A stretch of 64,000 bases of DNA from Thioalkalivibrio sp. ALE31 (lineage in GTDB: Bacteria > Pseudomonadota > Gammaproteobacteria > Ectothiorhodospirales > Ectothiorhodospiraceae), in assembly GCF_000377405.1 (NCBI RefSeq), contig NZ_KB905021.1, positions 86,038 to 150,037 of the forward strand. The letters run 5' to 3'. The stretch's first letter is position 1. Each line of letters begins with the position of its first letter. The position numbers and the translations under genes are program-made. The notes under the pieces are model-generated. The model searched no databases. It saw only the letters and a program-made list of their open reading frames with translations, and had not been told where the DNA came from. Shown here one piece after another: positions 1-64,000 of the stretch.

Positions 1-726
1 CGCGGGCGCGGCACGCAACGGCCAAAGGCCGAGCGTGCCCAGATGCCGGAAGACCCAGCCTTCATCTATTACCACGAACCTGTGGATCGCTGTTGTCTTG
101 ACCTTGAACCCCCGTTGTCGTCGCGCCGAGTGGAGAGGGTTTTCGCGGGATCAGAGGCGCTGGATGTCTGAGCGAAGCCGAAGGCGTAGCGAGTTCAGCG
201 CCGCCCGCGAAAACCCTCGGAGTGAGGGGAACCCCGGCCCGCGTAGCGGGCCGGGGTCGCGGCAGTCGGGCGTGTTTCTTGGGTACTTCTTTGCACGAGC
301 AAAGAAGTACCTCGCGGCGCGCTGGCGAGTCAGCGCCAGGCAGTATGTGGACCGGAGGCACCGTAAAAACCGAACGATGAACCAGGACCAGCCACAACCA
401 GGCAGGCGGCGGACCGAAGGCAGGTGAAACACCAGGCGACGAACGGGGGCCAGCCACCAACGGCATAGAATGAACGATCGCCGGGCTGGAGCGGAGAGGC
501 GGATGACGTCGCAAGCGGGCATCTCGTTGGACGCCGCGCGCGGCGCTCGCGTACACTTGAAGGCGTATCCGTACCCGTCCCGCGAGCACCGAACCGTTGT
601 CCAGAACAGGGTCCCGTCCCTGTTGAAACGGTGCGGGCGAGGCCGGGTCAAAGACCCGAATCGATCGCAGTACCGCCGCCGGCGAACCGCCTGGCGGCCC
701 CGACCCAGACCATCCGGAGGTCCCCT
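1..726. other. Gene-free region upstream of carA
   Basis: No reading frame here looks like a real protein; the longer ones are low-complexity Arg/Pro/Gly-rich translations or antisense extensions of carA and carB. The left part (135-310) is a tandem array of inverted repeats, listed separately. The right part (about 311-726) is the probable carA leader. It contains a possible -10 TACACT at 552-557 with a weak upstream -35, and a small hairpin with arms 605-611 and 618-624. Neither is strong enough to call as a promoter or attenuator. Whether carAB is pyrimidine- or arginine-regulated here cannot be read from the sequence. Confidence 0.6.
135..310. repeat. Array of three strong inverted repeats (REP-like element)
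   Basis: Three consecutive perfect palindromes are visible. (1) Arms 135-149 and 204-218, 15 bp, with a nested 7-bp stem 156-162/196-202. (2) GC-rich arms 232-240 and 248-256, 9 bp. (3) Arms 283-294 and 299-310, 12 bp, with the loop ACGA. None is followed by a T tract, so they are not ordinary intrinsic terminators. The minus-strand translation gives an Arg/Pro-rich peptide of the kind often mis-annotated as a hypothetical protein where dispersed extragenic repeats occur. The second palindrome shares its core with the hairpin at 42236-42269, which supports a dispersed repeat family. Confidence 0.7.
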
Positions 727-1860
727 GTGTCCGCGCCCGCTCTGCTCGTCCTGGAAGATGGCACTGTGTTTCATGGTCAGGCGATTGGCGCCCAGGGCCA
801 GACGGTCGGCGAGGTGGTGTTCAACACCGCGATGACCGGTTATCAGGAGATCCTGACGGATCCCTCCTACCACCGGCAGATGGTCACGCTGACCTATCCG
901 CATATCGGCAACACCGGTACCAACCCGGAGGATGACGAGTCCACCCGCGCCTATGCCGCCGGGCTGATCATCCGCGACCTGCCGCCGCTGGTGTCGAACT
1001 GGCGTTCGCGCGAGTCGCTGCCGGATTACCTGCTGCGTCACGGCATCGTGGCGATCAGCGGGATCGATACCCGCAAGCTGACCCGCATCCTGCGCGAGAA
1101 GGGCGCGCTGAACGGCTGCATCCAGGCCGGCGATGTGGACGAGCAAGCGGCCCTGGCCGCCGCGCGCGAGTTTCCCGGCATCAAGGGCATGGACCTGGCG
1201 CGCGAGGTCACCACGCGCAGCCGCTACGAATGGCTGGAGGGCACCTGGCAGCTCGGCGAAGAGCCGGCCCGGGTGGACCCGGAGCAGGCTGAATTTCATG
1301 TGGTGGCCTACGACTTCGGCATGAAGCAGAACATCCTGCGCAAGCTGGCGGACCGGGGCTGCCGCGTGACCGTGGTGCCGGCCGAGACCCCGGTGGACGA
1401 GGTGATGGAGCTGAAGCCGGACGGGGTGTTCCTGTCCAACGGCCCGGGCGATCCCGAGCCCTGCACCTACGCGATCGATGCGATCCGCGACATCTGCGAG
1501 CGCAAGCTGCCGCTGTTCGGCATCTGCCTCGGGCATCAGCTGCTGGGGATCGCCAGCGGCGGCAAGAGCGTGAAGATGAAGTTCGGCCACCACGGGGCGA
1601 ACCACCCGATCCGCCACGAGGAAAGCGGGCGGGTGATGATCTCGTCGCAGAACCACGGCTTTGCGATCGACGAGGACAACCTGCCCGATACGCTGACGCC
1701 GACTTACCGGTCGCTGTTCGACGGCACGCTGCAGGGTATTGCCCGCACCGACTGCCCGGCGTTCAGCCTGCAGGGACACCCCGAGGCCAGCCCGGGCCCG
1801 CACGATGTGTCCCCGGCGTTCGACGACTTCGTCGAGATGATGCGCGCCGCGCGCCGCTAA
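727..1860 (+). CDS. carA: Carbamoyl-phosphate synthase small (glutaminase) chain
   Basis: CarA hydrolyses glutamine and passes ammonia to CarB to make carbamoyl phosphate for pyrimidines and arginine in the cytoplasm. The 377-residue protein has the N-terminal CPSase_sm domain ([10 protein letters not shown] near the start, [10 protein letters not shown]) and a C-terminal class I glutamine amidotransferase domain with the nucleophile Cys in [11 protein letters not shown] and the His/Glu pair in [11 protein letters not shown]. The frame extends upstream to an ATG at 631, but the GTG at 727 is preferred. GGAGG lies at 716-720, 6 nt before it, and family members start just before the VLEDG segment. 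carB follows 48 bp downstream. Confidence 0.97.
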
Positions 1861-1908
1861 AGCTTCTCCTCCCGATTTCCGATTTCGACAGCCTGCGAGA
1901 GCCGTCAC

Positions 1909-5138
<3,230 letters not shown>

Positions 5139-5142
<4 letters not shown>

Positions 5143-5618
5143 ACAAGACGCCCTTGACCGTGACTGGCGCGGAAAAGATGAAGGAAGAGCTGAAGAAGCT
5201 GAAGGGCGAGGACCGCCCGCGCGTGGTCAACGCGATCTCCGAGGCGCGCGAGCATGGTGACCTCAAGGAGAACGCCGAGTATCACGCCGCGCGCGAGCAG
5301 CAGAGCTTCATCGAGGGCCGCATCCGCGAGCTGGAGGCGAAGCTCTCCAATGCCCAAATCATCGACGTCACGGCCCTGCCGCAGACCGGCAAGGTCGTGT
5401 TCGGCACCACGGTGGTGCTGGAGGCGACCGAGGACGGGCGCCAGGTGACCTACAAGATCGTGGGCGAGGACGAGGCCGACATCAAGAACAACATGATTTC
5501 GGTGTCTTCCCCGATCGCGCGGGCGCTGATCGGTAAGGAAGAGGGCGATGTGGTCACCGTGCAGGCCCCGGGCGGGGAGACGGAGTACGAGATCCTGGAG
5601 GTCCGCTACGTCAACTGA
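5139..5618 (+). CDS. greA: Transcription elongation factor GreA
   Basis: GreA enters the RNA polymerase secondary channel and stimulates cleavage of backtracked transcripts. The 159-residue length is normal. The N-terminal half is a charged antiparallel coiled coil (roughly residues 10-75) that includes the acidic tip region [20 protein letters not shown]. The C-terminal half is the FKBP-like globular domain ending in [15 protein letters not shown]. The ATG overlaps the carB stop by 4 nt. carB-greA is a common gammaproteobacterial arrangement, so greA is probably the last gene of the carAB transcript. Confidence 0.97.
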
Positions 5619-5636
5619 CGCCGCCGTATCCGGCTG

Positions 5637-5936
5637 TCAGGCCGGGTCCAGCGAGACCTTCGGGTCCTCCGGGTTGCGCCGGAACAGGGTGGCGACATGA
5701 CCGATGCGCTGAATCCGCTCGGCGCCGGTGCGCTCGCACAGTTCCTCGACGGCCCCGTTGCGGGCCTCGCGATCCCCGATATTCACCTTGATCTTGACCA
5801 GTTCGTGGTGGGTGAGCGCCAGTTCCAGTTCCGCCAGCACCGCGTCGGTCAGCCCGTTGCGGCCAATGGTCACGACGGGTTTGCGGGGATGGGCGAGGCT
5901 GCGCAGGTGGCGGCGTTGCGCGTCGGTCAGATTCAC
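5637..5936 (-). CDS. yhbY: CRM-domain RNA-binding protein YhbY
   Basis: This is a small ribosome-associated RNA-binding protein of the CRM family, thought to bind pre-50S particles. The 99-residue product reads [20 protein letters not shown] and has the CRM loop GRNG in [12 protein letters not shown]. The frame is open upstream to a GTG at 5978. The GTG at 5936 is chosen because YhbY proteins begin at exactly this M-N-L position and the earlier region overlaps the likely -10 element. No clear Shine-Dalgarno is visible. It is divergent from rlmE, the usual gammaproteobacterial order. Confidence 0.9.
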
Positions 5937-5970
5937 GGGAGGCCGTTTTTCGGTGTTGGAAAGCCAAAAT

Positions 5971-5976
5971 TGTAGC
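5971..5976 (-). promoter_or_regulatory. Probable -10 element for yhbY
   Basis: On the minus strand the hexamer TACAAT lies about 35-40 nt upstream of the yhbY GTG start, in the short gap between the divergent yhbY and rlmE genes. No convincing -35 is seen; a poor match, CCTTGC, lies 17 nt upstream. The call rests on the good -10 match and its position. Confidence 0.4.
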
Positions 5977-6004
5977 ACGCCGAGTGCCGGCGCAAGGATC
6001 GGGC

Positions 6005-6631
6005 ATGCCCAAGCGTAGCCGCTCCAGCCAGCGCTGGCTGAAGGAACATTTCGATGACCCCTACGTCCAGCGGGCCCAGCAGGAGGGCTACCGCGGGCGC
6101 GCGGTCTACAAGCTGCAGGAGCTCGACGAGCGCGACCGGCTGCTGAAGCCCGGGATGCGCGTGGTGGACCTGGGTGCGGCGCCGGGCGGCTGGACCCAGT
6201 ACGCCGCGCAGAAAATCGGGCGCAAAGGGGTCCTGGTCGCGACCGATATCCTGCCCATGGATCCCGTGCCGGGCGCGGAGATCGTGACCGGCGACTTCCG
6301 CGAGGACGCCGTGCTGGATGCGATCCTGAGCGCGCTCGGGGACGAGCCGGCCGACCTTGTGCTTTCCGATATGGCCCCCAACCTGACCGGTACGGATGCC
6401 GTGGATCAGCCGCGTTCCATCCATCTGTGTGAACTGGCGCTGGAGTTGGCCACCCAGATTCTGAACCCCCGGGGGGCTTTTCTGGTCAAGCTGTTTCAGG
6501 GCGAAGGTTCCGATGCCTACCTGGCCGAGGTGCGCCGCCGGTTTCGCTCGGTCAAGGTGCGCAAACCGAAGGCCTCGCGGCCTCGGTCACGGGAAGTGTA
6601 TGTATTGGCACGCGAGCCCCGGGATGTGTAA
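6005..6631 (+). CDS. rlmE: 23S rRNA (uridine-2'-O) methyltransferase RlmE
   Basis: RlmE (FtsJ/RrmJ) methylates the 2'-OH of U2552 in the 23S A-loop, a late 50S assembly step. The 208-residue product has the SAM-binding motif [15 protein letters not shown] and the catalytic K-D-K-E pieces: Lys in the YKLQELDE region, Asp in [11 protein letters not shown] and Lys in [10 protein letters not shown]. The ATG at 6005 is preferred over an in-frame ATG at 5984 because AAGGA at 5994-5998 sits 6 nt before it and the family starts M-x-K-R-S-x-S. It precedes ftsH, the classical rlmE-ftsH pair. Confidence 0.96.
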
Positions 6632-6673
6632 AGCTGCCTGCAACTGACGATTGATGTTTTTCGAGGTGTCGTT

Positions 6674-8638
6674 TTGAACGGTCTGGCCAAGAACCTGATC
6701 ATCTGGGCGGTGATTGCCGTCGTCCTGATGTCTGTCTTCAACAACTTCGGCCCACAGCAGCAGACGCAGGATGTGCGGAGCATTACCTACTCCGAGTTCA
6801 TCCGCGATGTGCAGGGCGGTCGCGTGGATAACGTGACCATCAAGGGCGAGAAGATCGAGGGCACCACCCTGGAAGGCCAGCGATTCACCACGGTGAATCC
6901 GAACGACCCGGGCCTGATTGGCGACCTGCTGCAGAACAATGTGGAGGTCAATGCCCACGAGGAGGCCGAGCGTTCCCTGCTGATGAGCATCCTGATCAGC
7001 TGGTTCCCGATCCTGCTGCTGATCGCCGTGTGGATCTACTTCATGCGCCAGATGCAGGGCGGTGGCGCCGGCGGCAAGGGCGCGATGTCCTTCGGCAAGT
7101 CCAAGGCCAAGCTGATGTCGGAGGACCAGGTCAAGGTCGGCTTCGGTGACGTGGCCGGCTGCGACGAGGCCAAGGAAGAGGTCACCGAACTGGTGGACTT
7201 CCTGCGCGACCCGTCCAAGTTCCAGAAACTCGGCGGCCAGATCCCGCGCGGGGTGCTGATGGTGGGCTCTCCGGGTACCGGCAAGACGCTGCTGGCCAAG
7301 GCCATCGCCGGCGAGGCCAAGGTGCCGTTCTTCAGCATCTCCGGTTCCGACTTCGTCGAGATGTTCGTCGGCGTGGGCGCCTCGCGCGTGCGAGACATGT
7401 TCTCCGAGGCCAAGAAGCACGCTCCCTGCATTATCTTCATCGACGAGATCGATGCGGTCGGTCGCCAGCGCGGCGCCGGCATGGGCGGTGGTCACGACGA
7501 GCGCGAGCAGACGCTGAACCAGCTGCTGGTCGAGATGGACGGCTTCGAGGGCACCGAGGGGGTCATCGTGATCGCCGCGACCAACCGCCCGGACGTGCTG
7601 GACCCGGCGCTGCTGCGCCCGGGCCGCTTCGACCGCCAGGTGGTGGTGCCGCCGCCGGACGTGCGCGGCCGCGAGCAGATCCTCAAGGTCCACATGAAGA
7701 AGACCCCGATCGCGGAGGATGTGCGCCCGGACCTGATTGCCCGCGGTACGCCGGGCTTCTCCGGGGCGGATCTGGCCAACCTGGTCAACGAGGCGGCGTT
7801 GTTCGCGGCCCGGGCCAACAAGCGCCTGGTGGATATGTCCGACTTCGAGCGCGCCAAGGACAAGATCATGATGGGTGCCGAGCGCAAGTCCATGGTGATG
7901 TCCGAGGACGAGAAGAAGCTGACCGCCTATCACGAGGCCGGGCATGCGATCGTCGGCCTGACGGTGCCGGAGCATGACCCGGTGTACAAGGTCAGCATCA
8001 TCCCGCGCGGGCGCGCCCTCGGGGTGACCATGTTCCTGCCGGAGGAAGACCGCTACAGCCACTCGAAGACGCGTCTGGAAAGCCAGCTGGCGAGCCTGTT
8101 CGGCGGGCGGCTGGCGGAAGAGATCATCTTCGGCAACGACAAGGTGACCACCGGGGCCTCCAACGACATCGAGCGTGCCACCCAGATCGCGCGCAATATG
8201 GTCACCAAGTGGGGCCTGTCGGACAAGCTGGGCCCGCTGGACTACGGCGAGGAAGAGGGGCATCCCTTCCTGGGCGGGCAGATGGGCAAGTCCAAGCCGA
8301 TGTCCGACGAGACCGCGCGCGAGATCGACGCCGAGGTGCGCCAGATCATCGACACGAATTACCAGCACGCGAAGCAGATCCTGGTGGATAACATCGACAA
8401 GCTGCATGCGATGGCCCAGGCACTAGTGAAGTACGAGACCATCGACGACAAGCAGATCGAGGACATCATGGCCGGGCGCGAACCCCGCGAACCCGCCGAC
8501 TGGGACAGCGGCGGCGGCCCCGGCGGTACCGCGCAGGCCGGCGAGGAGTCCGACGCCAGTGGCTCGGGTGACGGCTCCGAAGGTCGCGATGACGACGACA
8601 ACAAGGGTGTTGTAGGCGGCCCCGCGCCGCAGTCCTGA
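6674..8638 (+). CDS. ftsH: ATP-dependent zinc metalloprotease FtsH
   Basis: FtsH is a membrane-anchored AAA+ hexameric protease that degrades misfolded membrane proteins and regulatory proteins. The 654 residues show two N-terminal membrane segments (about 5-22 and 98-118) around a periplasmic domain. The AAA domain has Walker A GSPGTGKT, Walker [12 protein letters not shown] and the SRH segment [20 protein letters not shown]. The zinc site HEAGH is near residue 419. The start is TTG with GAGGTG 5 nt upstream. The C-terminal tail is rich in Gly and acidic residues. An intrinsic terminator follows. Confidence 0.97.
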
Positions 8639-8666
8639 GCGGGGCCCCCGCCGACGCGTCGAACCC

Positions 8667-8698
8667 AGGCCGCCAGGCCCTTTCCTGGCGGCCTTTTT
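8667..8698 (+). terminator. Intrinsic terminator after ftsH
   Basis: A perfect 11-bp stem (8667-8677 with 8684-8694), a 6-nt loop and a run of five T. It lies 28 bp after the ftsH stop and only 13 bp before the folP ribosome binding site, so folP must be reached by readthrough or by a promoter overlapping the terminator. Confidence 0.85.
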
Positions 8699-8722
8699 CG
8701 TTGGTAGCAAAGGAGAATGATC

Positions 8723-9610
8723 GTGCCGACCGATGCACCCGTGCTGCAATGCGGAGCGCGCCGCCTGGACCTGGGGCGGCCACGCATCATGGGTATCCTC
8801 AATGTGACCCCGGACTCGTTCTCCGATGGCGGGCAATATGCCCGGGTCGAAGAGGCCCTGGCGCGCGCCCGCGCCATGGTCGCGGAGGGGGCGGATCTCC
8901 TCGATGTGGGGGGTGAGTCCACGCGTCCCGGCGCGGAGCCGGTACCACTGGAGGAGGAGCGCCGCCGGGTGCTGCCGGTGATCGAGGCGCTGCACGCGGA
9001 AATCGGTGTGCCGCTGTCCGTGGATACGATGAAGCCGGCGTTGATGCGCGAGGCGGTCGCGGCCGGCGCCGGGTTGCTCAACGACGTCAACGGCTTCCGA
9101 GCCGAGGGGGCCCTGGAGGCGGCGGTCGAGGCGGCGCGCGAGGATGGCGTGGCGCTTTGCGCGATGCATATGCAGGGCGAGCCGCAGTCGATGCAGCGTG
9201 CGCCGCATTATGACGACGTGGTGACCGAGATCGCGGCCTTTCTGGACCAGCGGGTGCGCGAATTGCGGGCCGCCGGCGTGCCGCGAGGCCAGATCCTGCT
9301 AGACCCGGGGTTTGGCTTTGGCAAGACCCTGGCGCACAACGTCGCCCTGTTTCGTGGCCTGCCGCATCTGGCCGGGGCCGGCCTGCCGTTGCTGGTCGGC
9401 GTTTCGCGCAAATCGATGATCGGCCAGTTGCTGGGGGATCGCCCGGTCGCCGAGCGGGACCCGGGGAGTGCCGTGGCGGCGATGCTGGCGGCGCAGGCCG
9501 GGGCGCGTGTCCTGCGTGTGCACAACGTCTCGGCGACCCGCGACGCGCTGGCGCTATACTCGGAGTTGCGGCCGGATGGCGGCGAAGAGCAGGACAATCG
9601 AGGGAACTGA
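8723..9610 (+). CDS. folP: Dihydropteroate synthase
   Basis: FolP condenses p-aminobenzoate with dihydropterin pyrophosphate in folate synthesis and is the sulfonamide target. The 295-residue TIM-barrel protein shows the pterin-binding signatures [13 protein letters not shown] and [11 protein letters not shown], then [15 protein letters not shown] and DPGFGFGKT. The GTG at 8723 is chosen over the ATG at 8717 because AGGAG (8711-8715) gives 7 nt spacing to the GTG but only 1 nt to the ATG. The stop overlaps the glmM start (TGATG). ftsH-folP-glmM is conserved in this class. Confidence 0.95.
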
Positions 9611-10950
9611 TGGGCAAGTATTTCGGGACGGACGGGATTCGCGGGCGCACCGGCGAGTGGCCCATGACGCCGGAGTTTGCGCTGCGGTTGGGGTATGCCG
9701 TGGGCGAGGTGCTGGGCGAGAACGGCCAGCGCCAGGGCCCGGTGCTGGTGGGCAAGGACACGCGGGTGTCCGGCTACATGTTCGAGTCGGCGCTGGAGGC
9801 CGGGCTGTCGGCCGCCGGGCTGGATGTCGCGCTGCTGGGGCCGATGCCCACGCCCGCGATCGCCTACCTGACCCATACCTTCCGTGCGACCGCGGGCATC
9901 GTGATCAGTGCCTCGCACAACCCGTTCCACGACAACGGGTTCAAGTTCTTCACGCCCGAGGGCGACAAGCTGCCGGATGCGACCGAGGCCGCGATCGAGG
10001 CGCGCCTGGATCAGCCGGCGCAGCCGATCGACGCGGCGCGACTGGGCAAGGCCGTGCGCATCAGCGATGCGGCCGGGCGCTATGTGGAGTTCTGCAAGAG
10101 CGCCATCCCGGCGCGCTCCGAGTTGCGCGGCATGAAGGTGGTGATCGACTGCGCCCATGGGGCCACCTACAACGTCTCCCCGCATGTATTCGAGGAGCTG
10201 GGCGCCCGTGTCGAGATCCTTGGCGCGAGTCCTGACGGCTACAACATCAACGAGGGCGTGGGCGCCCTGTACCCCGAGAAGGTGGCGGCGCAGGTGCGCG
10301 CCAGCGGGGCGGACCTCGGGATTGCCCTGGACGGCGATGGTGACCGCGTGATCCTGGCCGATGCCGATGGCACGGTCGTGGACGGCGATCAGATCCTCGG
10401 CATCCTGGCGCTGGCGCGGCAGCAGAGCGGGGGCTTCGATGGTGGGGTGGTCGGGACGCTGATGACCAACCTCGGCCTGGAGCAGGCCCTGAATGGCGCC
10501 GGCATCCCGTTCGTGCGCGCGAAGGTCGGGGATCGCTACGTGCTGGAGGAGCTCCGGCGTCGCGACTGGACCCTGGGTGGCGAGGGGTCGGGCCACATCG
10601 TCTGCCTCGAGCACACCACGACCGGTGATGGCACGGTCGCGGCGCTGCAGGTCGCCCACCTGATGCATCGCGCCGGCCAGCCGCTGTCGGCGCTGGCCGC
10701 GGCGATCCCCAAGCTCCCGCAGTGCCTGATCAATGTGCCCGTCAGCGGTGCCGCTTCGGGCTGCCTGGAGGCCGAGCCGGTACGCGCGGAGGTTGCCGCG
10801 GTCGAGGGGCAGCTGGGCCAGCGCGGCCGAGTGCTGCTGCGTCCCTCGGGTACCGAACCGCTGGTGCGGGTGATGGTCGAGGGCGAGGACGCGAACGAGA
10901 CCCGCTCGGCCGCTGAGCGCATCGCCGACAGTATCCGCGCGGCGATCTGA
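9610..10950 (+). CDS. glmM: Phosphoglucosamine mutase
   Basis: GlmM converts glucosamine-6-phosphate to glucosamine-1-phosphate for UDP-GlcNAc, the precursor of peptidoglycan and lipopolysaccharide. The 446 residues have the active-site phosphoserine loop [12 protein letters not shown] (Ser near residue 101), the metal-binding loop DGDGDRV and the phosphate-binding [12 protein letters not shown] near the C terminus. Its ATG overlaps the folP stop, so the pair is translationally coupled. No terminator with a T tract follows. The next gene has its own probable promoter. Confidence 0.97.
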
Positions 10951-11027
10951 CGCCCTCGGCGCCCGCGGGCGGCTCTCCCTGCGTCACCCCGCGCCGGGCG
11001 CCGCCGGCGTGGCGCGTGCCGGCTTGG

Positions 11028-11056
11028 TTGATTTGCTCCCGGTGCGCCGGTAACAT
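11028..11056 (+). promoter_or_regulatory. Probable sigma-70-type promoter for tpiA-secG-tRNA-Leu
   Basis: TTGATT (11028-11033) and TAACAT (11051-11056) are separated by exactly 17 bp and lie about 75 bp upstream of the tpiA start, downstream of the glmM stop. Each hexamer matches 4 of 6 consensus positions. Confidence 0.5.
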
Positions 11057-11129
11057 CCCGCCGCTCTAATCATCATGATCGGACCCCGTCTATCCATGGG
11101 GTGCGTCCGACCGCAGGAGGAAGATCCGC

Positions 11130-11897
11130 ATGCGCACGCCGCTGGTCGCCGGAAACTGGAAGATGAACGGTTCGCGGGACGCGAACCGCGCGCTCCTGAG
11201 CGCCCTGAAGGGCAGCCTGGGCGATATCCGGGGCGTGGACGTGGCGGTGTGTCCGCCCGCGGTCTACCTCGCCGAAATCGCCGACGACCTCTCGGGCGGC
11301 CCCATTGCGGTGGGTGCCCAGGATTGCTCGGACCAGGAGAAGGGCGCCTACACCGGCGAACTGGCCGGCGCCATGCTGGCCGAGGTCGGCTGCCGTTACG
11401 TGATCGTCGGGCACTCCGAGCGCCGTGAGCGGCAGAACGAGGACAGTGCCTGGGTGGCCGCGAAATTCGTTGCGGCCCAGGCGGCCGGCCTGATTCCGAT
11501 CCTGTGTGTCGGCGAGCAGAAGGACGACCGCGAGGGTGGCCGTACCGAGAGCGTCGTGGCCGAGCAGCTGGATGCGGTGCTGGACGCGGCCGGGGTCGAG
11601 GCCTTCGCCAGTGCCGTGGTGGCCTACGAGCCGGTCTGGGCGATCGGCACCGGGCTGACCGCCACGCCGGAACAGGCCCAGGAGGTGCATGCCTTCATCC
11701 GTAATCGCGTCGCCGGCCGCGACCCGCGCATCGCCGCGGAGCTGCGCATTCTCTACGGCGGCAGCATGAAGGCCGACAATGCATCCGGGCTGCTGGCGCT
11801 GGAGGATATCGACGGCGGTCTCATCGGCGGCGCCTCGCTGGATGCCGACGGGTTCACCGCCATCGTCCGTGCCGCGGGCGAGCGAGTCGCAGCATGA
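11130..11897 (+). CDS. tpiA: Triose-phosphate isomerase
   Basis: TpiA interconverts dihydroxyacetone phosphate and glyceraldehyde-3-phosphate in glycolysis, gluconeogenesis and the Calvin cycle. The 255-residue barrel has the Lys in NWKMNG, the His in GHSERR, the catalytic Glu in AYEPVWAIGTG and the phosphate loop YGGSMK. AGGAGG at 11115-11120 lies 9 nt before the ATG. The stop overlaps the secG start (ATGA). Many gammaproteobacteria have glmM directly before secG, and others, like this one, place tpiA between them. Confidence 0.97.
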   Translation: MRTPLVAGNWKMNGSRDANRALLSALKGSLGDIRGVDVAVCPPAVYLAEIADDLSGGPIAVGAQDCSDQEKGAYTGELAGAMLAEVGCRYVIVGHSERRERQNEDSAWVAAKFVAAQAAGLIPILCVGEQKDDREGGRTESVVAEQLDAVLDAAGVEAFASAVVAYEPVWAIGTGLTATPEQAQEVHAFIRNRVAGRDPRIAAELRILYGGSMKADNASGLLALEDIDGGLIGGASLDADGFTAIVRAAGERVAA

Positions 11898-12274
11898 TTT
11901 ACGGCCTGCTCCTGGTTGTCCAGGTCGCGGTCTCGATCGGCCTGATCGCGCTGATCCTGATGCAGCACGGCAAAGGGGCCGATGCCGGCGCCGCCTTCGG
12001 CAGCGGGGCTTCGGCAACGGTGTTCGGGGCGGCCGGTTCGGCCAACTTTCTGAGCCGTTCGACCGCGTTTCTGGCGGTGGTGTTCTTCCTGAACAGCCTG
12101 ACACTGGCCTATCTGGCCGCCTCCAGCCCGGAGGCCGAGAGCCTGCTGGACCAGATGGAGGCCATGGAAGAGGAAGGTGACGGTCCGCCGGATCTTCCGC
12201 GCGAGGTGGTCCCGGGGCAGGAGCCCGCGGGCGATACCCCGCAATCCGGCCGGCCGGCCGACGTGCCCGACTGA
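11894..12274 (+). CDS. secG: Preprotein translocase subunit SecG
   Basis: SecG is the small accessory subunit of the SecYEG channel and aids SecA-driven export. The 126-residue product has two hydrophobic segments (about 2-20 and 55-77) around the typical glycine-rich loop GADAGAAFGSGASATVFG. The C-terminal tail is acidic and proline-rich, making it slightly longer than the 110-residue E. coli protein. The start overlaps the tpiA stop by 4 nt. A leucine tRNA begins 22 bp after its stop, the same secG-tRNA-Leu order as in E. coli. Confidence 0.95.
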   Translation: MIYGLLLVVQVAVSIGLIALILMQHGKGADAGAAFGSGASATVFGAAGSANFLSRSTAFLAVVFFLNSLTLAYLAASSPEAESLLDQMEAMEEEGDGPPDLPREVVPGQEPAGDTPQSGRPADVPD

Positions 12275-12296
12275 TCCCGGGTACCTGTACCAAACG

Positions 12297-12381
12297 GCAG
12301 ATGTGGTGGAATTGGTAGACACGCTATCTTGAGGGGGTAGTGGCGCAAGCCGTGTGGGTTCGAGTCCCACCATCTGCACCA
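12297..12381 (+). tRNA. tRNA-Leu (anticodon GAG)
   Basis: An 85-nt class II tRNA with encoded CCA. The acceptor stem 12297-12303 pairs with 12371-12377. The anticodon stem is 12324-12328/12336-12340 around the loop TTGAGGG, with anticodon GAG at 12331-12333, reading CUC and CUU. The T arm contains GTTCGAGTC. It lies 22 bp after secG with no promoter between, so it is probably co-transcribed with tpiA-secG. Confidence 0.97.
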
Positions 12382-12390
12382 AATTCTGGA

Positions 12391-12428
12391 TGGCCCGGGT
12401 TGCTCTCTGTTCCTGAGTGCCCGGGCCA
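12391..12428 (+). terminator. Hairpin after tRNA-Leu, possible terminator
   Basis: A perfect 9-bp GC-rich stem (12391-12399 with 12420-12428) with a 20-nt loop follows the tRNA. It is followed by an A-rich rather than T-rich stretch, so terminator function in the plus direction is uncertain. It may serve as a processing or 3'-end-protecting structure. Confidence 0.4.
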
Positions 12429-12467
12429 AATAACAATAAAATCAGCGTCTTATAAAATTACGAATAC

Positions 12468-12497
12468 TTGACACCGTTTTTGGGCATCACCTAGACT
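12468..12497 (+). promoter_or_regulatory. Probable promoter of the nuo operon
   Basis: A perfect -35 TTGACA (12468-12473) and TAGACT (12492-12497, 4 of 6) with an 18-bp spacer. It lies in the AT-rich gap between tRNA-Leu and nuoA and would give a 5' leader of about 140 nt. It is the best promoter match in the window upstream of the complex I genes. Confidence 0.65.
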
Positions 12498-12646
12498 CCG
12501 TGCCCGGTGTGCGGTCCTGTCTCGTCTCCACGAGGGCGGTCCGTACCCGCGCTTTCAACCAGCAACGCTGAACGGCTCGCCGGCGCGCCCGATCCACGCG
12601 ACGCCTCGCGAACCTGCCCGCCAGAGGCGGCGTACGGGAGAGAGAA

Positions 12647-13003
12647 ATGCTGGAAGGTTATCTACCCATCCTGCTGTTCATCGCAGTGGGCATCGTGATC
12701 GGGATCGTACCGCTGATCGTCGGTATGGCGGTGGGTCCGCGCAAGCCGGACGCCGCCAAGAACTCGCCCTACGAGTGCGGCTTCGAGGCCTTCGAGGACT
12801 CGCGGCTCAAGTTTGATGTGCGCTTCTACCTGGTGGCGATCCTGTTCATCATCTTCGATCTGGAGATCGCCTTCCTGTTCCCGTGGGCAGTGTCGCTAGA
12901 CACCATTGGCCTGTTCGGGCTTCTTGCGATGGCGCTGTTTCTCGTCATTCTGGTGGTCGGTTTCATTTACGAGTGGAAGAAGGGGGCGCTGGAATGGGAA
13001 TAG
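12647..13003 (+). CDS. nuoA: NADH-quinone oxidoreductase subunit A
   Basis: NuoA is a small membrane subunit of complex I at the junction of the peripheral and membrane arms. The 118 residues contain three hydrophobic helices (about 5-27, 62-84 and 90-112). The conserved loop is [23 protein letters not shown]; its Cys lies in the region known to change accessibility on catalysis. It is the first gene of the operon, has GAGAGAGAA before the ATG, and overlaps nuoB by 10 nt. Confidence 0.96.
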
Positions 13004-13470
13004 AAGGCGTTCTTGAAAAGGGCTTCGTCACGACCTCGGCGGACAAGCTCATCAACTGGGCCCGTACCGGCTCCCTGTGGCCGATGACCTTCGGCCTGGC
13101 GTGCTGCGCGGTGGAGATGATGCACGCCGGTGCGGCGCGCTATGACCTCGACCGCTTCGGGATTATCTTCCGGCCCAGTCCGCGCCAGTCGGACGTGATG
13201 ATCGTCGCCGGCACCCTGGTCAACAAGATGGCCCCGGCCCTGCGCAAGGTCTACGACCAGATGCCCGAGCCACGCTGGGTGATCTCCATGGGCTCCTGTG
13301 CCAACGGGGGCGGGTACTACCACTACTCCTACGCCGTCGTGCGCGGCTGCGACCGCATCGTGCCGGTGGATGTCTACGTGCCGGGTTGCCCGCCGACGGC
13401 CGAGGCGCTGCTCTACGGCATCATCCAGCTGCAGAACAAGATCCGGCGCACGAACACCATCGCGCGCTGA
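12994..13470 (+). CDS. nuoB: NADH-quinone oxidoreductase subunit B
   Basis: NuoB carries cluster N2, the last iron-sulfur centre before quinone. The 158-residue product has the adjacent-cysteine motif [12 protein letters not shown] and then Cys in [11 protein letters not shown] and [12 protein letters not shown], giving the four N2 ligands. The frame is open further upstream inside nuoA, but the ATG at 12994 gives the family's normal N terminus ([10 protein letters not shown]). The 10-bp overlap with nuoA suggests coupled translation. Confidence 0.96.
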
Positions 13471-13487
13471 CGCACCCGGGGTTTCCG

Positions 13488-14207
13488 ATGGCTGAACAAG
13501 ACAACTGGATCGACGCCCTGCGGGCGGAACTGGGCGATGCCCTGGAAAGCCTGCACGAGGCGAACGACGAGATCACCGTCGATATCACGCCCGGGTCCTG
13601 GCGCGAGGCGGGCGAGAAGCTTCGTGATGCGCTGGGTTTCGAGATCCTGATCGACCTGTGCGGGGTGGATTACCTCGAATACGGCCAGGACGAGTGGGGT
13701 ACCGATTCCGCCACCAATACGGGCTTCTCCCGGGGAGTCGAGGCTGCGACCTCGGGGCGCTTCACCTTCGATGACGCGCCGGAAGATTCCAACTGGGACG
13801 GGCCGCGCTTCACCGTGGTGGCCCACCTCCTGTCGGTGGCGCACAACCGCCGCGTCCGCATGCGGGCCTGGCTGGACGATGAGGAATTTCCCGAGATCGA
13901 GTCGCTGGTGGAGGTCTGGGCCTCGGCCAACTGGTTCGAGCGCGAGGCCTTCGATCTGTTCGGCATCCTGTTCTCCGGGCACCCGGACCTGCGCCGCATC
14001 CTCACCGACTACGGCTTTGTCGGCCACCCGTTCCGCAAGGACTTCCCGCTGATCGGCCACGTCGAGATGCGTTACGACGCCGAACAGGCGCGCGTGGTGT
14101 ACCAGCCAGTGACCATCGAGCCCCGCGTGCTGGTGCCCAAGGTGATCCGCGACGACCATCGCTACAGCGAGGGCGAGAAGCCGGGCGAAGGAGCCGAGAA
14201 TGCCTGA
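13488..14207 (+). CDS. nuoC: NADH-quinone oxidoreductase subunit C
   Basis: NuoC is a 30-kDa-type peripheral subunit that packs with NuoD and NuoB near the quinone site. The 239 residues include the conserved signature [20 protein letters not shown]. An acidic Asp/Glu-rich insertion lies around residues 64-100, in the position where family members vary in length. The ATG at 13488 was chosen over an in-frame upstream ATG inside nuoB because the family starts near this point. It overlaps nuoD by 8 nt and is not fused to it, unlike E. coli. Confidence 0.95.
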
Positions 14208-15453
14208 GATTCGCAACTTCACCCTGAACTTCGGGCCGCAGCATCCGTCCGCCCACGGCGTGCTGCGTCTGGTGCTGGAGATGGACGGCGAGGTCGTGCA
14301 GCGCGCCGACCCGCATATCGGTCTGCTCCATCGCGGCACCGAGAAGCTCGCCGAGAGCAAGCCCTACAACCAGTCCATCGGCTATATGGACCGTCTCGAC
14401 TACGTGTCGATGATGGCCAACGAGCACGGCTACGTGCTGGCGATGGAGAAGCTGCTGGGCATCGAGGCCCCGCTGCGGGCGCAGTACATCCGGGTAATGT
14501 TCGACGAGATCACCCGCATCCTGAATCACCTGATGTGGCTGGGTGCGCATGCGCTGGATATCGGCGCGATGGCGGTGTTCCTGTATGCCTTCCGCGAGCG
14601 CGAGGACCTGATGGACTGCTACGAGGCGGTCTCGGGTGCGCGCATGCACGCGACCTATTACCGTCCGGGCGGCGTCGCGCGCGACCTGCCGGGCACGATG
14701 CCCAAGTATCAGCCGTCCTCCTGGAAATCCCAGGAAGTGGTGGATGACCTGAATAAAATCCGCCAGGGCTCGCTGCTGGACTTCATCGAGGCCTTCACCG
14801 AGCGCTTCCCCGGCTGCGTGGACGAATACGAGACCCTGCTGACCGACAACCGGATCTGGAAGCAGCGCACCGTGGGCATCGGCGTGGTCGATCCCGACCG
14901 TGCCAAGCAGCTGGGCTTTACCGGTCCAATGCTGCGCGGCTCCGGCATCGAGTGGGACCTGCGCAAGAAGCAGCCCTACGAGGTCTATGACCGCCTCGAT
15001 TTCGATATCCCGGTGGGCGTCAACGGCGACTGCTACGACCGCTATCTGGTGCGCATCGAGGAGATGCGCCAGTCCAACCGCATCATCCGTCAGTGCGTGG
15101 ACTGGCTGCGCCAGAACCCGGGCCCGGTGCTGCTGGAGGATCACAAGATCACCCCGCCGAAGCGCGAGGAGATGAAGGCCGACATGGAGGCCCTGATCCA
15201 CCACTTCAAGCTGTTCACCGAGGGCATGTGCCTGCCGGAAGGCGAGGCCTATGCCGCGGTCGAGCATCCGAAGGGCGAGTTCGGCGTGTATCTGGTCTCG
15301 GATGGTTCCAACAAGCCCTATCGCCTGAAGGTTCGCCCGCCGGGCTTTGTGCACCTGTCCGCGCTGGACGAGATGGCGCGCGGCCACATGCTGGCCGATG
15401 TGGTCGCCATTATCGGGACCCAGGACATCGTATTCGGGGAGATCGACCGCTGA
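14200..15453 (+). CDS. nuoD: NADH-quinone oxidoreductase subunit D
   Basis: NuoD is the 49-kDa-type subunit forming the quinone-binding cavity with NuoB. It descends from a hydrogenase large subunit. The 417 residues begin [20 protein letters not shown], with the conserved quinone-site His in GPQHPSAHG. They include the conserved stretches LHRGTEKL and [16 protein letters not shown]. The length and start match stand-alone NuoD proteins. The stop overlaps the nuoE start (TGATG). Confidence 0.97.
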
Positions 15454-15983
15454 TGGCTGCCGAACAGAAAACCGTCGCCTTCCACAAGCCCGCCGGCAAG
15501 AAGGTGGAGCTCAGCGACCACGAGCGCGAAGAGATCGACGCCTGGCTGGCGCGCTATCCCGAAGACCAGAAGCGCTCTGCGGTGCTGGGCGCCCTGCGCG
15601 CGGTGCAGCACGAGGATGGCTATCTCTCCACCGCCAAAATGGACGCCGTCGCCGAGTACCTCGGCCTGCCGGCGATCGCGGTCTACGAGGTGGGCTCGTT
15701 CTATTCGATGTACGAGCTGGAGCCGGTCGGCAAGCACACGATCATGGTGTGCAACAACATCTCCTGCATGCTGCGCGGCTCGGAGCAGATCATCGAGCAC
15801 CTGGAGAACCGTCTCGGCATCAAGCTCGGGGAGAGCACCCCGGACGGCAAGTTCTACCTGAAGATGGAAGAGGAGTGCCTGGCGGCCTGCTGTGGCGCCC
15901 CGATGATGCAGGTGGATCACGTCTACTACGAGAATCTCACGCCCGAGAAGGTCGACGAGATCCTCGACGGTCTGGAGAAGTAG
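15453..15983 (+). CDS. nuoE: NADH-quinone oxidoreductase subunit E
   Basis: NuoE is the 24-kDa-type subunit of the NADH dehydrogenase module and carries the [2Fe-2S] cluster N1a. The 176-residue product has the thioredoxin-like ligand set: Cys-x4-Cys in [10 protein letters not shown] and Cys-x3-Cys in [11 protein letters not shown]. The ATG at 15453 is chosen because it overlaps the nuoD stop and gives the family's normal length; an open frame extends upstream inside nuoD but is a shadow. nuoF follows after 1 bp. Confidence 0.96.
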
Positions 15984-15984
15984 C

Positions 15985-17265
15985 ATGGCCAACCAGATCT
16001 GCTTTGCGACCCGCTACCTGGACGATCCGGCCTCGCTCGAGACCTACAAGAGCGTCGGCGGCTACCAGGCGCTGGAGAAGGTCTACAAGGGCAAGATGGC
16101 CCCCGAGGACGTGATCGAGGAGGTCAAGACCTCCAACCTGCGCGGCCGCGGCGGTGCCGGGTTCCCGACCGGGCTCAAGTGGTCGTTCATGCCGCGCAAT
16201 ACCCCCGGGCAGAAGTACATCGTGTGCAACTCGGACGAATCCGAGCCGGGCACCTGCAAGGATCGCGAGATCCTGATGTACAACCCGCATGCCCTGATCG
16301 AGGGGATGGCCATCGCGGGCTACGCGATCGGCGCGACCGTGGGCTACAACTACATGCGCGGCGAGTTCATGGACGAGGTGAACACGCGCTTCACCGCGGC
16401 GCTGAAAGAGGCCTACGAGGCCGGCTATCTGGGCAAGGATATCTTCGGGTCCGGGGTCGACTTCGATCTCCACCCGTCGCTGGGCGCGGGCGCCTACATC
16501 TGTGGCGAGGAGACGGCCCTGCTGGAGTCGCTGGAGGGCAAGAAGGGCCAGCCGCGCTTCAAGCCGCCGTTCCCGGCCAACTTCGGTCTGTACGGCAAGC
16601 CGACCACGATCAACAACACCGAGTCGCTGGCGTCCATCCCGTCCATCATTCGGAATGGTGGCCAGTGGTTCGCGGATCTCGGCGTGCCCAAGTCGGGTGG
16701 CGAGAAGCTGTTCTCCGTCTCCGGGCATGTGAACAAGCCGGGCAACTACGAGATCCCGCTGGGCACGCCGTTCAAGGATCTCCTCGAGATGGCCGGCGGG
16801 GTGCTGAACGGCCGCAAGCTGAAGGCGGTGATCCCGGGCGGCTCCTCGGTGCCGGTGGTCCCGGGCGACGCGATGCTGCAGGCGAACATGGACTTCGACT
16901 CCATCGCCCATGCCGGCTCCATGCTGGGTTCCGGCGCGGTGATCGTGATGGACGAGACCGCCGACATGGTCAAGGCCCTGCAGCGCATCTCGCGTTTCTA
17001 CTTCTCCGAGTCCTGCGGCCAGTGCACGCCCTGCCGCGAGGGGACCGGCTGGCTCTACCGCATGCTGACCCGCATCGTGGAAGGCCAGGGCCGTCCCGAG
17101 GACCTGGAACGCCTGGACGACGTGGCGAGCAAGATCGAGGGGCACACCATCTGCGCCCTGGGTGACGCCGCGGCCATGCCAGTGCGCAGCTTCGTCAAGC
17201 ACTTCCGCCACGAATTCGAATACTACATCCAGCACGGCCGGAGCCCGGTGGCAGACGCCGCCTGA
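15985..17265 (+). CDS. nuoF: NADH-quinone oxidoreductase subunit F
   Basis: NuoF binds NADH and FMN and holds cluster N3, so electrons enter complex I here. The 426 residues contain the nucleotide/FMN-binding segments [17 protein letters not shown] and [16 protein letters not shown]. Near the C terminus are the [4Fe-4S] ligands Cys-x2-Cys-x2-Cys in [12 protein letters not shown] and a fourth Cys in [11 protein letters not shown]. It lies 1 bp after nuoE, completing the N module with nuoG. Confidence 0.97.
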
Positions 17266-17298
17266 CGCTCTACCGCGCCATCGCATCAGGAATCGAGC

Positions 17299-19698
17299 AT
17301 GAGTCAGGATCAGAAACAGGATCTGGTCAGCATCGAGATTGACGGCCGTACGGTGGAGGCGCCAAAGGGCGCCATGCTCATCGACGTCGCCGATGATGCC
17401 GATATCCGCATCCCGCGCTTCTGCTATCACAAGAAGCTGTCGGTGGCGGCCAACTGCCGCATGTGCCTGGTGGAGGTGGAGAAGGCGCCCAAGCCGCTGC
17501 CGGCCTGTGCGACGCCCGTGATGGACGGGATGAAGGTGTACACCCAGTCCCCGCTGGCGCTGCGCGCGCAGAAGGGGACCATGGAGTTCCTGCTGATCAA
17601 CCACCCGCTGGATTGCCCGATCTGCGATCAGGGCGGCGAGTGCGAGCTGCAGGACGTGGCCATGGGCTACGGCGAGAGCGTGTCCACCTACACCGAGGCC
17701 AAGCGCGTGGTGAAGGACAAGGACATCGGTCCGCTGATCGAGACCGAGATGACCCGCTGCATCCACTGCACCCGCTGTGTGCGCTTCGGCGAGGAGATCG
17801 CCGGGGTGCGCGAGCTGGGGGCGACCGGGCGCGGCGAGCACATGCGCATCGGCACCTACGTCGAGAAGACCGTCGCCCACGAGCTGTCGGGCAACGTGAT
17901 CGACCTGTGCCCGGTGGGCGCGCTGACCGCCAAGCCGTCGCGCTATGGCGCGCGTGCCTGGGAATATGCCCAGGCCGCCACCATTGCCCCGCACGATGCC
18001 GTGGGCTCCAACCTGTTCCTGCATACCGATGACGGCCGCGCGATGCGCGTGGTCCCGCGCGAGAACGAGGCCGTCAACGAGACCTGGATCTCCGACCGCG
18101 ACCGTTTCAGCTACACGGGCCTGTACGCCGAGGATCGCCTGACCCGTCCGCGCATCAAGGTCGATGGCCAGTGGCAGGAGGTCTCCTGGGAGACCGCGCT
18201 GAGCTATGCGGTCGAGGGCCTCAAAGAGGTCGTTCCGGAGCGCATCGGCGCCCTGTTGTCGCCTTCGCTCTCGCTGGAGGAGCACTATCTCGCGCAGAAG
18301 GTGCTGCGCGGCATGGGTGTGACCGATATCGATCACCGCGTGAACCAGCGCGATTTCCGCGACGAGGCCGCAGCGCCGCTGTTCCCCTATCTGGGTGCCG
18401 CGATCGGCGATCTGGAAAACGCCGATGGCGTCCTGCTGGTCGGCAGCAACCCGCGTCGCGAGCAGCCGCTGATTGCGCACCGCCTGCGCAAGGCCGCCTC
18501 GCGTGGTGCCCGGGTCAGCCTGATCAACGACATGCTGCTGGATCTGACCTATCCGGTGCAGGCCCAGCTGGTCGGTGACGCGCACGACCAGGTGCTGGCG
18601 CTGGCCGGGGTCGCCGGACAGATCGCCGCGGCCGGCAAGGCGCTGCCGAAGAAGCTGGAAAAGGTCGTCAAGGCGGCCGAGACCGACGACCCCGCCACGC
18701 GCGAGGCCTTCGAACGCGCCGCGCGGGCCCTGCTGGACGCGAAGCAGGGTCACGTCCTGCTCGGGGCTGCCGCGATGCAGGGGCCGGCCTTCTCCACGTT
18801 GCGGGCCCTGGCCGGCTGGATCGCCAAGCATACCGGGGCGAGCCTGGGCTACCTCCCGCAGGGCGCCAATGCCGGGGGCGCGTGGCTCGCGGGTGTACTG
18901 CCGCATCGCGGTCCGGCCGGCCGCGAGCTGGAGACTGCCGGCGCCGATGCCGCCGCGATGCTGGAACAGGGCCGCGACGCCTTCGTGATCGCCGGGCTCG
19001 AGCCGGGGCGTGACGGCGCCGACCCGGTCAACTTCCGCGCGGCCCTGCAACAGGCCGGGCTGGTCGTCGCGCTCACCAGTTTCGCGAACGAGGACCTCGA
19101 GGCGGTCGCCGATGTTCTGCTGCCGATCGCCACCAGCTTCGAGCACTCCGGGACCTTCGTGAACGCCGAGGGTCGCTGGCAGAGCTTCCGTGCCGCTGCG
19201 CGCACGCCGGATGATGCGCGTCCCGGGTGGAAGGTGTGGCGTGTGCTGGGCAACCTGCTGGAGCAGGCCGGCTTCGATTATCTCGACTCGCCTGCGGTGC
19301 GGGACGAGCTGAAGGGGCAGCTGGCCGATGCCAGCTTCGACACGGGCGTCAACCTGAACAAGGTGCATGTGGACCTGCCCGAGGCCGGCAGCGGCGAGGG
19401 CCTTCTGCGCGTGCAGGCGGCCGCTCTCTACAGCGGCGATCCGCTGCTTCGCCGCGCCGAGCCGTTGCAGGCCAGCCCCGAGGGGCAACTGGCGGAGAGC
19501 GTGCTGGTGCACCCCGACTCCGCCGGCGGGCATGCCCACGGCAGTCGCGTGCGGCTGCGTCAGGGCAAGGCCGAGACGGAACTGACCCTGTTGCTGGACG
19601 ATTCGGTACCGCCGGGTCTGGCCGTGACCTTCGCGGGCTCCGCGGCGATGGGGGCCCTCGGCCTGCCGAACACCACGGTCGCGCTGGCGCGGGCCTGA
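17299..19698 (+). CDS. nuoG: NADH-quinone oxidoreductase subunit G
   Basis: NuoG is the largest peripheral subunit and relays electrons through several iron-sulfur clusters. The 799 residues show the ferredoxin-type [2Fe-2S] ligands Cys42, Cys53, Cys56 and Cys70. The His/Cys [4Fe-4S] site lies in HPLDCPICDQGGECELQD, and a further [4Fe-4S] site in TRCIHCTRCVRF with the distal Cys in VIDLCPVGAL. A degenerate molybdopterin-oxidoreductase-like region follows to the end. The extra N7 cluster ligands found in some bacteria are not obvious. Confidence 0.95.
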   Translation: MSQDQKQDLVSIEIDGRTVEAPKGAMLIDVADDADIRIPRFCYHKKLSVAANCRMCLVEVEKAPKPLPACATPVMDGMKVYTQSPLALRAQKGTMEFLLINHPLDCPICDQGGECELQDVAMGYGESVSTYTEAKRVVKDKDIGPLIETEMTRCIHCTRCVRFGEEIAGVRELGATGRGEHMRIGTYVEKTVAHELSGNVIDLCPVGALTAKPSRYGARAWEYAQAATIAPHDAVGSNLFLHTDDGRAMRVVPRENEAVNETWISDRDRFSYTGLYAEDRLTRPRIKVDGQWQEVSWETALSYAVEGLKEVVPERIGALLSPSLSLEEHYLAQKVLRGMGVTDIDHRVNQRDFRDEAAAPLFPYLGAAIGDLENADGVLLVGSNPRREQPLIAHRLRKAASRGARVSLINDMLLDLTYPVQAQLVGDAHDQVLALAGVAGQIAAAGKALPKKLEKVVKAAETDDPATREAFERAARALLDAKQGHVLLGAAAMQGPAFSTLRALAGWIAKHTGASLGYLPQGANAGGAWLAGVLPHRGPAGRELETAGADAAAMLEQGRDAFVIAGLEPGRDGADPVNFRAALQQAGLVVALTSFANEDLEAVADVLLPIATSFEHSGTFVNAEGRWQSFRAAARTPDDARPGWKVWRVLGNLLEQAGFDYLDSPAVRDELKGQLADASFDTGVNLNKVHVDLPEAGSGEGLLRVQAAALYSGDPLLRRAEPLQASPEGQLAESVLVHPDSAGGHAHGSRVRLRQGKAETELTLLLDDSVPPGLAVTFAGSAAMGALGLPNTTVALARA

Positions 19699-19710
19699 GG
19701 GACTTAAGAC

Positions 19711-20775
19711 ATGTTCGACTGGATGATGAACCTCTTCTACAGCCTGCCGACCGTGATGCAGATCCTGATCGGCATTCAGCTGATCGTGATCCCGCTGATG
19801 CTGGCCGTGGCCTACACCACCTTTGCCGAGCGCAAGGTGATCGGCTACGCCCACGTGCGGGTGGGCCCGAACCGGGTCGGCCCGCGGGGCTGGCTGCAGC
19901 CGATCGCGGATGCGCTGAAGCTGCTGACCAAGGAGGTCATCCTCCCGACCAACGCCAACCGCTTTCTGTTCCTAAGCGCGCCGGTACTGACGATCGCCCC
20001 GGCCCTGGCCGCCTGGGCGGTGGTGCCGTTCTTCGAGGGCGGGGCGCTGGCGGATGTGAATGCCGGACTCCTGTACCTGCTGGCGCTGACCTCGCTGGGT
20101 GTGTACGGCATCATCATCGCCGGCTGGGCCTCGAACTCGAAATACGCGCTGCTGGGTTCGCTGCGTTCGGCCGCGCAGCTGGTGTCCTACGAGATCGCGA
20201 TGGGCTTTGCCCTGGTCGGGGTGCTGATGGCCGCCGGCACCCTGAACGTGGGCGGGATTATCGAGGCGCAGTCGGGGAGCATGTACCACTGGTTCCTGCT
20301 GCCGCTGCTGCCGATGTTCTTCGTCTATTTCATCTCCGGGATCGCGGAAACCAACCGGGCCCCGTTCGACGTCGCGGAAGGCGAGTCCGAGATCGTCGCG
20401 GGTTTCCATGTGGAATACTCGGGCATGGCGTTCGCGGTGTTCTTCCTCGCGGAATACGCCAACATGATCCTGATCTCGGCGCTGACCGCGATACTGTTCC
20501 TCGGCGGCTGGCTGTCGCCGTTCCAGGGGATCCTGCCGGCGGCCGCCTTCGATCTGCCGGTGATCGGTTCGTTGCTGGATCACGGGATCCACTGGTTCCT
20601 GTTCAAGACCGCGATCTTCCTGTTCGCCTTCCTGTGGTTCCGCGCCACCTTCCCGCGCTATCGCTATGACCAGATCATGCGCCTGGGCTGGAAGGTCCTG
20701 ATCCCGGTGACCATCGTCTGGTTGTTCGTCGAGGGCGTGCTGGTCGCCTTCAACGTCGGCCCGTGGTTCGCGTGA
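19711..20775 (+). CDS. nuoH: NADH-quinone oxidoreductase subunit H
   Basis: NuoH is the ND1-type membrane subunit that closes the quinone chamber. The 354-residue protein has about eight hydrophobic helices. Conserved loops include [20 protein letters not shown] near residue 35 and [20 protein letters not shown] near residue 213, which carry the charged residues linking the quinone chamber to proton transfer. It sits 12 bp after nuoG with no gap suggesting a separate promoter. Confidence 0.97.
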
Positions 20776-20785
20776 GGAGTTCGAG

Positions 20786-21274
20786 ATGAAAGCCGTGCGC
20801 CGTTTCTTCAAGAGTTTCCTGTTCTTCGAGCTGCTGCTGGGGCTGCGCCTGACCGGGCGCTACCTGCTGAGTCGCAAGTTCACCGTGCAGTACCCGGACG
20901 AGAAGACTCCGATGTCGCCGCGATTCCGGGGCCTGCATGCCCTGCGCCGCTACCCCAATGGGGAAGAGCGCTGCATCGCCTGCAAGCTGTGCGAGGCGGT
21001 CTGCCCGGCGCTGGCGATCACCATCGACTCCGAGGAGCGCGCCGACGGCACGCGCCGCACCACGCGCTATGACATCGACCTGTTCAAGTGCATCTTCTGC
21101 GGCTTCTGCGAGGAGGCCTGCCCGGTGGATTCCATCGTCGAGACGCACATCTTCGAGTACCACTTCGAGAACCGGGGCGAGCAGATCATGACCAAGGACA
21201 AGCTCCTGGCCATTGGTGATCGCTTCGAAAAAGAGATCGCGCAGGCGCGCGCGGTCGATGCCCCCTACCGGTAA
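20786..21274 (+). CDS. nuoI: NADH-quinone oxidoreductase subunit I
   Basis: NuoI is the TYKY-type subunit with two [4Fe-4S] clusters (N6a and N6b) bridging to NuoB. The 162 residues contain two complete ferredoxin motifs, [16 protein letters not shown] and [16 protein letters not shown], each with four Cys. An amphipathic N-terminal segment ([16 protein letters not shown]) likely lies on the membrane arm. GAGGAG lies upstream of the ATG. The length equals the typical family length. Confidence 0.97.
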
Positions 21275-21289
21275 CGCAGGGAACGCCTC

Positions 21290-21946
21290 ATGACCTTCGA
21301 GCTCGTCCTTTTCTATCTGTTCGGCGCGATCCTGCTGGGCGGCGCGCTGGCCATGATCAGTGTGCGCAACCCGGTACATGCGGCGCTGTTCCTGGTGCTG
21401 TGTTTCGTGGCGGCCGCCGCCCTGTGGTTGCTGGCGGAGGCCGAGTTCCTCGGTATCGTGCTGGTGCTGGTGTACGTCGGCGCGGTGATGGTGCTGTTCC
21501 TGTTCGTGGTGATGATGCTGGACATCAACCTGGCCAAGCTGCGCGAGGGCTTCACCGAGTACCTGCCGGTGGGCATCGTGGTCGCGCTGGCCATGGCCAC
21601 TGTGCTGGTGCTGGTGATCACCCGCTACATCACCATGGACGTCCCGGAACGCGCCGGGCCCGAGTACGCCAATACCGAGGCCCTGGGCGCGATCCTGTAC
21701 ACCGAATACGTGTATCCGTTCGAGATTGCCGCGGTGATCCTGCTGGTCGCGATCATCGCCGCGATCTCGCTGACCATGCGCAAGCGCCCGGACAACAAGT
21801 CCATCGATCCGGGCAAGCAGATGGCCGTCTCCCGCGAGGGTCGCGTGCGCATGGTCACCATGGCGTCGGAGAAGAAGAAGGCCCCGCGCCGGGGTGGGCA
21901 GGGGTCCGGGGCCGACGCGCCGGGCAGCAAGGACGAATCCAAGTAG
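21290..21946 (+). CDS. nuoJ: NADH-quinone oxidoreductase subunit J
   Basis: NuoJ is the ND6-type membrane subunit next to NuoH and NuoK. The 218-residue product has five hydrophobic helices in the first ~165 residues, with the conserved helix-3 segment VLVYVGAVMVLFLFVVMML. A charged Lys/Arg-rich C-terminal tail of about 50 residues is longer than in many homologues. A 99-bp GC-rich gap separates it from nuoK. The gap contains small inverted repeats but no gene. Confidence 0.95.
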   Translation: MTFELVLFYLFGAILLGGALAMISVRNPVHAALFLVLCFVAAAALWLLAEAEFLGIVLVLVYVGAVMVLFLFVVMMLDINLAKLREGFTEYLPVGIVVALAMATVLVLVITRYITMDVPERAGPEYANTEALGAILYTEYVYPFEIAAVILLVAIIAAISLTMRKRPDNKSIDPGKQMAVSREGRVRMVTMASEKKKAPRRGGQGSGADAPGSKDESK

Positions 21947-22045
21947 GCAAACCGAGTGCAATCCCAATCGGGGATCCCGGCCGCGCGCGGCGGGACCCGG
22001 ACACCGGGGGCGGACGCCGCCCCCGAAAGAACTCAGGGCTAGAAC

Positions 22046-22351
22046 ATGATTACGCTAGAGCACTACCTGGTGCTGGCCGCGCTTTTGTTTTCCATCAGCG
22101 TGGCCGGGATCTTCCTGAATCGGAAAAACGTGATCGTGCTGTTGATGTGCATCGAGCTGATGATGCTCGCGGTCAACATCAACTTCATCGCCTTCTCGTT
22201 CTTCCTGCAGGACCTCGCGGGCCAGGTGTTCGTGTTCTTCATCCTGACCGTCGCCGCGGCCGAGGCGGCCATCGGCCTCGCCATCCTGGTGTTGCTGTTC
22301 CGTAACCGCGGAACCATCAACGTCCAGGACATGGACGCAATGAAGGGATAA
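22046..22351 (+). CDS. nuoK: NADH-quinone oxidoreductase subunit K
   Basis: NuoK is the ND4L-type proton-channel subunit. The 101 residues form three hydrophobic helices (about 5-25, 31-51 and 60-84), with a conserved membrane Glu in [13 protein letters not shown] and another in [12 protein letters not shown]. Both are known to be needed for proton coupling in the family. The length is the standard one. nuoL starts 6 bp downstream. Confidence 0.97.
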
Positions 22352-22357
22352 CGGGCC

Positions 22358-24361
22358 ATGGATACGATCTATCTGCTTATCGTTCTGGCGCCGCTGTTCG
22401 GCGCGATCGCCGCCGGACTTTTCGGCCGCCAGATCGGGCGTACCGGCGCGCACAGCGTCACCATCCTGGGGGTGGCGATCTCGTTCATCCTGTCCGTGGT
22501 GGTGTTCTGGGCCCACGTGTTCGGGGATGCCGGGGTCTACAACGAGACCGTCTACACCTGGATGGTCTCCGACGGCATCCAGTTCGAGGTCGGATTCCTG
22601 GTCGACAACCTGACCGCGATGATGATGCTGGTGGTCACCTTCGTCTCGCTGATGGTGCACATCTACACCATCGGCTACATGCAGGACGATCCGGGCTACC
22701 AGCGCTTCTTCGCCTACATCTCGCTGTTCACCTTCTCCATGCTGATGCTGGTGATGGCGAACAACTTCATGCAGCTGTTCTTCGGCTGGGAGGCTGTGGG
22801 TCTGGTCTCCTACCTGCTGATCGGCTTCTGGTACAAGCGCCCGACCGCGATCTACGCCAACATGAAGGCGTTCATCGTGAACCGGGTGGGGGACTTCGGG
22901 TTCCTGATCGGGATCGCCGCGCTGGTGTTCTACGCCGGCAGCCTGAACTACACCGAGGTGTTTGCCGAAGCCGAGTCGATGCGGGATGCGACCATCACCA
23001 TCTGGCCGGGCTGGACCTTCGGCCTGCTGGATCTGGCACTGATCTTCCTGTTCATCGGTGCGATGGGGAAATCCGCCCAGGTGCCGCTGCACGTCTGGCT
23101 GCCGGATTCCATGGAAGGCCCGACGCCGATCTCCGCGCTGATCCATGCGGCGACCATGGTCACCGCGGGGATCTTCATGGTGGCGCGCATGTCGCCGCTG
23201 TACGAGTTCTCGGTCGCGGCGCTGTCGTTCATCCTGATCATCGGCGCGATCACGGCCTTCTTCATGGGCCTGATCGGGCTGGTGCAGAACGACATCAAAC
23301 GCGTGGTCGCGTACTCCACGCTCTCGCAGCTGGGTTACATGACGGTGGCCCTGGGCGCCTCGGCGTACGCTGCCGGCCTGTTCCACCTGATGACCCACGC
23401 CTTCTTCAAGGCGCTGCTGTTCCTGGCCGCGGGCTCGGTAATCATCGCCATGCACCACCTCCAGGACATGCGTGCGATGGGCGGTCTGCGTCGGCACATG
23501 CCGATTACCTACGTGACGGCACTGATCGGTTCGCTGGCACTGATCGGGTTCCCGTTCTTCTCCGGGTTCTTCTCCAAGGACGCGATCATCGAGGCGGTGG
23601 GCTACTCCCAGACCCCGGGCGCGACGTTTGCCTACTGGCTGGTGCTGGCCGGCGTGTTCGTGACCGCGCTGTATACCTTCCGCATGTTCTTCATGGTGTT
23701 CCATGGCGAGGAGCGCTACGACCAGGCGCACAAATACATGCCGGATCATGGCGATGACCACGATGACGATCATCACGACGATCACGGCCCGCTGCAGCCG
23801 AAGGAATCGCCCTGGGTGGTGACTGTCCCGCTGATCCTGCTGGCGATCCCGTCGGTGGTGGCCGGCTACTTCATCGGGCCGATGTTGTTCGGTGACTTCT
23901 TCGCCAACAGCCTGTTCGTGCTGCCGGAGCAGGACGTGCTGGCGACCAAGGGCGAGACCTACACCGGGGTGTTCGGATTCGTGCTGCACGGCCTGATGCT
24001 GCCGGCGTTCTGGCTGGCGATGGCGGGGCTTGCGACCGCCTGGTACCTGTACATGAAGCGGCCGGAACTGCCCGGCGTGATTGCCGAACGGCTGAAGCTG
24101 GGTGTGCGCATCCTCGAGGACAAGTACGGCTTCGACCGCTTCAATGACTGGTTCTTCGCCGGCGGGACCGTGCGACTGGGCCGTGCGCTGTGGCGCTACG
24201 GTGATGCGCTGATCATCGACGGGCTGCTGGTCAACGGGACTGCGCGCTCGGTCGGCTGGATCGCCGCGCGCATTCGCCACATGCAGTCCGGCTTCCTCTA
24301 CCACTATGCGTTCGTGATGATCATCGGCCTGCTGGTCCTGATGTTCGCCTACGTGATCTGA
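22358..24361 (+). CDS. nuoL: NADH-quinone oxidoreductase subunit L
   Basis: NuoL is the distal antiporter-like proton pump of complex I. The 667 residues form about 16 hydrophobic helices and include the key Glu in FFGWEAVGLVSYLLIGFW and the conserved VQNDIKRVVAYSTLSQLGYM segment. A His/Asp-rich stretch of 14 residues (464-477, positions 23747-23788) lies in a hydrophilic loop. The long lateral helix expected at the C terminus is consistent with the last ~150 residues. Confidence 0.97.
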   Translation: MDTIYLLIVLAPLFGAIAAGLFGRQIGRTGAHSVTILGVAISFILSVVVFWAHVFGDAGVYNETVYTWMVSDGIQFEVGFLVDNLTAMMMLVVTFVSLMVHIYTIGYMQDDPGYQRFFAYISLFTFSMLMLVMANNFMQLFFGWEAVGLVSYLLIGFWYKRPTAIYANMKAFIVNRVGDFGFLIGIAALVFYAGSLNYTEVFAEAESMRDATITIWPGWTFGLLDLALIFLFIGAMGKSAQVPLHVWLPDSMEGPTPISALIHAATMVTAGIFMVARMSPLYEFSVAALSFILIIGAITAFFMGLIGLVQNDIKRVVAYSTLSQLGYMTVALGASAYAAGLFHLMTHAFFKALLFLAAGSVIIAMHHLQDMRAMGGLRRHMPITYVTALIGSLALIGFPFFSGFFSKDAIIEAVGYSQTPGATFAYWLVLAGVFVTALYTFRMFFMVFHGEERYDQAHKYMPDHGDDHDDDHHDDHGPLQPKESPWVVTVPLILLAIPSVVAGYFIGPMLFGDFFANSLFVLPEQDVLATKGETYTGVFGFVLHGLMLPAFWLAMAGLATAWYLYMKRPELPGVIAERLKLGVRILEDKYGFDRFNDWFFAGGTVRLGRALWRYGDALIIDGLLVNGTARSVGWIAARIRHMQSGFLYHYAFVMIIGLLVLMFAYVI

Positions 24362-24413
24362 GCGGCTTCGTCACCCATGCGCTCGAAGCCCATCGCTGTT
24401 TCAAGGAACGACC

Positions 24414-25928
24414 ATGTTTGCTGACTGGCCTATCTTGAGTCTGTTGATCTGGCTGCCGATTCTCGGCGGCTTCCTGGTGCTTGCCGCCGGGCGCGACGCG
24501 CCCCATGTTGCGCGGCGGCTCGGGCTCGCGGTGGCCGTGGCGACCTTTGTGGCCAGTCTGCCGCTGTGGTTCGCGTTCGAGCGTGGCACCGCGGAGATGC
24601 AGTTCCAGGAGCTGGCTTCGTGGATTCCCGCGTTCAACGTGAACTACCACCTGGGTGTGGACGGGATCTCCATGCCGCTGATCCTGCTGACTACGCTGAT
24701 CACCGTGGTGGTCGTGGTGGCGGCCTGGGAATCGGTGAAGGACCGCATCGCCTACTACATGGCCGCGATGCTGGTGATGGAAGGCCTGATGATCGGCATG
24801 TTCGCGGCGATGGACGCGGTGCTGTTCTACGTGTTCTTCGAGGCGATGCTGATCCCGATGTTCCTGGTGATCGGGATCTGGGGCGGGCCGCGGCGCGTCT
24901 ATGCGACGCTGAAGTTCTTCCTCTACACCTTCCTCGGCTCGGTGTTCATGCTGGTTGCGCTGATCTGGATGTACATCCAGTCCGGCAGCTTCCTGATCCA
25001 GGACTTCCATGCCCTGCAGATCGGCATGACCGCGCAGATCCTGATCTTCCTCGCCTTCTTCATGGCGTTCGCGGTGAAGATCCCGATGTTCCCGGTACAT
25101 ACCTGGCTGCCGGATGCGCACGTGGAGGCGCCCACCGGCGGCTCGGTGATCCTGGCCGCGATCATGCTGAAGATCGGGGGCTACGGCTTCCTGCGCTTCT
25201 CGCTGCCGATTACCCCGGATGCCAGCGCGGTGCTGGATACGCTGATGATCGTGCTGTCGCTGATCGCGATCGTCTACATCGGGGTGGTCGCCCTGATCCA
25301 GAGCGACATGAAGAAGCTGATCGCCTATTCGTCGATCGCGCACATGGGTTTTGTGACCCTGGGCTTCTTCCTCGCCTTCTACATCTACTCCAACACCGGT
25401 GACTGGGAAGGGGCCTCGCTGGGTATTGCCGGCGGCATGGTGCAGATGATCTCGCACGGCTTCATCTCGGCGGCGATGTTCCTCGCGGTTGGCGTGCTGT
25501 ACGACCGCCTGCACAGCCGGCAGATCGCCGACTACGGTGGCGTGGTGAACACCATGCCGTGGTTCGCCGCGTTCTTCGTGCTGTTCGCGATGGCCAACAC
25601 CGGGCTGCCGGGCACCTCCGGCTTCGTCGGCGAGTTCATGGTCATCCTGGCCGCGTTCAAGGCGGACTTCTGGATCGCCTTCCTCGCCGCGACCACGCTG
25701 ATCCTGGCCGCGGGCTACACCCTGTGGCTGGTCAAGCGCGTGATCTTCGGCGCGGTGGCCAATGACAACGTGGCCGGCCTGTCCGACATGAACCGCCGCG
25801 AGTTCTTCCTGATGGGCGTGCTGGCCTTCTTCACCCTGCTGCTGGGTGTGTGGCCGGCGCCGCTGCTGGATGTGATGAACGCGACCATCGACCACCTCGT
25901 GGCGCATATCGCGCAGTCGAAGCTCTGA
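24414..25928 (+). CDS. nuoM: NADH-quinone oxidoreductase subunit M
   Basis: NuoM is the ND4-type antiporter-like proton pump. The 504 residues are almost entirely hydrophobic helices. They include the conserved Glu in [17 protein letters not shown] and the Lys-containing proton-path segments [20 protein letters not shown] and [18 protein letters not shown]. It is separated from nuoL by 52 bp with no sign of a separate promoter. Confidence 0.97.
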
Positions 25929-25941
25929 AGGGACGCCTGAC

Positions 25942-27390
25942 ATGAATTTCGAGATCCCCAATTTCCTCCCCGCCGTGCCCGAGATGTTCGTGCTCGGGAT
26001 GGCGTGCCTGATCCTGGTGATCGACGCGTTCCTGCCGGATTCGCGGCGCGATGTCACCTACGGCCTGGTGCAGGCGACGCTGGTCGCGGCGGCCGGCCTG
26101 ACGCTGTGGCTGATGGGGCCGGAGACGGTCCTGACCTTCTCGGATACCTTCGTGAAGGACCCAATGGCCGACATCCTGAAGATCGCGGTGTACGTGACCA
26201 GCTTCCTGGTGTTCCTGTATGCCCGTCCGTACCTGATGGAGCGCGGTATCCACAAGGGCGAGTTCTACGTGCTGGGCCTGTTTGCGGTGCTCGGCATGAT
26301 GATCATGATCTCCGGGCACAACCTGCTGACCCTGTACCTGGGCCTGGAGCTGCTGTCGCTGTCGTCCTACGCGCTGGTCGCCTTCTGGCGCGACAACAGC
26401 CGGGCGACCGAGGCTGCGATGAAGTACTTCGTGCTGGGCGCGCTGGCCTCCGGCCTGCTGCTGTACGGCATGTCGATGATCTATGGCATGACCGGCTCGC
26501 TGGATATCGCCGTGATCGCCGCCGAGCTGGTGGCCGCGGACGACAGCCTGAACATCCCGCTGGTGTTCGGCCTGGTGTTCCTGGTGGTGGCCGTCGCCTT
26601 CAAGCTGGGGGCGGTGCCGTTCCATATGTGGGTGCCGGATGTCTACGACGGCGCCCCGACGGCGGTGACGCTGTTCATTGCCACCGCGCCGAAGATCGCC
26701 GCGTTCGCCTTCCTGATGCGCCTGCTGGTGGAGGGCATGGGCCCGATGCACGCGGACTGGCAGGGGATGCTGATCATCCTGGCCGTGCTGTCGCTGGCGG
26801 TGGGCAACGTGATCGCGATCGCGCAGACCAGTATCAAGCGCATGCTCGCCTACTCGACCATTGCCCATATCGGTTTCCTGTTCATGGGCATCCTGGCGGG
26901 GACCGACAGCGGCTACGCCTCGGCGATGTTCTACGTGATCGTCTACGCGATCACCGCGGCCGGTGGCTTCGGCATGATCGTGTTCCTGTCGCGCAAGGGG
27001 TATGAAGCCGACCAGATCGACGACTTCAAGGGCCTGGCCAAGCGTAACCCCTGGTTCGCCTTCATCATGCTGCTGCTGCTGTTCTCGATGGCCGGCGTGC
27101 CGCCGACCGTCGGGTTCTACGCCAAGCTGGCGGTGATCCAGGCGGCCGTGGGCGCGGACCTGGTGTGGCTGGCGATTGTTGCGGTGATCTTCTCCATTAT
27201 CGGCGCCTTCTACTACCTCCGCGTGGTCAAGATGATGTTCTTCGATGACCCGCAGAAGGGCGCCGAGGAGCCGGTGCAGCCGTCCGGCGCCCTGGCCACC
27301 GCGCTCAGCATCAACGGGCTGGCGGTACTGCTGCTGGGAATTTTCCCGGGGCTTCTGCTGTCTCTCACCCACTACGCAATCATTGGGTAA
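25942..27390 (+). CDS. nuoN: NADH-quinone oxidoreductase subunit N
   Basis: NuoN is the ND2-type antiporter-like proton pump and the last of the 14 complex I subunits. The 482 residues contain the conserved segments [20 protein letters not shown] (with the membrane Glu), [20 protein letters not shown] and [18 protein letters not shown]. The length is normal. A DUF2818 gene begins 4 bp after its stop. Confidence 0.97.
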
Positions 27391-27393
27391 GTC

Positions 27394-27738
27394 GTGACAC
27401 AGTGGATTCCGTTCGAGGCCCTCGTCTGGGGGTTTGTGGCAGTCGCGTTCATCAGCGCGAACCTGCCGTGGCTGAGTGAACGCATCGCGTTGATGGTGCT
27501 GCCGAAAAATGGGACCAAGGGGCCCTGGACCCGGATCTTCGAGTGGTTCGGGCTCTATATCCTCGCCGGGCTGATCGGCAAGGGGCTGGAGTTCCAGGCA
27601 ACCGGTGGCATCCATTCGCAGGGTTGGGAGTTCTATGTCATCACCCTGTCGCTGTTCGCGATGTTCGCGCTGCCGGGGTACATCTGGCGCTACGACCTGC
27701 GCCCGCATCTGCGTACCGGCGAGCGCCGCACCCGGTAA
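27394..27738 (+). CDS. DUF2818 family small membrane protein
   Basis: A 114-residue protein with three predicted membrane segments (about 7-27, 48-66 and 78-98), ending in a charged tail. The HSQGWEFYVITLSLFAMFALPGY stretch is characteristic of DUF2818, a family repeatedly found directly downstream of nuoN. The start is GTG, 4 bp after the nuoN stop, so it is almost certainly part of the nuo transcript. A complex I accessory or assembly role is only an inference from position; no catalytic residues are visible. Confidence 0.85.
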   Translation: MTQWIPFEALVWGFVAVAFISANLPWLSERIALMVLPKNGTKGPWTRIFEWFGLYILAGLIGKGLEFQATGGIHSQGWEFYVITLSLFAMFALPGYIWRYDLRPHLRTGERRTR

Positions 27739-27755
27739 ATAATCGCCGCCAGCTC

Positions 27756-27785
27756 TTGCGGGCCAGGGCGGCGCTTTGGTATAGT
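27756..27785 (+). promoter_or_regulatory. Probable promoter of the initiator tRNA
   Basis: -10 TATAGT (27780-27785, 5 of 6) with TTGCGG (27756-27761) 18 bp upstream and a GC-containing discriminator. The expected start site falls about 7 nt before the mature tRNA 5' end. It lies just after the DUF2818 stop. Confidence 0.55.
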
Positions 27786-27798
27786 TCTGCGTCTCGGA

Positions 27799-27875
27799 TG
27801 CGGGGTGGAGCAGTCTGGCAGCTCGTCGGGCTCATAACCCGAAGGTCGCAGGTTCAAATCCTGCCCCCGCTACCA
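27799..27875 (+). tRNA. Initiator tRNA-fMet (anticodon CAT)
   Basis: A 77-nt tRNA with encoded CCA, nearly identical in its central part to E. coli initiator tRNA. The anticodon stem carries the three consecutive G:C pairs diagnostic of initiators (TCGGG / CCCGA around CTCATAA). The acceptor stem lacks a Watson-Crick 1-72 pair; here it is T1 and T72 rather than the usual C1 and A72. Its position upstream of rimP-nusA matches the metY locus of enterobacteria. Confidence 0.97.
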
Positions 27876-27885
27876 ATTGTCAGAG

Positions 27886-27907
27886 AGGCCCCGTATGGGG
27901 CCTTTTT
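27886..27907 (+). terminator. Intrinsic terminator after tRNA-fMet
   Basis: A perfect 7-bp stem (27886-27892 with 27897-27903), loop GTAT, and a five-T run, beginning 11 bp after the tRNA. It would end the tRNA transcript before rimP unless read through. Confidence 0.85.
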
Positions 27908-28023
27908 GTTAAGGATCGATGGTCCGGCCGCAACTGCTCGCGGCCGGGTTGGGTCCTTAAGGCCGCGCTCCCGCGCGCCTCGCAGCGGACGTTTCGCTGC
28001 AGCCATCGTTAGAGGTGTACGAG

Positions 28024-28045
28024 GGGCGTTCGGCGCCCTTTTTTT
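28024..28045 (+). terminator. Second intrinsic terminator in the rimP leader
   Basis: Stem 28024-28028 with 28034-28038 and a seven-T run, ending about 44 bp before the rimP start. Together with the terminator at 27886-27907 it puts two intrinsic terminators between the initiator tRNA and the rimP-nusA operon. Confidence 0.75.
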
Positions 28046-28088
28046 GTTTCCGGGTCCCGCCATCGGGACGGAGTCGATCGAGACGCCC

Positions 28089-28544
28089 TTGTCGCAGAAG
28101 GCTGAACAACTGAACACGCTGCTCACCCCGGTGGTCGAGGGGGAGGGAATGCAGCTTTGGGGGCTGGAGTATCACGCCGGTTCCAAGCCGCCCGTCGTGC
28201 GGATCTTTATCGACGGCGAGAACGGCGTCACCGTGGATGACTGCGCGCGGGTCAGCGAGCAGGTGGGCGCGGTACTGGAAGTCGAGCAGGTCCTGAAGGG
28301 CAACTACACCCTGGAAGTTTCCAGCCCGGGCGTTGAACGCCCCCTGTTTACCCCCGAGCAGTTCCGGCGCTACATCGGACACCCGGTGAAGGTGCGCCTG
28401 TCATGGCCGGAGCACGATCGCCGCAATTTCCGTGGCGTGCTGCTGTCGGTGGACGAACCCATGATCGAGGTGGAAGTGGACGGCATGGCCTACGAGCTGC
28501 CGCTGGCCGCGATCCACAACGCGCGCGTCCTGGAGCAGCTGTAA
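28089..28544 (+). CDS. rimP: Ribosome maturation factor RimP
   Basis: RimP assists 30S assembly and is co-transcribed with nusA and infB in most proteobacteria. The 151-residue product has the family signatures VVRIFIDGENGVTVDDCARVS and LEVSSPGVERPLF. The reading frame is open far upstream through the tRNA region, which is not coding. The TTG at 28089 is the best start because it yields the normal length (MSQKAEQLNTLL, close to E. coli RimP), although no strong Shine-Dalgarno is present; the exact start is moderately certain. Confidence 0.9.
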   Translation: MSQKAEQLNTLLTPVVEGEGMQLWGLEYHAGSKPPVVRIFIDGENGVTVDDCARVSEQVGAVLEVEQVLKGNYTLEVSSPGVERPLFTPEQFRRYIGHPVKVRLSWPEHDRRNFRGVLLSVDEPMIEVEVDGMAYELPLAAIHNARVLEQL

Positions 28545-28618
28545 CGCGGCTGCTGCGTGGGACGCTGCTACGCTTTTGTTGAATCGGCAGGTGACTGCCG
28601 AGTGCGGAGAGGCAAGAC

Positions 28619-30115
28619 ATGAACAAGGAGATCCTGCTGGTCGCCGATGCCGTGGCGAACGAGAAGGGAGTGGAGAAGGACATCATCTTCGACGCCCTGG
28701 AATCGGCCCTGGCGATGGCGACCCGCAAGTACCACGGCGGCAAGATGGACGTGCGTGTAAGCATCGACCGCGAGGAGGGCGACTACGAGGCCTTTCGCCG
28801 CTGGACCGTGGTGGACGACGAGGACCCGGAGTTCGAGTCCCCGGAGTACCAGATCCTGCTGTCCTATGCCCAGCAGAAGAACCCCGATGCGCAGGTTGGC
28901 GACGTGATCGAGGAGCCGGTCGAGGCCGTCGACTTCGGGCGTATCGCCGCCCAGACCGCCAAGCAGGTCATCGTGCAGAAGGTGCGCGAGGCCGAACGCG
29001 CCAAGGTGGTCGAGGAGTACCAGGATCGCGTAGGCACGCTGGTCATGGGTATCGTCAAGCGCACCGATCGCAACGGGACCTACGTGGATCTTGGCAGCAA
29101 CGCCGAGGCGCTGATCCCGCGCGAGCACATGATCCCGCGCGAGACGGTGCGCACCAATGACCGGCTGCGCGGCTTCCTCAAGGAGATCCGTCCCGAGGCG
29201 CGCGGCCCGCAGCTGATCCTCAGCCGTACCGCGCCGGAGTTCCTGATCGAGCTGTTCAAGCTCGAGGTGCCGGAGGTCGGGCAGAACATCATCGACATCA
29301 TGGGCGCGGCGCGCGATCCGGGTATGCGCGCGAAGATCGCGGTGCGCTCGAACGATCCGCGCCTGGATCCGGTCGGGGCCTGTGTCGGCATGCGCGGCTC
29401 GCGTGTGCAGTCGGTCTCCAATGAACTGGCGGGCGAGCGCATCGACATCATCGTCTGGGACGAGAACCCGGCCCAGTTCGTGATCAATGCGATGTCGCCG
29501 GCCGAGGTCCTGTCGATCGTGGTCGACGAGGACAAGCAGTCGATGGACATCGCGGTCGAGGAGGACAAGCTGTCGCTCGCGATCGGTCGCGGCGGACAGA
29601 ACATCCGCCTGGCCTCCCAGCTTACCGGCTGGGAGCTGAACGTGATGACCGAGGAACAGGCGGCCGAGAAGAGCGAGGCCGAGGCACAACAGCTGGTCAC
29701 TTTCTTCATGGAGGCCCTGGATGTCGACGAGGAAGTCGCCGGCATTCTGGTCCAGGAAGGCTTTACCACCCTGGACGAGGTGGCCTACGTAGACGAGGCC
29801 GAGCTGCTCGCGATCGAGGAATTCGACGAGGACATGGTCGAGGAGCTGCGCAACCGCGCGAGCGATGCGCTTCTGACCAAGGCCATTGCGGCCGAGGAAG
29901 GCCGTGAGGGCTATCAGCCCGCCGAGGATCTCCTGAACATGGAGGGCATGACCGCGGCGCTGGCGAACAAGCTGGCGTCACATGGCGTGTGCACCATGGA
30001 GGACCTGGCGGAGCAGGCATCCGACGATGTGGTCGAGATGACCGGTCTGGATACGGAAGAGGCGTCGGCGCTGATCATGACCGCGCGCGCCCCGTGGTTC
30101 GAGACCGGGGATTAA
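28619..30115 (+). CDS. nusA: Transcription termination/antitermination protein NusA
   Basis: NusA binds RNA polymerase, stimulates pausing and intrinsic termination, and acts in rRNA antitermination. The 498 residues show the N-terminal polymerase-binding domain (1-125), an S1 domain (about 135-200, VMGIVKRTDRNGTYVDLG), two KH domains (about 230-345, with GACVGMRGSRVQ and IGRGGQNIRLASQLTGW), and two acidic C-terminal repeats (about 365-498) as in E. coli. In enterobacteria NusA limits its own operon through leader terminators, and two such terminators lie upstream here. Confidence 0.97.
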   Translation: MNKEILLVADAVANEKGVEKDIIFDALESALAMATRKYHGGKMDVRVSIDREEGDYEAFRRWTVVDDEDPEFESPEYQILLSYAQQKNPDAQVGDVIEEPVEAVDFGRIAAQTAKQVIVQKVREAERAKVVEEYQDRVGTLVMGIVKRTDRNGTYVDLGSNAEALIPREHMIPRETVRTNDRLRGFLKEIRPEARGPQLILSRTAPEFLIELFKLEVPEVGQNIIDIMGAARDPGMRAKIAVRSNDPRLDPVGACVGMRGSRVQSVSNELAGERIDIIVWDENPAQFVINAMSPAEVLSIVVDEDKQSMDIAVEEDKLSLAIGRGGQNIRLASQLTGWELNVMTEEQAAEKSEAEAQQLVTFFMEALDVDEEVAGILVQEGFTTLDEVAYVDEAELLAIEEFDEDMVEELRNRASDALLTKAIAAEEGREGYQPAEDLLNMEGMTAALANKLASHGVCTMEDLAEQASDDVVEMTGLDTEEASALIMTARAPWFETGD

Positions 30116-30193
30116 GCCCCGGTCGCCGTTATCGCGAACCCGTATCCGGGCTGTCGGCAGGCCTGAAAAGAATCTGGAATGGAGGTAGGCGCC

Positions 30194-32920
30194 ATGGCGC
30201 AAATGACAGTGCAGCAATTCGCGGAATCGGTGGGGACACCGGTTGACCGCCTCATGGTTCAGCTCAAGGAGGCGGGCGTCGAGGTCGATGGTCCCGAGGC
30301 GGCGATCACCGATGCCGAAAAGCGCAAGCTGCTCGATCACCTCCGCCAGTCGCACGGCGAAGGCGGCGAGTCGGGGCGCGTGACCCTGAAACGCCGCACC
30401 CAGGCGCAGACCCTCAAGGTCAGCTCCGGTCAGGGCCGCTCCAAGACGGTCAACGTCGAGGTGCGCAAGAAGCGCACGCTGAAGCGCAAGCCCGCCGAGG
30501 CGCAGCCCGAGGCGCCGGTAGAAGAGGCCCCGGCGGTCGAGGAACAGGCCCCGGCGCCGGAGGCCCCCGAAGAGACCCGCGCCGGGACCCCGGTGGAGGA
30601 GCCGGTCGCCGAGTCGCCGGTCGAGGAGACCCCGGCGGCCGAGGAAGCCCCGGTCGAGGAGCCCGAGGCGCCCGCCGAGCCGGAGCCCGAACCCGAACCC
30701 GTCGAGGCGGCGCCCGCCGAGGAGGCCGCGCCGGAACCGGAGCCGGAGCCGGCCAAGCCGAAGCGTCCGCTGAGCCGCACCGAGCAGCTGGCCCTGCAGG
30801 TCGAGGCCGAGCGCGAGGCCCAGCGCAAGGCGGCCGAGGCACGCAAGCAGGAGGCGGCTGAACGCGAGGAACGCCAGAAGCGCCGGCAGAAGGAACTGGA
30901 GGCCCAGGAGGCCAAGCGCGAGAAGGAAGAACAGGCCCGTCTGGAACGCGAGGCGGCGGCCAGGGCGGCTGCGCCCACGGCGCCGGAAGGCGATGCGAAG
31001 GCCGGCAAGGGTGCTCGCAAGGGTGGGCGCAAGGACGATCGCAAGGAGCTGCATGTGGCCGGCGATCGTCGCGGGCGCCGCAAGAAGGGCGAGAGCCGCA
31101 AGGCCCAGTCCGCGGCCGCCCAGGCGGTGACCAGCAAGCATGGCTTTGCCAAGCCGACCGCGCCGGTGGTGCGGGATGTCGAGGTGCCGGAGACCATTAC
31201 CGTGGCGGACCTGGCGCAGGCGATGGCGATCAAGGCGCCGCAGCTGATCAAGGCGCTGATGGGCATGGGTGTGATGGCCACCATCAACCAGTCCATCGAC
31301 CAGGACACCGCGATGCTGGTGGTCGAGGAGATGGGGCACAACCCCATCGCGGCCAAGGAGACCTCGGTCGAGGACGAGATCGATACCGGTCTGGAGCAGA
31401 CCGCCGAGGCCAAGCCGCGCCCGCCGGTGGTCACCGTGATGGGTCACGTGGACCACGGCAAGACCTCGCTGCTGGACTACATCCGCAAGGAGAAGGTCGC
31501 CTCCGGCGAAGCCGGTGGCATCACCCAGCACATCGGCGCCTACCATGTGAAGAACAACCACGACGGCGTGACCTTCCTGGATACGCCCGGCCATGCCGCG
31601 TTTACCGCGATGCGGGCCCGGGGCGCCCAGTCCACGGATATCGTGATCCTGGTGGTGGCCGCGGATGACGGCGTGATGCCGCAGACCATAGAGGCTATCC
31701 AGCATGCGAAGGCGGCGGGTGTGCCCGTTGTGGTCGCGGTCAACAAGGTCGACAAGCCGGAGGCCGAACCGGAGCGGGTCATGAACGAGCTGGCCCAGCA
31801 CGAGGTAATCCCGGAGGCCTGGGGCGGCGATACCCAGTTCATCCAAGTCTCTGCCCATACCGGACAGGGGATCGACGAACTGCTGGAGGCCCTGGGCCTG
31901 CAGGCCGAGGTGATGGAACTGAAGGCCCCGGACGAGGGCCCGGCGCGTGGCGTGGTCATCGAATCGCGCCTGGAGAAGGGCCGAGGCCCGGTGGCCACCA
32001 TCCTGGTCCAGTCCGGCAAGCTCAAGCACGGCGACATCCTGCTCTCGGGCAAGGAGTACGGCCGTGTGCGGGCGATGTTCGACGATACCGGCACGGCGGT
32101 GAAGGAAGTCGGTCCGTCCATGCCCGTGGAGGTCCTCGGCCTGTCCGGTGTGCCGGAGGCGGGTGACGAGGTCCTGGTGGTCGCGGACGACAAGACTGCC
32201 CGTGAGGTGGCTGAACATCGCGACACCAAGCAGCGCGAGCGCAAGCTGGCCGCGCAGCAGGCCGCCAAGCTGGAGAACATCTTCAACCAGATGCAGGAAG
32301 GCGAGATCGCCACCGTGAACATCCTGATCAAGGCGGATGTGCAGGGGTCGGCCGAGGCCCTGCGCGAGTCGCTGATCAAGCTGTCCACCGACGAGGTGCG
32401 TGTGAAGGTGGTCTCTGCCGGGGTTGGCGGGATCTCCGAGTCCGACCTGAACCTGGCGATGGCCTCCGAGGCGATCGTGATCGCGTTCAACGTGCGTGCC
32501 GATGCCGGCGCCAAGCGCCTGGCCGCGGAGAACGAGATCGACGTGCGCTACTACTCGGTGATCTACGAGGCGATCGACGACGTGAAGCAGGCGCTGTCCG
32601 GCCTGCTGTCGGCCGAGATCCGCGAAGAGGTGATCGGTCTGGCCGAGGTCCGCGATGTGTTCAAGGCCTCCGGCTTCGGCCAGGTCGCTGGCTGTCTCGT
32701 GGTCGAGGGCTCGGTCAAGCGTGGCAACCCGATCCGCGTGCTGCGCGATAACGTGGTGGTCTACGAGGGCGAGCTGGAAAGCCTGCGTCGCTTCAAGGAC
32801 GACGTGAACGAGGTCAAGGCCGGCACCGAGTGCGGGATCGCGGTGAAGAACTACAACGACGTGAAGGCGGGCGACCAGATCGAGGTCTTCCAGCGCGTCG
32901 AGGTGGCACGGACCCTCTGA
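30194..32920 (+). CDS. infB: Translation initiation factor IF-2
   Basis: IF-2 is the GTPase that places initiator tRNA on the 30S subunit. The 908-residue protein has an N-terminal IF2_N domain (about 1-50), a long Pro/Glu/Ala- and Lys/Arg-rich linker (about 90-320), and a second IF2_N segment (about 330-385). The GTPase domain has GHVDHGKTS near residue 416, DTPGHAAF and NKVD, and is followed by domains II to IV. The ATG at 30194 is chosen over an in-frame ATG at 30179 because GGAGGT at 30181-30186 lies 7 nt before it. The stop overlaps rbfA (TGATG). Confidence 0.97.
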
Positions 32921-33387
32921 TGCCCGGAAACCGCGACTTTCATCGCTCGGACCGGGTCGGCGAGCAGATTCAGCGCGAGCTGGCCGAGCTCATCCGCATG
33001 GAGGTCAAGGATCCGCGCGTTGGCATGATCACCCTGGCGGGGGTCGAGGTATCCCGCGACCTGGCTCATGCCCGGGTGTATTTCACCCAGCTGGGCGGAG
33101 CCGAGAAGGGCGCGGAGGCGCAGCAGGGGCTGAACAATGCCGCCGGGTTCCTGCGCCGGGCTCTGGGGCAGCGCATGCGCCTGCGCTCGGTGCCGCAACT
33201 GCGCTTCACCTACGACGACACCCCGGAGCGCGGGGCGCACCTGTCGTCGCTGATCGACCAGGCACTGGCCGAGGATCGTGCGCACCACGCGGACGATCCC
33301 GATGCCGGGGACGGTAGCGGCGGGTCCTCGGAGGGGGATGCCGAGGACGCCCGTGACCCGGGCGAAGGGCCGGAACGCGGGGCCTGA
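32920..33387 (+). CDS. rbfA: 30S ribosome-binding factor RbfA
   Basis: RbfA is a cold-shock 30S maturation factor with a KH-like fold. The 155 residues begin [25 protein letters not shown] and contain the family signature KDPRVGMITLAGVEVSRDLAHARVYFT. The C-terminal ~35 residues are a disordered acidic Asp/Glu/Gly tail, which makes it longer than the 133-residue E. coli protein. The start overlaps the infB stop, indicating coupling. Confidence 0.95.
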   Translation: MPGNRDFHRSDRVGEQIQRELAELIRMEVKDPRVGMITLAGVEVSRDLAHARVYFTQLGGAEKGAEAQQGLNNAAGFLRRALGQRMRLRSVPQLRFTYDDTPERGAHLSSLIDQALAEDRAHHADDPDAGDGSGGSSEGDAEDARDPGEGPERGA

Positions 33388-33418
33388 GCCCCGGCGTTTC
33401 CGGTCGGGCGATCCATCC

Positions 33419-34378
33419 ATGGCGGGCAAGCGGCGCGAGGTCGACGGCATCCTGTTGCTGGACAAGCCTCGGGGGCGCAGTTCCAACCAGGCGCTGGGTC
33501 GCGTCAAGTATCTGCTGCAGGCGAAGAAGGCCGGTCACACCGGGGCACTGGACCCGCGGGCGACCGGCCTTCTGCCGTTGTGCTTCGGTCAGGCGACCAA
33601 GGTCTCCGGCTGGCTGCTGGATGCGGACAAGCGCTACATCGCCGAGGCACAGCTGGGAGTGGAGACCGACAGCGCCGACCTCGATGGCGAGGTGATCCGC
33701 GAGTCCCGGGTGCCGGCGATTGATTCGACCACCCTGCGCGAGCTGGAGCAGCGTTTCAGCGGCGATCAGGCCCAGGTCCCGCCGATGGTCTCGGCGCTCA
33801 AGCACCAGGGCCAGCGGCTGTACGAGCTGGCGCGGCGCGGGGTGGAGGTCGAGCGGCCGCCGCGCCCGGTCCGTATACATTCCCTGCGTATCGAGCAGAC
33901 CGCCCCGGACCGGCTGCGCCTGGAGGTGCACTGCTCCAAGGGCACGTACATCCGGTCGCTGGTCGCCGATATCGGGCATGCGCTGGGGTGCGGTGCGGCG
34001 GTGGATACCCTGCACCGGGTCGGGCATGGCCATTTCGATGCCGAGTCCATGGTGTCGCTGGAGACGGTCGAGGCCGCGTTCGAGGCCGGCGGGGCCGCGG
34101 CCATCGAAGCCCTGCTGCAACCCGCCGAGGCGGCGCTCGCGCACTGGCCGGCGGTGACCCTGGATGCAGCCGCCAGTGCCGCCATGCGCCATGGCAATCC
34201 CGCGGCGGCGACGGCGGTGATCGCCGAGGCCCCGGGCGCGTCCGATGCCCCGCGCGAGGCCGAAACCGGCTGGGCCCTGGTCCGGGTGTTCGATGCCGCA
34301 GGGGCCTTCCTGGCGGTGGGGGTGCGCGACGACGCGGGGCAGGTGCGGGCGCGGCGGCTGTTCGTTCCCGCGGCCTGA
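33419..34378 (+). CDS. truB: tRNA pseudouridine-55 synthase TruB
   Basis: TruB makes pseudouridine 55 in the T loop of nearly all tRNAs. The 319 residues include the N-terminal DGILLLDKPRGRSSNQAL and the catalytic Asp in GALDPRATGLLPLCFGQATK. KGTYIRSLVADIGHALG follows, and the C-terminal part is PUA-like. The ATG at 33419 gives the normal length; an open frame extends upstream into rbfA and is ignored. It lies 31 bp after rbfA in the standard order. Confidence 0.95.
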   Translation: MAGKRREVDGILLLDKPRGRSSNQALGRVKYLLQAKKAGHTGALDPRATGLLPLCFGQATKVSGWLLDADKRYIAEAQLGVETDSADLDGEVIRESRVPAIDSTTLRELEQRFSGDQAQVPPMVSALKHQGQRLYELARRGVEVERPPRPVRIHSLRIEQTAPDRLRLEVHCSKGTYIRSLVADIGHALGCGAAVDTLHRVGHGHFDAESMVSLETVEAAFEAGGAAAIEALLQPAEAALAHWPAVTLDAAASAAMRHGNPAAATAVIAEAPGASDAPREAETGWALVRVFDAAGAFLAVGVRDDAGQVRARRLFVPAA

Positions 34379-34410
34379 CGGCGGCCCGGCAAGCGGGTGG
34401 TTGTATTCTG

Positions 34411-34438
34411 TTCATGCCGGCGTGGGCCGTGGTACCAT
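34411..34438 (+). promoter_or_regulatory. Weak candidate promoter for rpsO
   Basis: TTCATG (34411-34416) and TACCAT (34433-34438) with a 16-bp spacer lie in the 124-bp gap between truB and rpsO. The matches are weak. rpsO has its own promoter in E. coli, which is the main reason for listing it. Confidence 0.3.
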
Positions 34439-34502
34439 TGCGCGCCTATCGCCAGCGCCACTGGTCGATTAACGGTCAAGTAATCTCAGGAGTCAGGTTT
34501 TC

Positions 34503-34772
34503 ATGTCGCTCACTACCGAAGAAAAATCGGCCATCGTCGAGAAGCACAAGCGCGATGCCAACGACACCGGTTCGCCGGAGGTCCAGGTCGCGCTGCTGAC
34601 GGCCCGCATCCAGCATCTGATGGGGCACTTCGACAAGCACAAGCAGGATCATCACTCGCGCCGCGGCCTGCTGAAGATGGTCAGCCAGCGTCGCAAGCTG
34701 CTGACCTACCTCAAGCGCCACGACCAGGACCGCTATCAGGCCCTGGTTCAGGAGCTTGGGCTGCGCCGCTAA
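34503..34772 (+). CDS. rpsO: 30S ribosomal protein S15
   Basis: S15 is a primary 16S-binding protein in the platform of the 30S subunit. The 89-residue helical protein [15 protein letters not shown]... has the conserved stretches [16 protein letters not shown] and [27 protein letters not shown]-type purine-rich sequence lies just upstream. In E. coli S15 represses its own translation through a pseudoknot at the start site. I did not establish such a structure here. Confidence 0.98.
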
Positions 34773-34783
34773 GGCCGGCACGA

Positions 34784-34810
34784 CAGGCCCGCGCCACTGG
34801 TGCGGGCCTG
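34784..34810 (+). terminator. rpsO-pnp intergenic stem-loop
   Basis: A 12-bp stem containing one G-T pair (34784-34795 with 34799-34810) and a 3-nt loop follows rpsO by 12 bp. Only a poor T-rich stretch follows. The position matches the partial terminator and RNase III processing region between rpsO and pnp known in E. coli. Confidence 0.6.
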
Positions 34811-34893
34811 TTCGCTTTCGGGGCCGCGCAATGGCCCGCGAAGGCCAGAATTCAGGCATCAACGTTGGATGAACACGGGAAACGGGAAATAAC

Positions 34894-36981
34894 GTGGCAT
34901 ACAAGAAGTCGTTCCAGTACGGAAACCATACGGTCACCTTCGAAACCGGTGACATCGCTCGCCAGGCCAGTGGCGCCGTCCTCGTCAACATGGCCGAGAC
35001 CGTGGTCCTGGTCACCGTGGTCGCCCGCAAGGAGGCCGAAGCGGGACGCGACTTCTTTCCCCTGACCGTGAACTACCAGGAACGCACCTACGCCGCGGGC
35101 AAGATCCCCGGCGGGTTCTTCAAGCGCGAAGGGCGTCCGAGCGAGAAGGAGACCCTGACCTCGCGCCTGATCGATCGCCCGATCCGCCCGCTGTTCCCGG
35201 AAGGCTTCAAGAACGAGACCCAGGTGGTCGCGACGGTGATGTCGATCAACCCCGAGGTGGATCCCGACATCCCCGCGATGCTCGGCACGTCCGCGGCGCT
35301 GGCGCTGTCCGGGGTCCCGTTCGCGGGTCCGATCGGGGCCGCGCGGGTTGGCTACCGCGCCGGCGAGTACCTGCTGAACCCGACCTACAGCGCGCTGGAG
35401 GAGTCCGACCTCGATCTGGTCGTGGCCGGCACCGAGAATGCCGTGCTGATGGTTGAATCCGAGGCCAACCAACTCTCCGAAGAGGCGATGCTGGGGGCGG
35501 TCATGTTCGGCCACGAGCAGATGCAGGCCGCGATCCAGGCGATCCGCGAGCTGGCGGCCGAGGCCGGCAAGCCGGCCTGGGAGTGGGAGGCCCCGGCCAC
35601 CAGCGATTCGCTGGAGGATCAGGTGAAGGCCGTAGTGGGCGATGCCCTGGTCGAGGCCTACCAGATTGCCGAGAAACAGGCGCGTACCCAGCGCATCGGC
35701 GAGCTGCGTACCCAGGCCGTCGAGGCCCTCGCCAGCGACGCCGAGTCCGGCCCATCGGCGGATGCCATCAAGACCGCCTTCCACGATCTCGAGTACCGTC
35801 TGGTGCGCGATCGCATCCTCGACGGCAATCCGCGCATCGACGGCCGCGACAACAAGACGGTCCGCCCGATCCGCATCGACACCGGCGTGCTGCCACGTGC
35901 CCACGGCTCCGCGGTGTTCACGCGCGGCGAGACCCAGGCCATGGTAGTCGCGACGCTGGGGACCGACCGTGACGCCCAGGTGATCGACGCGATCGAGGGC
36001 GAGCGCCGCGACCGCTTCATGCTGCACTACAACTTCCCGCCCTACTGCACCGGCGAGACCGGATTCGTGGGCTCGCCCAAGCGCCGCGAGATCGGGCACG
36101 GGCGTCTGGCCAAGCGCGGCGTCGCCGCGGCCATGCCGAACGACGAGGACTTCCCGTACGTGGTCCGCGTGGTCTCCGAGATCACCGAATCCAACGGCTC
36201 CAGCTCCATGGCCTCGGTGTGCGGTACGTCGCTCGCGTTGATGGATGCCGGGGTGCCGCTGAAGGCGCCGGTCGCGGGGATCGCGATGGGCCTCATCAAG
36301 GAAGGGGACCGCTTTGCGGTGCTGTCCGACATCCTCGGAGACGAGGACCACCTGGGCGACATGGACTTCAAGGTCGCCGGGACGTCGGACGGCGTCACCG
36401 CCCTGCAGATGGATATCAAGATCGACGGCATTACCCGCGAGATCATGGAGCAGGCGCTGGCGCAGGCGCGCGAGGGCCGCATGCACATCCTCGGCTGCAT
36501 GAACGAGGTGCTGCCGCGTCATCGCGACGAGATGTCCTCCCACGCGCCGCGCTTCATCACCATGAAGATCAACCCGGACAAAATCCGCGATGTGATCGGC
36601 AAGGGCGGGGCCACCATCCGGGCCCTGACCGAGGAGACCGGCGCGAGCATCGACATCCAGGACGACGGGACGGTCAAGGTTGCCTCCACCGACCAGGCGG
36701 CGGGTCTCGAGGCCAAGCGCCGCATCGAGGAGCTGACCGCGGATATCGAGGTGGGCCGGCAGTACACCGGCAAGGTCGCCAAGATCATGGATTTCGGCGC
36801 GTTCGTCTCCATCCTGCCGGGCCGCGACGGCCTGGTGCACATCTCGCAGATCTCCGACGAGCGAGTCGAGAACGTGGGCGATTTCCTCGCCGAGGGGGAT
36901 TCCGTGACGGTTCGCGTACTCGAAGTGGACAAGCAGGGGCGCATTCGTCTGAGCATGAAGGCAGTCGAACCCGAGTCCTGA
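34894..36981 (+). CDS. pnp: Polyribonucleotide nucleotidyltransferase (PNPase)
   Basis: PNPase is a trimeric phosphorolytic 3'-5' exoribonuclease of the RNA degradosome. The 695 residues contain two RNase PH-like domains (about 10-210 and 310-520) joined by a helical domain. A KH domain follows (about 555-615, [16 protein letters not shown]), then an S1 domain (about 622-693, [26 protein letters not shown]). The start is GTG. Length and domain order are typical; nothing is missing. Confidence 0.97.
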
Positions 36982-36999
36982 TCGGGCTCGTTTCGTTCA

Positions 37000-37022
37000 C
37001 GGGCACCGGGTTGCGGTGCCCG
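37000..37022 (+). terminator. Hairpin after pnp, weak terminator candidate
   Basis: A perfect 8-bp stem (37000-37007 with 37015-37022) with a 7-nt loop lies 18 bp after the pnp stop. It is not followed by a T tract and ends 27 bp before the next start, so it may stabilise the pnp 3' end rather than terminate. Confidence 0.35.
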
Positions 37023-37048
37023 GCCATTCAGATTCGGGACGCTTCGGC

Positions 37049-37666
37049 ATGGATCTCGTCAGCATTCGCAAGAGCTACCGGCGCTACGCCCGTCATTACG
37101 ACGCGACGTTCGGGCGGGTGTTCGCGACCGGGCGCGCAAGTGCGCAGGAAACCCTGGCACCGCTCTCCGGCAAGCGCATCCTCGAGGTCGGGGTGGGTAC
37201 GGGCATCTCGCTGCCGGACTACCCGGACGACTGCGAGGTCGTCGGGATCGATGTCTCCCGGGAGATGCTGGAGGTCGCACGGGGCCGCCTGAACGGGGGA
37301 CTCCCGGCCGTATCCGGGCTTTGCGAAATGGACGCGGAGCAACTCGGCTTTGCCGACAACAGCTTCGATGCGGTGGTGGCGATGTACGTGGCCACGGTGG
37401 TGCCGAACCCCGACGCCCTGTTCGCCGAGATGTGGCGGGTCTGTCGCCCCGGCGGTCGCCTGCTGGTGGTGAATCACTTCGCCTCGCAGCAATGGCTGTT
37501 GCGCGGCTTCGAGCGCTGCCTGCGCCCGCTGTCCAAGGCCGTCGGATTTCGCCCCGATATGGAGTTCGAGGACTTTGTCCGCGTCACCGGGCAGGAACCC
37601 TGCATGGTCGCCCCGGCCAGCCTGTTCGGCTACTGGAAACAGGTCGAATTCCGCAAGCCTGCCTGA
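37049..37666 (+). CDS. Class I SAM methyltransferase, phospholipid N-methyltransferase-like
   Basis: A 205-residue Rossmann-fold methyltransferase. SAM motif I is RILEVGVGTGISLPDYP near residue 50, followed by the acidic VVGIDVSREMLEVA, then motif IV-like FDAVVAMYVATVVPNPD and a RPGGRLLVVNHF segment. The pattern and length resemble PmtA-type phosphatidylethanolamine N-methyltransferases, which make phosphatidylcholine from phosphatidylethanolamine. Related ubiquinone/menaquinone methyltransferases are the main alternative. The ATG at 37049 is chosen over an upstream ATG at 37016 because the MDLVSIRKSYRRYA start matches the family. Confidence 0.75.
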   Translation: MDLVSIRKSYRRYARHYDATFGRVFATGRASAQETLAPLSGKRILEVGVGTGISLPDYPDDCEVVGIDVSREMLEVARGRLNGGLPAVSGLCEMDAEQLGFADNSFDAVVAMYVATVVPNPDALFAEMWRVCRPGGRLLVVNHFASQQWLLRGFERCLRPLSKAVGFRPDMEFEDFVRVTGQEPCMVAPASLFGYWKQVEFRKPA

Positions 37667-37732
37667 GCGGCGCCGCTCGCCGGGCTCCGCTACAAGCACT
37701 GCCTTGGAATGCCCCGCAGGGGCCGCCCCGGG

Positions 37733-37765
37733 AGATCGCCACGTCGCTACGCTCCTCGCGATGAC
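37733..37765. repeat. Dispersed-repeat fragment
   Basis: Read on the minus strand, this 33-bp segment is a close variant of the GTCATTGCGAGGAGCGAAGC-type sequence that I know as a widely dispersed extragenic repeat in many bacterial genomes. It lies between the methyltransferase gene and a small minus-strand gene, next to a 5-bp GC hairpin at 37711-37723. No function is assigned. Confidence 0.5.
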
Positions 37766-37791
37766 GGGGCGCGTGATGATTCCGGGGTGTG

Positions 37792-38070
37792 TCAGAGGCG
37801 TGTGAAGAGCGGCAGCTCGTGGCGGCGCGCATTGGCCGCGATGAAGCGTCCTCTCCCGTCCTGTTCGCGGTCCAGGCGCGCCTGCTCGGTGGACGCCTCG
37901 CCGACGATCGTGGCCAGGAAGACCTCCAGTTCGCCCCCGTCCACCCGCAGGCGCCCAAACGGTGACCCGTCCGCGGCGGCGTGCCAGAACAGCCGCGGCT
38001 GCCAGTTGCAGCCCTGGATCTTCGGGTGCTGGAAGAGCGCGATCAGGCGGTGTTCGAGTGCGTCGGGCAT
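37792..38070 (-). CDS. Hypothetical protein, 92 residues
   Basis: I do not recognise a characterised family. The product is soluble, with no signal peptide or membrane segment. It has aromatic and charged residues spread evenly (KIQGCNWQPRLFWHAA, GELEVFLATIVGEAS, GRGRFIAANARRHELPLF), which looks like a folded domain rather than a shadow. GAGG lies 7 nt before the ATG on the minus strand. It is divergent from the ATP-grasp gene, leaving a 130-bp gap that probably holds both promoters. Confidence 0.6.
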   Translation of the reverse strand: MPDALEHRLIALFQHPKIQGCNWQPRLFWHAAADGSPFGRLRVDGGELEVFLATIVGEASTEQARLDREQDGRGRFIAANARRHELPLFTRL

Positions 38071-38200
38071 GGGAACCTCGGTCGGGCTGTAGCGGACGAA
38101 AGCCTCAGTGAGACGTCTGAGTGGCCCTGGCCGTCGCGCCAGTGGTCGGAAAAGGCGTTACTGTAGAGGAACCCGCCCACCGCGTCAGAGGATCCGACGA

Positions 38201-39649
38201 ATGGCCATCGACTGGAAGCGCTATGACCCCGCCCCGTTCTATGACGAACTGATCAATAAGCCCGGCAAGCCGCGCGGGCCGGGCAAGGCGCTGGCGGAAT
38301 ACCTGGCCTCGCTGGACGAGGGCGAGATCCACAGCCGCAAGCAGGCCGCGGACAGCGCGATCCTCGAGATGGGGATCAGCTTTACGGTGTATACCGAGGG
38401 CGAGAATATCGACCGCGCCTGGCCGTTCGACATCATCCCCCGGGTGATCGCGCGCAAGGAGTGGGACCAGGTGTCCGCCGGGCTGGAGCAGCGCCTGAAC
38501 GCGCTGAATCTCTTTATCGACGACATCTACAACGAGCAGCGCATTTTTCAGGACAAGGTGATCCCGCGCTACGTTCTGAACCAGTCGAAGAATTTCCGCG
38601 AGCAGTGCATCGGCATCAAGCCGCCGCAGGGCGTCTGGGCGCATATCTGCGGTACCGACCTGGTGCGCGACGGATCGGGGCAGTTCTACGTGCTGGAGGA
38701 CAACCTGCGCGTACCCTCCGGGGTCTCCTACATGCTGGAGAACCGCCAGGTCACCAAGCGCGTGTTCCCGGAGATGTTCGAGAGCTCCAGCATCCTGCCG
38801 GTGGACGAATACCCGACTCAGCTGTTCGACATGCTGGCGTCGATCTCGCCGCGCCCGCAGGACTATCCCGAGATCGCGGTGCTGACGCCCGGCATCTACA
38901 ATTCCGCGTACTTCGAGCACTCCTTCCTGGCCCAGCGCATGGGCGCCGAGCTCGTGGAGGGCGCGGACCTGGTCGTCGGGGACGACGACTGCGTCTACAT
39001 GCGCACCATCGACGGTCTTGAGCGCGTGGACGTGATCTACCGGCGCATCGATGACGAGTTCCTCGACCCGGAGGTGTTCAACCCCGATTCGATGCTGGGC
39101 GTGCCCGGCCTGATGCGCGCCTGGCGCAAGGGGAACGTGGGCCTGGCCAACGCCCCCGGTGCCGGCGTGGCCGACGACAAGGTGATGTATGCCTATGTGC
39201 CGGACATCATCCGCTACTACCTGGACCAGGAGCCGATCATCCCCAATGTGCCGACCTATCTCTGCGTGAACGAGAAGGATCGCGCCTATGTGCTGGACCA
39301 CCTCGACGAGCTGGTGGTGAAGCCGGCCAACGAGTCCGGCGGCTACGGCATGCTGGTGGGCCCGCACGCGACCAAGAAGCAGCGGGCCGAGTTTGCCCAG
39401 CTGATCAAGAAGGACCCGCGCAACTATATCGCCCAGCCGACGCTGGATCTTTCCGTCGCCCCGACCCTGTGCGGCGACGAGATCGAGCCGCGCCATCTGG
39501 ACCTGCGCCCGTTCATCCTGCAGGGGGTGCGCACCGACGTGACCGCCGGCGGACTGACCCGCGTGGCGATGCGCAAGGGCTCGCTGGTGGTGAACTCCTC
39601 GCAGGGCGGGGGCAGCAAGGACACCTGGATCGTGGACGAGGAGAACTGA
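38201..39649 (+). CDS. Circularly permuted ATP-grasp protein
   Basis: A 482-residue protein of the circularly permuted ATP-grasp family (COG2308), predicted to ligate an amine to a carboxylate using ATP. Recognisable segments include YVLEDNLRVPSGVSYMLENR, VDVIYRRIDDEFLDP and the nucleotide-binding VVKPANESGGYGMLVGP. The ATG at 38201 fits the family start; the frame is open upstream without a start context. It is followed after 1 bp by an alpha-E domain gene. The pair is known from gene clusters with transglutaminase-like and Anbu peptidase genes, thought to make and process peptide-like tags. Substrate unknown. Confidence 0.88.
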   Translation: MAIDWKRYDPAPFYDELINKPGKPRGPGKALAEYLASLDEGEIHSRKQAADSAILEMGISFTVYTEGENIDRAWPFDIIPRVIARKEWDQVSAGLEQRLNALNLFIDDIYNEQRIFQDKVIPRYVLNQSKNFREQCIGIKPPQGVWAHICGTDLVRDGSGQFYVLEDNLRVPSGVSYMLENRQVTKRVFPEMFESSSILPVDEYPTQLFDMLASISPRPQDYPEIAVLTPGIYNSAYFEHSFLAQRMGAELVEGADLVVGDDDCVYMRTIDGLERVDVIYRRIDDEFLDPEVFNPDSMLGVPGLMRAWRKGNVGLANAPGAGVADDKVMYAYVPDIIRYYLDQEPIIPNVPTYLCVNEKDRAYVLDHLDELVVKPANESGGYGMLVGPHATKKQRAEFAQLIKKDPRNYIAQPTLDLSVAPTLCGDEIEPRHLDLRPFILQGVRTDVTAGGLTRVAMRKGSLVVNSSQGGGSKDTWIVDEEN

Positions 39650-39650
39650 G

Positions 39651-40610
39651 ATGCTCTCGAGAGTCGCCGAACGCGTTTACTGGATGGCGCGCTATGTCGA
39701 GCGCGCCGAGAATACGGCACGCATGGTCACGGCCTTCAATCTGTTGGCGCTGGACATGCCGAAATCGGTGCAGGTGTCGTGGAAGGGCCTGGTGGAGGTC
39801 ACCGGCAACGAGGGCCTGTTCGACAATCACTACCAGCGGGATGATGAACGCAATTGTGTGAAATTCCTGCTGGCGGATGCCGACAACCCGAGCTCGGTGC
39901 TCAACTCCCTGCGGTCGGCGCGCGAGAATGTGCGTACCACCCGCGACCTGGTTCCCTCCGAGGCGTGGGAGGTGATGAACGAGCTGTACCTGTTCGCCCG
40001 TGACCATATCGATCAGGGCATCGGCAAGCGCGGCCGGTTCGAGTTTCTGTCCGAGGTGGTTCAGCGCTGCCAGACCCTCACGGGGCTGCTGGCTGGCACC
40101 ATGAGTCATGATGCGGCCTATGACTTCATCCGCCTGGGGCGCAATCTGGAGCGCGCCGACATGTCCACCCGGCATGTCGACGTGGGCGCCCTCAAACTCC
40201 TGAAAAAGGACGGCGAGGATCCCGAGCCCTACGAGGGGCTGCTATGGACCAGCATCCTGCGTTCGGGGAGTGGCTTTCAGATGTACCGCCAGCATGTGAA
40301 GCGGCGGATCAACGGTGTGGACGTGGTGCGGTTCCTGCTACAGGACACCGCCTTCCCGCGTTCGGTGACCCACGCCCTGACTCAGGTGCAGGACGCGCTG
40401 GAGAAGCTGCCACGCAACGAACTGCCGTTGCGTCTGGTGATCCAGGCGCGCCGCCACGCCTCCAGCGCGCATGTGGAGGAGCTGATCGCGGAAGACGGCC
40501 TGCATGCCTTCATGGATGTGCTGCAGCGGGATATCGGGGACATCCACGGTGCGAACGTGGAGACCTGGTTCCGGATCGCGCCGGCGCAAACCCAGACCCA
40601 GGCGGCATAG
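39651..40610 (+). CDS. Alpha-E domain-containing protein
   Basis: A 319-residue, mostly helical protein beginning MLSRVAERVYWMARYVERAENTARM, the signature of the alpha-E (DUF403, COG2307) family. Other conserved pieces are NPSSVLNSLRSARENVRTTRD and HDAAYDFIRLGRNLERADM. Its biochemical role is not established. It almost always accompanies the circularly permuted ATP-grasp protein and is predicted to act with it as an amidoligase-like module. It starts 1 bp after that gene, so the two are translationally linked. Confidence 0.88.
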   Translation: MLSRVAERVYWMARYVERAENTARMVTAFNLLALDMPKSVQVSWKGLVEVTGNEGLFDNHYQRDDERNCVKFLLADADNPSSVLNSLRSARENVRTTRDLVPSEAWEVMNELYLFARDHIDQGIGKRGRFEFLSEVVQRCQTLTGLLAGTMSHDAAYDFIRLGRNLERADMSTRHVDVGALKLLKKDGEDPEPYEGLLWTSILRSGSGFQMYRQHVKRRINGVDVVRFLLQDTAFPRSVTHALTQVQDALEKLPRNELPLRLVIQARRHASSAHVEELIAEDGLHAFMDVLQRDIGDIHGANVETWFRIAPAQTQTQAA

Positions 40611-40649
40611 GGAGGTAGTCGATGGATCGCGGGTGAAACTGCGATCCGT

Positions 40650-41474
40650 TCAGCGGCGGGACTTTTTCGCTTTGCTCGAAGCGGGCGCTGCGGCCTTGCC
40701 GGAGCCGCGGCTGACGCGGGTCCCGCGCTGCTTGCGCGCGTGGGCGGACTCCCAGTCGAAGCGCGGCAGGTCGGTGAAGGCCTTCTTGATGTTGGTGTCC
40801 CAGGCCTGGGTGAGTGAGCGCAGGTAGGCGTCGTCGGTCTCCAGGCACAGGTAATGGTCGAAGGTCAGGGTGCCGCGCTCGTAGACCATCACCTCGATCG
40901 GGGGCCCCACAGTCAGGTTCGAACGAATGGTCGAGTCGATGGAGACCAGCGCGCAGCGCGCGGCATCCCCCAGCGGGGTGGCCGGTTCGATGATGCGGTC
41001 CAGGATCGGCTTGCCGTACTTGCTCTCGCCGATCTGCAAAAAGCGCGTCTGCTGCGAGGTGGTGATGTAATTGCCCTGCGGGTAGACCATGAAGATCGCC
41101 GGGGCATCGTCGCCGATCTGGCCGCCGATGATCAGGGTGGCCTCGGCCTTAATACCGGAGCGGGACAGGGCCTCGGAATGCTTCTCCGCCTCTTCGCGGT
41201 TGAGCCGGCCGAGGTATTCGGCGGCATCCGACATGCGCTCCACCGTCGCCAGGCTTTCCTCGGCGCCTTCCTCCATGTCGCGCTTGAGCTGCTGCACCAC
41301 CGACTGCGTGGTGGCCAGGTTGCCGGCCGCGAGGACCACGAATACCCGCTGCCCCTCGATCTCGAAGGTGTGCATCTTGCTGTAGGTGCTCACCTGGTCC
41401 ACGCCCGCATTGGTGCGGGAGTCGGAGGCGAAGACGAGGCCGTCGTCCAGGTCGATGGCGACACAGTAGGTCAT
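40650..41474 (-). CDS. Anbu-type proteasome-like peptidase
   Basis: A 274-residue Ntn-hydrolase of the Anbu (COG3484) family, related to HslV and proteasome beta subunits. The chosen ATG at 41474 gives MTYCVAIDLDDGLVFASDSRTNAG, so Met removal exposes an N-terminal Thr nucleophile. Asp17 (in SDSRTN) and a Lys at residue 32 (YSKMH), counted from the Thr, complete the expected active site. An upstream in-frame ATG at 41537 would bury the Thr. The C-terminal tail is Lys/Arg/Ser-rich. It converges on the alpha-E gene, its usual partner. The transglutaminase-like partner often seen in such clusters is not nearby. Confidence 0.9.
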   Translation of the reverse strand: MTYCVAIDLDDGLVFASDSRTNAGVDQVSTYSKMHTFEIEGQRVFVVLAAGNLATTQSVVQQLKRDMEEGAEESLATVERMSDAAEYLGRLNREEAEKHSEALSRSGIKAEATLIIGGQIGDDAPAIFMVYPQGNYITTSQQTRFLQIGESKYGKPILDRIIEPATPLGDAARCALVSIDSTIRSNLTVGPPIEVMVYERGTLTFDHYLCLETDDAYLRSLTQAWDTNIKKAFTDLPRFDWESAHARKQRGTRVSRGSGKAAAPASSKAKKSRR

Positions 41475-41638
41475 GGGGGCGCGGGTTTCCGGGCAAGGCA
41501 GTGACGGCATACTAGGGCTGGGGTCGGGGGGCGTCAACGCAGTGTCGCGTTGAGTGCCGTCGGCGGATGCACCGAACCGGTGCCCCCGCCGCGTGGTCTG
41601 CAGGCCTACTGAATGCGTGTTCTTGCGAGGAGATGCCG

Positions 41639-42235
41639 ATGTTTCGTTCCGGCCTGTGGCTGTTGCTGACCCTGCTGTTCCTGCCCACGTTGGCGAGTGC
41701 CGATGCGCTCGAGCCCGATGCCCTGATCGAGCGCCTGCAGGCGGGCGGGCTGGTGATCTACTGGCGCCACGCCGCGACCGATCACAGCCGCCGCGATCAG
41801 GACCTGACCGACATGAGCCGCTGCGAACTGCAGCGCAATCTGGACGACCGCGGACGCGAGCAGGCGCGCCGGGTCGGCGCCGGCTTCGAACGTCACGCGA
41901 TCCCGGTCGAGCGCATTTTGAGCTCGGCGTTCTGCCGCAATATCGACAGCGCCCGGATCGCCTTCGGCGAGGGCTCCTGGGAGGTTCGGGACGACCTGTT
42001 CAACGTGCCGCCGGTGCGCGACCGTCAGCGACAGCAGGCGCTGGTGACGGCCCTGCGGGACTATCTCGTGACGCCGCCGGAGGATGGCGACAGCAACGTG
42101 GTGATCGTGGGGCACAACATCAACCTCCAGCGCGCGGCGCGGGTGCGCATCGACGAAGGCGAGATCGCGGTGTTCGAGCCGGGCGGGGATGCGCCCCGCG
42201 TGCTCGGCATACTGACCCCCGAGGATTTCGACTAA
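41639..42235 (+). CDS. Exported histidine phosphatase family protein (copy 1)
   Basis: A 198-residue protein with an N-terminal signal peptide (MFRSGLWLLLTLLFLPTLASA). The histidine phosphatase fold is indicated by the catalytic RH in YWRHAATDHS and the second His in VVIVGHNINLQRAA. The usual LIRHG-x-T motif is degenerate but the RH pair is kept. The substrate is unknown. GCGAGGAG lies just before the ATG at 41639. A paralogue follows 113 bp downstream, with 47 bp identical between the two genes. Confidence 0.8.
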   Translation: MFRSGLWLLLTLLFLPTLASADALEPDALIERLQAGGLVIYWRHAATDHSRRDQDLTDMSRCELQRNLDDRGREQARRVGAGFERHAIPVERILSSAFCRNIDSARIAFGEGSWEVRDDLFNVPPVRDRQRQQALVTALRDYLVTPPEDGDSNVVIVGHNINLQRAARVRIDEGEIAVFEPGGDAPRVLGILTPEDFD

Positions 42236-42269
42236 GCGACCCCGGCCCGCCCTGGCGGGCCGGGGTCGC
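42236..42269. repeat. 16-bp perfect GC-rich palindrome between the phosphatase genes
   Basis: Arms 42236-42251 and 42254-42269 are perfectly complementary, starting directly after the stop of the first phosphatase gene. There is no T tract. The core matches the hairpin at 232-256 upstream of carA, including the GGCCGGGGTCGCG flank, so it looks like a dispersed palindromic element that may also act as a transcript 3' end. Confidence 0.75.
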
Positions 42270-42348
42270 GTGGCCGGGCAGAATGACGCCGGAGCGTCTA
42301 CGCAAAGGGGAGGGCGGAAAGATCGGGGGTGATGTGGTGAGGAACGGG

Positions 42349-42933
42349 ATGGTGGGTAGAGTACTGGCCCTGATGCTGGCGATGGTGGCCCCGGCCGGCG
42401 CCGAGCCGCTGGCACCGAAGGCCCTGATCGAGCGCCTGCAGGCGGGCGGGCTGGTGATCTACTGGCGGCATGCGGCCACGGATCGGTCGCACGACGACTA
42501 TGACCTCTCCGACATGACGGACTGCGAAGGGCAGCGCAACCTGAGCACCCGCGGGCGGGAACAGGCGCGGCAGGTGGGCAAGGGCTTCGAGCGGCACGCC
42601 ATACCGGTCGAGCAGGTGCTGACCAGCGAGTTCTGCCGTAACTGGGAGACCGCGCACTACGGGTTCGGCGAGTACGAGATCCGGACCGAACTCTACAACC
42701 TGCCGATTATTCAGGACGATGCGCGCCGCGAGGACCTGATCGAAGGGCTGCGGCAGCACCTGAACACGCCGCCCGAGGCCCCGGAGAAGAACATTGTGAT
42801 CGTGGGCCATGACCTGAACCTGCGCCACGCCGCGGAGGTGGAGATCGACGAGGCCGAGATGGCCGTGTTCGAGCCGCATGCCGACGGGCCGCGTCTGCTC
42901 GGAACGCTGCAGCCCGATGACCTGATGCACTGA
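42349..42933 (+). CDS. Exported histidine phosphatase family protein (copy 2)
   Basis: The 194-residue paralogue of the preceding gene, with signal peptide MVGRVLALMLAMVAPAGA, the same YWRHAATD active-site segment and the second His in IVIVGHDLNLRHAA. The ATG at 42349 has GAGG 6 nt upstream; an in-frame GTG at 42337 is a possible alternative. Positions 42421-42467 are identical over 47 bp to 41720-41766 in copy 1, while the rest has diverged, which suggests a tandem duplication with strong constraint or gene conversion at the active site. Confidence 0.78.
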   Translation: MVGRVLALMLAMVAPAGAEPLAPKALIERLQAGGLVIYWRHAATDRSHDDYDLSDMTDCEGQRNLSTRGREQARQVGKGFERHAIPVEQVLTSEFCRNWETAHYGFGEYEIRTELYNLPIIQDDARREDLIEGLRQHLNTPPEAPEKNIVIVGHDLNLRHAAEVEIDEAEMAVFEPHADGPRLLGTLQPDDLMH

Positions 42934-43001
42934 GCCAGGAAAACTCGGATCCATGCACACAATCGCGCGCCCGTCGCTTGGGTGTGGCGCGCGTGGTGAA
43001 G

Positions 43002-43024
43002 CCCGGCCCCGGGTCGGGGCCGGG
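43002..43024. terminator. GC-rich hairpin between convergent genes
   Basis: A perfect 10-bp stem (43002-43011 with 43015-43024) lies between the convergent phosphatase and host-attachment genes. No T tract follows on either strand, so bidirectional termination is possible but unproven. Confidence 0.4.
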
Positions 43025-43033
43025 GCGGGGCGG

Positions 43034-43483
43034 TCAGTAGAGGAAATCCGGCAGGTGCTTGCGCAGGCTGGCGGCGTCGGTGGACTTGGTCACGTTCTTG
43101 GCCACCTCGGCGGTCACGCTCTGGGCGACGGTCGGGTCCAGTACCTCGCGCAGGGCGCCCAAGAAAGTCGGCGCGGCGACGATCACGAGTCGCTTGAAGG
43201 TGCCCTCGTGATAGGCGGCCTTGAGCCGCTCGGCGACTTGGCGGGCAAAACGGTTGCGTTCGTTGGCGGCGGGATCGGTACTCTCCTGCATGGCGTGCCG
43301 CGCATCCCCGCTGGCACTGCTCCAGCTGCGTCCGGGGCGATCCGAGACGAGATCCTGGTTGTGGGCGCGGGACTCGCTGTGCGAGAGCGTCTCGCTCTCG
43401 TGCATCCCCTGACAGGCGCGGCCCTCGCAGGCAAAGATGCGGGCGCGCGCGGCATCGGCGACAACGATCCAGACAGTGTCCAT
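43034..43483 (-). CDS. Host attachment family protein (baeRF-like)
   Basis: A 149-residue protein of the 'protein required for attachment to host cells' family, which belongs to the archaeo-eukaryotic release-factor-like (baeRF) superfamily. Family features are the N-terminal WIVVADAARARIFACEG, the middle polar region around NRFARQVAERLKAAYHEG, and KRLVIVAAPTFLGALREVL. The ATG at 43483 has AGGAGG about 6 nt upstream on the minus strand. The name comes from one plant-associated study; a ribosome- or RNA-related role is an inference from the fold. Confidence 0.8.
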   Translation of the reverse strand: MDTVWIVVADAARARIFACEGRACQGMHESETLSHSESRAHNQDLVSDRPGRSWSSASGDARHAMQESTDPAANERNRFARQVAERLKAAYHEGTFKRLVIVAAPTFLGALREVLDPTVAQSVTAEVAKNVTKSTDAASLRKHLPDFLY

Positions 43484-43709
43484 GCAGATCCTCCTGTGGC
43501 GTAGACGGTGGCCCCGGGTACCCGTTGGACGGGTCGACGGGACCGCTGCGGGGCCGGCCCGGCAGGCACCGGCCCCGTCTTCGAGTGTAGATGCTCTCAA
43601 CCGGCGTGGGGGTGGTATCGCACAGAGCAGGGCCTGTTCCGTGCGGGCGCGCACGGCGTACGGCGCGGTACCCTGATCCCATGTATGCGCGTGCCAAGGA
43701 AATGACCCC

Positions 43710-44747
43710 ATGAGCCTTCTGACCTGGCTGGGTATCCTCGTCTGCCTCTCTCAATCGGCTATCCTGTCCGGGCTCAACCTCGGGCTGTTCTCGCGCAGCA
43801 AGCTGGAACTGGAGGTCCAGGCGCAGAAGGGGGATCCGCGCGCGGAACGCCTGCTGGCCCTGCGCGGCGATGCGAATTTTGCCCTGGTGACCATCCTCTG
43901 GGGCAATGTCGCCGTCAACGTGCTGCTGGCGCTGCTGTCGGGCTCGGCGATGGGGGGCGTGGCGGCGTTCCTGTTCTCCACGGTCGTGATCACGATCTTT
44001 GCCGAGATCCTGCCGCAGTCCTATTTCTCCCGGCACGCGCTGAAGGTGGCCGGGGCGCTCTATCCGCTGCTGCGGTTCTACCAGTTCCTGATGTATCCGG
44101 TGGCGCGCCCCACGGCCTGGGTGCTGGATCGCTGGCTCGGCGGCGAGGAGATCCGGTTCTTTCCGGAGCGCGATCTGCACTATCTGATCGATCTGCATAT
44201 GCAGGCGCACGGCAGCGAGATCACGCGGGTCGAGGGCCGCGGTGCCCGCAATTTCCTGGAGCTGGACGACATCCTGGTGCAGCACGAGGGGCAGGCGCTG
44301 GATCCGGACAGCGTGGTCGCCATGGAATTCGCGGACGGGCGCCCGGTCTTCCCCGCGATCGCGCCGCGGACCGATGATCCGTTCCTGGTTCGGCTCAATC
44401 GGCCGGGGCGGGGATGGATAGTGATTACCGACCCCGAAGGCGAGCCGCGCACGGTGATCCGGGTCCCGGAGTTTACCCGCGAGGCCCTGTTTGCACCGGA
44501 ACGCTTTGATCCCCAGCATCACTGCCATCATCCTCTGGTGGTGCGTGATGGGGGCCGACGTCTGGGCGGGCTGGTGCCGCATTTCAAGGTGCGCCCGGCC
44601 AGCAGTGGCGACACCGTGGTCGGCGACGATGTCATCCTGCTGTGGACCGATGATCAGCGCCGCATCCTGAGCGGGACCGATATCCTCGGCCGTTTGCTGC
44701 GCGGTGTGGGGCAGCCGGCCCCGGCCGACACCCCGGGAGCGGTCTGA
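43710..44747 (+). CDS. DUF21/CNNM-domain membrane protein
   Basis: A 345-residue protein with an N-terminal CNNM (DUF21) transmembrane domain. Hydrophobic segments lie at about 3-24, 57-78, 85-105 and 113-135, with the family stretch AILSGLNLGLFSRSKLELE and the AEILPQSY motif. Relatives are implicated in magnesium or other cation efflux. The C-terminal half (about 170-345) is soluble but I see no convincing CBS pair or CorC_HlyC domain, which makes the architecture shorter and atypical. The gap of 226 bp upstream to the divergent gene shows no clear promoter. Confidence 0.75.
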   Translation: MSLLTWLGILVCLSQSAILSGLNLGLFSRSKLELEVQAQKGDPRAERLLALRGDANFALVTILWGNVAVNVLLALLSGSAMGGVAAFLFSTVVITIFAEILPQSYFSRHALKVAGALYPLLRFYQFLMYPVARPTAWVLDRWLGGEEIRFFPERDLHYLIDLHMQAHGSEITRVEGRGARNFLELDDILVQHEGQALDPDSVVAMEFADGRPVFPAIAPRTDDPFLVRLNRPGRGWIVITDPEGEPRTVIRVPEFTREALFAPERFDPQHHCHHPLVVRDGGRRLGGLVPHFKVRPASSGDTVVGDDVILLWTDDQRRILSGTDILGRLLRGVGQPAPADTPGAV

Positions 44748-44772
44748 GCGCGAGCGCAGGAGGCCGAAACGA

Positions 44773-45354
44773 ATGGAATTCAGGACCGTGGGCGGGGCGG
44801 GTATAACGCCCTATCTGGACGCCGTGGCACGCCTGCGTATCGCGGTGTTCCGCGAGTGGCCGTACCTCTACGACGGCAGTGCGGAGTACGAGGCGCGGTA
44901 CCTGCAGGACTACGCGGACTGCCCGGACAGCACGCTGGTGCTGGCGCTGGAAGATGGCCGTGTGGTGGGCGCCTCCACCGCGTTGCCTCTGGCCGCGGCC
45001 GAGGCGGAATTCCAGGCCCCGTTTCGCGAGCAGGGGCTGGACCCGGCGGCGTACTACTACCTCGCGGAGTCAGTGCTGGAGCCGGAGTTTCGTGGTCAGG
45101 GAGCCGGGCACCGGTTTTTCGCCGCGCGCGAGGCGGCGGCCCGCCGGTTGGGGTTTGCGCATGCCACCTTCTGTGCGGTGGTGCGCCCGCAGGATCACCC
45201 GCGGCGCCCGGCGGACTATCGGCCGCTGGACGGTTTCTGGAGGAGGCGCGGCTACACCCGGGCCGAGGGCCTGGTCTGCCAGTTTCCCTGGCCGGATATT
45301 GGCGAGACGCAGGAAACCCACAAGCCATTGCAGTTCTGGTGGCGCCGGCTGTGA
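44773..45354 (+). CDS. GNAT-family N-acetyltransferase
   Basis: A 193-residue acetyltransferase of the GNAT fold. Acetyl-CoA-binding motif A is clear in ESVLEPEFRGQGAGHRFFAAREAAARRLGF (R-G-Q-G-A-G loop, near residue 115), preceded by the beta strand LVLALEDGRVVGASTALPL. The substrate is unknown. The C-terminal part is rich in Trp/Phe/Arg. It begins 25 bp after the DUF21 gene and is probably co-transcribed with it. The ATG at 44773 is chosen over upstream in-frame starts inside the preceding gene. Confidence 0.85.
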   Translation: MEFRTVGGAGITPYLDAVARLRIAVFREWPYLYDGSAEYEARYLQDYADCPDSTLVLALEDGRVVGASTALPLAAAEAEFQAPFREQGLDPAAYYYLAESVLEPEFRGQGAGHRFFAAREAAARRLGFAHATFCAVVRPQDHPRRPADYRPLDGFWRRRGYTRAEGLVCQFPWPDIGETQETHKPLQFWWRRL

Positions 45355-45369
45355 AAGCGGTCGCGGGGG

Positions 45370-45756
45370 TTACGCCCCCGAGTCGTCGCCCTGCGGATCG
45401 TTGTCCCCCTTGAGCATGCCGGCCAGCCCGGCAAACGGGTTGTGCGTGGCCGTGGTGCCGCCCGTCTTGCCGCTTCCGGGGGTGGCATCGGTATAGCGCT
45501 GGTGCTCGTTGTCGTGGCAGTACAGGCACAGCAGTTCCCAGTTGCTGCCGTCCGGGGGGTTGTTGTCGTGGTTGTGGTCGCGGTGGTGCACCGTCAGCTC
45601 GCGCAGATTGGCGCGGGTGAACTCCCGCCCGCAGCGCCCGCAAACCCACGGATACATCTTCAGGGCCTGCTCGCGATAGCCGCGTTCGCGCTCCGCCTGG
45701 TCGCGCCGACTGCGGGCCACCAGATCGTCAAGACGGTTGGGGGTCGAGTGGGTCAT
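45370..45756 (-). CDS. yajD: YajD-family HNH nuclease domain protein
   Basis: A 128-residue small HNH protein. Zinc-binding Cys pairs are CGRCG (about 39-43) and CLYCH (about 76-80). The catalytic HH lies in ELTVHHRDHNHDNNPPDGSNW, followed by the HNH Asn and final His in CHDNEH. The N terminus is a charged helix and the C-terminal tail is Gly/Thr/Asp-rich. The length and motif order match YajD. Its biological role in bacteria is not known; no restriction or phage genes are nearby. Confidence 0.88.
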   Translation of the reverse strand: MTHSTPNRLDDLVARSRRDQAERERGYREQALKMYPWVCGRCGREFTRANLRELTVHHRDHNHDNNPPDGSNWELLCLYCHDNEHQRYTDATPGSGKTGGTTATHNPFAGLAGMLKGDNDPQGDDSGA

Positions 45757-45814
45757 GGGGCGTTCTCCAGAGGTTGCTGCATCGAGCGTAGCTTTGATGC
45801 GCCGGCGCGGCCAG

Positions 45815-46849
45815 TCAGTCCAGGTCTCGAAGGTATTGCGTTAGCGCATCGATGCTGCGTTCGTGGCCGGAGGGGAGGGGGGCTTGCGGGTCCTGCAGCC
45901 ACGCGGCGATGTCGGCGAAGGTAGTTCCGGCGCGGGTGTAGCGGGTCAGCATGTGGTAGCCCTCGGGGTAGAGCACGGCGCGGTGGGCACCGGACTCCTG
46001 CGCGGAAAGCCCCTCCAGCAGGCGCGCCAGGGGGCGCGGTGGCACGAGGTCGTCGCGCGCCCCGTAGAGGGTCAGGCTGGGCGCGGGCAGGTCGGGACCG
46101 GTCTCCAGCGCGCGGGTCATCAGGGTGGTCAGGCCGTCGAGGGCATCGATGCGCGCGTCGCGCAGCACGAGCGGGTCGTCGCGCATCTGTTGCAGCACGG
46201 CGGGGTCGTCCGTCGGGTGGATATCCAGTTCCGCCGCCATCTCGCCGTCCAGGCGCCAGCCGGGCGCCAGGCGCGCTCCCAGCCACAGGCCGAAGCGCTG
46301 ATACCAGGGCATGTCGCCCCGGCTCCAGACGGCCGGGGCGATCAGCACCGTGCCGGCTACAAGGGGTGTCCCGTCCCCGGCATCGGGCGCCTCCGCCGCG
46401 GCCAGCAGGGCGACCGCGCCGCCCATGCTCTTGCCGACCAGGTAGGGCGTGCGATCGGGATAACGCGCCTGCAGCAGCCGCAGCGCGGTGCGGGCGTCCT
46501 CGGCCATGATCCGATGACCGGACCAGTAGCCGGCATTGCGCGTGCCGCCGAAGCCGCGCTGGTCATAGGCGTAGACCGCGATGGCATGCTCGGCGAGGGC
46601 CTCGCCCAGGGCCTGCATGCTGCCGCCGTGGTCGTTGAACCCGTGCAGGGCCAGCACCACCTGCTCCGGGGTCTCCGGACCCCAGCGATGCAGCGGCAGT
46701 CGATCACCGTCCGCGGTGTGGATGACCTCCGGGGCGAGGATCGGCACGCGGGACTCGCCACCGGACGGGTTGGGCACCGCTCCGGCACAGCCGGCCAGCC
46801 ACAGGATGGCCAGCGGCAGCAGGAGACCCCGGGCGTGGCTACCGAGCAT
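45815..46849 (-). CDS. Lipoprotein alpha/beta hydrolase (monoacylglycerol lipase-like)
   Basis: A 344-residue hydrolase of the serine aminopeptidase S33/lysophospholipase group. A lipoprotein signal (MLGSHARGLLLPLAILWLAGC, lipobox Cys) predicts anchoring to the envelope. The catalytic triad is visible as Ser in VGKSMGGAVAL, Asp in YGARDDLVPP and His in EGYHMLTRY; the oxyanion region is LALHGFNDHGG. The start at 46849 is preferred over an upstream ATG because it puts the signal peptide at the N terminus; it overlaps the end of the upstream Gcr-family gene by 11 bp. Confidence 0.85.
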   Translation of the reverse strand: MLGSHARGLLLPLAILWLAGCAGAVPNPSGGESRVPILAPEVIHTADGDRLPLHRWGPETPEQVVLALHGFNDHGGSMQALGEALAEHAIAVYAYDQRGFGGTRNAGYWSGHRIMAEDARTALRLLQARYPDRTPYLVGKSMGGAVALLAAAEAPDAGDGTPLVAGTVLIAPAVWSRGDMPWYQRFGLWLGARLAPGWRLDGEMAAELDIHPTDDPAVLQQMRDDPLVLRDARIDALDGLTTLMTRALETGPDLPAPSLTLYGARDDLVPPRPLARLLEGLSAQESGAHRAVLYPEGYHMLTRYTRAGTTFADIAAWLQDPQAPLPSGHERSIDALTQYLRDLD

Positions 46850-48860
46850 CGCCTTTGTCGTTGTCGTCGTCGGCGGCGGCAACGGCACGCGGGGGGAACA
46901 GGAATTCCCGCGGGCGTTCGCGCAGATGATGGCCGTAGGCGCGGAAGACGCGGCCGAAGGCCCCCATACGCACGCCCCGGGCGCGCAGCGCGACGTACAG
47001 CGCGAGGCCGAAACTGACCCACAGGTTGACGGCCCCGATCAGCAGCACGAAGACCAGGAACAGTGTGAATATCCCCAGCCCGGGTGTCTCGCTGGCGGTG
47101 ATATAGCCGAGATTGGCCGAGGCGAAGGCCACGTGCTGGATATCCAGCGGCAGGCTCAGCAGGTAGCCGACATATCCGGTGACCCCGAGCAGGACACCGA
47201 ACAGGAAGTTCCCGATCAGGGCCCCGTAGTTGTAGCCGATCCAGTCAGCCAGGCGGTGGCGGGCGCCGGTGGGCAGCAGGCGGCGCAGCCAAGGGTGTTC
47301 CCGCAGCCGGCCGGGCAGGTCGAGATAGGCGCAGCGGTTGTCGAAGAACCCGGCGATCAGGCCGGAGACGAACAGCCAGACCCCGGCGATCGCGGCGAAG
47401 AACAGCGCCAGCCCCATGATCGGGCGCAGGCCGTCCATCAGGTAGTCGGCCTCCTGGCCGGACAGGATCGGGGTCTCGAACAGGCGGGCGGAAAACAGCC
47501 CGATCAGGATCGCGGTGGGCAGGGCGATGCCCACGTTGCCCAGCACCGCGGCAAACTGCGAGCGTCCCACCCGCATCAGGAGGTCCGCCATCTTGCGCGG
47601 GTCGGCCGTCCCGCGTTCGCTCTCCTCGATGGCGGCGGCCAGGCGCGCGGCGGTCATCGCCGGCTGCTTGGTGGCGACGGTGAAGTGCAGGATGTGGATG
47701 AGCACGAAACCGAGCCCGTAGTTCAGGCTGGTCCACAGTGTGTAGGCCGCCTGGGACAGATCCAGGGCCCCGATCTGGATCTTGATCAGCGCCATCACCG
47801 CGATAATCAGCCCGGCGCCGGCCCCGGAGCGCAGCATCTGGAAGTATTCGCCGCGCGACTGGGTGATGTAGTGCTCGCCGGTGTCGCTGACATGCTGGGT
47901 AATGCTGCGCGAGACCAGCTTGATGTTGTCCTGCCACAGCGCGCGCACCCCGTGCTGGCGGGCGCTGATGGTGATGAGTTCGCGGAACACGCCGACCGAG
48001 GCGGCGCGGGTATCGCGCTCCGCATCGGGTTCCAGCAGGTCGAGCAGCTTGTGGATGCGCCGGAGGGTCTGGTCCAGGCGTTCCAGCAGGTGGGTCAGGG
48101 ACAGGCTGTTGCCGTGGGTGATGGCCAGCTGGCGCAGGCGCGCGATCTGCTCGCCGCACTGCTCCAGCAGCACGCGGGCGTGGCGGTCGTCCATGCGTTC
48201 GCGGTTGGGGTCCTCCAGCGCGGCGCGATAGTCGCGCACGTAGGCGGAGATCTCGCGCTCCTGGGCCACAAACGCCGAGTTGCGCTCCGCGATCGACGGG
48301 TCCAGGCGCAGGAGTTCCGGTTCCAGCTCCTCGGCCGCCACCCAGATGGACAGCATCTCCAGGGCGTAGAGGATCTCCTCGCGGGCCCGGTGCAGGACCC
48401 CGGGATGCTCGCCGGACAGGCAGCCCAGTGCCTCCAGCAGGCGCCACCAGGCATCGTCCGGAAGGGCGGCGACCCAGACCGCATCGTCGGTCTGGTGAAA
48501 GACGTGAAACAGCACATCTTTCAGATCCTGGCGATCCATCGGGCGCGGGTTGATGCGCTCGTAGATCAATTCGGCCGCCTCGCGAAAGAATCCCTTGCGC
48601 GAGAACAGGCCGATCCCGGTGTACAGCGTCAGGTGCCGGGCGTCCTCCAGCCCGTCCTCCAGTCGCTGACGCAGCCGTTCCTGCAGGCCCGGGTGGTCCG
48701 CGAGCGCCAGGGTCAGTTGTTCGATCCGGCCGATAACCGGGGCCACATTGCGGGGATCTTCCGGGCGCAGCCAGTCGACGAGTTCGCGCAGGGTCTCGGC
48801 CAGATCGAGGTCGGCATCTTCCACGCGGGCCAGGAGGTGTTCCGCGTCCTGCTTTGTCAT
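46839..48860 (-). CDS. Gcr-family multi-pass membrane protein (usually named site-specific recombinase)
   Basis: A 673-residue protein. The first ~340 residues are soluble and helical. The rest contains six hydrophobic segments, for example GAGLIIAVMALIKIQIGALD near 345, NYGLGFVLIHILHF near 380, GNVGIALPTAILIGLF, LALFFAAIAGVWLFVSGLIA, GALIGNFLFGVLLGVTGYVG and FTLFLVFVLLIGAVNLWV near 600. It matches the Gcr family (COG4389), which databases call site-specific recombinase. No tyrosine or serine recombinase active site is visible, so the label is probably wrong; function unknown. Confidence 0.75.
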   Translation of the reverse strand: MTKQDAEHLLARVEDADLDLAETLRELVDWLRPEDPRNVAPVIGRIEQLTLALADHPGLQERLRQRLEDGLEDARHLTLYTGIGLFSRKGFFREAAELIYERINPRPMDRQDLKDVLFHVFHQTDDAVWVAALPDDAWWRLLEALGCLSGEHPGVLHRAREEILYALEMLSIWVAAEELEPELLRLDPSIAERNSAFVAQEREISAYVRDYRAALEDPNRERMDDRHARVLLEQCGEQIARLRQLAITHGNSLSLTHLLERLDQTLRRIHKLLDLLEPDAERDTRAASVGVFRELITISARQHGVRALWQDNIKLVSRSITQHVSDTGEHYITQSRGEYFQMLRSGAGAGLIIAVMALIKIQIGALDLSQAAYTLWTSLNYGLGFVLIHILHFTVATKQPAMTAARLAAAIEESERGTADPRKMADLLMRVGRSQFAAVLGNVGIALPTAILIGLFSARLFETPILSGQEADYLMDGLRPIMGLALFFAAIAGVWLFVSGLIAGFFDNRCAYLDLPGRLREHPWLRRLLPTGARHRLADWIGYNYGALIGNFLFGVLLGVTGYVGYLLSLPLDIQHVAFASANLGYITASETPGLGIFTLFLVFVLLIGAVNLWVSFGLALYVALRARGVRMGAFGRVFRAYGHHLRERPREFLFPPRAVAAADDDNDKGDAR

Positions 48861-48892
48861 GACAATCCCTGTGGCGGCTGGGCTGGCGTAGC

Positions 48893-48898
48893 ATTATA
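48893..48898 (-). promoter_or_regulatory. Probable -10 element for the Gcr-family gene
   Basis: A perfect TATAAT on the minus strand about 33 nt upstream of the Gcr-family start codon. The -35 region (GACACA, 17 nt upstream) is poor. On the plus strand the same divergent gap has a weak candidate for the shell-protein gene: TTGAGC at 48956-48961 and CACAAT at 48979-48984, 17 bp apart. Confidence 0.5.
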
Positions 48899-49124
48899 CG
48901 AGGCCATACGGGGCTTGTGTCCGCGCGTTGCAGGGGCGCCGATGCGGCCCGGAGATTGAGCTTGAGGCCCGCTGCGTTCACAATACGCCCCTCAATTCTC
49001 CCGTGTACTCACGCAGGCCGGCAGTAGCAGGCGGCTTGCGTAACCTGTGCGCGGACGCCCCGCGCGGGTTCGGGCCGCGACGCGCGGGACCCATGGGGCC
49101 CAGGCCCCGGCCCAGAGCGAATCG

Positions 49125-49739
49125 ATGATCCAGCTGCGAACCTACGTCTACATGGATTCCCTCCAGCCGCAGCTGGCGGAATACATGGCTACGGTCTCCC
49201 AGGGCTTTCTGCCCGTACCGGGGGACTCCTGCCTGTGGGTGGAGGTTTCGCCGGGGATGGCGGTGCACCGTCTGACCGACGTGGCGCTGAAGGCGACCAA
49301 CGTGCACCTCGCGCAGCAGGTCGTGGAGCGCGAGTTCGGTTCCATGGTGATCCACCACCGCGACCAGAGCGAGGTGCAGGAGGCCGGTCGCGTGCTGCTC
49401 TCGCGCCTGGGCGCCAGCCAGGAGGATCGCCAGCCCTGCCGCATCCCCTGGCAGGAGACCATCCGCGGGATGACCCCGGATCACACCGTGCTGATCAACC
49501 GCCAGAACCGCCGCGGGAACATGATCCTGCCGGATCAGAGCATGTTCATCCTCGAGGCGGAGCCGGCCGGCTACATCATCTACGCCGCGAACCAGGCGCT
49601 GAAGGCGGCCAATGTGTCGCTGATCGATGTGCGTGCGGTGGGCGCCTTCGGGCGTCTGACCCTGGCCGGCCGCGAGGGCGACGTGGACGAGGCGGCGCGC
49701 GCGGCGATCCACGCGCTGCACAACCCCGCCGGGACCTGA
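49125..49739 (+). CDS. csoS1D: Tandem-BMC (BMC-T) shell protein, CsoS1D-like
   Basis: A 204-residue protein with two fused bacterial microcompartment domains (about 1-98 and 108-204). Domain 1 contains [18 protein letters not shown] and [20 protein letters not shown]; domain 2 contains [20 protein letters not shown] and [20 protein letters not shown]. The pattern matches CsoS1D, the gated trimeric pseudohexamer of alpha-carboxysome shells; Glu68-Arg69 fall where the known Glu-Arg pore gate should be. The ~50-residue N-terminal extension of cyanobacterial CsoS1D is absent. No RuBisCO, CsoS2 or other shell gene is in this window. The ribosome binding site is weak. Confidence 0.85.
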
Positions 49740-49740
49740 G

Positions 49741-50313
49741 ATGCATCGCGCGCAGCTGCTGGACCTGCTCGCCCGTCACCAGACGACCTTCATCGAGGAG
49801 GCCGGCTTCGTCCGCCGCGCGCTGGATTTCGTCAACGACCACCCGGACTGCTTCAATTGCGACCTGACGCCGGCCCACGTGACCGGCTCGGCCTGGGTGG
49901 TCAGTCCGGATCGCGAGCAGGCCCTGCTGTTGCTGCACGGCAAGCACCATCGCTGGTTCCAGCCAGGCGGGCATGCCGATGGTCAGGCGGATATCCTGCA
50001 GGTGGCGCTGCGCGAGACACACGAGGAAACCGGCTTGTCCCCCGAGCATATCCGGCTCGTCGAGGAAGACATCTTCGACCTGGATATCCACACCATCCCC
50101 GCCAGCCCGCATTTCCCGATGCACGAGCACATCGACGTGCGCTTCCTGCTGGAGATCGATGACCGCCTGCCGGTGCCCGGCAGCCACGAGTCGCACGACA
50201 TCCTGTGGGTCCCGCTGCAGCATGTCTCGCGCTACAACAACAGCCGTTCCCTGTGGCGGATGGTGGAGAAGACCCGCCGCCTGCGGACCTACCGGCACAT
50301 TCACCCGCGCTGA
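49741..50313 (+). CDS. Nudix hydrolase
   Basis: A 190-residue Nudix-fold hydrolase expected to cleave a nucleoside-diphosphate-X or similar pyrophosphate. The Nudix box is GGHADGQADILQVALRETHE followed by ETGL. The catalytic REThEExGL core is intact, but the first Glu of the canonical G-x5-E position is Ala. The protein ends with SLWRMVEKTRRLRTYRH. It starts 1 bp after the CsoS1D-like gene, so the two are very likely translationally coupled. The substrate is not predictable from sequence alone. Confidence 0.88.
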   Translation: MHRAQLLDLLARHQTTFIEEAGFVRRALDFVNDHPDCFNCDLTPAHVTGSAWVVSPDREQALLLLHGKHHRWFQPGGHADGQADILQVALRETHEETGLSPEHIRLVEEDIFDLDIHTIPASPHFPMHEHIDVRFLLEIDDRLPVPGSHESHDILWVPLQHVSRYNNSRSLWRMVEKTRRLRTYRHIHPR

Positions 50314-50390
50314 TCCCGTATCCCCAGCGGGGTGGTGACGTTTCCGCCCGCCCGGCGGGGCGCTATAGTCGCCTTCCGTCTCCCTGATCC

Positions 50391-51674
50391 ATGCGTCCTG
50401 TGTCGATGAGCGTTCTGCCACGTCTTGGCCTGCTGCTGTGCCTGATTCTAGCTGCGCCGGTGCTGGCCGACGCCGCGGAGCCGCGTTCGATGACCGTGAC
50501 GGATCCCGCCGGCGTGGAGCTGGACGTGACCGTCTACCCGGCCGAGGGTGAGCGCCTCTACCTCTGGCTGCTGCCGCAGGCGGGCGCGCACGCCAACCAT
50601 GCCGAGTTCGGCCGCGAGCTGGCGGCCATGGGCATCGAGGTCTGGCAGGTGGACCTGCTGGATGCCCATTTCCTCCCCCGCACCAACGAGAGCATGCGCA
50701 GCCTGGATGGAGTCAGCGTGGCCGCGTTGCTGCGCGCCGCGCATGAAGAGACGGGCAAGGAGGTCATGCTGGTGGCCTCCGGTCGCCCGGCCATCACCGC
50801 GCTGCGCGGCCTGCGCCAGTGGCAGAAAGACGGGCCCGAGGCGGCCTACGTGCTGGGTGCGGCCCTGGCCTTCCCCAACCTGATGGTGGACACGCCAGTC
50901 GCCGGGGCGCCCGCGGAGTTTGTGGATGTCGTGCGGGCCACCAGCCTTCCGGTGTTTCTGCTGCAGCCGACCCAGGGCGTCTACCGCTGGCACCTGGACG
51001 AGATCCTGACCGACCTGCGCCGGGGTGGCAGCGCGGTATTCGTGCAGATGATCCCGGGGGTGCGCGACTTCTACTACCTGCGCCGTTCCGACCCCGAACC
51101 GGAGGAAGTGGCCATGGCGGCCCGTCTGCCCGCGCAGTTGCTGCAGGCGGGCCGGTTGCTGGCCAGCGTCCCGCGCCCGCTGGCGGCGGCGCCGATGCCG
51201 GAACTCGCGCACGAGGTCGAGGCCGGTCGGGGGCTGGTAGCGCGCGATCACCCACCGCCGGTCGCGGACTTCACCCTGACCGATCACCTTGGCGATGAGC
51301 AGTCGCTGTCCGACTACGCGGACCAGGTGGTCCTGCTGAACTTCTGGGCCAGCTGGTGCCCGCCCTGTGTCCACGAGATCCCGTCGATGAACCGCATGGC
51401 CGAGACCCTGGGCAAGGGTTTCGCCATCGTCTCGGTTAACTATCAGGAGAGCGCCGAGCACATCTCCGCCTTCATGGACGAGGTGCAGGTGGATTTCCCG
51501 GTGCTGATGGATTTCGACGGCCGGGTTGCCGCCGACTGGCGTGTATTCGCCTTCCCCAGCTCCTTCATCCTTGGCCGCGACGGCCGCGTGCGCTATTCCG
51601 TCAACAGCGCCATCGAATGGGACGACCCCGACGTCATCAACCGCGTCCGTACCCTCATGACCGAGCCCGAATAG
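50391..51674 (+). CDS. Exported TlpA-type thioredoxin fused to a degenerate alpha/beta-hydrolase-like domain (copy 1)
   Basis: A 427-residue protein with a signal peptide (hydrophobic core about 10-26). Residues about 35-265 resemble an alpha/beta-hydrolase-like domain whose nucleophile-elbow position reads MLVASGRPAI, so a standard GxSxG is missing. Residues about 290-427 are a TlpA/ResA-like thioredoxin domain with the redox pair Cys323-Cys326 in FWASWCPPC. A periplasmic thiol-disulfide role is expected. A paralogue with the same architecture lies at 52467-53777. A TATAGT -10-like hexamer is at 50364-50369. An alternative ATG is at 50406. Confidence 0.8.
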   Translation: MRPVSMSVLPRLGLLLCLILAAPVLADAAEPRSMTVTDPAGVELDVTVYPAEGERLYLWLLPQAGAHANHAEFGRELAAMGIEVWQVDLLDAHFLPRTNESMRSLDGVSVAALLRAAHEETGKEVMLVASGRPAITALRGLRQWQKDGPEAAYVLGAALAFPNLMVDTPVAGAPAEFVDVVRATSLPVFLLQPTQGVYRWHLDEILTDLRRGGSAVFVQMIPGVRDFYYLRRSDPEPEEVAMAARLPAQLLQAGRLLASVPRPLAAAPMPELAHEVEAGRGLVARDHPPPVADFTLTDHLGDEQSLSDYADQVVLLNFWASWCPPCVHEIPSMNRMAETLGKGFAIVSVNYQESAEHISAFMDEVQVDFPVLMDFDGRVAADWRVFAFPSSFILGRDGRVRYSVNSAIEWDDPDVINRVRTLMTEPE

Positions 51675-51693
51675 CCGGCCGGACGGTCGTGCG

Positions 51694-52368
51694 TTATTCG
51701 TCGGTGGAGCCTTCCACCGTGGTCAGGCCGAAGGCGTGCCACATTTGCATGCCGCCGCGGTACCACTTGATGCGTTCGGCCGGGTAGCCGAGGTTGGTCA
51801 GCGTGCGGATGTTGGTGGGGGACTGCCCGCACCAAGGGCCGTTGCAGAACAGCACCAGGGTCTTCGCGTGGCTGAAGTCGTAGAAGTCCCCGTCGAAGAC
51901 CACGTCGAACCGGTCGCTCAGCACATTGCGTACGTCGTCCGGGTCGGCCCCGGAGGCGAAGTGCAGGCGATCCCAGGGGATGTTGATGGCACCGGGGATG
52001 GTGCCGCGGCGATATTCGCGTGGGGTGCGTGAATCGATGATCAGCAGGTCGTCGCGCTCGGTGGTCTGGCGCAGGTAATCGATGAACTCCAGTTCACCCA
52101 GCGTCTCGACCCCTCGACCCAGGCTCATCGGCTGGATGCAGAAGGGCGGACAGGGGCGCGCAATCTGCGCATAGTCGAGATCGATGGTCGCGAAGGTGTC
52201 CTGGTCGCGGGTCACCGTCACGCGCTCGTCGCCGTGGCGCACCTCGAACTCGGCCATGTCGGCGGTGATGCCCACCTCCACCTCCGCGAAGGTGGGTGAG
52301 GCCACCAGCAGTGCCAGGCTCGCGAGCAGGCCGCATACACGGGGCGATGCGGGTTGGGGCTTTTCCAT
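51694..52368 (-). CDS. Exported rhodanese-domain protein
   Basis: A 224-residue protein with a signal peptide (MEKPQPASPRVCGLLASLAL, cut after SPTFA). A CPPFC motif lies at residues 73-77. A single rhodanese domain covers about 85-220, with DSRTPREYRRGTIPGA and the active-site Cys175 in LFCNGPWCGQS. The second Cys in that loop (Cys180) is unusual for a plain sulfurtransferase and could allow disulfide chemistry. The ATG at 52368 has AGGAG 7 nt upstream on the minus strand. It converges on TlpA-fusion copy 1 and lies downstream of copy 2 on the same strand. Confidence 0.85.
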   Translation of the reverse strand: MEKPQPASPRVCGLLASLALLVASPTFAEVEVGITADMAEFEVRHGDERVTVTRDQDTFATIDLDYAQIARPCPPFCIQPMSLGRGVETLGELEFIDYLRQTTERDDLLIIDSRTPREYRRGTIPGAINIPWDRLHFASGADPDDVRNVLSDRFDVVFDGDFYDFSHAKTLVLFCNGPWCGQSPTNIRTLTNLGYPAERIKWYRGGMQMWHAFGLTTVEGSTDE

Positions 52369-52466
52369 CGGATTCTCCTCGGCATCCGCCATTCCTCAAG
52401 CGTAGTCCCGAATATTGCCGAGCACGCGCAAGGGCCCACGTGTGGCGGGTATTTCGGGCGGCGGCG

Positions 52467-53777
52467 TTACCCTTGCGCCTGTTCGTCGAGGAGTTCGCGG
52501 ATCTGGTCGATGACGCCGGGTTCGGTCCATTCGATCGCGCCGAACAGGTAGTAGCGCAGCTGGCCCTCGCGGTCGATGACGTAGCTGGTGGGGTAGGCCA
52601 TCGCGCGCCAGTCATTCAGGGAGGCCTGGTCCGGGTCGAGGAGGATGGTGAAGTCCGTTTGCACTTCGTCCTCGATGAAGCGGCGGATGGTGGCCTCGTC
52701 CTCGCCTAGATTCACCGCGAGGATGCGAAAGCCTTCCGCGCGCAGTTCATCCTCCAGCAACTGCATGGATGGCATCTCGTGCACGCAGGGCGGGCACCAG
52801 CTTGCCCAGAAGTTCACCAGCACGACCTCGCCGCGATAGTCCTCCAGACGACGGTTGTCGCCGGCAAGGTCGGGCCGTTCCAGCGGCGGGGCGGCCACGG
52901 GCTCGTCCAGGGTATTCAGTTGCGCGTCGCCGCCGGTGGGGGTGCGCACGGCCAGGTCGGTGTCCGCATCGGCCACGGCCGGCGTCCGCTGGCGGGGCAG
53001 GCGCGACAGCATCTCCATGCCGAAGGCGATCTCGCGATGGAAGTGCTCGCTCGCCAGTTGCTCGCCGGCCGTGGCATCCGGGCGGAAGAAGAACCGGTCG
53101 CGGATGCCGGGAAGCAGGCGGGCCCCCACGGCACTACCGCCCTCCGTGAGACCCGCGCGGATGCGGCCGAGTTGCTGGCGCTGTGGGGATTGCGCCGGTT
53201 GCAGGATGTACACGGGGAGGTTGGTCAGCCCGACGATGGCCTGCAGCTCGGCACCTTCGGTGTCCACGCCGGTGTGCAGGTAGGGGCTGGCCATCAGCAG
53301 GCCGGCCATGTGGTCCGCATCCGGGTGGGCGAGCTGCCACTGGTAAAGCCCGGTGAGCAGCCAGGGCAGGGCGCGGTCGTGGCCGAACGCGAAGACGGCG
53401 CGACCGGTATCGGCGTGAGCCGACTCGATCAGGTCCGCGACCGTCGTGGTGGGCATGTCATCGAAGCTGGAGGCCGCCTCCGGCAGGAAGTGGCCGCTGA
53501 AGGGGTCAACCAGCCAGACCTCGATGCCGATGGCCTGCAGGGCCAGGGCCTGGGTGCGGTGGCCGTCGCGCAACCCGTGCTCGGACGGGAACCACAGCAG
53601 CACGGCGTCGCCGTCGGCGCGATAGCGCTCCACCGGGACCTCGGCGCCGCCGGCCTCGATGATGGCGGCTGCGTTCGCAGCGCCGGTTGGATCCCCGGCA
53701 TCCTGGGCCAGGGCGATAAGCGGCGTCCCCAGAAGCGCTACCAGAGTGAGCAGAACAACGGCGAGAGAACGGGTCAT
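52467..53777 (-). CDS. Exported TlpA-type thioredoxin fused to a degenerate alpha/beta-hydrolase-like domain (copy 2)
   Basis: A 436-residue paralogue of the protein at 50391-51674, with the same layout. It has a signal peptide (MTRSLAVVLLTLVALLGTPL), an alpha/beta-hydrolase-like region (about 50-265) with the elbow reading FAFGHDRALP and no Ser nucleophile, and a linker. The TlpA domain has Cys328-Cys331 in the identical FWASWCPPCVHEMPSM. The ATG at 53777 is chosen because upstream in-frame sequence would put about 37 residues before the signal peptide. The rhodanese gene follows 98 bp downstream on the same strand. Confidence 0.8.
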   Translation of the reverse strand: MTRSLAVVLLTLVALLGTPLIALAQDAGDPTGAANAAAIIEAGGAEVPVERYRADGDAVLLWFPSEHGLRDGHRTQALALQAIGIEVWLVDPFSGHFLPEAASSFDDMPTTTVADLIESAHADTGRAVFAFGHDRALPWLLTGLYQWQLAHPDADHMAGLLMASPYLHTGVDTEGAELQAIVGLTNLPVYILQPAQSPQRQQLGRIRAGLTEGGSAVGARLLPGIRDRFFFRPDATAGEQLASEHFHREIAFGMEMLSRLPRQRTPAVADADTDLAVRTPTGGDAQLNTLDEPVAAPPLERPDLAGDNRRLEDYRGEVVLVNFWASWCPPCVHEMPSMQLLEDELRAEGFRILAVNLGEDEATIRRFIEDEVQTDFTILLDPDQASLNDWRAMAYPTSYVIDREGQLRYYLFGAIEWTEPGVIDQIRELLDEQAQG

Positions 53778-53888
53778 GCAGGCCTTTCCGGAGGGTGTTC
53801 GGGGAGAGACGCACGAGGGCTCGATATTGATCCGCCGGTGCTGAATGCAGTCCGGTCGTCCCGTGGACATCCTTGTGAGATTCCACAC

Positions 53889-55442
53889 CTAGAGCGACAC
53901 CGGGACCCGGCGATACGGCTCGGGGGGCGGCGGTCTGTGGTCGCCGCTTTCGGGGAAGCGCTGGATCAGCTTGTCGTAGTAGCTGCGGATGTTCTGCACG
54001 TAGACGACCGGCTCCCAGCCACGGGCGTAGCCATAGCGGGTGCGCTCGTACCATTCGGGGTCGGCCAGGCGCGGGAGCCACTGCATCACGTCCAGCCAGC
54101 GATCCGGATCGTCGCCATGCGCATCCGCCAGGCGACGGGCGTCGTGCAGGTGACCGAGGCCGACGTTGTAGGCCGCCAGGGTCATCCAGGTGCGGTCCGG
54201 TTCCGGGATTCGCTCCGGGAGTCGTTCGCGCAGATCCAGCAGGTATCGCGTGCCACCGTCCACGCTCGATGCGGGATCGGTGCGGTCGTCGATGCCGAGA
54301 CCCGCAGCGGTGTTCTGGGTCAGCATCATCAGCCCGCGCACGCCGGTGGGCGACACGGCGTTGGCATTCCAGTGTGACTCCTGATAGGCCACCGCCGCGA
54401 TGAAGCGCCAATCCAGGCCGTATTGCTCGCCGGCGCTCTCGAACAGGTCGCGAAAGCGATCCAGGCGGTCCTCCACTCGGCGGGCGAAGGTCAGGGCGTC
54501 CACCAGGTCGTGGGTCTCCAGGTGGCCCAGGTAACGGTCGGTCATCAGCTCCAGTTCGCGGCTCTCGCGCAGGCGCTCGATATAGCGTTCCGCCGCTTCG
54601 ATCAGGCTGTGGTCGAACCCGGACGGGAACAGCCAGGTGACGGTCGCACCGCGCTCGAACTCGTACGCGGTGCGCAGCTCCGGATGCAGGCGCCGCAGCC
54701 GCCCGAACTCCAGCGAGTTCATCAGGGCATAGTCGATCTCGCCTGCGGCCAGGGCCTGGCGCAGCGCCTCGGCGGTGCCCAGCGGTACCAGGTCGATCGC
54801 TGGGTCAGGTGGCTCGTCGCTCAGCGTTTCCAAGGGGTTCTCTTCCGGATCGGCGGATTCGGGGCCCTCCGCCAGGGTCGAGCTCCGTTGTCTTGAGGCC
54901 TCGACTTGGGCCAGGTGGTCCCGCAGGCGTTCCGGCAAGGGGGATTGCGCGGTGAACCCCAGACGGGTTCCGGCAGGCAGATCGTCGAGGGCGGACAGGG
55001 CCGCGTTCGCTTCGTTGCCGCGCCAGAAGGCGAGGAGCTGCTGGATCGCGAGGATCTCCGGGCCCGGTTTGACCGCGGGATCGCCGGGATCGACCAGCAA
55101 GCCGGCGGCAAGATCCACGCGCTGTTCGCGCAGACGCTGGTGGGCCTCGGCCGCTGTGTCCACGCGGGTGACCCGGATGCGCGTGCCCAGCTCCCGCGCA
55201 AAGCCGTGCAGCAGGTCGAGGTCCAGTTGGTCGTGGCCGTTGGCCATGGTCAGTTCCGAACGGCCAAGTGGAGTGTCCACCAGAACGACCTGCAACTCCT
55301 CGCGAAAGGTGAGCTGCTCCAGTGCAGAGGGTGGCTGGAACCAGACCCGCAGACCAATCATCACCAGCAGCACGATGAAGATGCCGAGCTCGATCTGACG
55401 CCAGGTCGTGCTTGGAGGTCGGAGCTGAAGGTGCGGGGCCAT
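53889..55442 (-). CDS. mltF: Membrane-bound lytic murein transglycosylase MltF
   Basis: A 517-residue peptidoglycan lytic transglycosylase of the MltF type. An N-terminal hydrophobic segment (about 17-36) anchors it. A periplasmic solute-binding-like domain (about 45-330) has an acidic linker rich in Glu/Pro/Asp near 195-215. The SLT domain (about 345-490) has the catalytic Glu in VAYQESHWNANAVSPTG and the conserved GLMMLTQNTAAGLGI and AAYNVGLGHLHDAR segments. A TTG at 55460 is an alternative start. The usual neighbour purL is not seen here. Confidence 0.9.
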   Translation of the reverse strand: MAPHLQLRPPSTTWRQIELGIFIVLLVMIGLRVWFQPPSALEQLTFREELQVVLVDTPLGRSELTMANGHDQLDLDLLHGFARELGTRIRVTRVDTAAEAHQRLREQRVDLAAGLLVDPGDPAVKPGPEILAIQQLLAFWRGNEANAALSALDDLPAGTRLGFTAQSPLPERLRDHLAQVEASRQRSSTLAEGPESADPEENPLETLSDEPPDPAIDLVPLGTAEALRQALAAGEIDYALMNSLEFGRLRRLHPELRTAYEFERGATVTWLFPSGFDHSLIEAAERYIERLRESRELELMTDRYLGHLETHDLVDALTFARRVEDRLDRFRDLFESAGEQYGLDWRFIAAVAYQESHWNANAVSPTGVRGLMMLTQNTAAGLGIDDRTDPASSVDGGTRYLLDLRERLPERIPEPDRTWMTLAAYNVGLGHLHDARRLADAHGDDPDRWLDVMQWLPRLADPEWYERTRYGYARGWEPVVYVQNIRSYYDKLIQRFPESGDHRPPPPEPYRRVPVSL

Positions 55443-55529
55443 GGACTGGATGATACCCAATCAAGCGGCGTGGCCGCGCGGGGCGCGGCGGTGCCGGGTC
55501 CGGGCGCTGGTCCTGGCCGGAATGTTTCC

Positions 55530-56390
55530 CTATCGCCAGTTCAGGACCAGCCCCTGAGCGCGCAGGATCTGCAGCGCGGGGTCGACACAGGTGTCGATGA
55601 AGGCGGCCCGGCGCGGATTGTCGCGTGCCAGTCGGCGGTAGTCCGGACCCGCGGGCAGGCCCGCGAGCTGGTAGATATCCGCCGTGGGGTAGTAGAAGGC
55701 GTGCACGAACTGACGGAATACCCGGCGCATCAGCGGCCGGTAGGTGGCCTTCTGCCAGGCGGGCAGGGAGTCCAGGTAGCTTTCCAGCGTGTCGCGGGCA
55801 TGCGCCATGTGGCGGGCCTCGTCGATCATGTGGGTGGTGACGACGTCATGCACCGTGGGGCTTATCTGGTCGCGGCGCTGGTGGATCAGCCGGTTCATCC
55901 GGTCCGGCACCTCCTCGCCGATCATCACCGCGATCCAGAAGATCGAGGACTCGAACGGGGCGAAGCGTCCGACCAGGGTGGCGAGACGTGGCTTCGGGAA
56001 GCGCTTCTCCGGCAGCTCCAGGCCGCTGCGCCGCATGAACTCGATGAACATCAGGCTGTGCCCGGCCTCTTCGCGCAGCTCGTGCAGGCGGTAGTTCAGC
56101 CGGTCCAGCCGGCCGGTCGAGTGCATGGAGATGCGCGAGATGCGCTCCATGAACAGGCCCTCCAGCCACAGTGCCCCGCTGATGAAGTAGAGGAACTCGT
56201 ACTGCGACAGGCGGCGTTTCTGCTCGGCGGACAACGCCGAGTATTCCGGCGTACCGAATAGCGAGACGGCCTCTTCCGGGATCCAGAAGTCCTCCGGCGA
56301 CAGCGCATCCCAGCGAATCCGCGTGAGCGGATCCTGGTATGGCGAACTGTTGCGGCTCAAGTGATCGAGCAGCTCCTGGGAGGAATTCAT
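55530..56390 (-). CDS. AurF-like diiron oxygenase
   Basis: A 286-residue helical protein of the AurF-type non-haem diiron family. Two ligand motifs are clear: RLHELREEAGHSLMF (E-E-x-x-H) and VVTTHMIDEARHMAHA (D-E-x-x-H), with further Glu residues in EFLYFISGALWLEG and MIGEEVPDR. Characterised members oxidise aryl amines to nitro compounds, but most are of unknown substrate and a ferritin-like role cannot be excluded. The start at 56390 is tentative; an in-frame ATG at 56411 is an alternative and neither has a strong ribosome binding site. Confidence 0.75.
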   Translation of the reverse strand: MNSSQELLDHLSRNSSPYQDPLTRIRWDALSPEDFWIPEEAVSLFGTPEYSALSAEQKRRLSQYEFLYFISGALWLEGLFMERISRISMHSTGRLDRLNYRLHELREEAGHSLMFIEFMRRSGLELPEKRFPKPRLATLVGRFAPFESSIFWIAVMIGEEVPDRMNRLIHQRRDQISPTVHDVVTTHMIDEARHMAHARDTLESYLDSLPAWQKATYRPLMRRVFRQFVHAFYYPTADIYQLAGLPAGPDYRRLARDNPRRAAFIDTCVDPALQILRAQGLVLNWR

Positions 56391-56493
56391 CGTTGGCGTG
56401 CCGGGGCCCATGCGGATGACGCCGGGAATCATACCGGCTCTGCCCGTCCGGACCAACGCCAACCCGTTGCAATCTGCGGTTGCTCCCCCATGA

Positions 56494-56781
56494 TTAAGGA
56501 GACGCTGATTGAATCGCACGTCCGCGTTGGCGCCCCCTGTTTTCCGAGACAAGGCGCGTCGTGCAGCGGGTAGTGGTTCTACCCGCAAGCGGCGCAACGC
56601 AGGATCGGGGAACAGGGGGCACCAACCCCACAAGCCATTGAAAGCAGGGGCTCGGCCGCTTTTGCGCGCGCACAGCGTTGCGGCTCCCTTATGCAGAACG
56701 ACTACACGGCACTCACCGCGCCTTGTTCGCACGCAAAAGCGACTCGAGCGCGGACGTGCGATTCAATCAGCGTCTCCTTAA
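56494..56781. mobile_element. 288-bp MITE-like element with 33-bp perfect terminal inverted repeats
   Basis: Positions 56494-56526 and 56749-56781 are perfect 33-bp inverted repeats enclosing 222 bp with no coding capacity for a transposase. The outermost TTAA at each end is palindromic and could be either part of the repeat or a 4-bp TTAA target duplication. Inside is a 7-bp hairpin (GCGGGTA around 56568-56588) and further short complementary segments. The element fills most of the gap between the AurF-like gene and the DUF1820 gene; its right end is 4 bp before the DUF1820 ATG. The parent transposon is not identified. Confidence 0.85.
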
Positions 56782-56785
56782 GATC

Positions 56786-57115
56786 ATGGACAAGAACATA
56801 CGTTACCGGATCAGCTTTCTGAACAATGGCAAAACCTACGAATTGTTCGCCCGTGATGTTTATCAGGATGAACTGTACGGGTTCGTGACCATCGAGGGTC
56901 TGCTGTTCGGGGAGCGCTCGCAGGTCGTGGTGGATCCCTCGGAGGAACGCCTGCGTACCGAGTTCGAGGGAGTGGAGCGCTTCCACGTGCCGATGCATGC
57001 CCTGATTCGCATCGACGAGGTCACCGCCGTGGGGACGCCGCGCATCCACGACGCGGGCGCGGTGGGTGGAAACGTGCATGCCTTCCCGGGGTTGCCAGGC
57101 AAGGGTGGGTCCTGA
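56786..57115 (+). CDS. DUF1820 family protein
   Basis: A 109-residue small soluble protein of the DUF1820 family. The start MDKNIRYRISFLNNGKTYEL is typical, followed by ARDVYQDELYGFVTIEGLLFG and the FHVPMHALIRIDEV segment. No function is established; members are widespread in gammaproteobacteria. The upstream in-frame frame runs back through the MITE and is not considered coding. The MITE ends 4 bp before the ATG, so the normal ribosome binding site position is occupied by the element's terminal repeat, and no Shine-Dalgarno is visible. Confidence 0.85.
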   Translation: MDKNIRYRISFLNNGKTYELFARDVYQDELYGFVTIEGLLFGERSQVVVDPSEERLRTEFEGVERFHVPMHALIRIDEVTAVGTPRIHDAGAVGGNVHAFPGLPGKGGS

Positions 57116-57208
57116 TCCGCAAGCGTTTTCCACCGGCCCTCCATTGCGCCGCTGCCGCGCCTGGTTTAGGATTCCGCGCTCTGTAGCCGTCCAGCGGTTG
57201 CGGAAAAC

Positions 57209-57299
57209 GGAGAGGTGGCCGAGCGGTCGAAGGCGCACGCCTGGAAAGTGTGTATACGGTAACCCCGTATCGAGGGTTCGAATCCCTCCCTCTCCGCCA
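57209..57299 (+). tRNA. tRNA-Ser (anticodon GGA)
   Basis: A 91-nt class II tRNA with encoded CCA. The acceptor stem 57209-57215 pairs with 57289-57295 and the discriminator is G. The anticodon stem is 57236-57240/57248-57252 around the loop CTGGAAA, with anticodon GGA at 57243-57245, reading UCC and UCU. The long variable arm and the T arm GGTTCGAATCC are clear. Confidence 0.97.
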
Positions 57300-57308
57300 G
57301 ATTCGAGC

Positions 57309-57332
57309 AAAGGGGCCTGCGTGGCCCCTTTT
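57309..57332 (+). terminator. Intrinsic terminator after tRNA-Ser
   Basis: A perfect 9-bp stem (57309-57317 with 57323-57331), loop TGCGT, running into a four-T stretch, 9 bp after the tRNA. Confidence 0.8.
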
Positions 57333-57405
57333 GCATGTTTGGCCCCGGAGAGCGCTGACAAGCGTGTACATTCATCAGTGTTTCCCTAGGACGCTCTCTC
57401 GCCCC

Positions 57406-58038
57406 ATGGAACCCCGATTTCGCGAAACTGACCTCCTGCGTGGCGTGGCGCAGATTGCCCAGCTCCCGGCCGACACGGGCGTCGAGATCGCCTTTGCCGG
57501 GCGCTCCAACGCCGGCAAGTCCAGCGCCCTGAACGCCTTGTGCGGGCGCAAGGCGCTGGCGCGGGTGGGCCGCACCCCCGGGCGCACCCAGGAGATCAAC
57601 CTCTTCCGTCTGCCGCCCGCCGAGCACTGGCGGCTCGTCGACCTGCCGGGCTACGGCTACGCCAAGGTGTCGGCCGGCAAGCGCGCCGAATGGGATCAGC
57701 TTCTGGGTGGCTATCTGCAGACGCGCCAGTGCCTGGTGGGGCTGGTGCTGATCATGGACATCCGCCGGCCGCTGACCGAGCTGGATCGCCAGCTCCTGGA
57801 CTGGGTGCCTCTGGAGCGCTGCCACTTGCACTGCCTGCTGACCAAGGCGGACAAACTCTCGCGCCAGGAGGCCGACCGCCAGTTGCGCAAGGCGCATGGT
57901 GAGCTGGAGGCCATGGGCGTCGAGGCGACGTTGCAGACCTTCTCCTCGCTGAAGAACCAGGGTGTCGATGACCTGCGCGGCCTGCTGGGTGGCTGGCTGG
58001 CCGAGCATGATCCGGAGTCGGCTCCCGCGACCGGCTGA
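57406..58038 (+). CDS. engB: Ribosome biogenesis GTPase EngB (YihA/YsxC)
   Basis: EngB is an essential GTPase for 50S assembly. The 210 residues contain G1 GRSNAGKSS (32-40), the switch region GRTPGRTQEIN, G3 DLPGYGYAK, G4 TKADK and G5 SSLKNQG. The ATG at 57406 gives the family length; the open frame upstream runs through the tRNA and is not coding. It has no strong ribosome binding site. It converges on the SCO1-like gene, with a highly structured intergenic region between them. Confidence 0.95.
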   Translation: MEPRFRETDLLRGVAQIAQLPADTGVEIAFAGRSNAGKSSALNALCGRKALARVGRTPGRTQEINLFRLPPAEHWRLVDLPGYGYAKVSAGKRAEWDQLLGGYLQTRQCLVGLVLIMDIRRPLTELDRQLLDWVPLERCHLHCLLTKADKLSRQEADRQLRKAHGELEAMGVEATLQTFSSLKNQGVDDLRGLLGGWLAEHDPESAPATG

Positions 58039-58082
58039 GGCCCGTCTCTGCCCGACGGTCGAGCGGATACACGAAACGCAGA

Positions 58083-58212
58083 CAAAAAGAAGCCCCGGCC
58101 TTGGGGTGGGACCGGGGCTAATTTCGGCCTCTACAGGGGGGGAGAGAGGCCTATTGCCCGCTCAGGGAGAGAAGCGGGCCGCGCTGGGCTAGAGCGCTCA
58201 GTAAGTGAGAAA
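58083..58212 (-). ncRNA. Candidate small RNA ending in an intrinsic terminator
   Basis: The engB/SCO1 gap holds four consecutive stem-loops: 58181-58185/58193-58197, 58156-58162/58173-58179, 58126-58132/58145-58151 and 58091-58098/58112-58119. Read on the minus strand, the last is followed by TTCTTTTTG, a good intrinsic terminator. About 12 nt upstream of 58212 is a sigma-54-like GG-N10-GC element (minus strand 58237-58224, CGGCAGGAACTTTGCC). Two loops are C/U-rich and share CCCTG. The locus between polA and engB is where E. coli Spot 42 and Pseudomonas ErsA are encoded, also in the polA direction. The terminator also serves the SCO1 operon. The sRNA is inferred, not proven. Confidence 0.4.
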
Positions 58213-58296
58213 GCACTGCGCGGGCAAAGTTCCTGCCGCGTGCCTCTCGATTGCGAATTTTTTCACAGAATCCATCGTTGCCGTCCGGGGTGTGGC

Positions 58297-58944
58297 TCAG
58301 TTGGCTGTCCCGGTGGCCTCCGCATGGGTTCGCAGGCCCTCCACCAGTTCGGCGGCGGGTGTCCCGTGCGGGTAGATCTGCAGCAAGTCGCCTTCCGGGC
58401 CGACCAGGTAGGTGGACGAGCTGTGATCGACCACGTAGCCCATGGCCGAGTCGATCTCGGTGCGTTCGTAGAATACGCCGTAGCGTTCCGTGATCGGCTG
58501 CAGCTCTTCGTGGGACCCGGTCGCCGCCTGGATGGCCGGGTGGAAGTGCCCCACATAGGTCTCCAGGCGCTCGCGGTCATCACGTTCCGGGTCGACGCTT
58601 ACCAGTACCGCCGCGACCTCGCCCTCCAGCTCGGGCGGCAGGCGGTCCAGCGCGGCGCTGATCCAGCCCAGGCTGGTCGGGCAGGCATCCGGGCAGGCGG
58701 TGTAGCCGAAGTAGACCCAGACGTATCGCCCTTCCAGGTCCGCCAGCCGGAACCGCTCGCCCGTGGTGGAAACGGGCAGTTCGATCGGCCCGCCGGATAC
58801 CGCATCGGCCACCGGCAGGCGTTCGTGGTCGGCCCCCTGGGACACGGGGGGTGGTGCCGGGCGGAGCATCACGAAGACGAGCAGGGCGCCGGCCGCCAGC
58901 ACGGCCAGTACCCAGAGCAGGCTGCTCAGCGGGATACGCTGCAT
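58297..58944 (-). CDS. SCO1/SenC-type copper chaperone
   Basis: A 215-residue membrane-anchored thioredoxin-fold protein of the SCO family, which helps metallate the CuA centre of cytochrome c oxidase and may reduce disulfides in the periplasm. It has one N-terminal membrane segment (about 8-27), the copper-binding Cys84 and Cys88 in YTACPDACPTS, and His174 in VVDHSSSTYL, all three expected ligands. It lies 11 bp downstream of the small membrane protein gene and forms an operon with it and polA. Confidence 0.92.
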   Translation of the reverse strand: MQRIPLSSLLWVLAVLAAGALLVFVMLRPAPPPVSQGADHERLPVADAVSGGPIELPVSTTGERFRLADLEGRYVWVYFGYTACPDACPTSLGWISAALDRLPPELEGEVAAVLVSVDPERDDRERLETYVGHFHPAIQAATGSHEELQPITERYGVFYERTEIDSAMGYVVDHSSSTYLVGPEGDLLQIYPHGTPAAELVEGLRTHAEATGTAN

Positions 58945-58955
58945 GTCGGTTTTCC

Positions 58956-59474
58956 TCAGGGGTTGTCGCTGTGGCTGCGGCGGGTGACAAAACGAAACTG
59001 GACCCGGGCCGCATCCGCATCGCCCGCGGGCATCACGGTGGCGGCCCAGGTCATGGCCTCGGTGGTGCAGATGGGCAGCGTCGTCTCGCCGACATAGCGC
59101 CCGCCGCCTGTGTGTTCCAGCCGCGGGCGCTGGAAGCCCATGTACATCTCCACCCCGGCCAGATCCAGTTCCAGGGCCTCGGGTTCGCCGAGGTTGCCCC
59201 GGGCCGCCGGGTCCAGCTCCAGGGTCAGCTCAAGTGGTTGCAGCATCGGCACGGGGCGTGGCGTGATCCCCAGGGTCAGCGTACCGCCCGCCGGATGGTC
59301 GGCGCTGCAGGGCCCTGCGTTCAGGTCGCAGTCCTCCGGCTGGACGATGGTGATCCCGCCGGAACCACCGGTGTCCAGATAGCGTTCGGCCAGCACCCAG
59401 GCGGTCGCCAGCAACAGGACCGCGACCAGCCAGGGGGCGAGCCGGTTGAACCCCTTGGCCAGTGAATCCGACAT
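58956..59474 (-). CDS. Membrane-anchored hypothetical protein, 172 residues
   Basis: I cannot assign a named family with confidence. An N-terminal membrane segment (about 13-31, LAPWLVAVLLLATAWVLAE) is followed by a periplasmic domain with three Cys (two in EDCDLNAGPCSADH and one in LPICTTEAM) and several beta-strand-like stretches. The LDPAARGNLGEPEALELDLAGVEMYMGFQ region resembles the extracytoplasmic domains of FixH-like or copper-related accessory proteins. It starts directly after the polA stop and precedes the SCO1-like gene, so a role in respiratory oxidase assembly is a reasonable inference. Confidence 0.75.
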   Translation of the reverse strand: MSDSLAKGFNRLAPWLVAVLLLATAWVLAERYLDTGGSGGITIVQPEDCDLNAGPCSADHPAGGTLTLGITPRPVPMLQPLELTLELDPAARGNLGEPEALELDLAGVEMYMGFQRPRLEHTGGGRYVGETTLPICTTEAMTWAATVMPAGDADAARVQFRFVTRRSHSDNP

Positions 59475-62177
59475 CTAGTGTGCGTCGTCCCAGTTGGCGC
59501 CGGTGCCGACATCTACCACCAGCTCCACGTCGAGCTCGGCGGCCCCGCTCATGGCCTGGCGCACCAGCGTGGTCAGGTCCTCCACGGCCGCATCGGCCAC
59601 CTCGAACACCAGTTCGTCGTGCACCTGCATGATCATGCGGGCGTCGATATTCGAGTTCGCGAGATCGTTGGCGACGCGCACCATCGCGCGCTTGATGATG
59701 TCGGCGGCGGTACCCTGCATCGGGGCGTTGATGGCGACACGCTCGGACTGCTGGCGTCGCGCCCCGTTGCGGCTGTTGATCTCCGGCAGGTACAGGCGGC
59801 GGCCGAACAGGGTCTCGACATAGCCGTTCTCGCGCCCGGAGGCGCGCGCGCGTTCCATATAGTCGTGCACGCCGGGATAGCGATTGAAGTAGCGGTCGAT
59901 GTACTCGCGCGCCTCGCCCTGCTCGATGCCGAGGTTGCGCGCCAGGCCCCAGGCGGACATGCCGTAGATCAGGCCGAAGTTGATCGCCTTGGCCGCGCGG
60001 CGCTGATCGCCGGAGACCTGCTCCGGGTCCAGCCCGAAGACCTCGGCGGCGGTCGCGCGGTGGATGTCCTGGCCCTCGCCGAAGGCCTTCAGCAGGCCCG
60101 CGTCCTGCGACAGGTGGGCCATGATGCGCAGCTCGATCTGCGAGTAGTCCGCCGCCAGCAGCTGGTGTCCCTCATCCGCGATGAACGCGCGGCGGATGCG
60201 CCGGCCGGCCTCGGTGCGCACCGGGATGTTCTGCAGGTTCGGCTCCGAGGACGACAGCCGCCCGGTGGCTGCCCCCGCCTGGTGGTAGGAGGTGTGCACC
60301 CGTCCGGTCTCCGGGTGGATGCGCCGGGGCAGGGTCTCGGTGTAGGTGCTGCGCAGCTTGGACAGGCCGCGGTGCTCGAGGATCAGGCGCGGCAGGGCGT
60401 AGTCGTCCGCCATCTGCTCCAGCACGTCCTCGGCGGTGGAGGGCTGGCCCTTGGGCGTGCGCCGCAGCACCGGCAGGCCCAGGCGCTCGAACAGGATCTC
60501 CTGGATCTGCTTGGGCGAGCCGAGGTTGAACTCGCCGCCGGCCTCCTCGAAGGCCTCGCGCTCGATGCGCTCCATCTCGGCCAGCAGCTCCTGGCTCTGC
60601 TCGCCGAGCAGATCCGGGTCCACCTTTACGCCCACGCGTTCGATATCCGCCAGCACCGGGACCAGCGGCATCTCGATCTCGCGGTAGACGAACGCGGGGC
60701 CTTCAGCCTCTTGCAGGCGCGGCTGGAACACCGCATCCAGCTGAAGGCAGATGTCGGCATCCTCGCCGGCGTAATCGGTGGCGATGCCGATATCCACCTC
60801 GGCGAACGGGATCTGCTTCGCGCCCTTGCCGGCCACGTCCTCGTAATGCGTGGTCTGGTAGTCCAGGTGGCGCTCGGCCAGGGAGTCGAGGTCGTGGCGG
60901 TTGGCGCCGGCATCCAGGCAGAACGACTCGAGCAGGGTGTCGTCGACGATGCCGCGCAGGGTGATGCCGTGATTACCCAGCACGTTGCGGTCGTACTTCA
61001 GGTGATGCCCCAGCTTGCCGTGGTCCTCGGATTCCAGCCAGGGCTTCAGACGTTCCAGCGTCTCCGCGCGCGGCAGCTGCGGGTCGGCATCCGGCCCGGT
61101 GTGGGCCAGCGGCAGGTAGTAGGCGGTGCCTGGCTCGAAGGCGAAGGACATGCCGACGATCTCGGCGCGCATCGCATCCAGGCTGGTGGTCTCGGTATCG
61201 AAGGCGACCCGCTCGGCCTGGTCCAGACGCTCCAGCAGCTCGGCCAGTTCGACCTCCTCGCGCAACGTGCGGTAGTCGGCCTTCGCCAGCGGCGAGCCCG
61301 GATTGCCGCTAGCGGCCGCGTCCTCGCCGCCCTCCAGCTCCGCGCGCCAGCGGGTAAAGCCATAGCGGCGCACCATCTCCAGCAGGCGCTCGTGGTCCGG
61401 CTCGCGGATGTTGAGGTCGTTGGGGCCGACGTCCAGCTCGACATCGCGCTTGACCGTGATCAGTTCGCGCGAGGTGGGCAGGCGCTCGGCCGCGGCGCGC
61501 AGGTTCTCGCCGATCTTGCCGCCGATGCCGTCGGCCTGTTCCAGAATGGTGTCGAGATCGCCGTACTTCGCGATCCACTTGGCCGCGGTCTTGGGGCCGA
61601 CCTTGTCCACGCCCGGGATGTTGTCGACGCTGTCGCCCATCAGCGCGAGGTAGTCGACGATCTGCTCCGGGGCGACGCCGAATTTCTCCTGCACGCCCTC
61701 GGGGTCCAGCGTGACCCCGCTCATGGTGTTGACCAGCGTGATGCGGTCATTCACCAGCTGCGCGAGATCCTTGTCGCCGGTGGAGATCACCACGTCATGC
61801 CCGGCGCGGGCCGCCTGGTCGGCCAGGGTCGCGATCACGTCGTCGGCCTCCACGCCCTCGACGCACAAAAGCGGCAGGCCCATCGCCCGCACCAGTTCGT
61901 GCAACGGTTCGATCTGGGCGGCCAGCTCGTCCGGCATCGGCGGGCGGGTGGCCTTGTATTCCGGATAGATGTCGTCGCGGAAGGTCTTGCCCTTGGCGTC
62001 GAACACCACCGCCATGTGTTCCGGGCCGTAGTCCGCGCGCAGCTTGCGCAGCATGTTGGCCACACCAATCATCGCCCCGGTCGGGGCGCCATCCGGCGCG
62101 GTCAGCGGCGGCAGCGCATGGAAGGCGCGGAACAGGTACGACGAGCCGTCGACCAGGACAAGAGGCGCTTGCGACAT
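59475..62177 (-). CDS. polA: DNA polymerase I
   Basis: Pol I removes primers and fills gaps. The 900 residues have three domains. The 5' nuclease is at about 1-290, with VLVDGSSYLFRAFHAL, VEGVEADDVIAT and NIPGVDKVGPKTAAKW. The 3'-5' exonuclease is at about 320-500, with the catalytic D-x-E in VAFDTETTSLD, so proofreading is probably intact. The polymerase has LLAADYSQIELRIMAHLSQD and MQVHDELVFEV. The ATG at 62177 is chosen over an upstream in-frame ATG because the family begins M-x-x-x-P-LVLVDGSSYL. The small membrane gene starts directly at its stop. Confidence 0.97.
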   Translation of the reverse strand: MSQAPLVLVDGSSYLFRAFHALPPLTAPDGAPTGAMIGVANMLRKLRADYGPEHMAVVFDAKGKTFRDDIYPEYKATRPPMPDELAAQIEPLHELVRAMGLPLLCVEGVEADDVIATLADQAARAGHDVVISTGDKDLAQLVNDRITLVNTMSGVTLDPEGVQEKFGVAPEQIVDYLALMGDSVDNIPGVDKVGPKTAAKWIAKYGDLDTILEQADGIGGKIGENLRAAAERLPTSRELITVKRDVELDVGPNDLNIREPDHERLLEMVRRYGFTRWRAELEGGEDAAASGNPGSPLAKADYRTLREEVELAELLERLDQAERVAFDTETTSLDAMRAEIVGMSFAFEPGTAYYLPLAHTGPDADPQLPRAETLERLKPWLESEDHGKLGHHLKYDRNVLGNHGITLRGIVDDTLLESFCLDAGANRHDLDSLAERHLDYQTTHYEDVAGKGAKQIPFAEVDIGIATDYAGEDADICLQLDAVFQPRLQEAEGPAFVYREIEMPLVPVLADIERVGVKVDPDLLGEQSQELLAEMERIEREAFEEAGGEFNLGSPKQIQEILFERLGLPVLRRTPKGQPSTAEDVLEQMADDYALPRLILEHRGLSKLRSTYTETLPRRIHPETGRVHTSYHQAGAATGRLSSSEPNLQNIPVRTEAGRRIRRAFIADEGHQLLAADYSQIELRIMAHLSQDAGLLKAFGEGQDIHRATAAEVFGLDPEQVSGDQRRAAKAINFGLIYGMSAWGLARNLGIEQGEAREYIDRYFNRYPGVHDYMERARASGRENGYVETLFGRRLYLPEINSRNGARRQQSERVAINAPMQGTAADIIKRAMVRVANDLANSNIDARMIMQVHDELVFEVADAAVEDLTTLVRQAMSGAAELDVELVVDVGTGANWDDAH

Positions 62178-62296
62178 GAAGGTGGAATCCGGACAGGGAA
62201 CGCGCGCCATTCTACAGGCCCGGCCCGGGCCGCGACCATTTGTGCGCGCCCGGGGGCGCCGGTACGCTGAAGCCTTCACCCTTGGGAACCCGCTGC

Positions 62297-63022
62297 ATGA
62301 ACAACCGCGAACGTGCCGAACACCCGGGCCTGCGCCCGATCGATGACTCCGCCCTGACCCGCGAGAGCTGGAAGATCTTCCAGATCATGGCGGAGTTCGT
62401 GGAGGGCTTCGAACGCCTGGCGCATATCAAGCCCTCGGTGAGCATCTTCGGCTCCGCCCGCTTCCCGCCGGAGCATCGCTACTACCAGCTGGGCGAGGCA
62501 ACCGCGCGGCAGCTCTCGGACGCCGGTTTCGCGGTGGTCAGCGGCGGCGGTCCGGGCATCATGGAGGCGGCCAACAAGGGGGCGTTCGCCGGGCGCTCGC
62601 CGAGCATCGGCCTGAATATCCAGTTGCCGCACGAGCAGAGTGCGAACGATTACCAGGACGTGGGCCTGGGGTTTCGTCACTTCTTTTCGCGCAAGGTGAT
62701 GTTCGTCAAGTACGCCTCGGCCTACGTGGTGCTGCCCGGGGGCTTCGGGACGCTGGACGAACTGGCGGAGATCCTGACCCTGGTGCAGACCGGCAAAACC
62801 CGGCGCATCCCGGTCGTGCTGGTGGGCAGCGAATTCTGGAAGGGCCTGCTCGACTGGTTCCGGGATACGCTCGTGGAGCAGGGCACCATTGACGAGGAAG
62901 ACCTCCAGCTATACTCGCTGGTAGATTCACCGGAAGACGTGGTGGACGTGATCTTCGAGTACTACGAGGCGCGCAGCTTCGAGCCGTCCGCGGAAGAAAA
63001 GAAACGACTGATGGAACTGTGA
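62297..63022 (+). CDS. LOG family protein (TIGR00730-type)
   Basis: A 241-residue Rossmann-fold protein of the LOG family, which includes cytokinin-activating nucleoside 5'-monophosphate phosphoribohydrolases. Signature motifs are GGGPGIMEAANKG (83-95) and PGGFGTLDE (147-155), with Arg132/Lys133 in the FFSRKVMF segment. In bacteria most members probably cleave N-glycosidic bonds of nucleotides; the physiological substrate is unknown here. It is divergent from polA across 119 bp and overlaps the next gene at its stop. Confidence 0.88.
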   Translation: MNNRERAEHPGLRPIDDSALTRESWKIFQIMAEFVEGFERLAHIKPSVSIFGSARFPPEHRYYQLGEATARQLSDAGFAVVSGGGPGIMEAANKGAFAGRSPSIGLNIQLPHEQSANDYQDVGLGFRHFFSRKVMFVKYASAYVVLPGGFGTLDELAEILTLVQTGKTRRIPVVLVGSEFWKGLLDWFRDTLVEQGTIDEEDLQLYSLVDSPEDVVDVIFEYYEARSFEPSAEEKKRLMEL

Positions 63023-63417
63023 TGATGACCTCGATGCGTGCGAGCCTGCCCCTGTCGCTGCTGGCGGCCCTGCTGCTGGTTTCCGGCACGGCGCTGGCGC
63101 AGGAAGACCGCGAGTGGGGGGATGCCCCGCCGCCGCCGGAGCTTGAAGAGGGCGCGGATCCGCCGCCCCCGGTGCTGGATGAACGCGCCCGCGAACAGCG
63201 CTCGCTCGAGGACGCCGACATCATCATCATCGAGCGCGACGGCGAGACCCGGCGCGAATACCGCATGGGTGGCGAGCTGGTGATGGTCGAGGTCACGCCC
63301 GCCGTGGGCCCGACCTACTACCTGATCGACACCACGGGCGACGGCACGCTGGACGGCCGTCGCAACGAGCTCGACCCCAACTTCGTACCCCCGTCCTGGG
63401 TGATTTTCCGATGGTAG
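63022..63417 (+). CDS. DUF2782 exported protein
   Basis: A 131-residue protein with a signal peptide (about 5-25, cut after GTALA) and a Pro/Glu-rich linker. The C-terminal domain contains IIERDGETRREYRMGGELVMVEV and YYLIDTTGDGTLDGRRNELD, typical of DUF2782, ending in VPPSWVIFRW. Members are found near polA in related genomes; function unknown. The start could be GTG 63019 or ATG 63022, 63025 or 63034; ATG 63022 is chosen as it overlaps the LOG-gene stop. Confidence 0.82.
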   Translation: MMTSMRASLPLSLLAALLLVSGTALAQEDREWGDAPPPPELEEGADPPPPVLDERAREQRSLEDADIIIIERDGETRREYRMGGELVMVEVTPAVGPTYYLIDTTGDGTLDGRRNELDPNFVPPSWVIFRW

Positions 63418-64000
63418 AGAACGAATCCGAGACCCGGGCCTGCGCCGATGCGACCGGCCTGGCCCTGACCCATGGCCCGAGCGGCCTCGAACTGGATGGC
63501 CGGCCGGTGCAGTGTCTGCGCCTGGCATCCGCCGTGGCGCCGGCGCTCGAATCCGCGCTCGGCGAGGTACCTGGCGGCTGCGGTCGCGTGATCGGCCGGG
63601 GTGCGGATCCCGATCCTGGTGAGGTCCTGCTGGTGCTGGAGCGCGGTCAGGCGTTGCAGGGCGCGGTTGCGGCCGAGGGGCCCGGCAGTCTGGAGGCCCT
63701 GGGCGAGCGCGCCGCCGACTGGCAGGGGCGTCACACGGCCGGGGCCTTGCCCGTCGGCGAGGGCTACCGGCGCGGGGTGCTGCAGCAGCAGATGCGCGAG
63801 CGCGCCGATGCGATGGCGTCCACGCTGGATGCCGAGTCCCGGGCGATCCTGGACGCCGAGCTGCACCACCAGGGGCTCTACCGTTTCGAGGACCTGCCGC
63901 TGGCGGGAAGCTACTGGCAGTCCGTGCGCATCTACCCGGAAGGTGCCGGTCTTGCCGATCTGGTGATCCCGCCCGCGCCGGTACCGGCCTTCTGGCAGCT
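63411..64000 (+). CDS. Unidentified protein, 3' end outside the window
   Basis: An open frame of at least 196 codons starts at the ATG overlapping the DUF2782 stop (ATGGTAG) and continues without a stop to the end of the window. The GC-rich third codon positions and the operon-like overlap support coding. No signal peptide is seen. The translation is acidic and Leu/Ala-rich, with a run QQQMRERADAMASTLDAESR that looks helical. I recognise no family, so no function is offered. Confidence 0.7.
   Translation, partial: MVENESETRACADATGLALTHGPSGLELDGRPVQCLRLASAVAPALESALGEVPGGCGRVIGRGADPDPGEVLLVLERGQALQGAVAAEGPGSLEALGERAADWQGRHTAGALPVGEGYRRGVLQQQMRERADAMASTLDAESRAILDAELHHQGLYRFEDLPLAGSYWQSVRIYPEGAGLADLVIPPAPVPAFWQ

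Follow-up and report, generated by a model that had tools for sequence, protein, structure and literature searches.

A putative sigma-E-type small RNA gene beside engB in Thioalkalivibrio sp. ALE31, a candidate member of a class-wide polA/engB-locus family

The engB–SCO1 intergenic region

The window, by which we mean the whole stretch of 64,000 nucleotides analyzed, comes from the 2.77 Mb genome of Thioalkalivibrio sp. ALE31. It contains a gap (58039–58296) flanked by engB, also named yihA (57406–58038, plus strand; TIGR03598, 215.7 bits against a cut-off of 124.45), and a SCO1/SenC-like gene (58297–58944, minus strand; PF02630, 126.2 bits). A predicted sRNA gene of about 117 nt (58083–58200, minus strand) lies in this gap, downstream of the SCO1/SenC-like gene and adjoining engB, with which it is convergent. 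polA (59475–62279, minus strand; TIGR00593, 953.3 bits) is located 1.2 kb upstream of the sRNA, with SCO1 and one other gene in between; in many relatives the sRNA directly adjoins both polA and engB. A tRNA gene (57209–57296) was seen just upstream of engB. An Rfam search of the engB/SCO1 gap returned no family at or above its cut-off.

Structure of the predicted RNA

The minus strand from 58200 to 58083 folds into four stem-loops (−55.4 kcal/mol; z = −3.81), with none of 200 dinucleotide shuffles folding as well, and a longer segment of the same strand (58215–58083) gave z = −3.71. The prediction of a gene rests on this fold, on covariation within the genus and on the score of a class-wide covariance model described below (R3, 101.6 bits). 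Stem-loop 1 (58181–58197, minus strand) displayed both-side changes in two of its five pairs, with 100% of cells paired among the genus loci. Stem-loop 2 (58156–58179, minus strand) carries a nearly invariant loop, CUCUCCCU, which is the candidate target-binding loop; six of its eight pairs showed no variation in the genus and the sequence CTCCCTGAGCGG within this hairpin was present in 21/21 loci. Stem-loop 3 (58126–58151, minus strand; loop CUCCCCCCCUGU) changed on both sides in five of seven pairs, again with 100% of cells paired. Stem-loop 4 and the T-tract that follows it (58083–58119, minus strand) make up a predicted intrinsic terminator, in which one of nine pairs had changed on both sides and two on one side. 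Its stem consists of 10 pairs (58091–58100/58110–58119) closing a 9-nt loop and is followed by TTCTTTTTG; a T run after the last stem was found in all 21 genus loci. A simple scan that allowed loops of 3–8 nt reported no terminators and no sigma-70 promoters.

The four stem-loops and the minus-strand terminator described in the initial annotation are thus all in the sequence, the terminator stem being longer than the 8 bp given there. The two C/U-rich loops with CCCTG that it pointed out are located at 58171–58164 (running into the stem as CUCUCCCUGAG) and 58144–58133, and the terminator loop is C-rich as well.

Promoter and upstream elements

Upstream of the RNA lies a sigma-E-type −35 box, GGAACTT (58227–58233, minus strand), of which GGAACT was present in 21/21 and the full GGAACTT in 18/21 genus loci. 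A −10 box, TCTCA (58206–58210, minus strand), follows after 16 nt, and TCnnA with the 16-nt spacer was kept in all 21 loci. The sigma-E consensus is GGAACTT, a spacer of about 16 nt and TCTGA or TCAAA. The rpoH gene of the same genome (TIGR02392, 356.4 bits) is preceded by GGAACTT-N16-TCTCA with identical boxes, and transcription of rpoH in E. coli is under sigma-E control. The genome also encodes RpoE (305.8 bits, over the cut-off) and Hfq (101.4 bits). Genome-wide, the pattern GGAACTT-N15-17-TCNNA occurred five times compared to four in a reversed control, with no enrichment. Taken by its boxes, the sRNA promoter looks like a sigma-E-type promoter. These conserved boxes (58233–58227 and 58210–58206) place the predicted start near 58200 and give an RNA of about 117 nt, so that of the earlier proposal of a roughly 130-nt RNA starting near 58212 the minus-strand sRNA gene is supported and the predicted start and length have been revised. 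Elsewhere in the genome a site GGAACTT-N16-TCGCA (L025, G000:C1:464481-464508) precedes a gene whose product is similar to a mechanosensitive channel protein (202.3 bits with NF008542, under its cut-off of 596) and which is a possible further sigma-E target.

Sigma-54 dependence had been proposed from a GG-N10-GC element at minus-strand 58237–58224. The element is present in the window but was kept in only 3/21 genus loci, and because of this it is best taken as a chance occurrence; the overlapping sigma-E-type boxes are found in 21/21. We therefore rate a sigma-54-dependent sRNA transcribed from this element as extremely improbable.

Further upstream, a CRP-like palindrome, TGTGAAAAAATTCGCA (58252–58267, minus strand), is close to TGTGA-N6-TCACA and centered at about −61 from the predicted start, a spacing characteristic of class I CRP sites. 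It was found at 11/11 loci of the window's subclade (L001–L011), where it agrees with the consensus at 9–10 of 10 positions and keeps a constant spacing, its center falling at −60.5 or −61.5. The palindrome was absent from the other 10 genus loci, of which L013 and L014 keep 7/10 positions at the same distance and the remaining eight have nothing notable. As a feature of the whole family the CRP-like site was rejected (1/89 outside the genus compared to 13/1497 control windows). A title cited in PMC3771888 describes Spot 42 as repressed by CRP.

Conservation within Thioalkalivibrio

We searched 40 genomes at the DNA level (the genome itself, 24 relatives of the same genus and 15 genomes from other families), resulting in matches in 21, namely its own and 20 of the 24 relatives. 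No DNA match was obtained in the 15 genomes from other families, nor in four of the same-genus relatives (three genomes 79–80% complete and one 96%). Common to all 21 loci were GGAACT-N16-TCnnA, the four stems, CTCCCTGAGCGG and the T-run. Two spurious matches inside polA and a 24-nt second match in G001 (L022) were left out of the alignment. As a held-out test, 10 loci were used to build a model, which scored the 10 more distant genus loci at 68.9–86.9 bits over the full length of the model. Among the neighbors, mostly examined to about 1.5 kb on each side, engB was present at 20/21 loci and convergent at all 20, SCO1 at 16/21 and polA at 17/21.

The genus structure alignment consisted of 21 rows including the window's own locus, of which 19 were distinct, and like the class alignment below it was fitted to the structure. 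In an earlier version the terminator was one column off in ten rows; ten rows were modelled and the rest realigned by the model. Over 29 pairs, 99.3% of 551 cells were paired and compensatory change on both sides was observed in 9/29 pairs, neither of which was reached by any of 500 shuffles, and these pair counts, like those of the class alignment, lean towards the assumed structure because the remaining rows were realigned by the model. Slid controls of the same alignment had 29–49% of cells paired. Further pair types showed no excess (14 compared to 16.6 in the shuffles). A lack of compensatory changes among close relatives had been named in the initial annotation as an outcome that would refute the sRNA reading; the test came out in favor of that reading, with such changes in 9/29 pairs within the genus and in 29/29 across the 75 sequences of the class alignment.

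The coding strand

A caveat in the initial annotation was that the RNA could be read from the plus strand, where AGGGA in one loop matches the ANGGA motif of CsrA-titrating RNAs. The plus strand of 58083–58260 has an unexceptional fold (z = −1.21; 26/200 shuffles as good), and reading the genus alignment as its complement broke 36 of 609 pair cells, compared to 4 of 609 on the minus strand. The minus strand is favored by these G–U pairs, by the conserved promoter boxes and by the T-tract. Membership in the CsrB/RsmZ type was rejected: the plus strand, which bears the GGA, showed no conserved structure or promoter. The reading of a CsrA-titrating RNA from that strand, acting through AGGGA/ANGGA loops, has the motif in its favor, but with the weak plus-strand fold and the G–U pairs fixing the minus strand it retains next to no probability in our estimate.

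A class-wide family

A covariance model (R2) was built from the 21 genus loci without the promoter. It matched 128 of 369 genomes of the class at E ≤ 0.01, representing 100 of 271 genera, and these places were found without use of neighboring genes or promoter. Setting aside two genomes of the own genus and one (G146) with no listed place, 125 genomes were examined at one place each, with neighbors checked over 1.5 or 2.2 kb on each side and less at contig ends. engB or polA was nearby at 107/125 places outside the genus (engB at 85, polA at 74), and engB was convergent with the RNA in 81 of the 85; neither gene was in the stretch examined at 18/125. Sigma-E-type boxes, defined by at least six of seven positions of the −35 box followed by TC after 15–17 nt at the expected offset, were present at 90/125 places compared to 14/2180 control windows. 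At the 35/125 places that failed this strict rule, several show GAACTT out of register.

A 22-nt hairpin pattern run over the named genomes gave at least 80 loci (80 listed of 119). Seven of those listed bear the name Thioalkalivibrio, and the listing is no census. Among the 80, 73 were within 1.5 kb of engB or polA, every one was also matched by R2, and 52 carried promoter boxes, a tally made under a different box rule from that of the 90/125 count. They include loci in Ectothiorhodospira, Collimonas, Methylobacillus, Gallionellaceae, Rhodocyclaceae and Steroidobacteraceae. At seven of these loci (L085, L095, L097, L101, L103, L126 and L136; Aquitalea, Pseudogulbenkiania, Paludibacterium) engB is codirectional with the RNA and not convergent.

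An alignment of 75 sequences was assembled with 69 loci chosen from the R2 and hairpin-pattern sets (matches at E ≤ 1e-7). In this alignment, fitted to the structure, all 29 pairs changed on both sides and 95.5% of 2097 cells were paired, with a covariation score of 0.632 compared to 0.193 when shuffled and 0.04–0.11 when slid. Of the 128 genomes in which the RNA was found, 110 had no over-cut-off match to the four Rfam families tried, and therefore most of the family in the sample would escape annotation by those models. Overall the evidence favors the window sRNA being an unannotated member of a class-wide family at the polA/engB locus with a sigma-E-type promoter.

Tandem copies, loci without sigma-E-type boxes, and members away from engB and polA

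At L060 (also at L204) the RNA occurs in five tandem copies, all of which have a GAACTT-like box and a terminator of their own. Four R2 matches each were obtained in G195 and G302, and two copies stand at each of L034, L042 and L046. In other loci the RNA was kept and the sigma-E-type boxes were gone (L033, L039 and L041 of family f10; L036 and L038 of f131). A sigma-70-like site was found upstream at L033 and L041, and one was looked for at L039 without being found. A promoter swap is possible at these loci. Four family members (L201, L206, L207, L208) were located away from engB and polA, and at L201 a gene encoding an RnfH domain is found close to two RNA copies.

Two readings compete with that of a trans-acting sRNA gene. 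The first holds that there is no separate sRNA and that the element is either the structured tail of the SCO1 transcript or a mere terminator between convergent genes; the RNA does follow SCO1 closely, shares its strand and closes with a terminator. It has, however, its own conserved promoter boxes, and an invariant loop with four covarying stems exceeds what a terminator needs. The RNA is also kept where SCO1 is not a neighbor (SCO1 is present in 16/21 genus loci), the upstream neighbor elsewhere is often polA (74/125) and tandem copies each have their own box and terminator, which together make this reading very unlikely. The second places the main role in cis, on the convergent engB, through read-through or transcription collision. 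The convergent placement is indeed widely kept (81/85), but outside the genus the distance from RNA to engB ranges from 0 to 1641 nt, and at most loci the RNA stops before reaching engB. What is conserved is loop sequence rather than overlap, and members occur away from engB and polA (18/125; L201, L206–L208), so that we consider a mainly local role very unlikely.

The preferred reading, for which we see a high probability, is that the minus strand from 58200 to 58083 is a stand-alone gene for a trans-acting envelope-stress sRNA with C-rich anti-Shine-Dalgarno loops.

Relation to known RNAs

The 75 sequences were used to build the class model, R3. In a noise control of 264 kb (200 kb of E. coli K-12 plus the window) DsrA reached 25.4 bits and another E. 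coli place 18.7 bits, and because of the DsrA score R3 scores under about 26 prove nothing.

Anti-hemB (RF02837; the Burkholderia RNA 7, ncS04) shares the hairpin CCCGCUUCU(C)CUCCCUGAGCGGG with the window RNA, and after it come another hairpin and a terminator. Its Rfam model, which lacks stem 1 of the window RNA, gave the window 39.0 bits, below the gathering cut-off of 49.5. At E ≤ 0.01 the model matched 203/369 genomes but also four unrelated control genomes, and for this reason only its over-cut-off places were used. Of these, 22 in the class, 20 coincide with R2 places. At the highest-scoring place of the sample (G131, 65.7 bits), engB and polA are both absent within 2.2 kb and no boxes of the sigma-E type pass the rule. 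By the shared places, anti-hemB and the window RNA are one family. Hfq binding of ncS04 is cited in the available text of PMC5688073, and in the qPCR table shown ncS04 is without a listed fold change (PMC5688073, PMC3521395).

sX13 of Xanthomonas (RF02232) adjoins polA and has C-rich loops in common with the window RNA; in sX13 they repress G-rich targets, and PMC3771888 describes the loops as needed for that repression, which is Hfq-independent. R3 gave all three sX13 loci, each of them by polA, 35.3–38.8 bits compared to noise of up to 25.4 in the small 264-kb control. RF02232 scored 20.1 bits on the window (cut-off 50) and had no match over the own genome, and no GGAACTT-type box was visible by eye upstream of the three sX13 loci. 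The R3 scores are suggestive, and sX13 may well belong to the same family as the window RNA.

ErsA (RF01719, Pseudomon-1) lies in the polA–engB gap and depends strictly on the envelope-stress factor sigma-22, as stated in the portions available of PMC7565897 and PMC8575079. By its sequence the window RNA has a predicted promoter of this sigma-22/sigma-E kind, GGAACT-N16-TCnnA being present at 21/21 genus loci, and the one true ErsA locus in the sample (G186, the only locus over the RF01719 cut-off) has TGAACTT-N16-TCATA upstream. Weaker RF01719 matches were by engB or polA in 19/24 cases; on the window the model gave 16.1 bits (cut-off 50). To act on its target anr, ErsA uses an unstructured U-rich domain (PMC8575079), and such a domain is absent from the window RNA. 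Homology to ErsA on the R3 score alone was dropped, the 24.1 bits obtained being within the noise and below the 25.4 of DsrA. The initial suggestion, a minus-strand sRNA gene of ErsA-like character at this locus, was supported by the conserved structure and the compensatory changes.

The likeness to Spot 42 (RF00021) did not extend beyond location and orientation: spf lies between polA and yihA/engB (available text of PMC3295665), is convergent with yihA and ends in a terminator. Spot 42 membership was rejected, RF00021 having no match in the own genome; it also had none over cut-off in the 369 class genomes. R3 on spf gave 19.0 bits, no support in view of 25.4 for DsrA and 18.7 for the other E. 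coli place. The second-best Rfam family on the window was the alphaproteobacterial alpha-r7 (RF02342; 25.5 bits, below its cut-off of 60), for which the part of PMC3771888 available mentions C-rich apical loops and the polA locus. A survey that includes Thioalkalivibrio (PMC11109978) names other motifs in the text available, with “engB” absent from its main text, and the text seen of PMC8092127 mentions other ncRNAs. No paper linking anti-hemB, sX13 and ErsA was found among the open-licence literature.

Candidate targets and proposed mechanism

We searched the own genome for the target pattern CAGGGAGA-N1-11-ATG. The pattern occurred at 17 places compared to three in the reversed control, and seven of the 17 open a frame of at least 120 codons. 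The genes include those of a di-haem peroxidase, a photolyase, an ABC-transporter ATPase, an MliC-like protein and GGDEF and PAS/HAMP proteins. The di-haem peroxidase, which has the longest pairing (CAGGGAG at the start), was rejected as a conserved target, with the match at 2/19 genus loci including its own; several start codons are uncertain. The loops are present as the initial annotation described them, and their pairing with ribosome-binding sites is a possibility.

Transcription would begin at a sigma-E (RpoE/AlgU) promoter, a step supported by the conservation of the boxes, and would yield an RNA of four stem-loops, the last acting as terminator, as supported by covariation. When the envelope is under stress, the C-rich loops (CUCUCCCU, CUCCCCCCCUGU and that of the terminator) may then pair with G-rich Shine-Dalgarno regions. 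By analogy with sX13, where this has been shown, such pairing would repress translation of a set of mRNAs. Hfq may help the pairing, which sX13 achieves without it. More tentatively, a CRP-family protein bound at about −61 could provide a second input in the subclade of the window.

Origin and significance of the family

Relatives of the RNA occupy the same place in many gamma- and betaproteobacteria, and because of this several separately described sRNAs may be one old gene. We see about even odds for a single ancestor, an envelope-stress sRNA gene that already existed early in the gamma/betaproteobacteria, lying downstream of polA and facing a convergent engB. Its diverged descendants would then be anti-hemB, sX13, ErsA and, perhaps, Spot 42, with control moved from sigma-E in some lines and tandem multiplication in some.

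The authors of the sX13 study ask, in the text available of PMC3771888, whether the polA locus elsewhere encodes sRNAs. For this sample of the class the answer is yes, and the model, the promoter rule and the list of loci make the remaining half of that question testable. Different promoters before one conserved RNA would represent a natural experiment in regulatory rewiring. For the sulfur-oxidizing bacteria of soda lakes the RNA is, as far as the searched literature shows, a first candidate for an envelope-stress sRNA.
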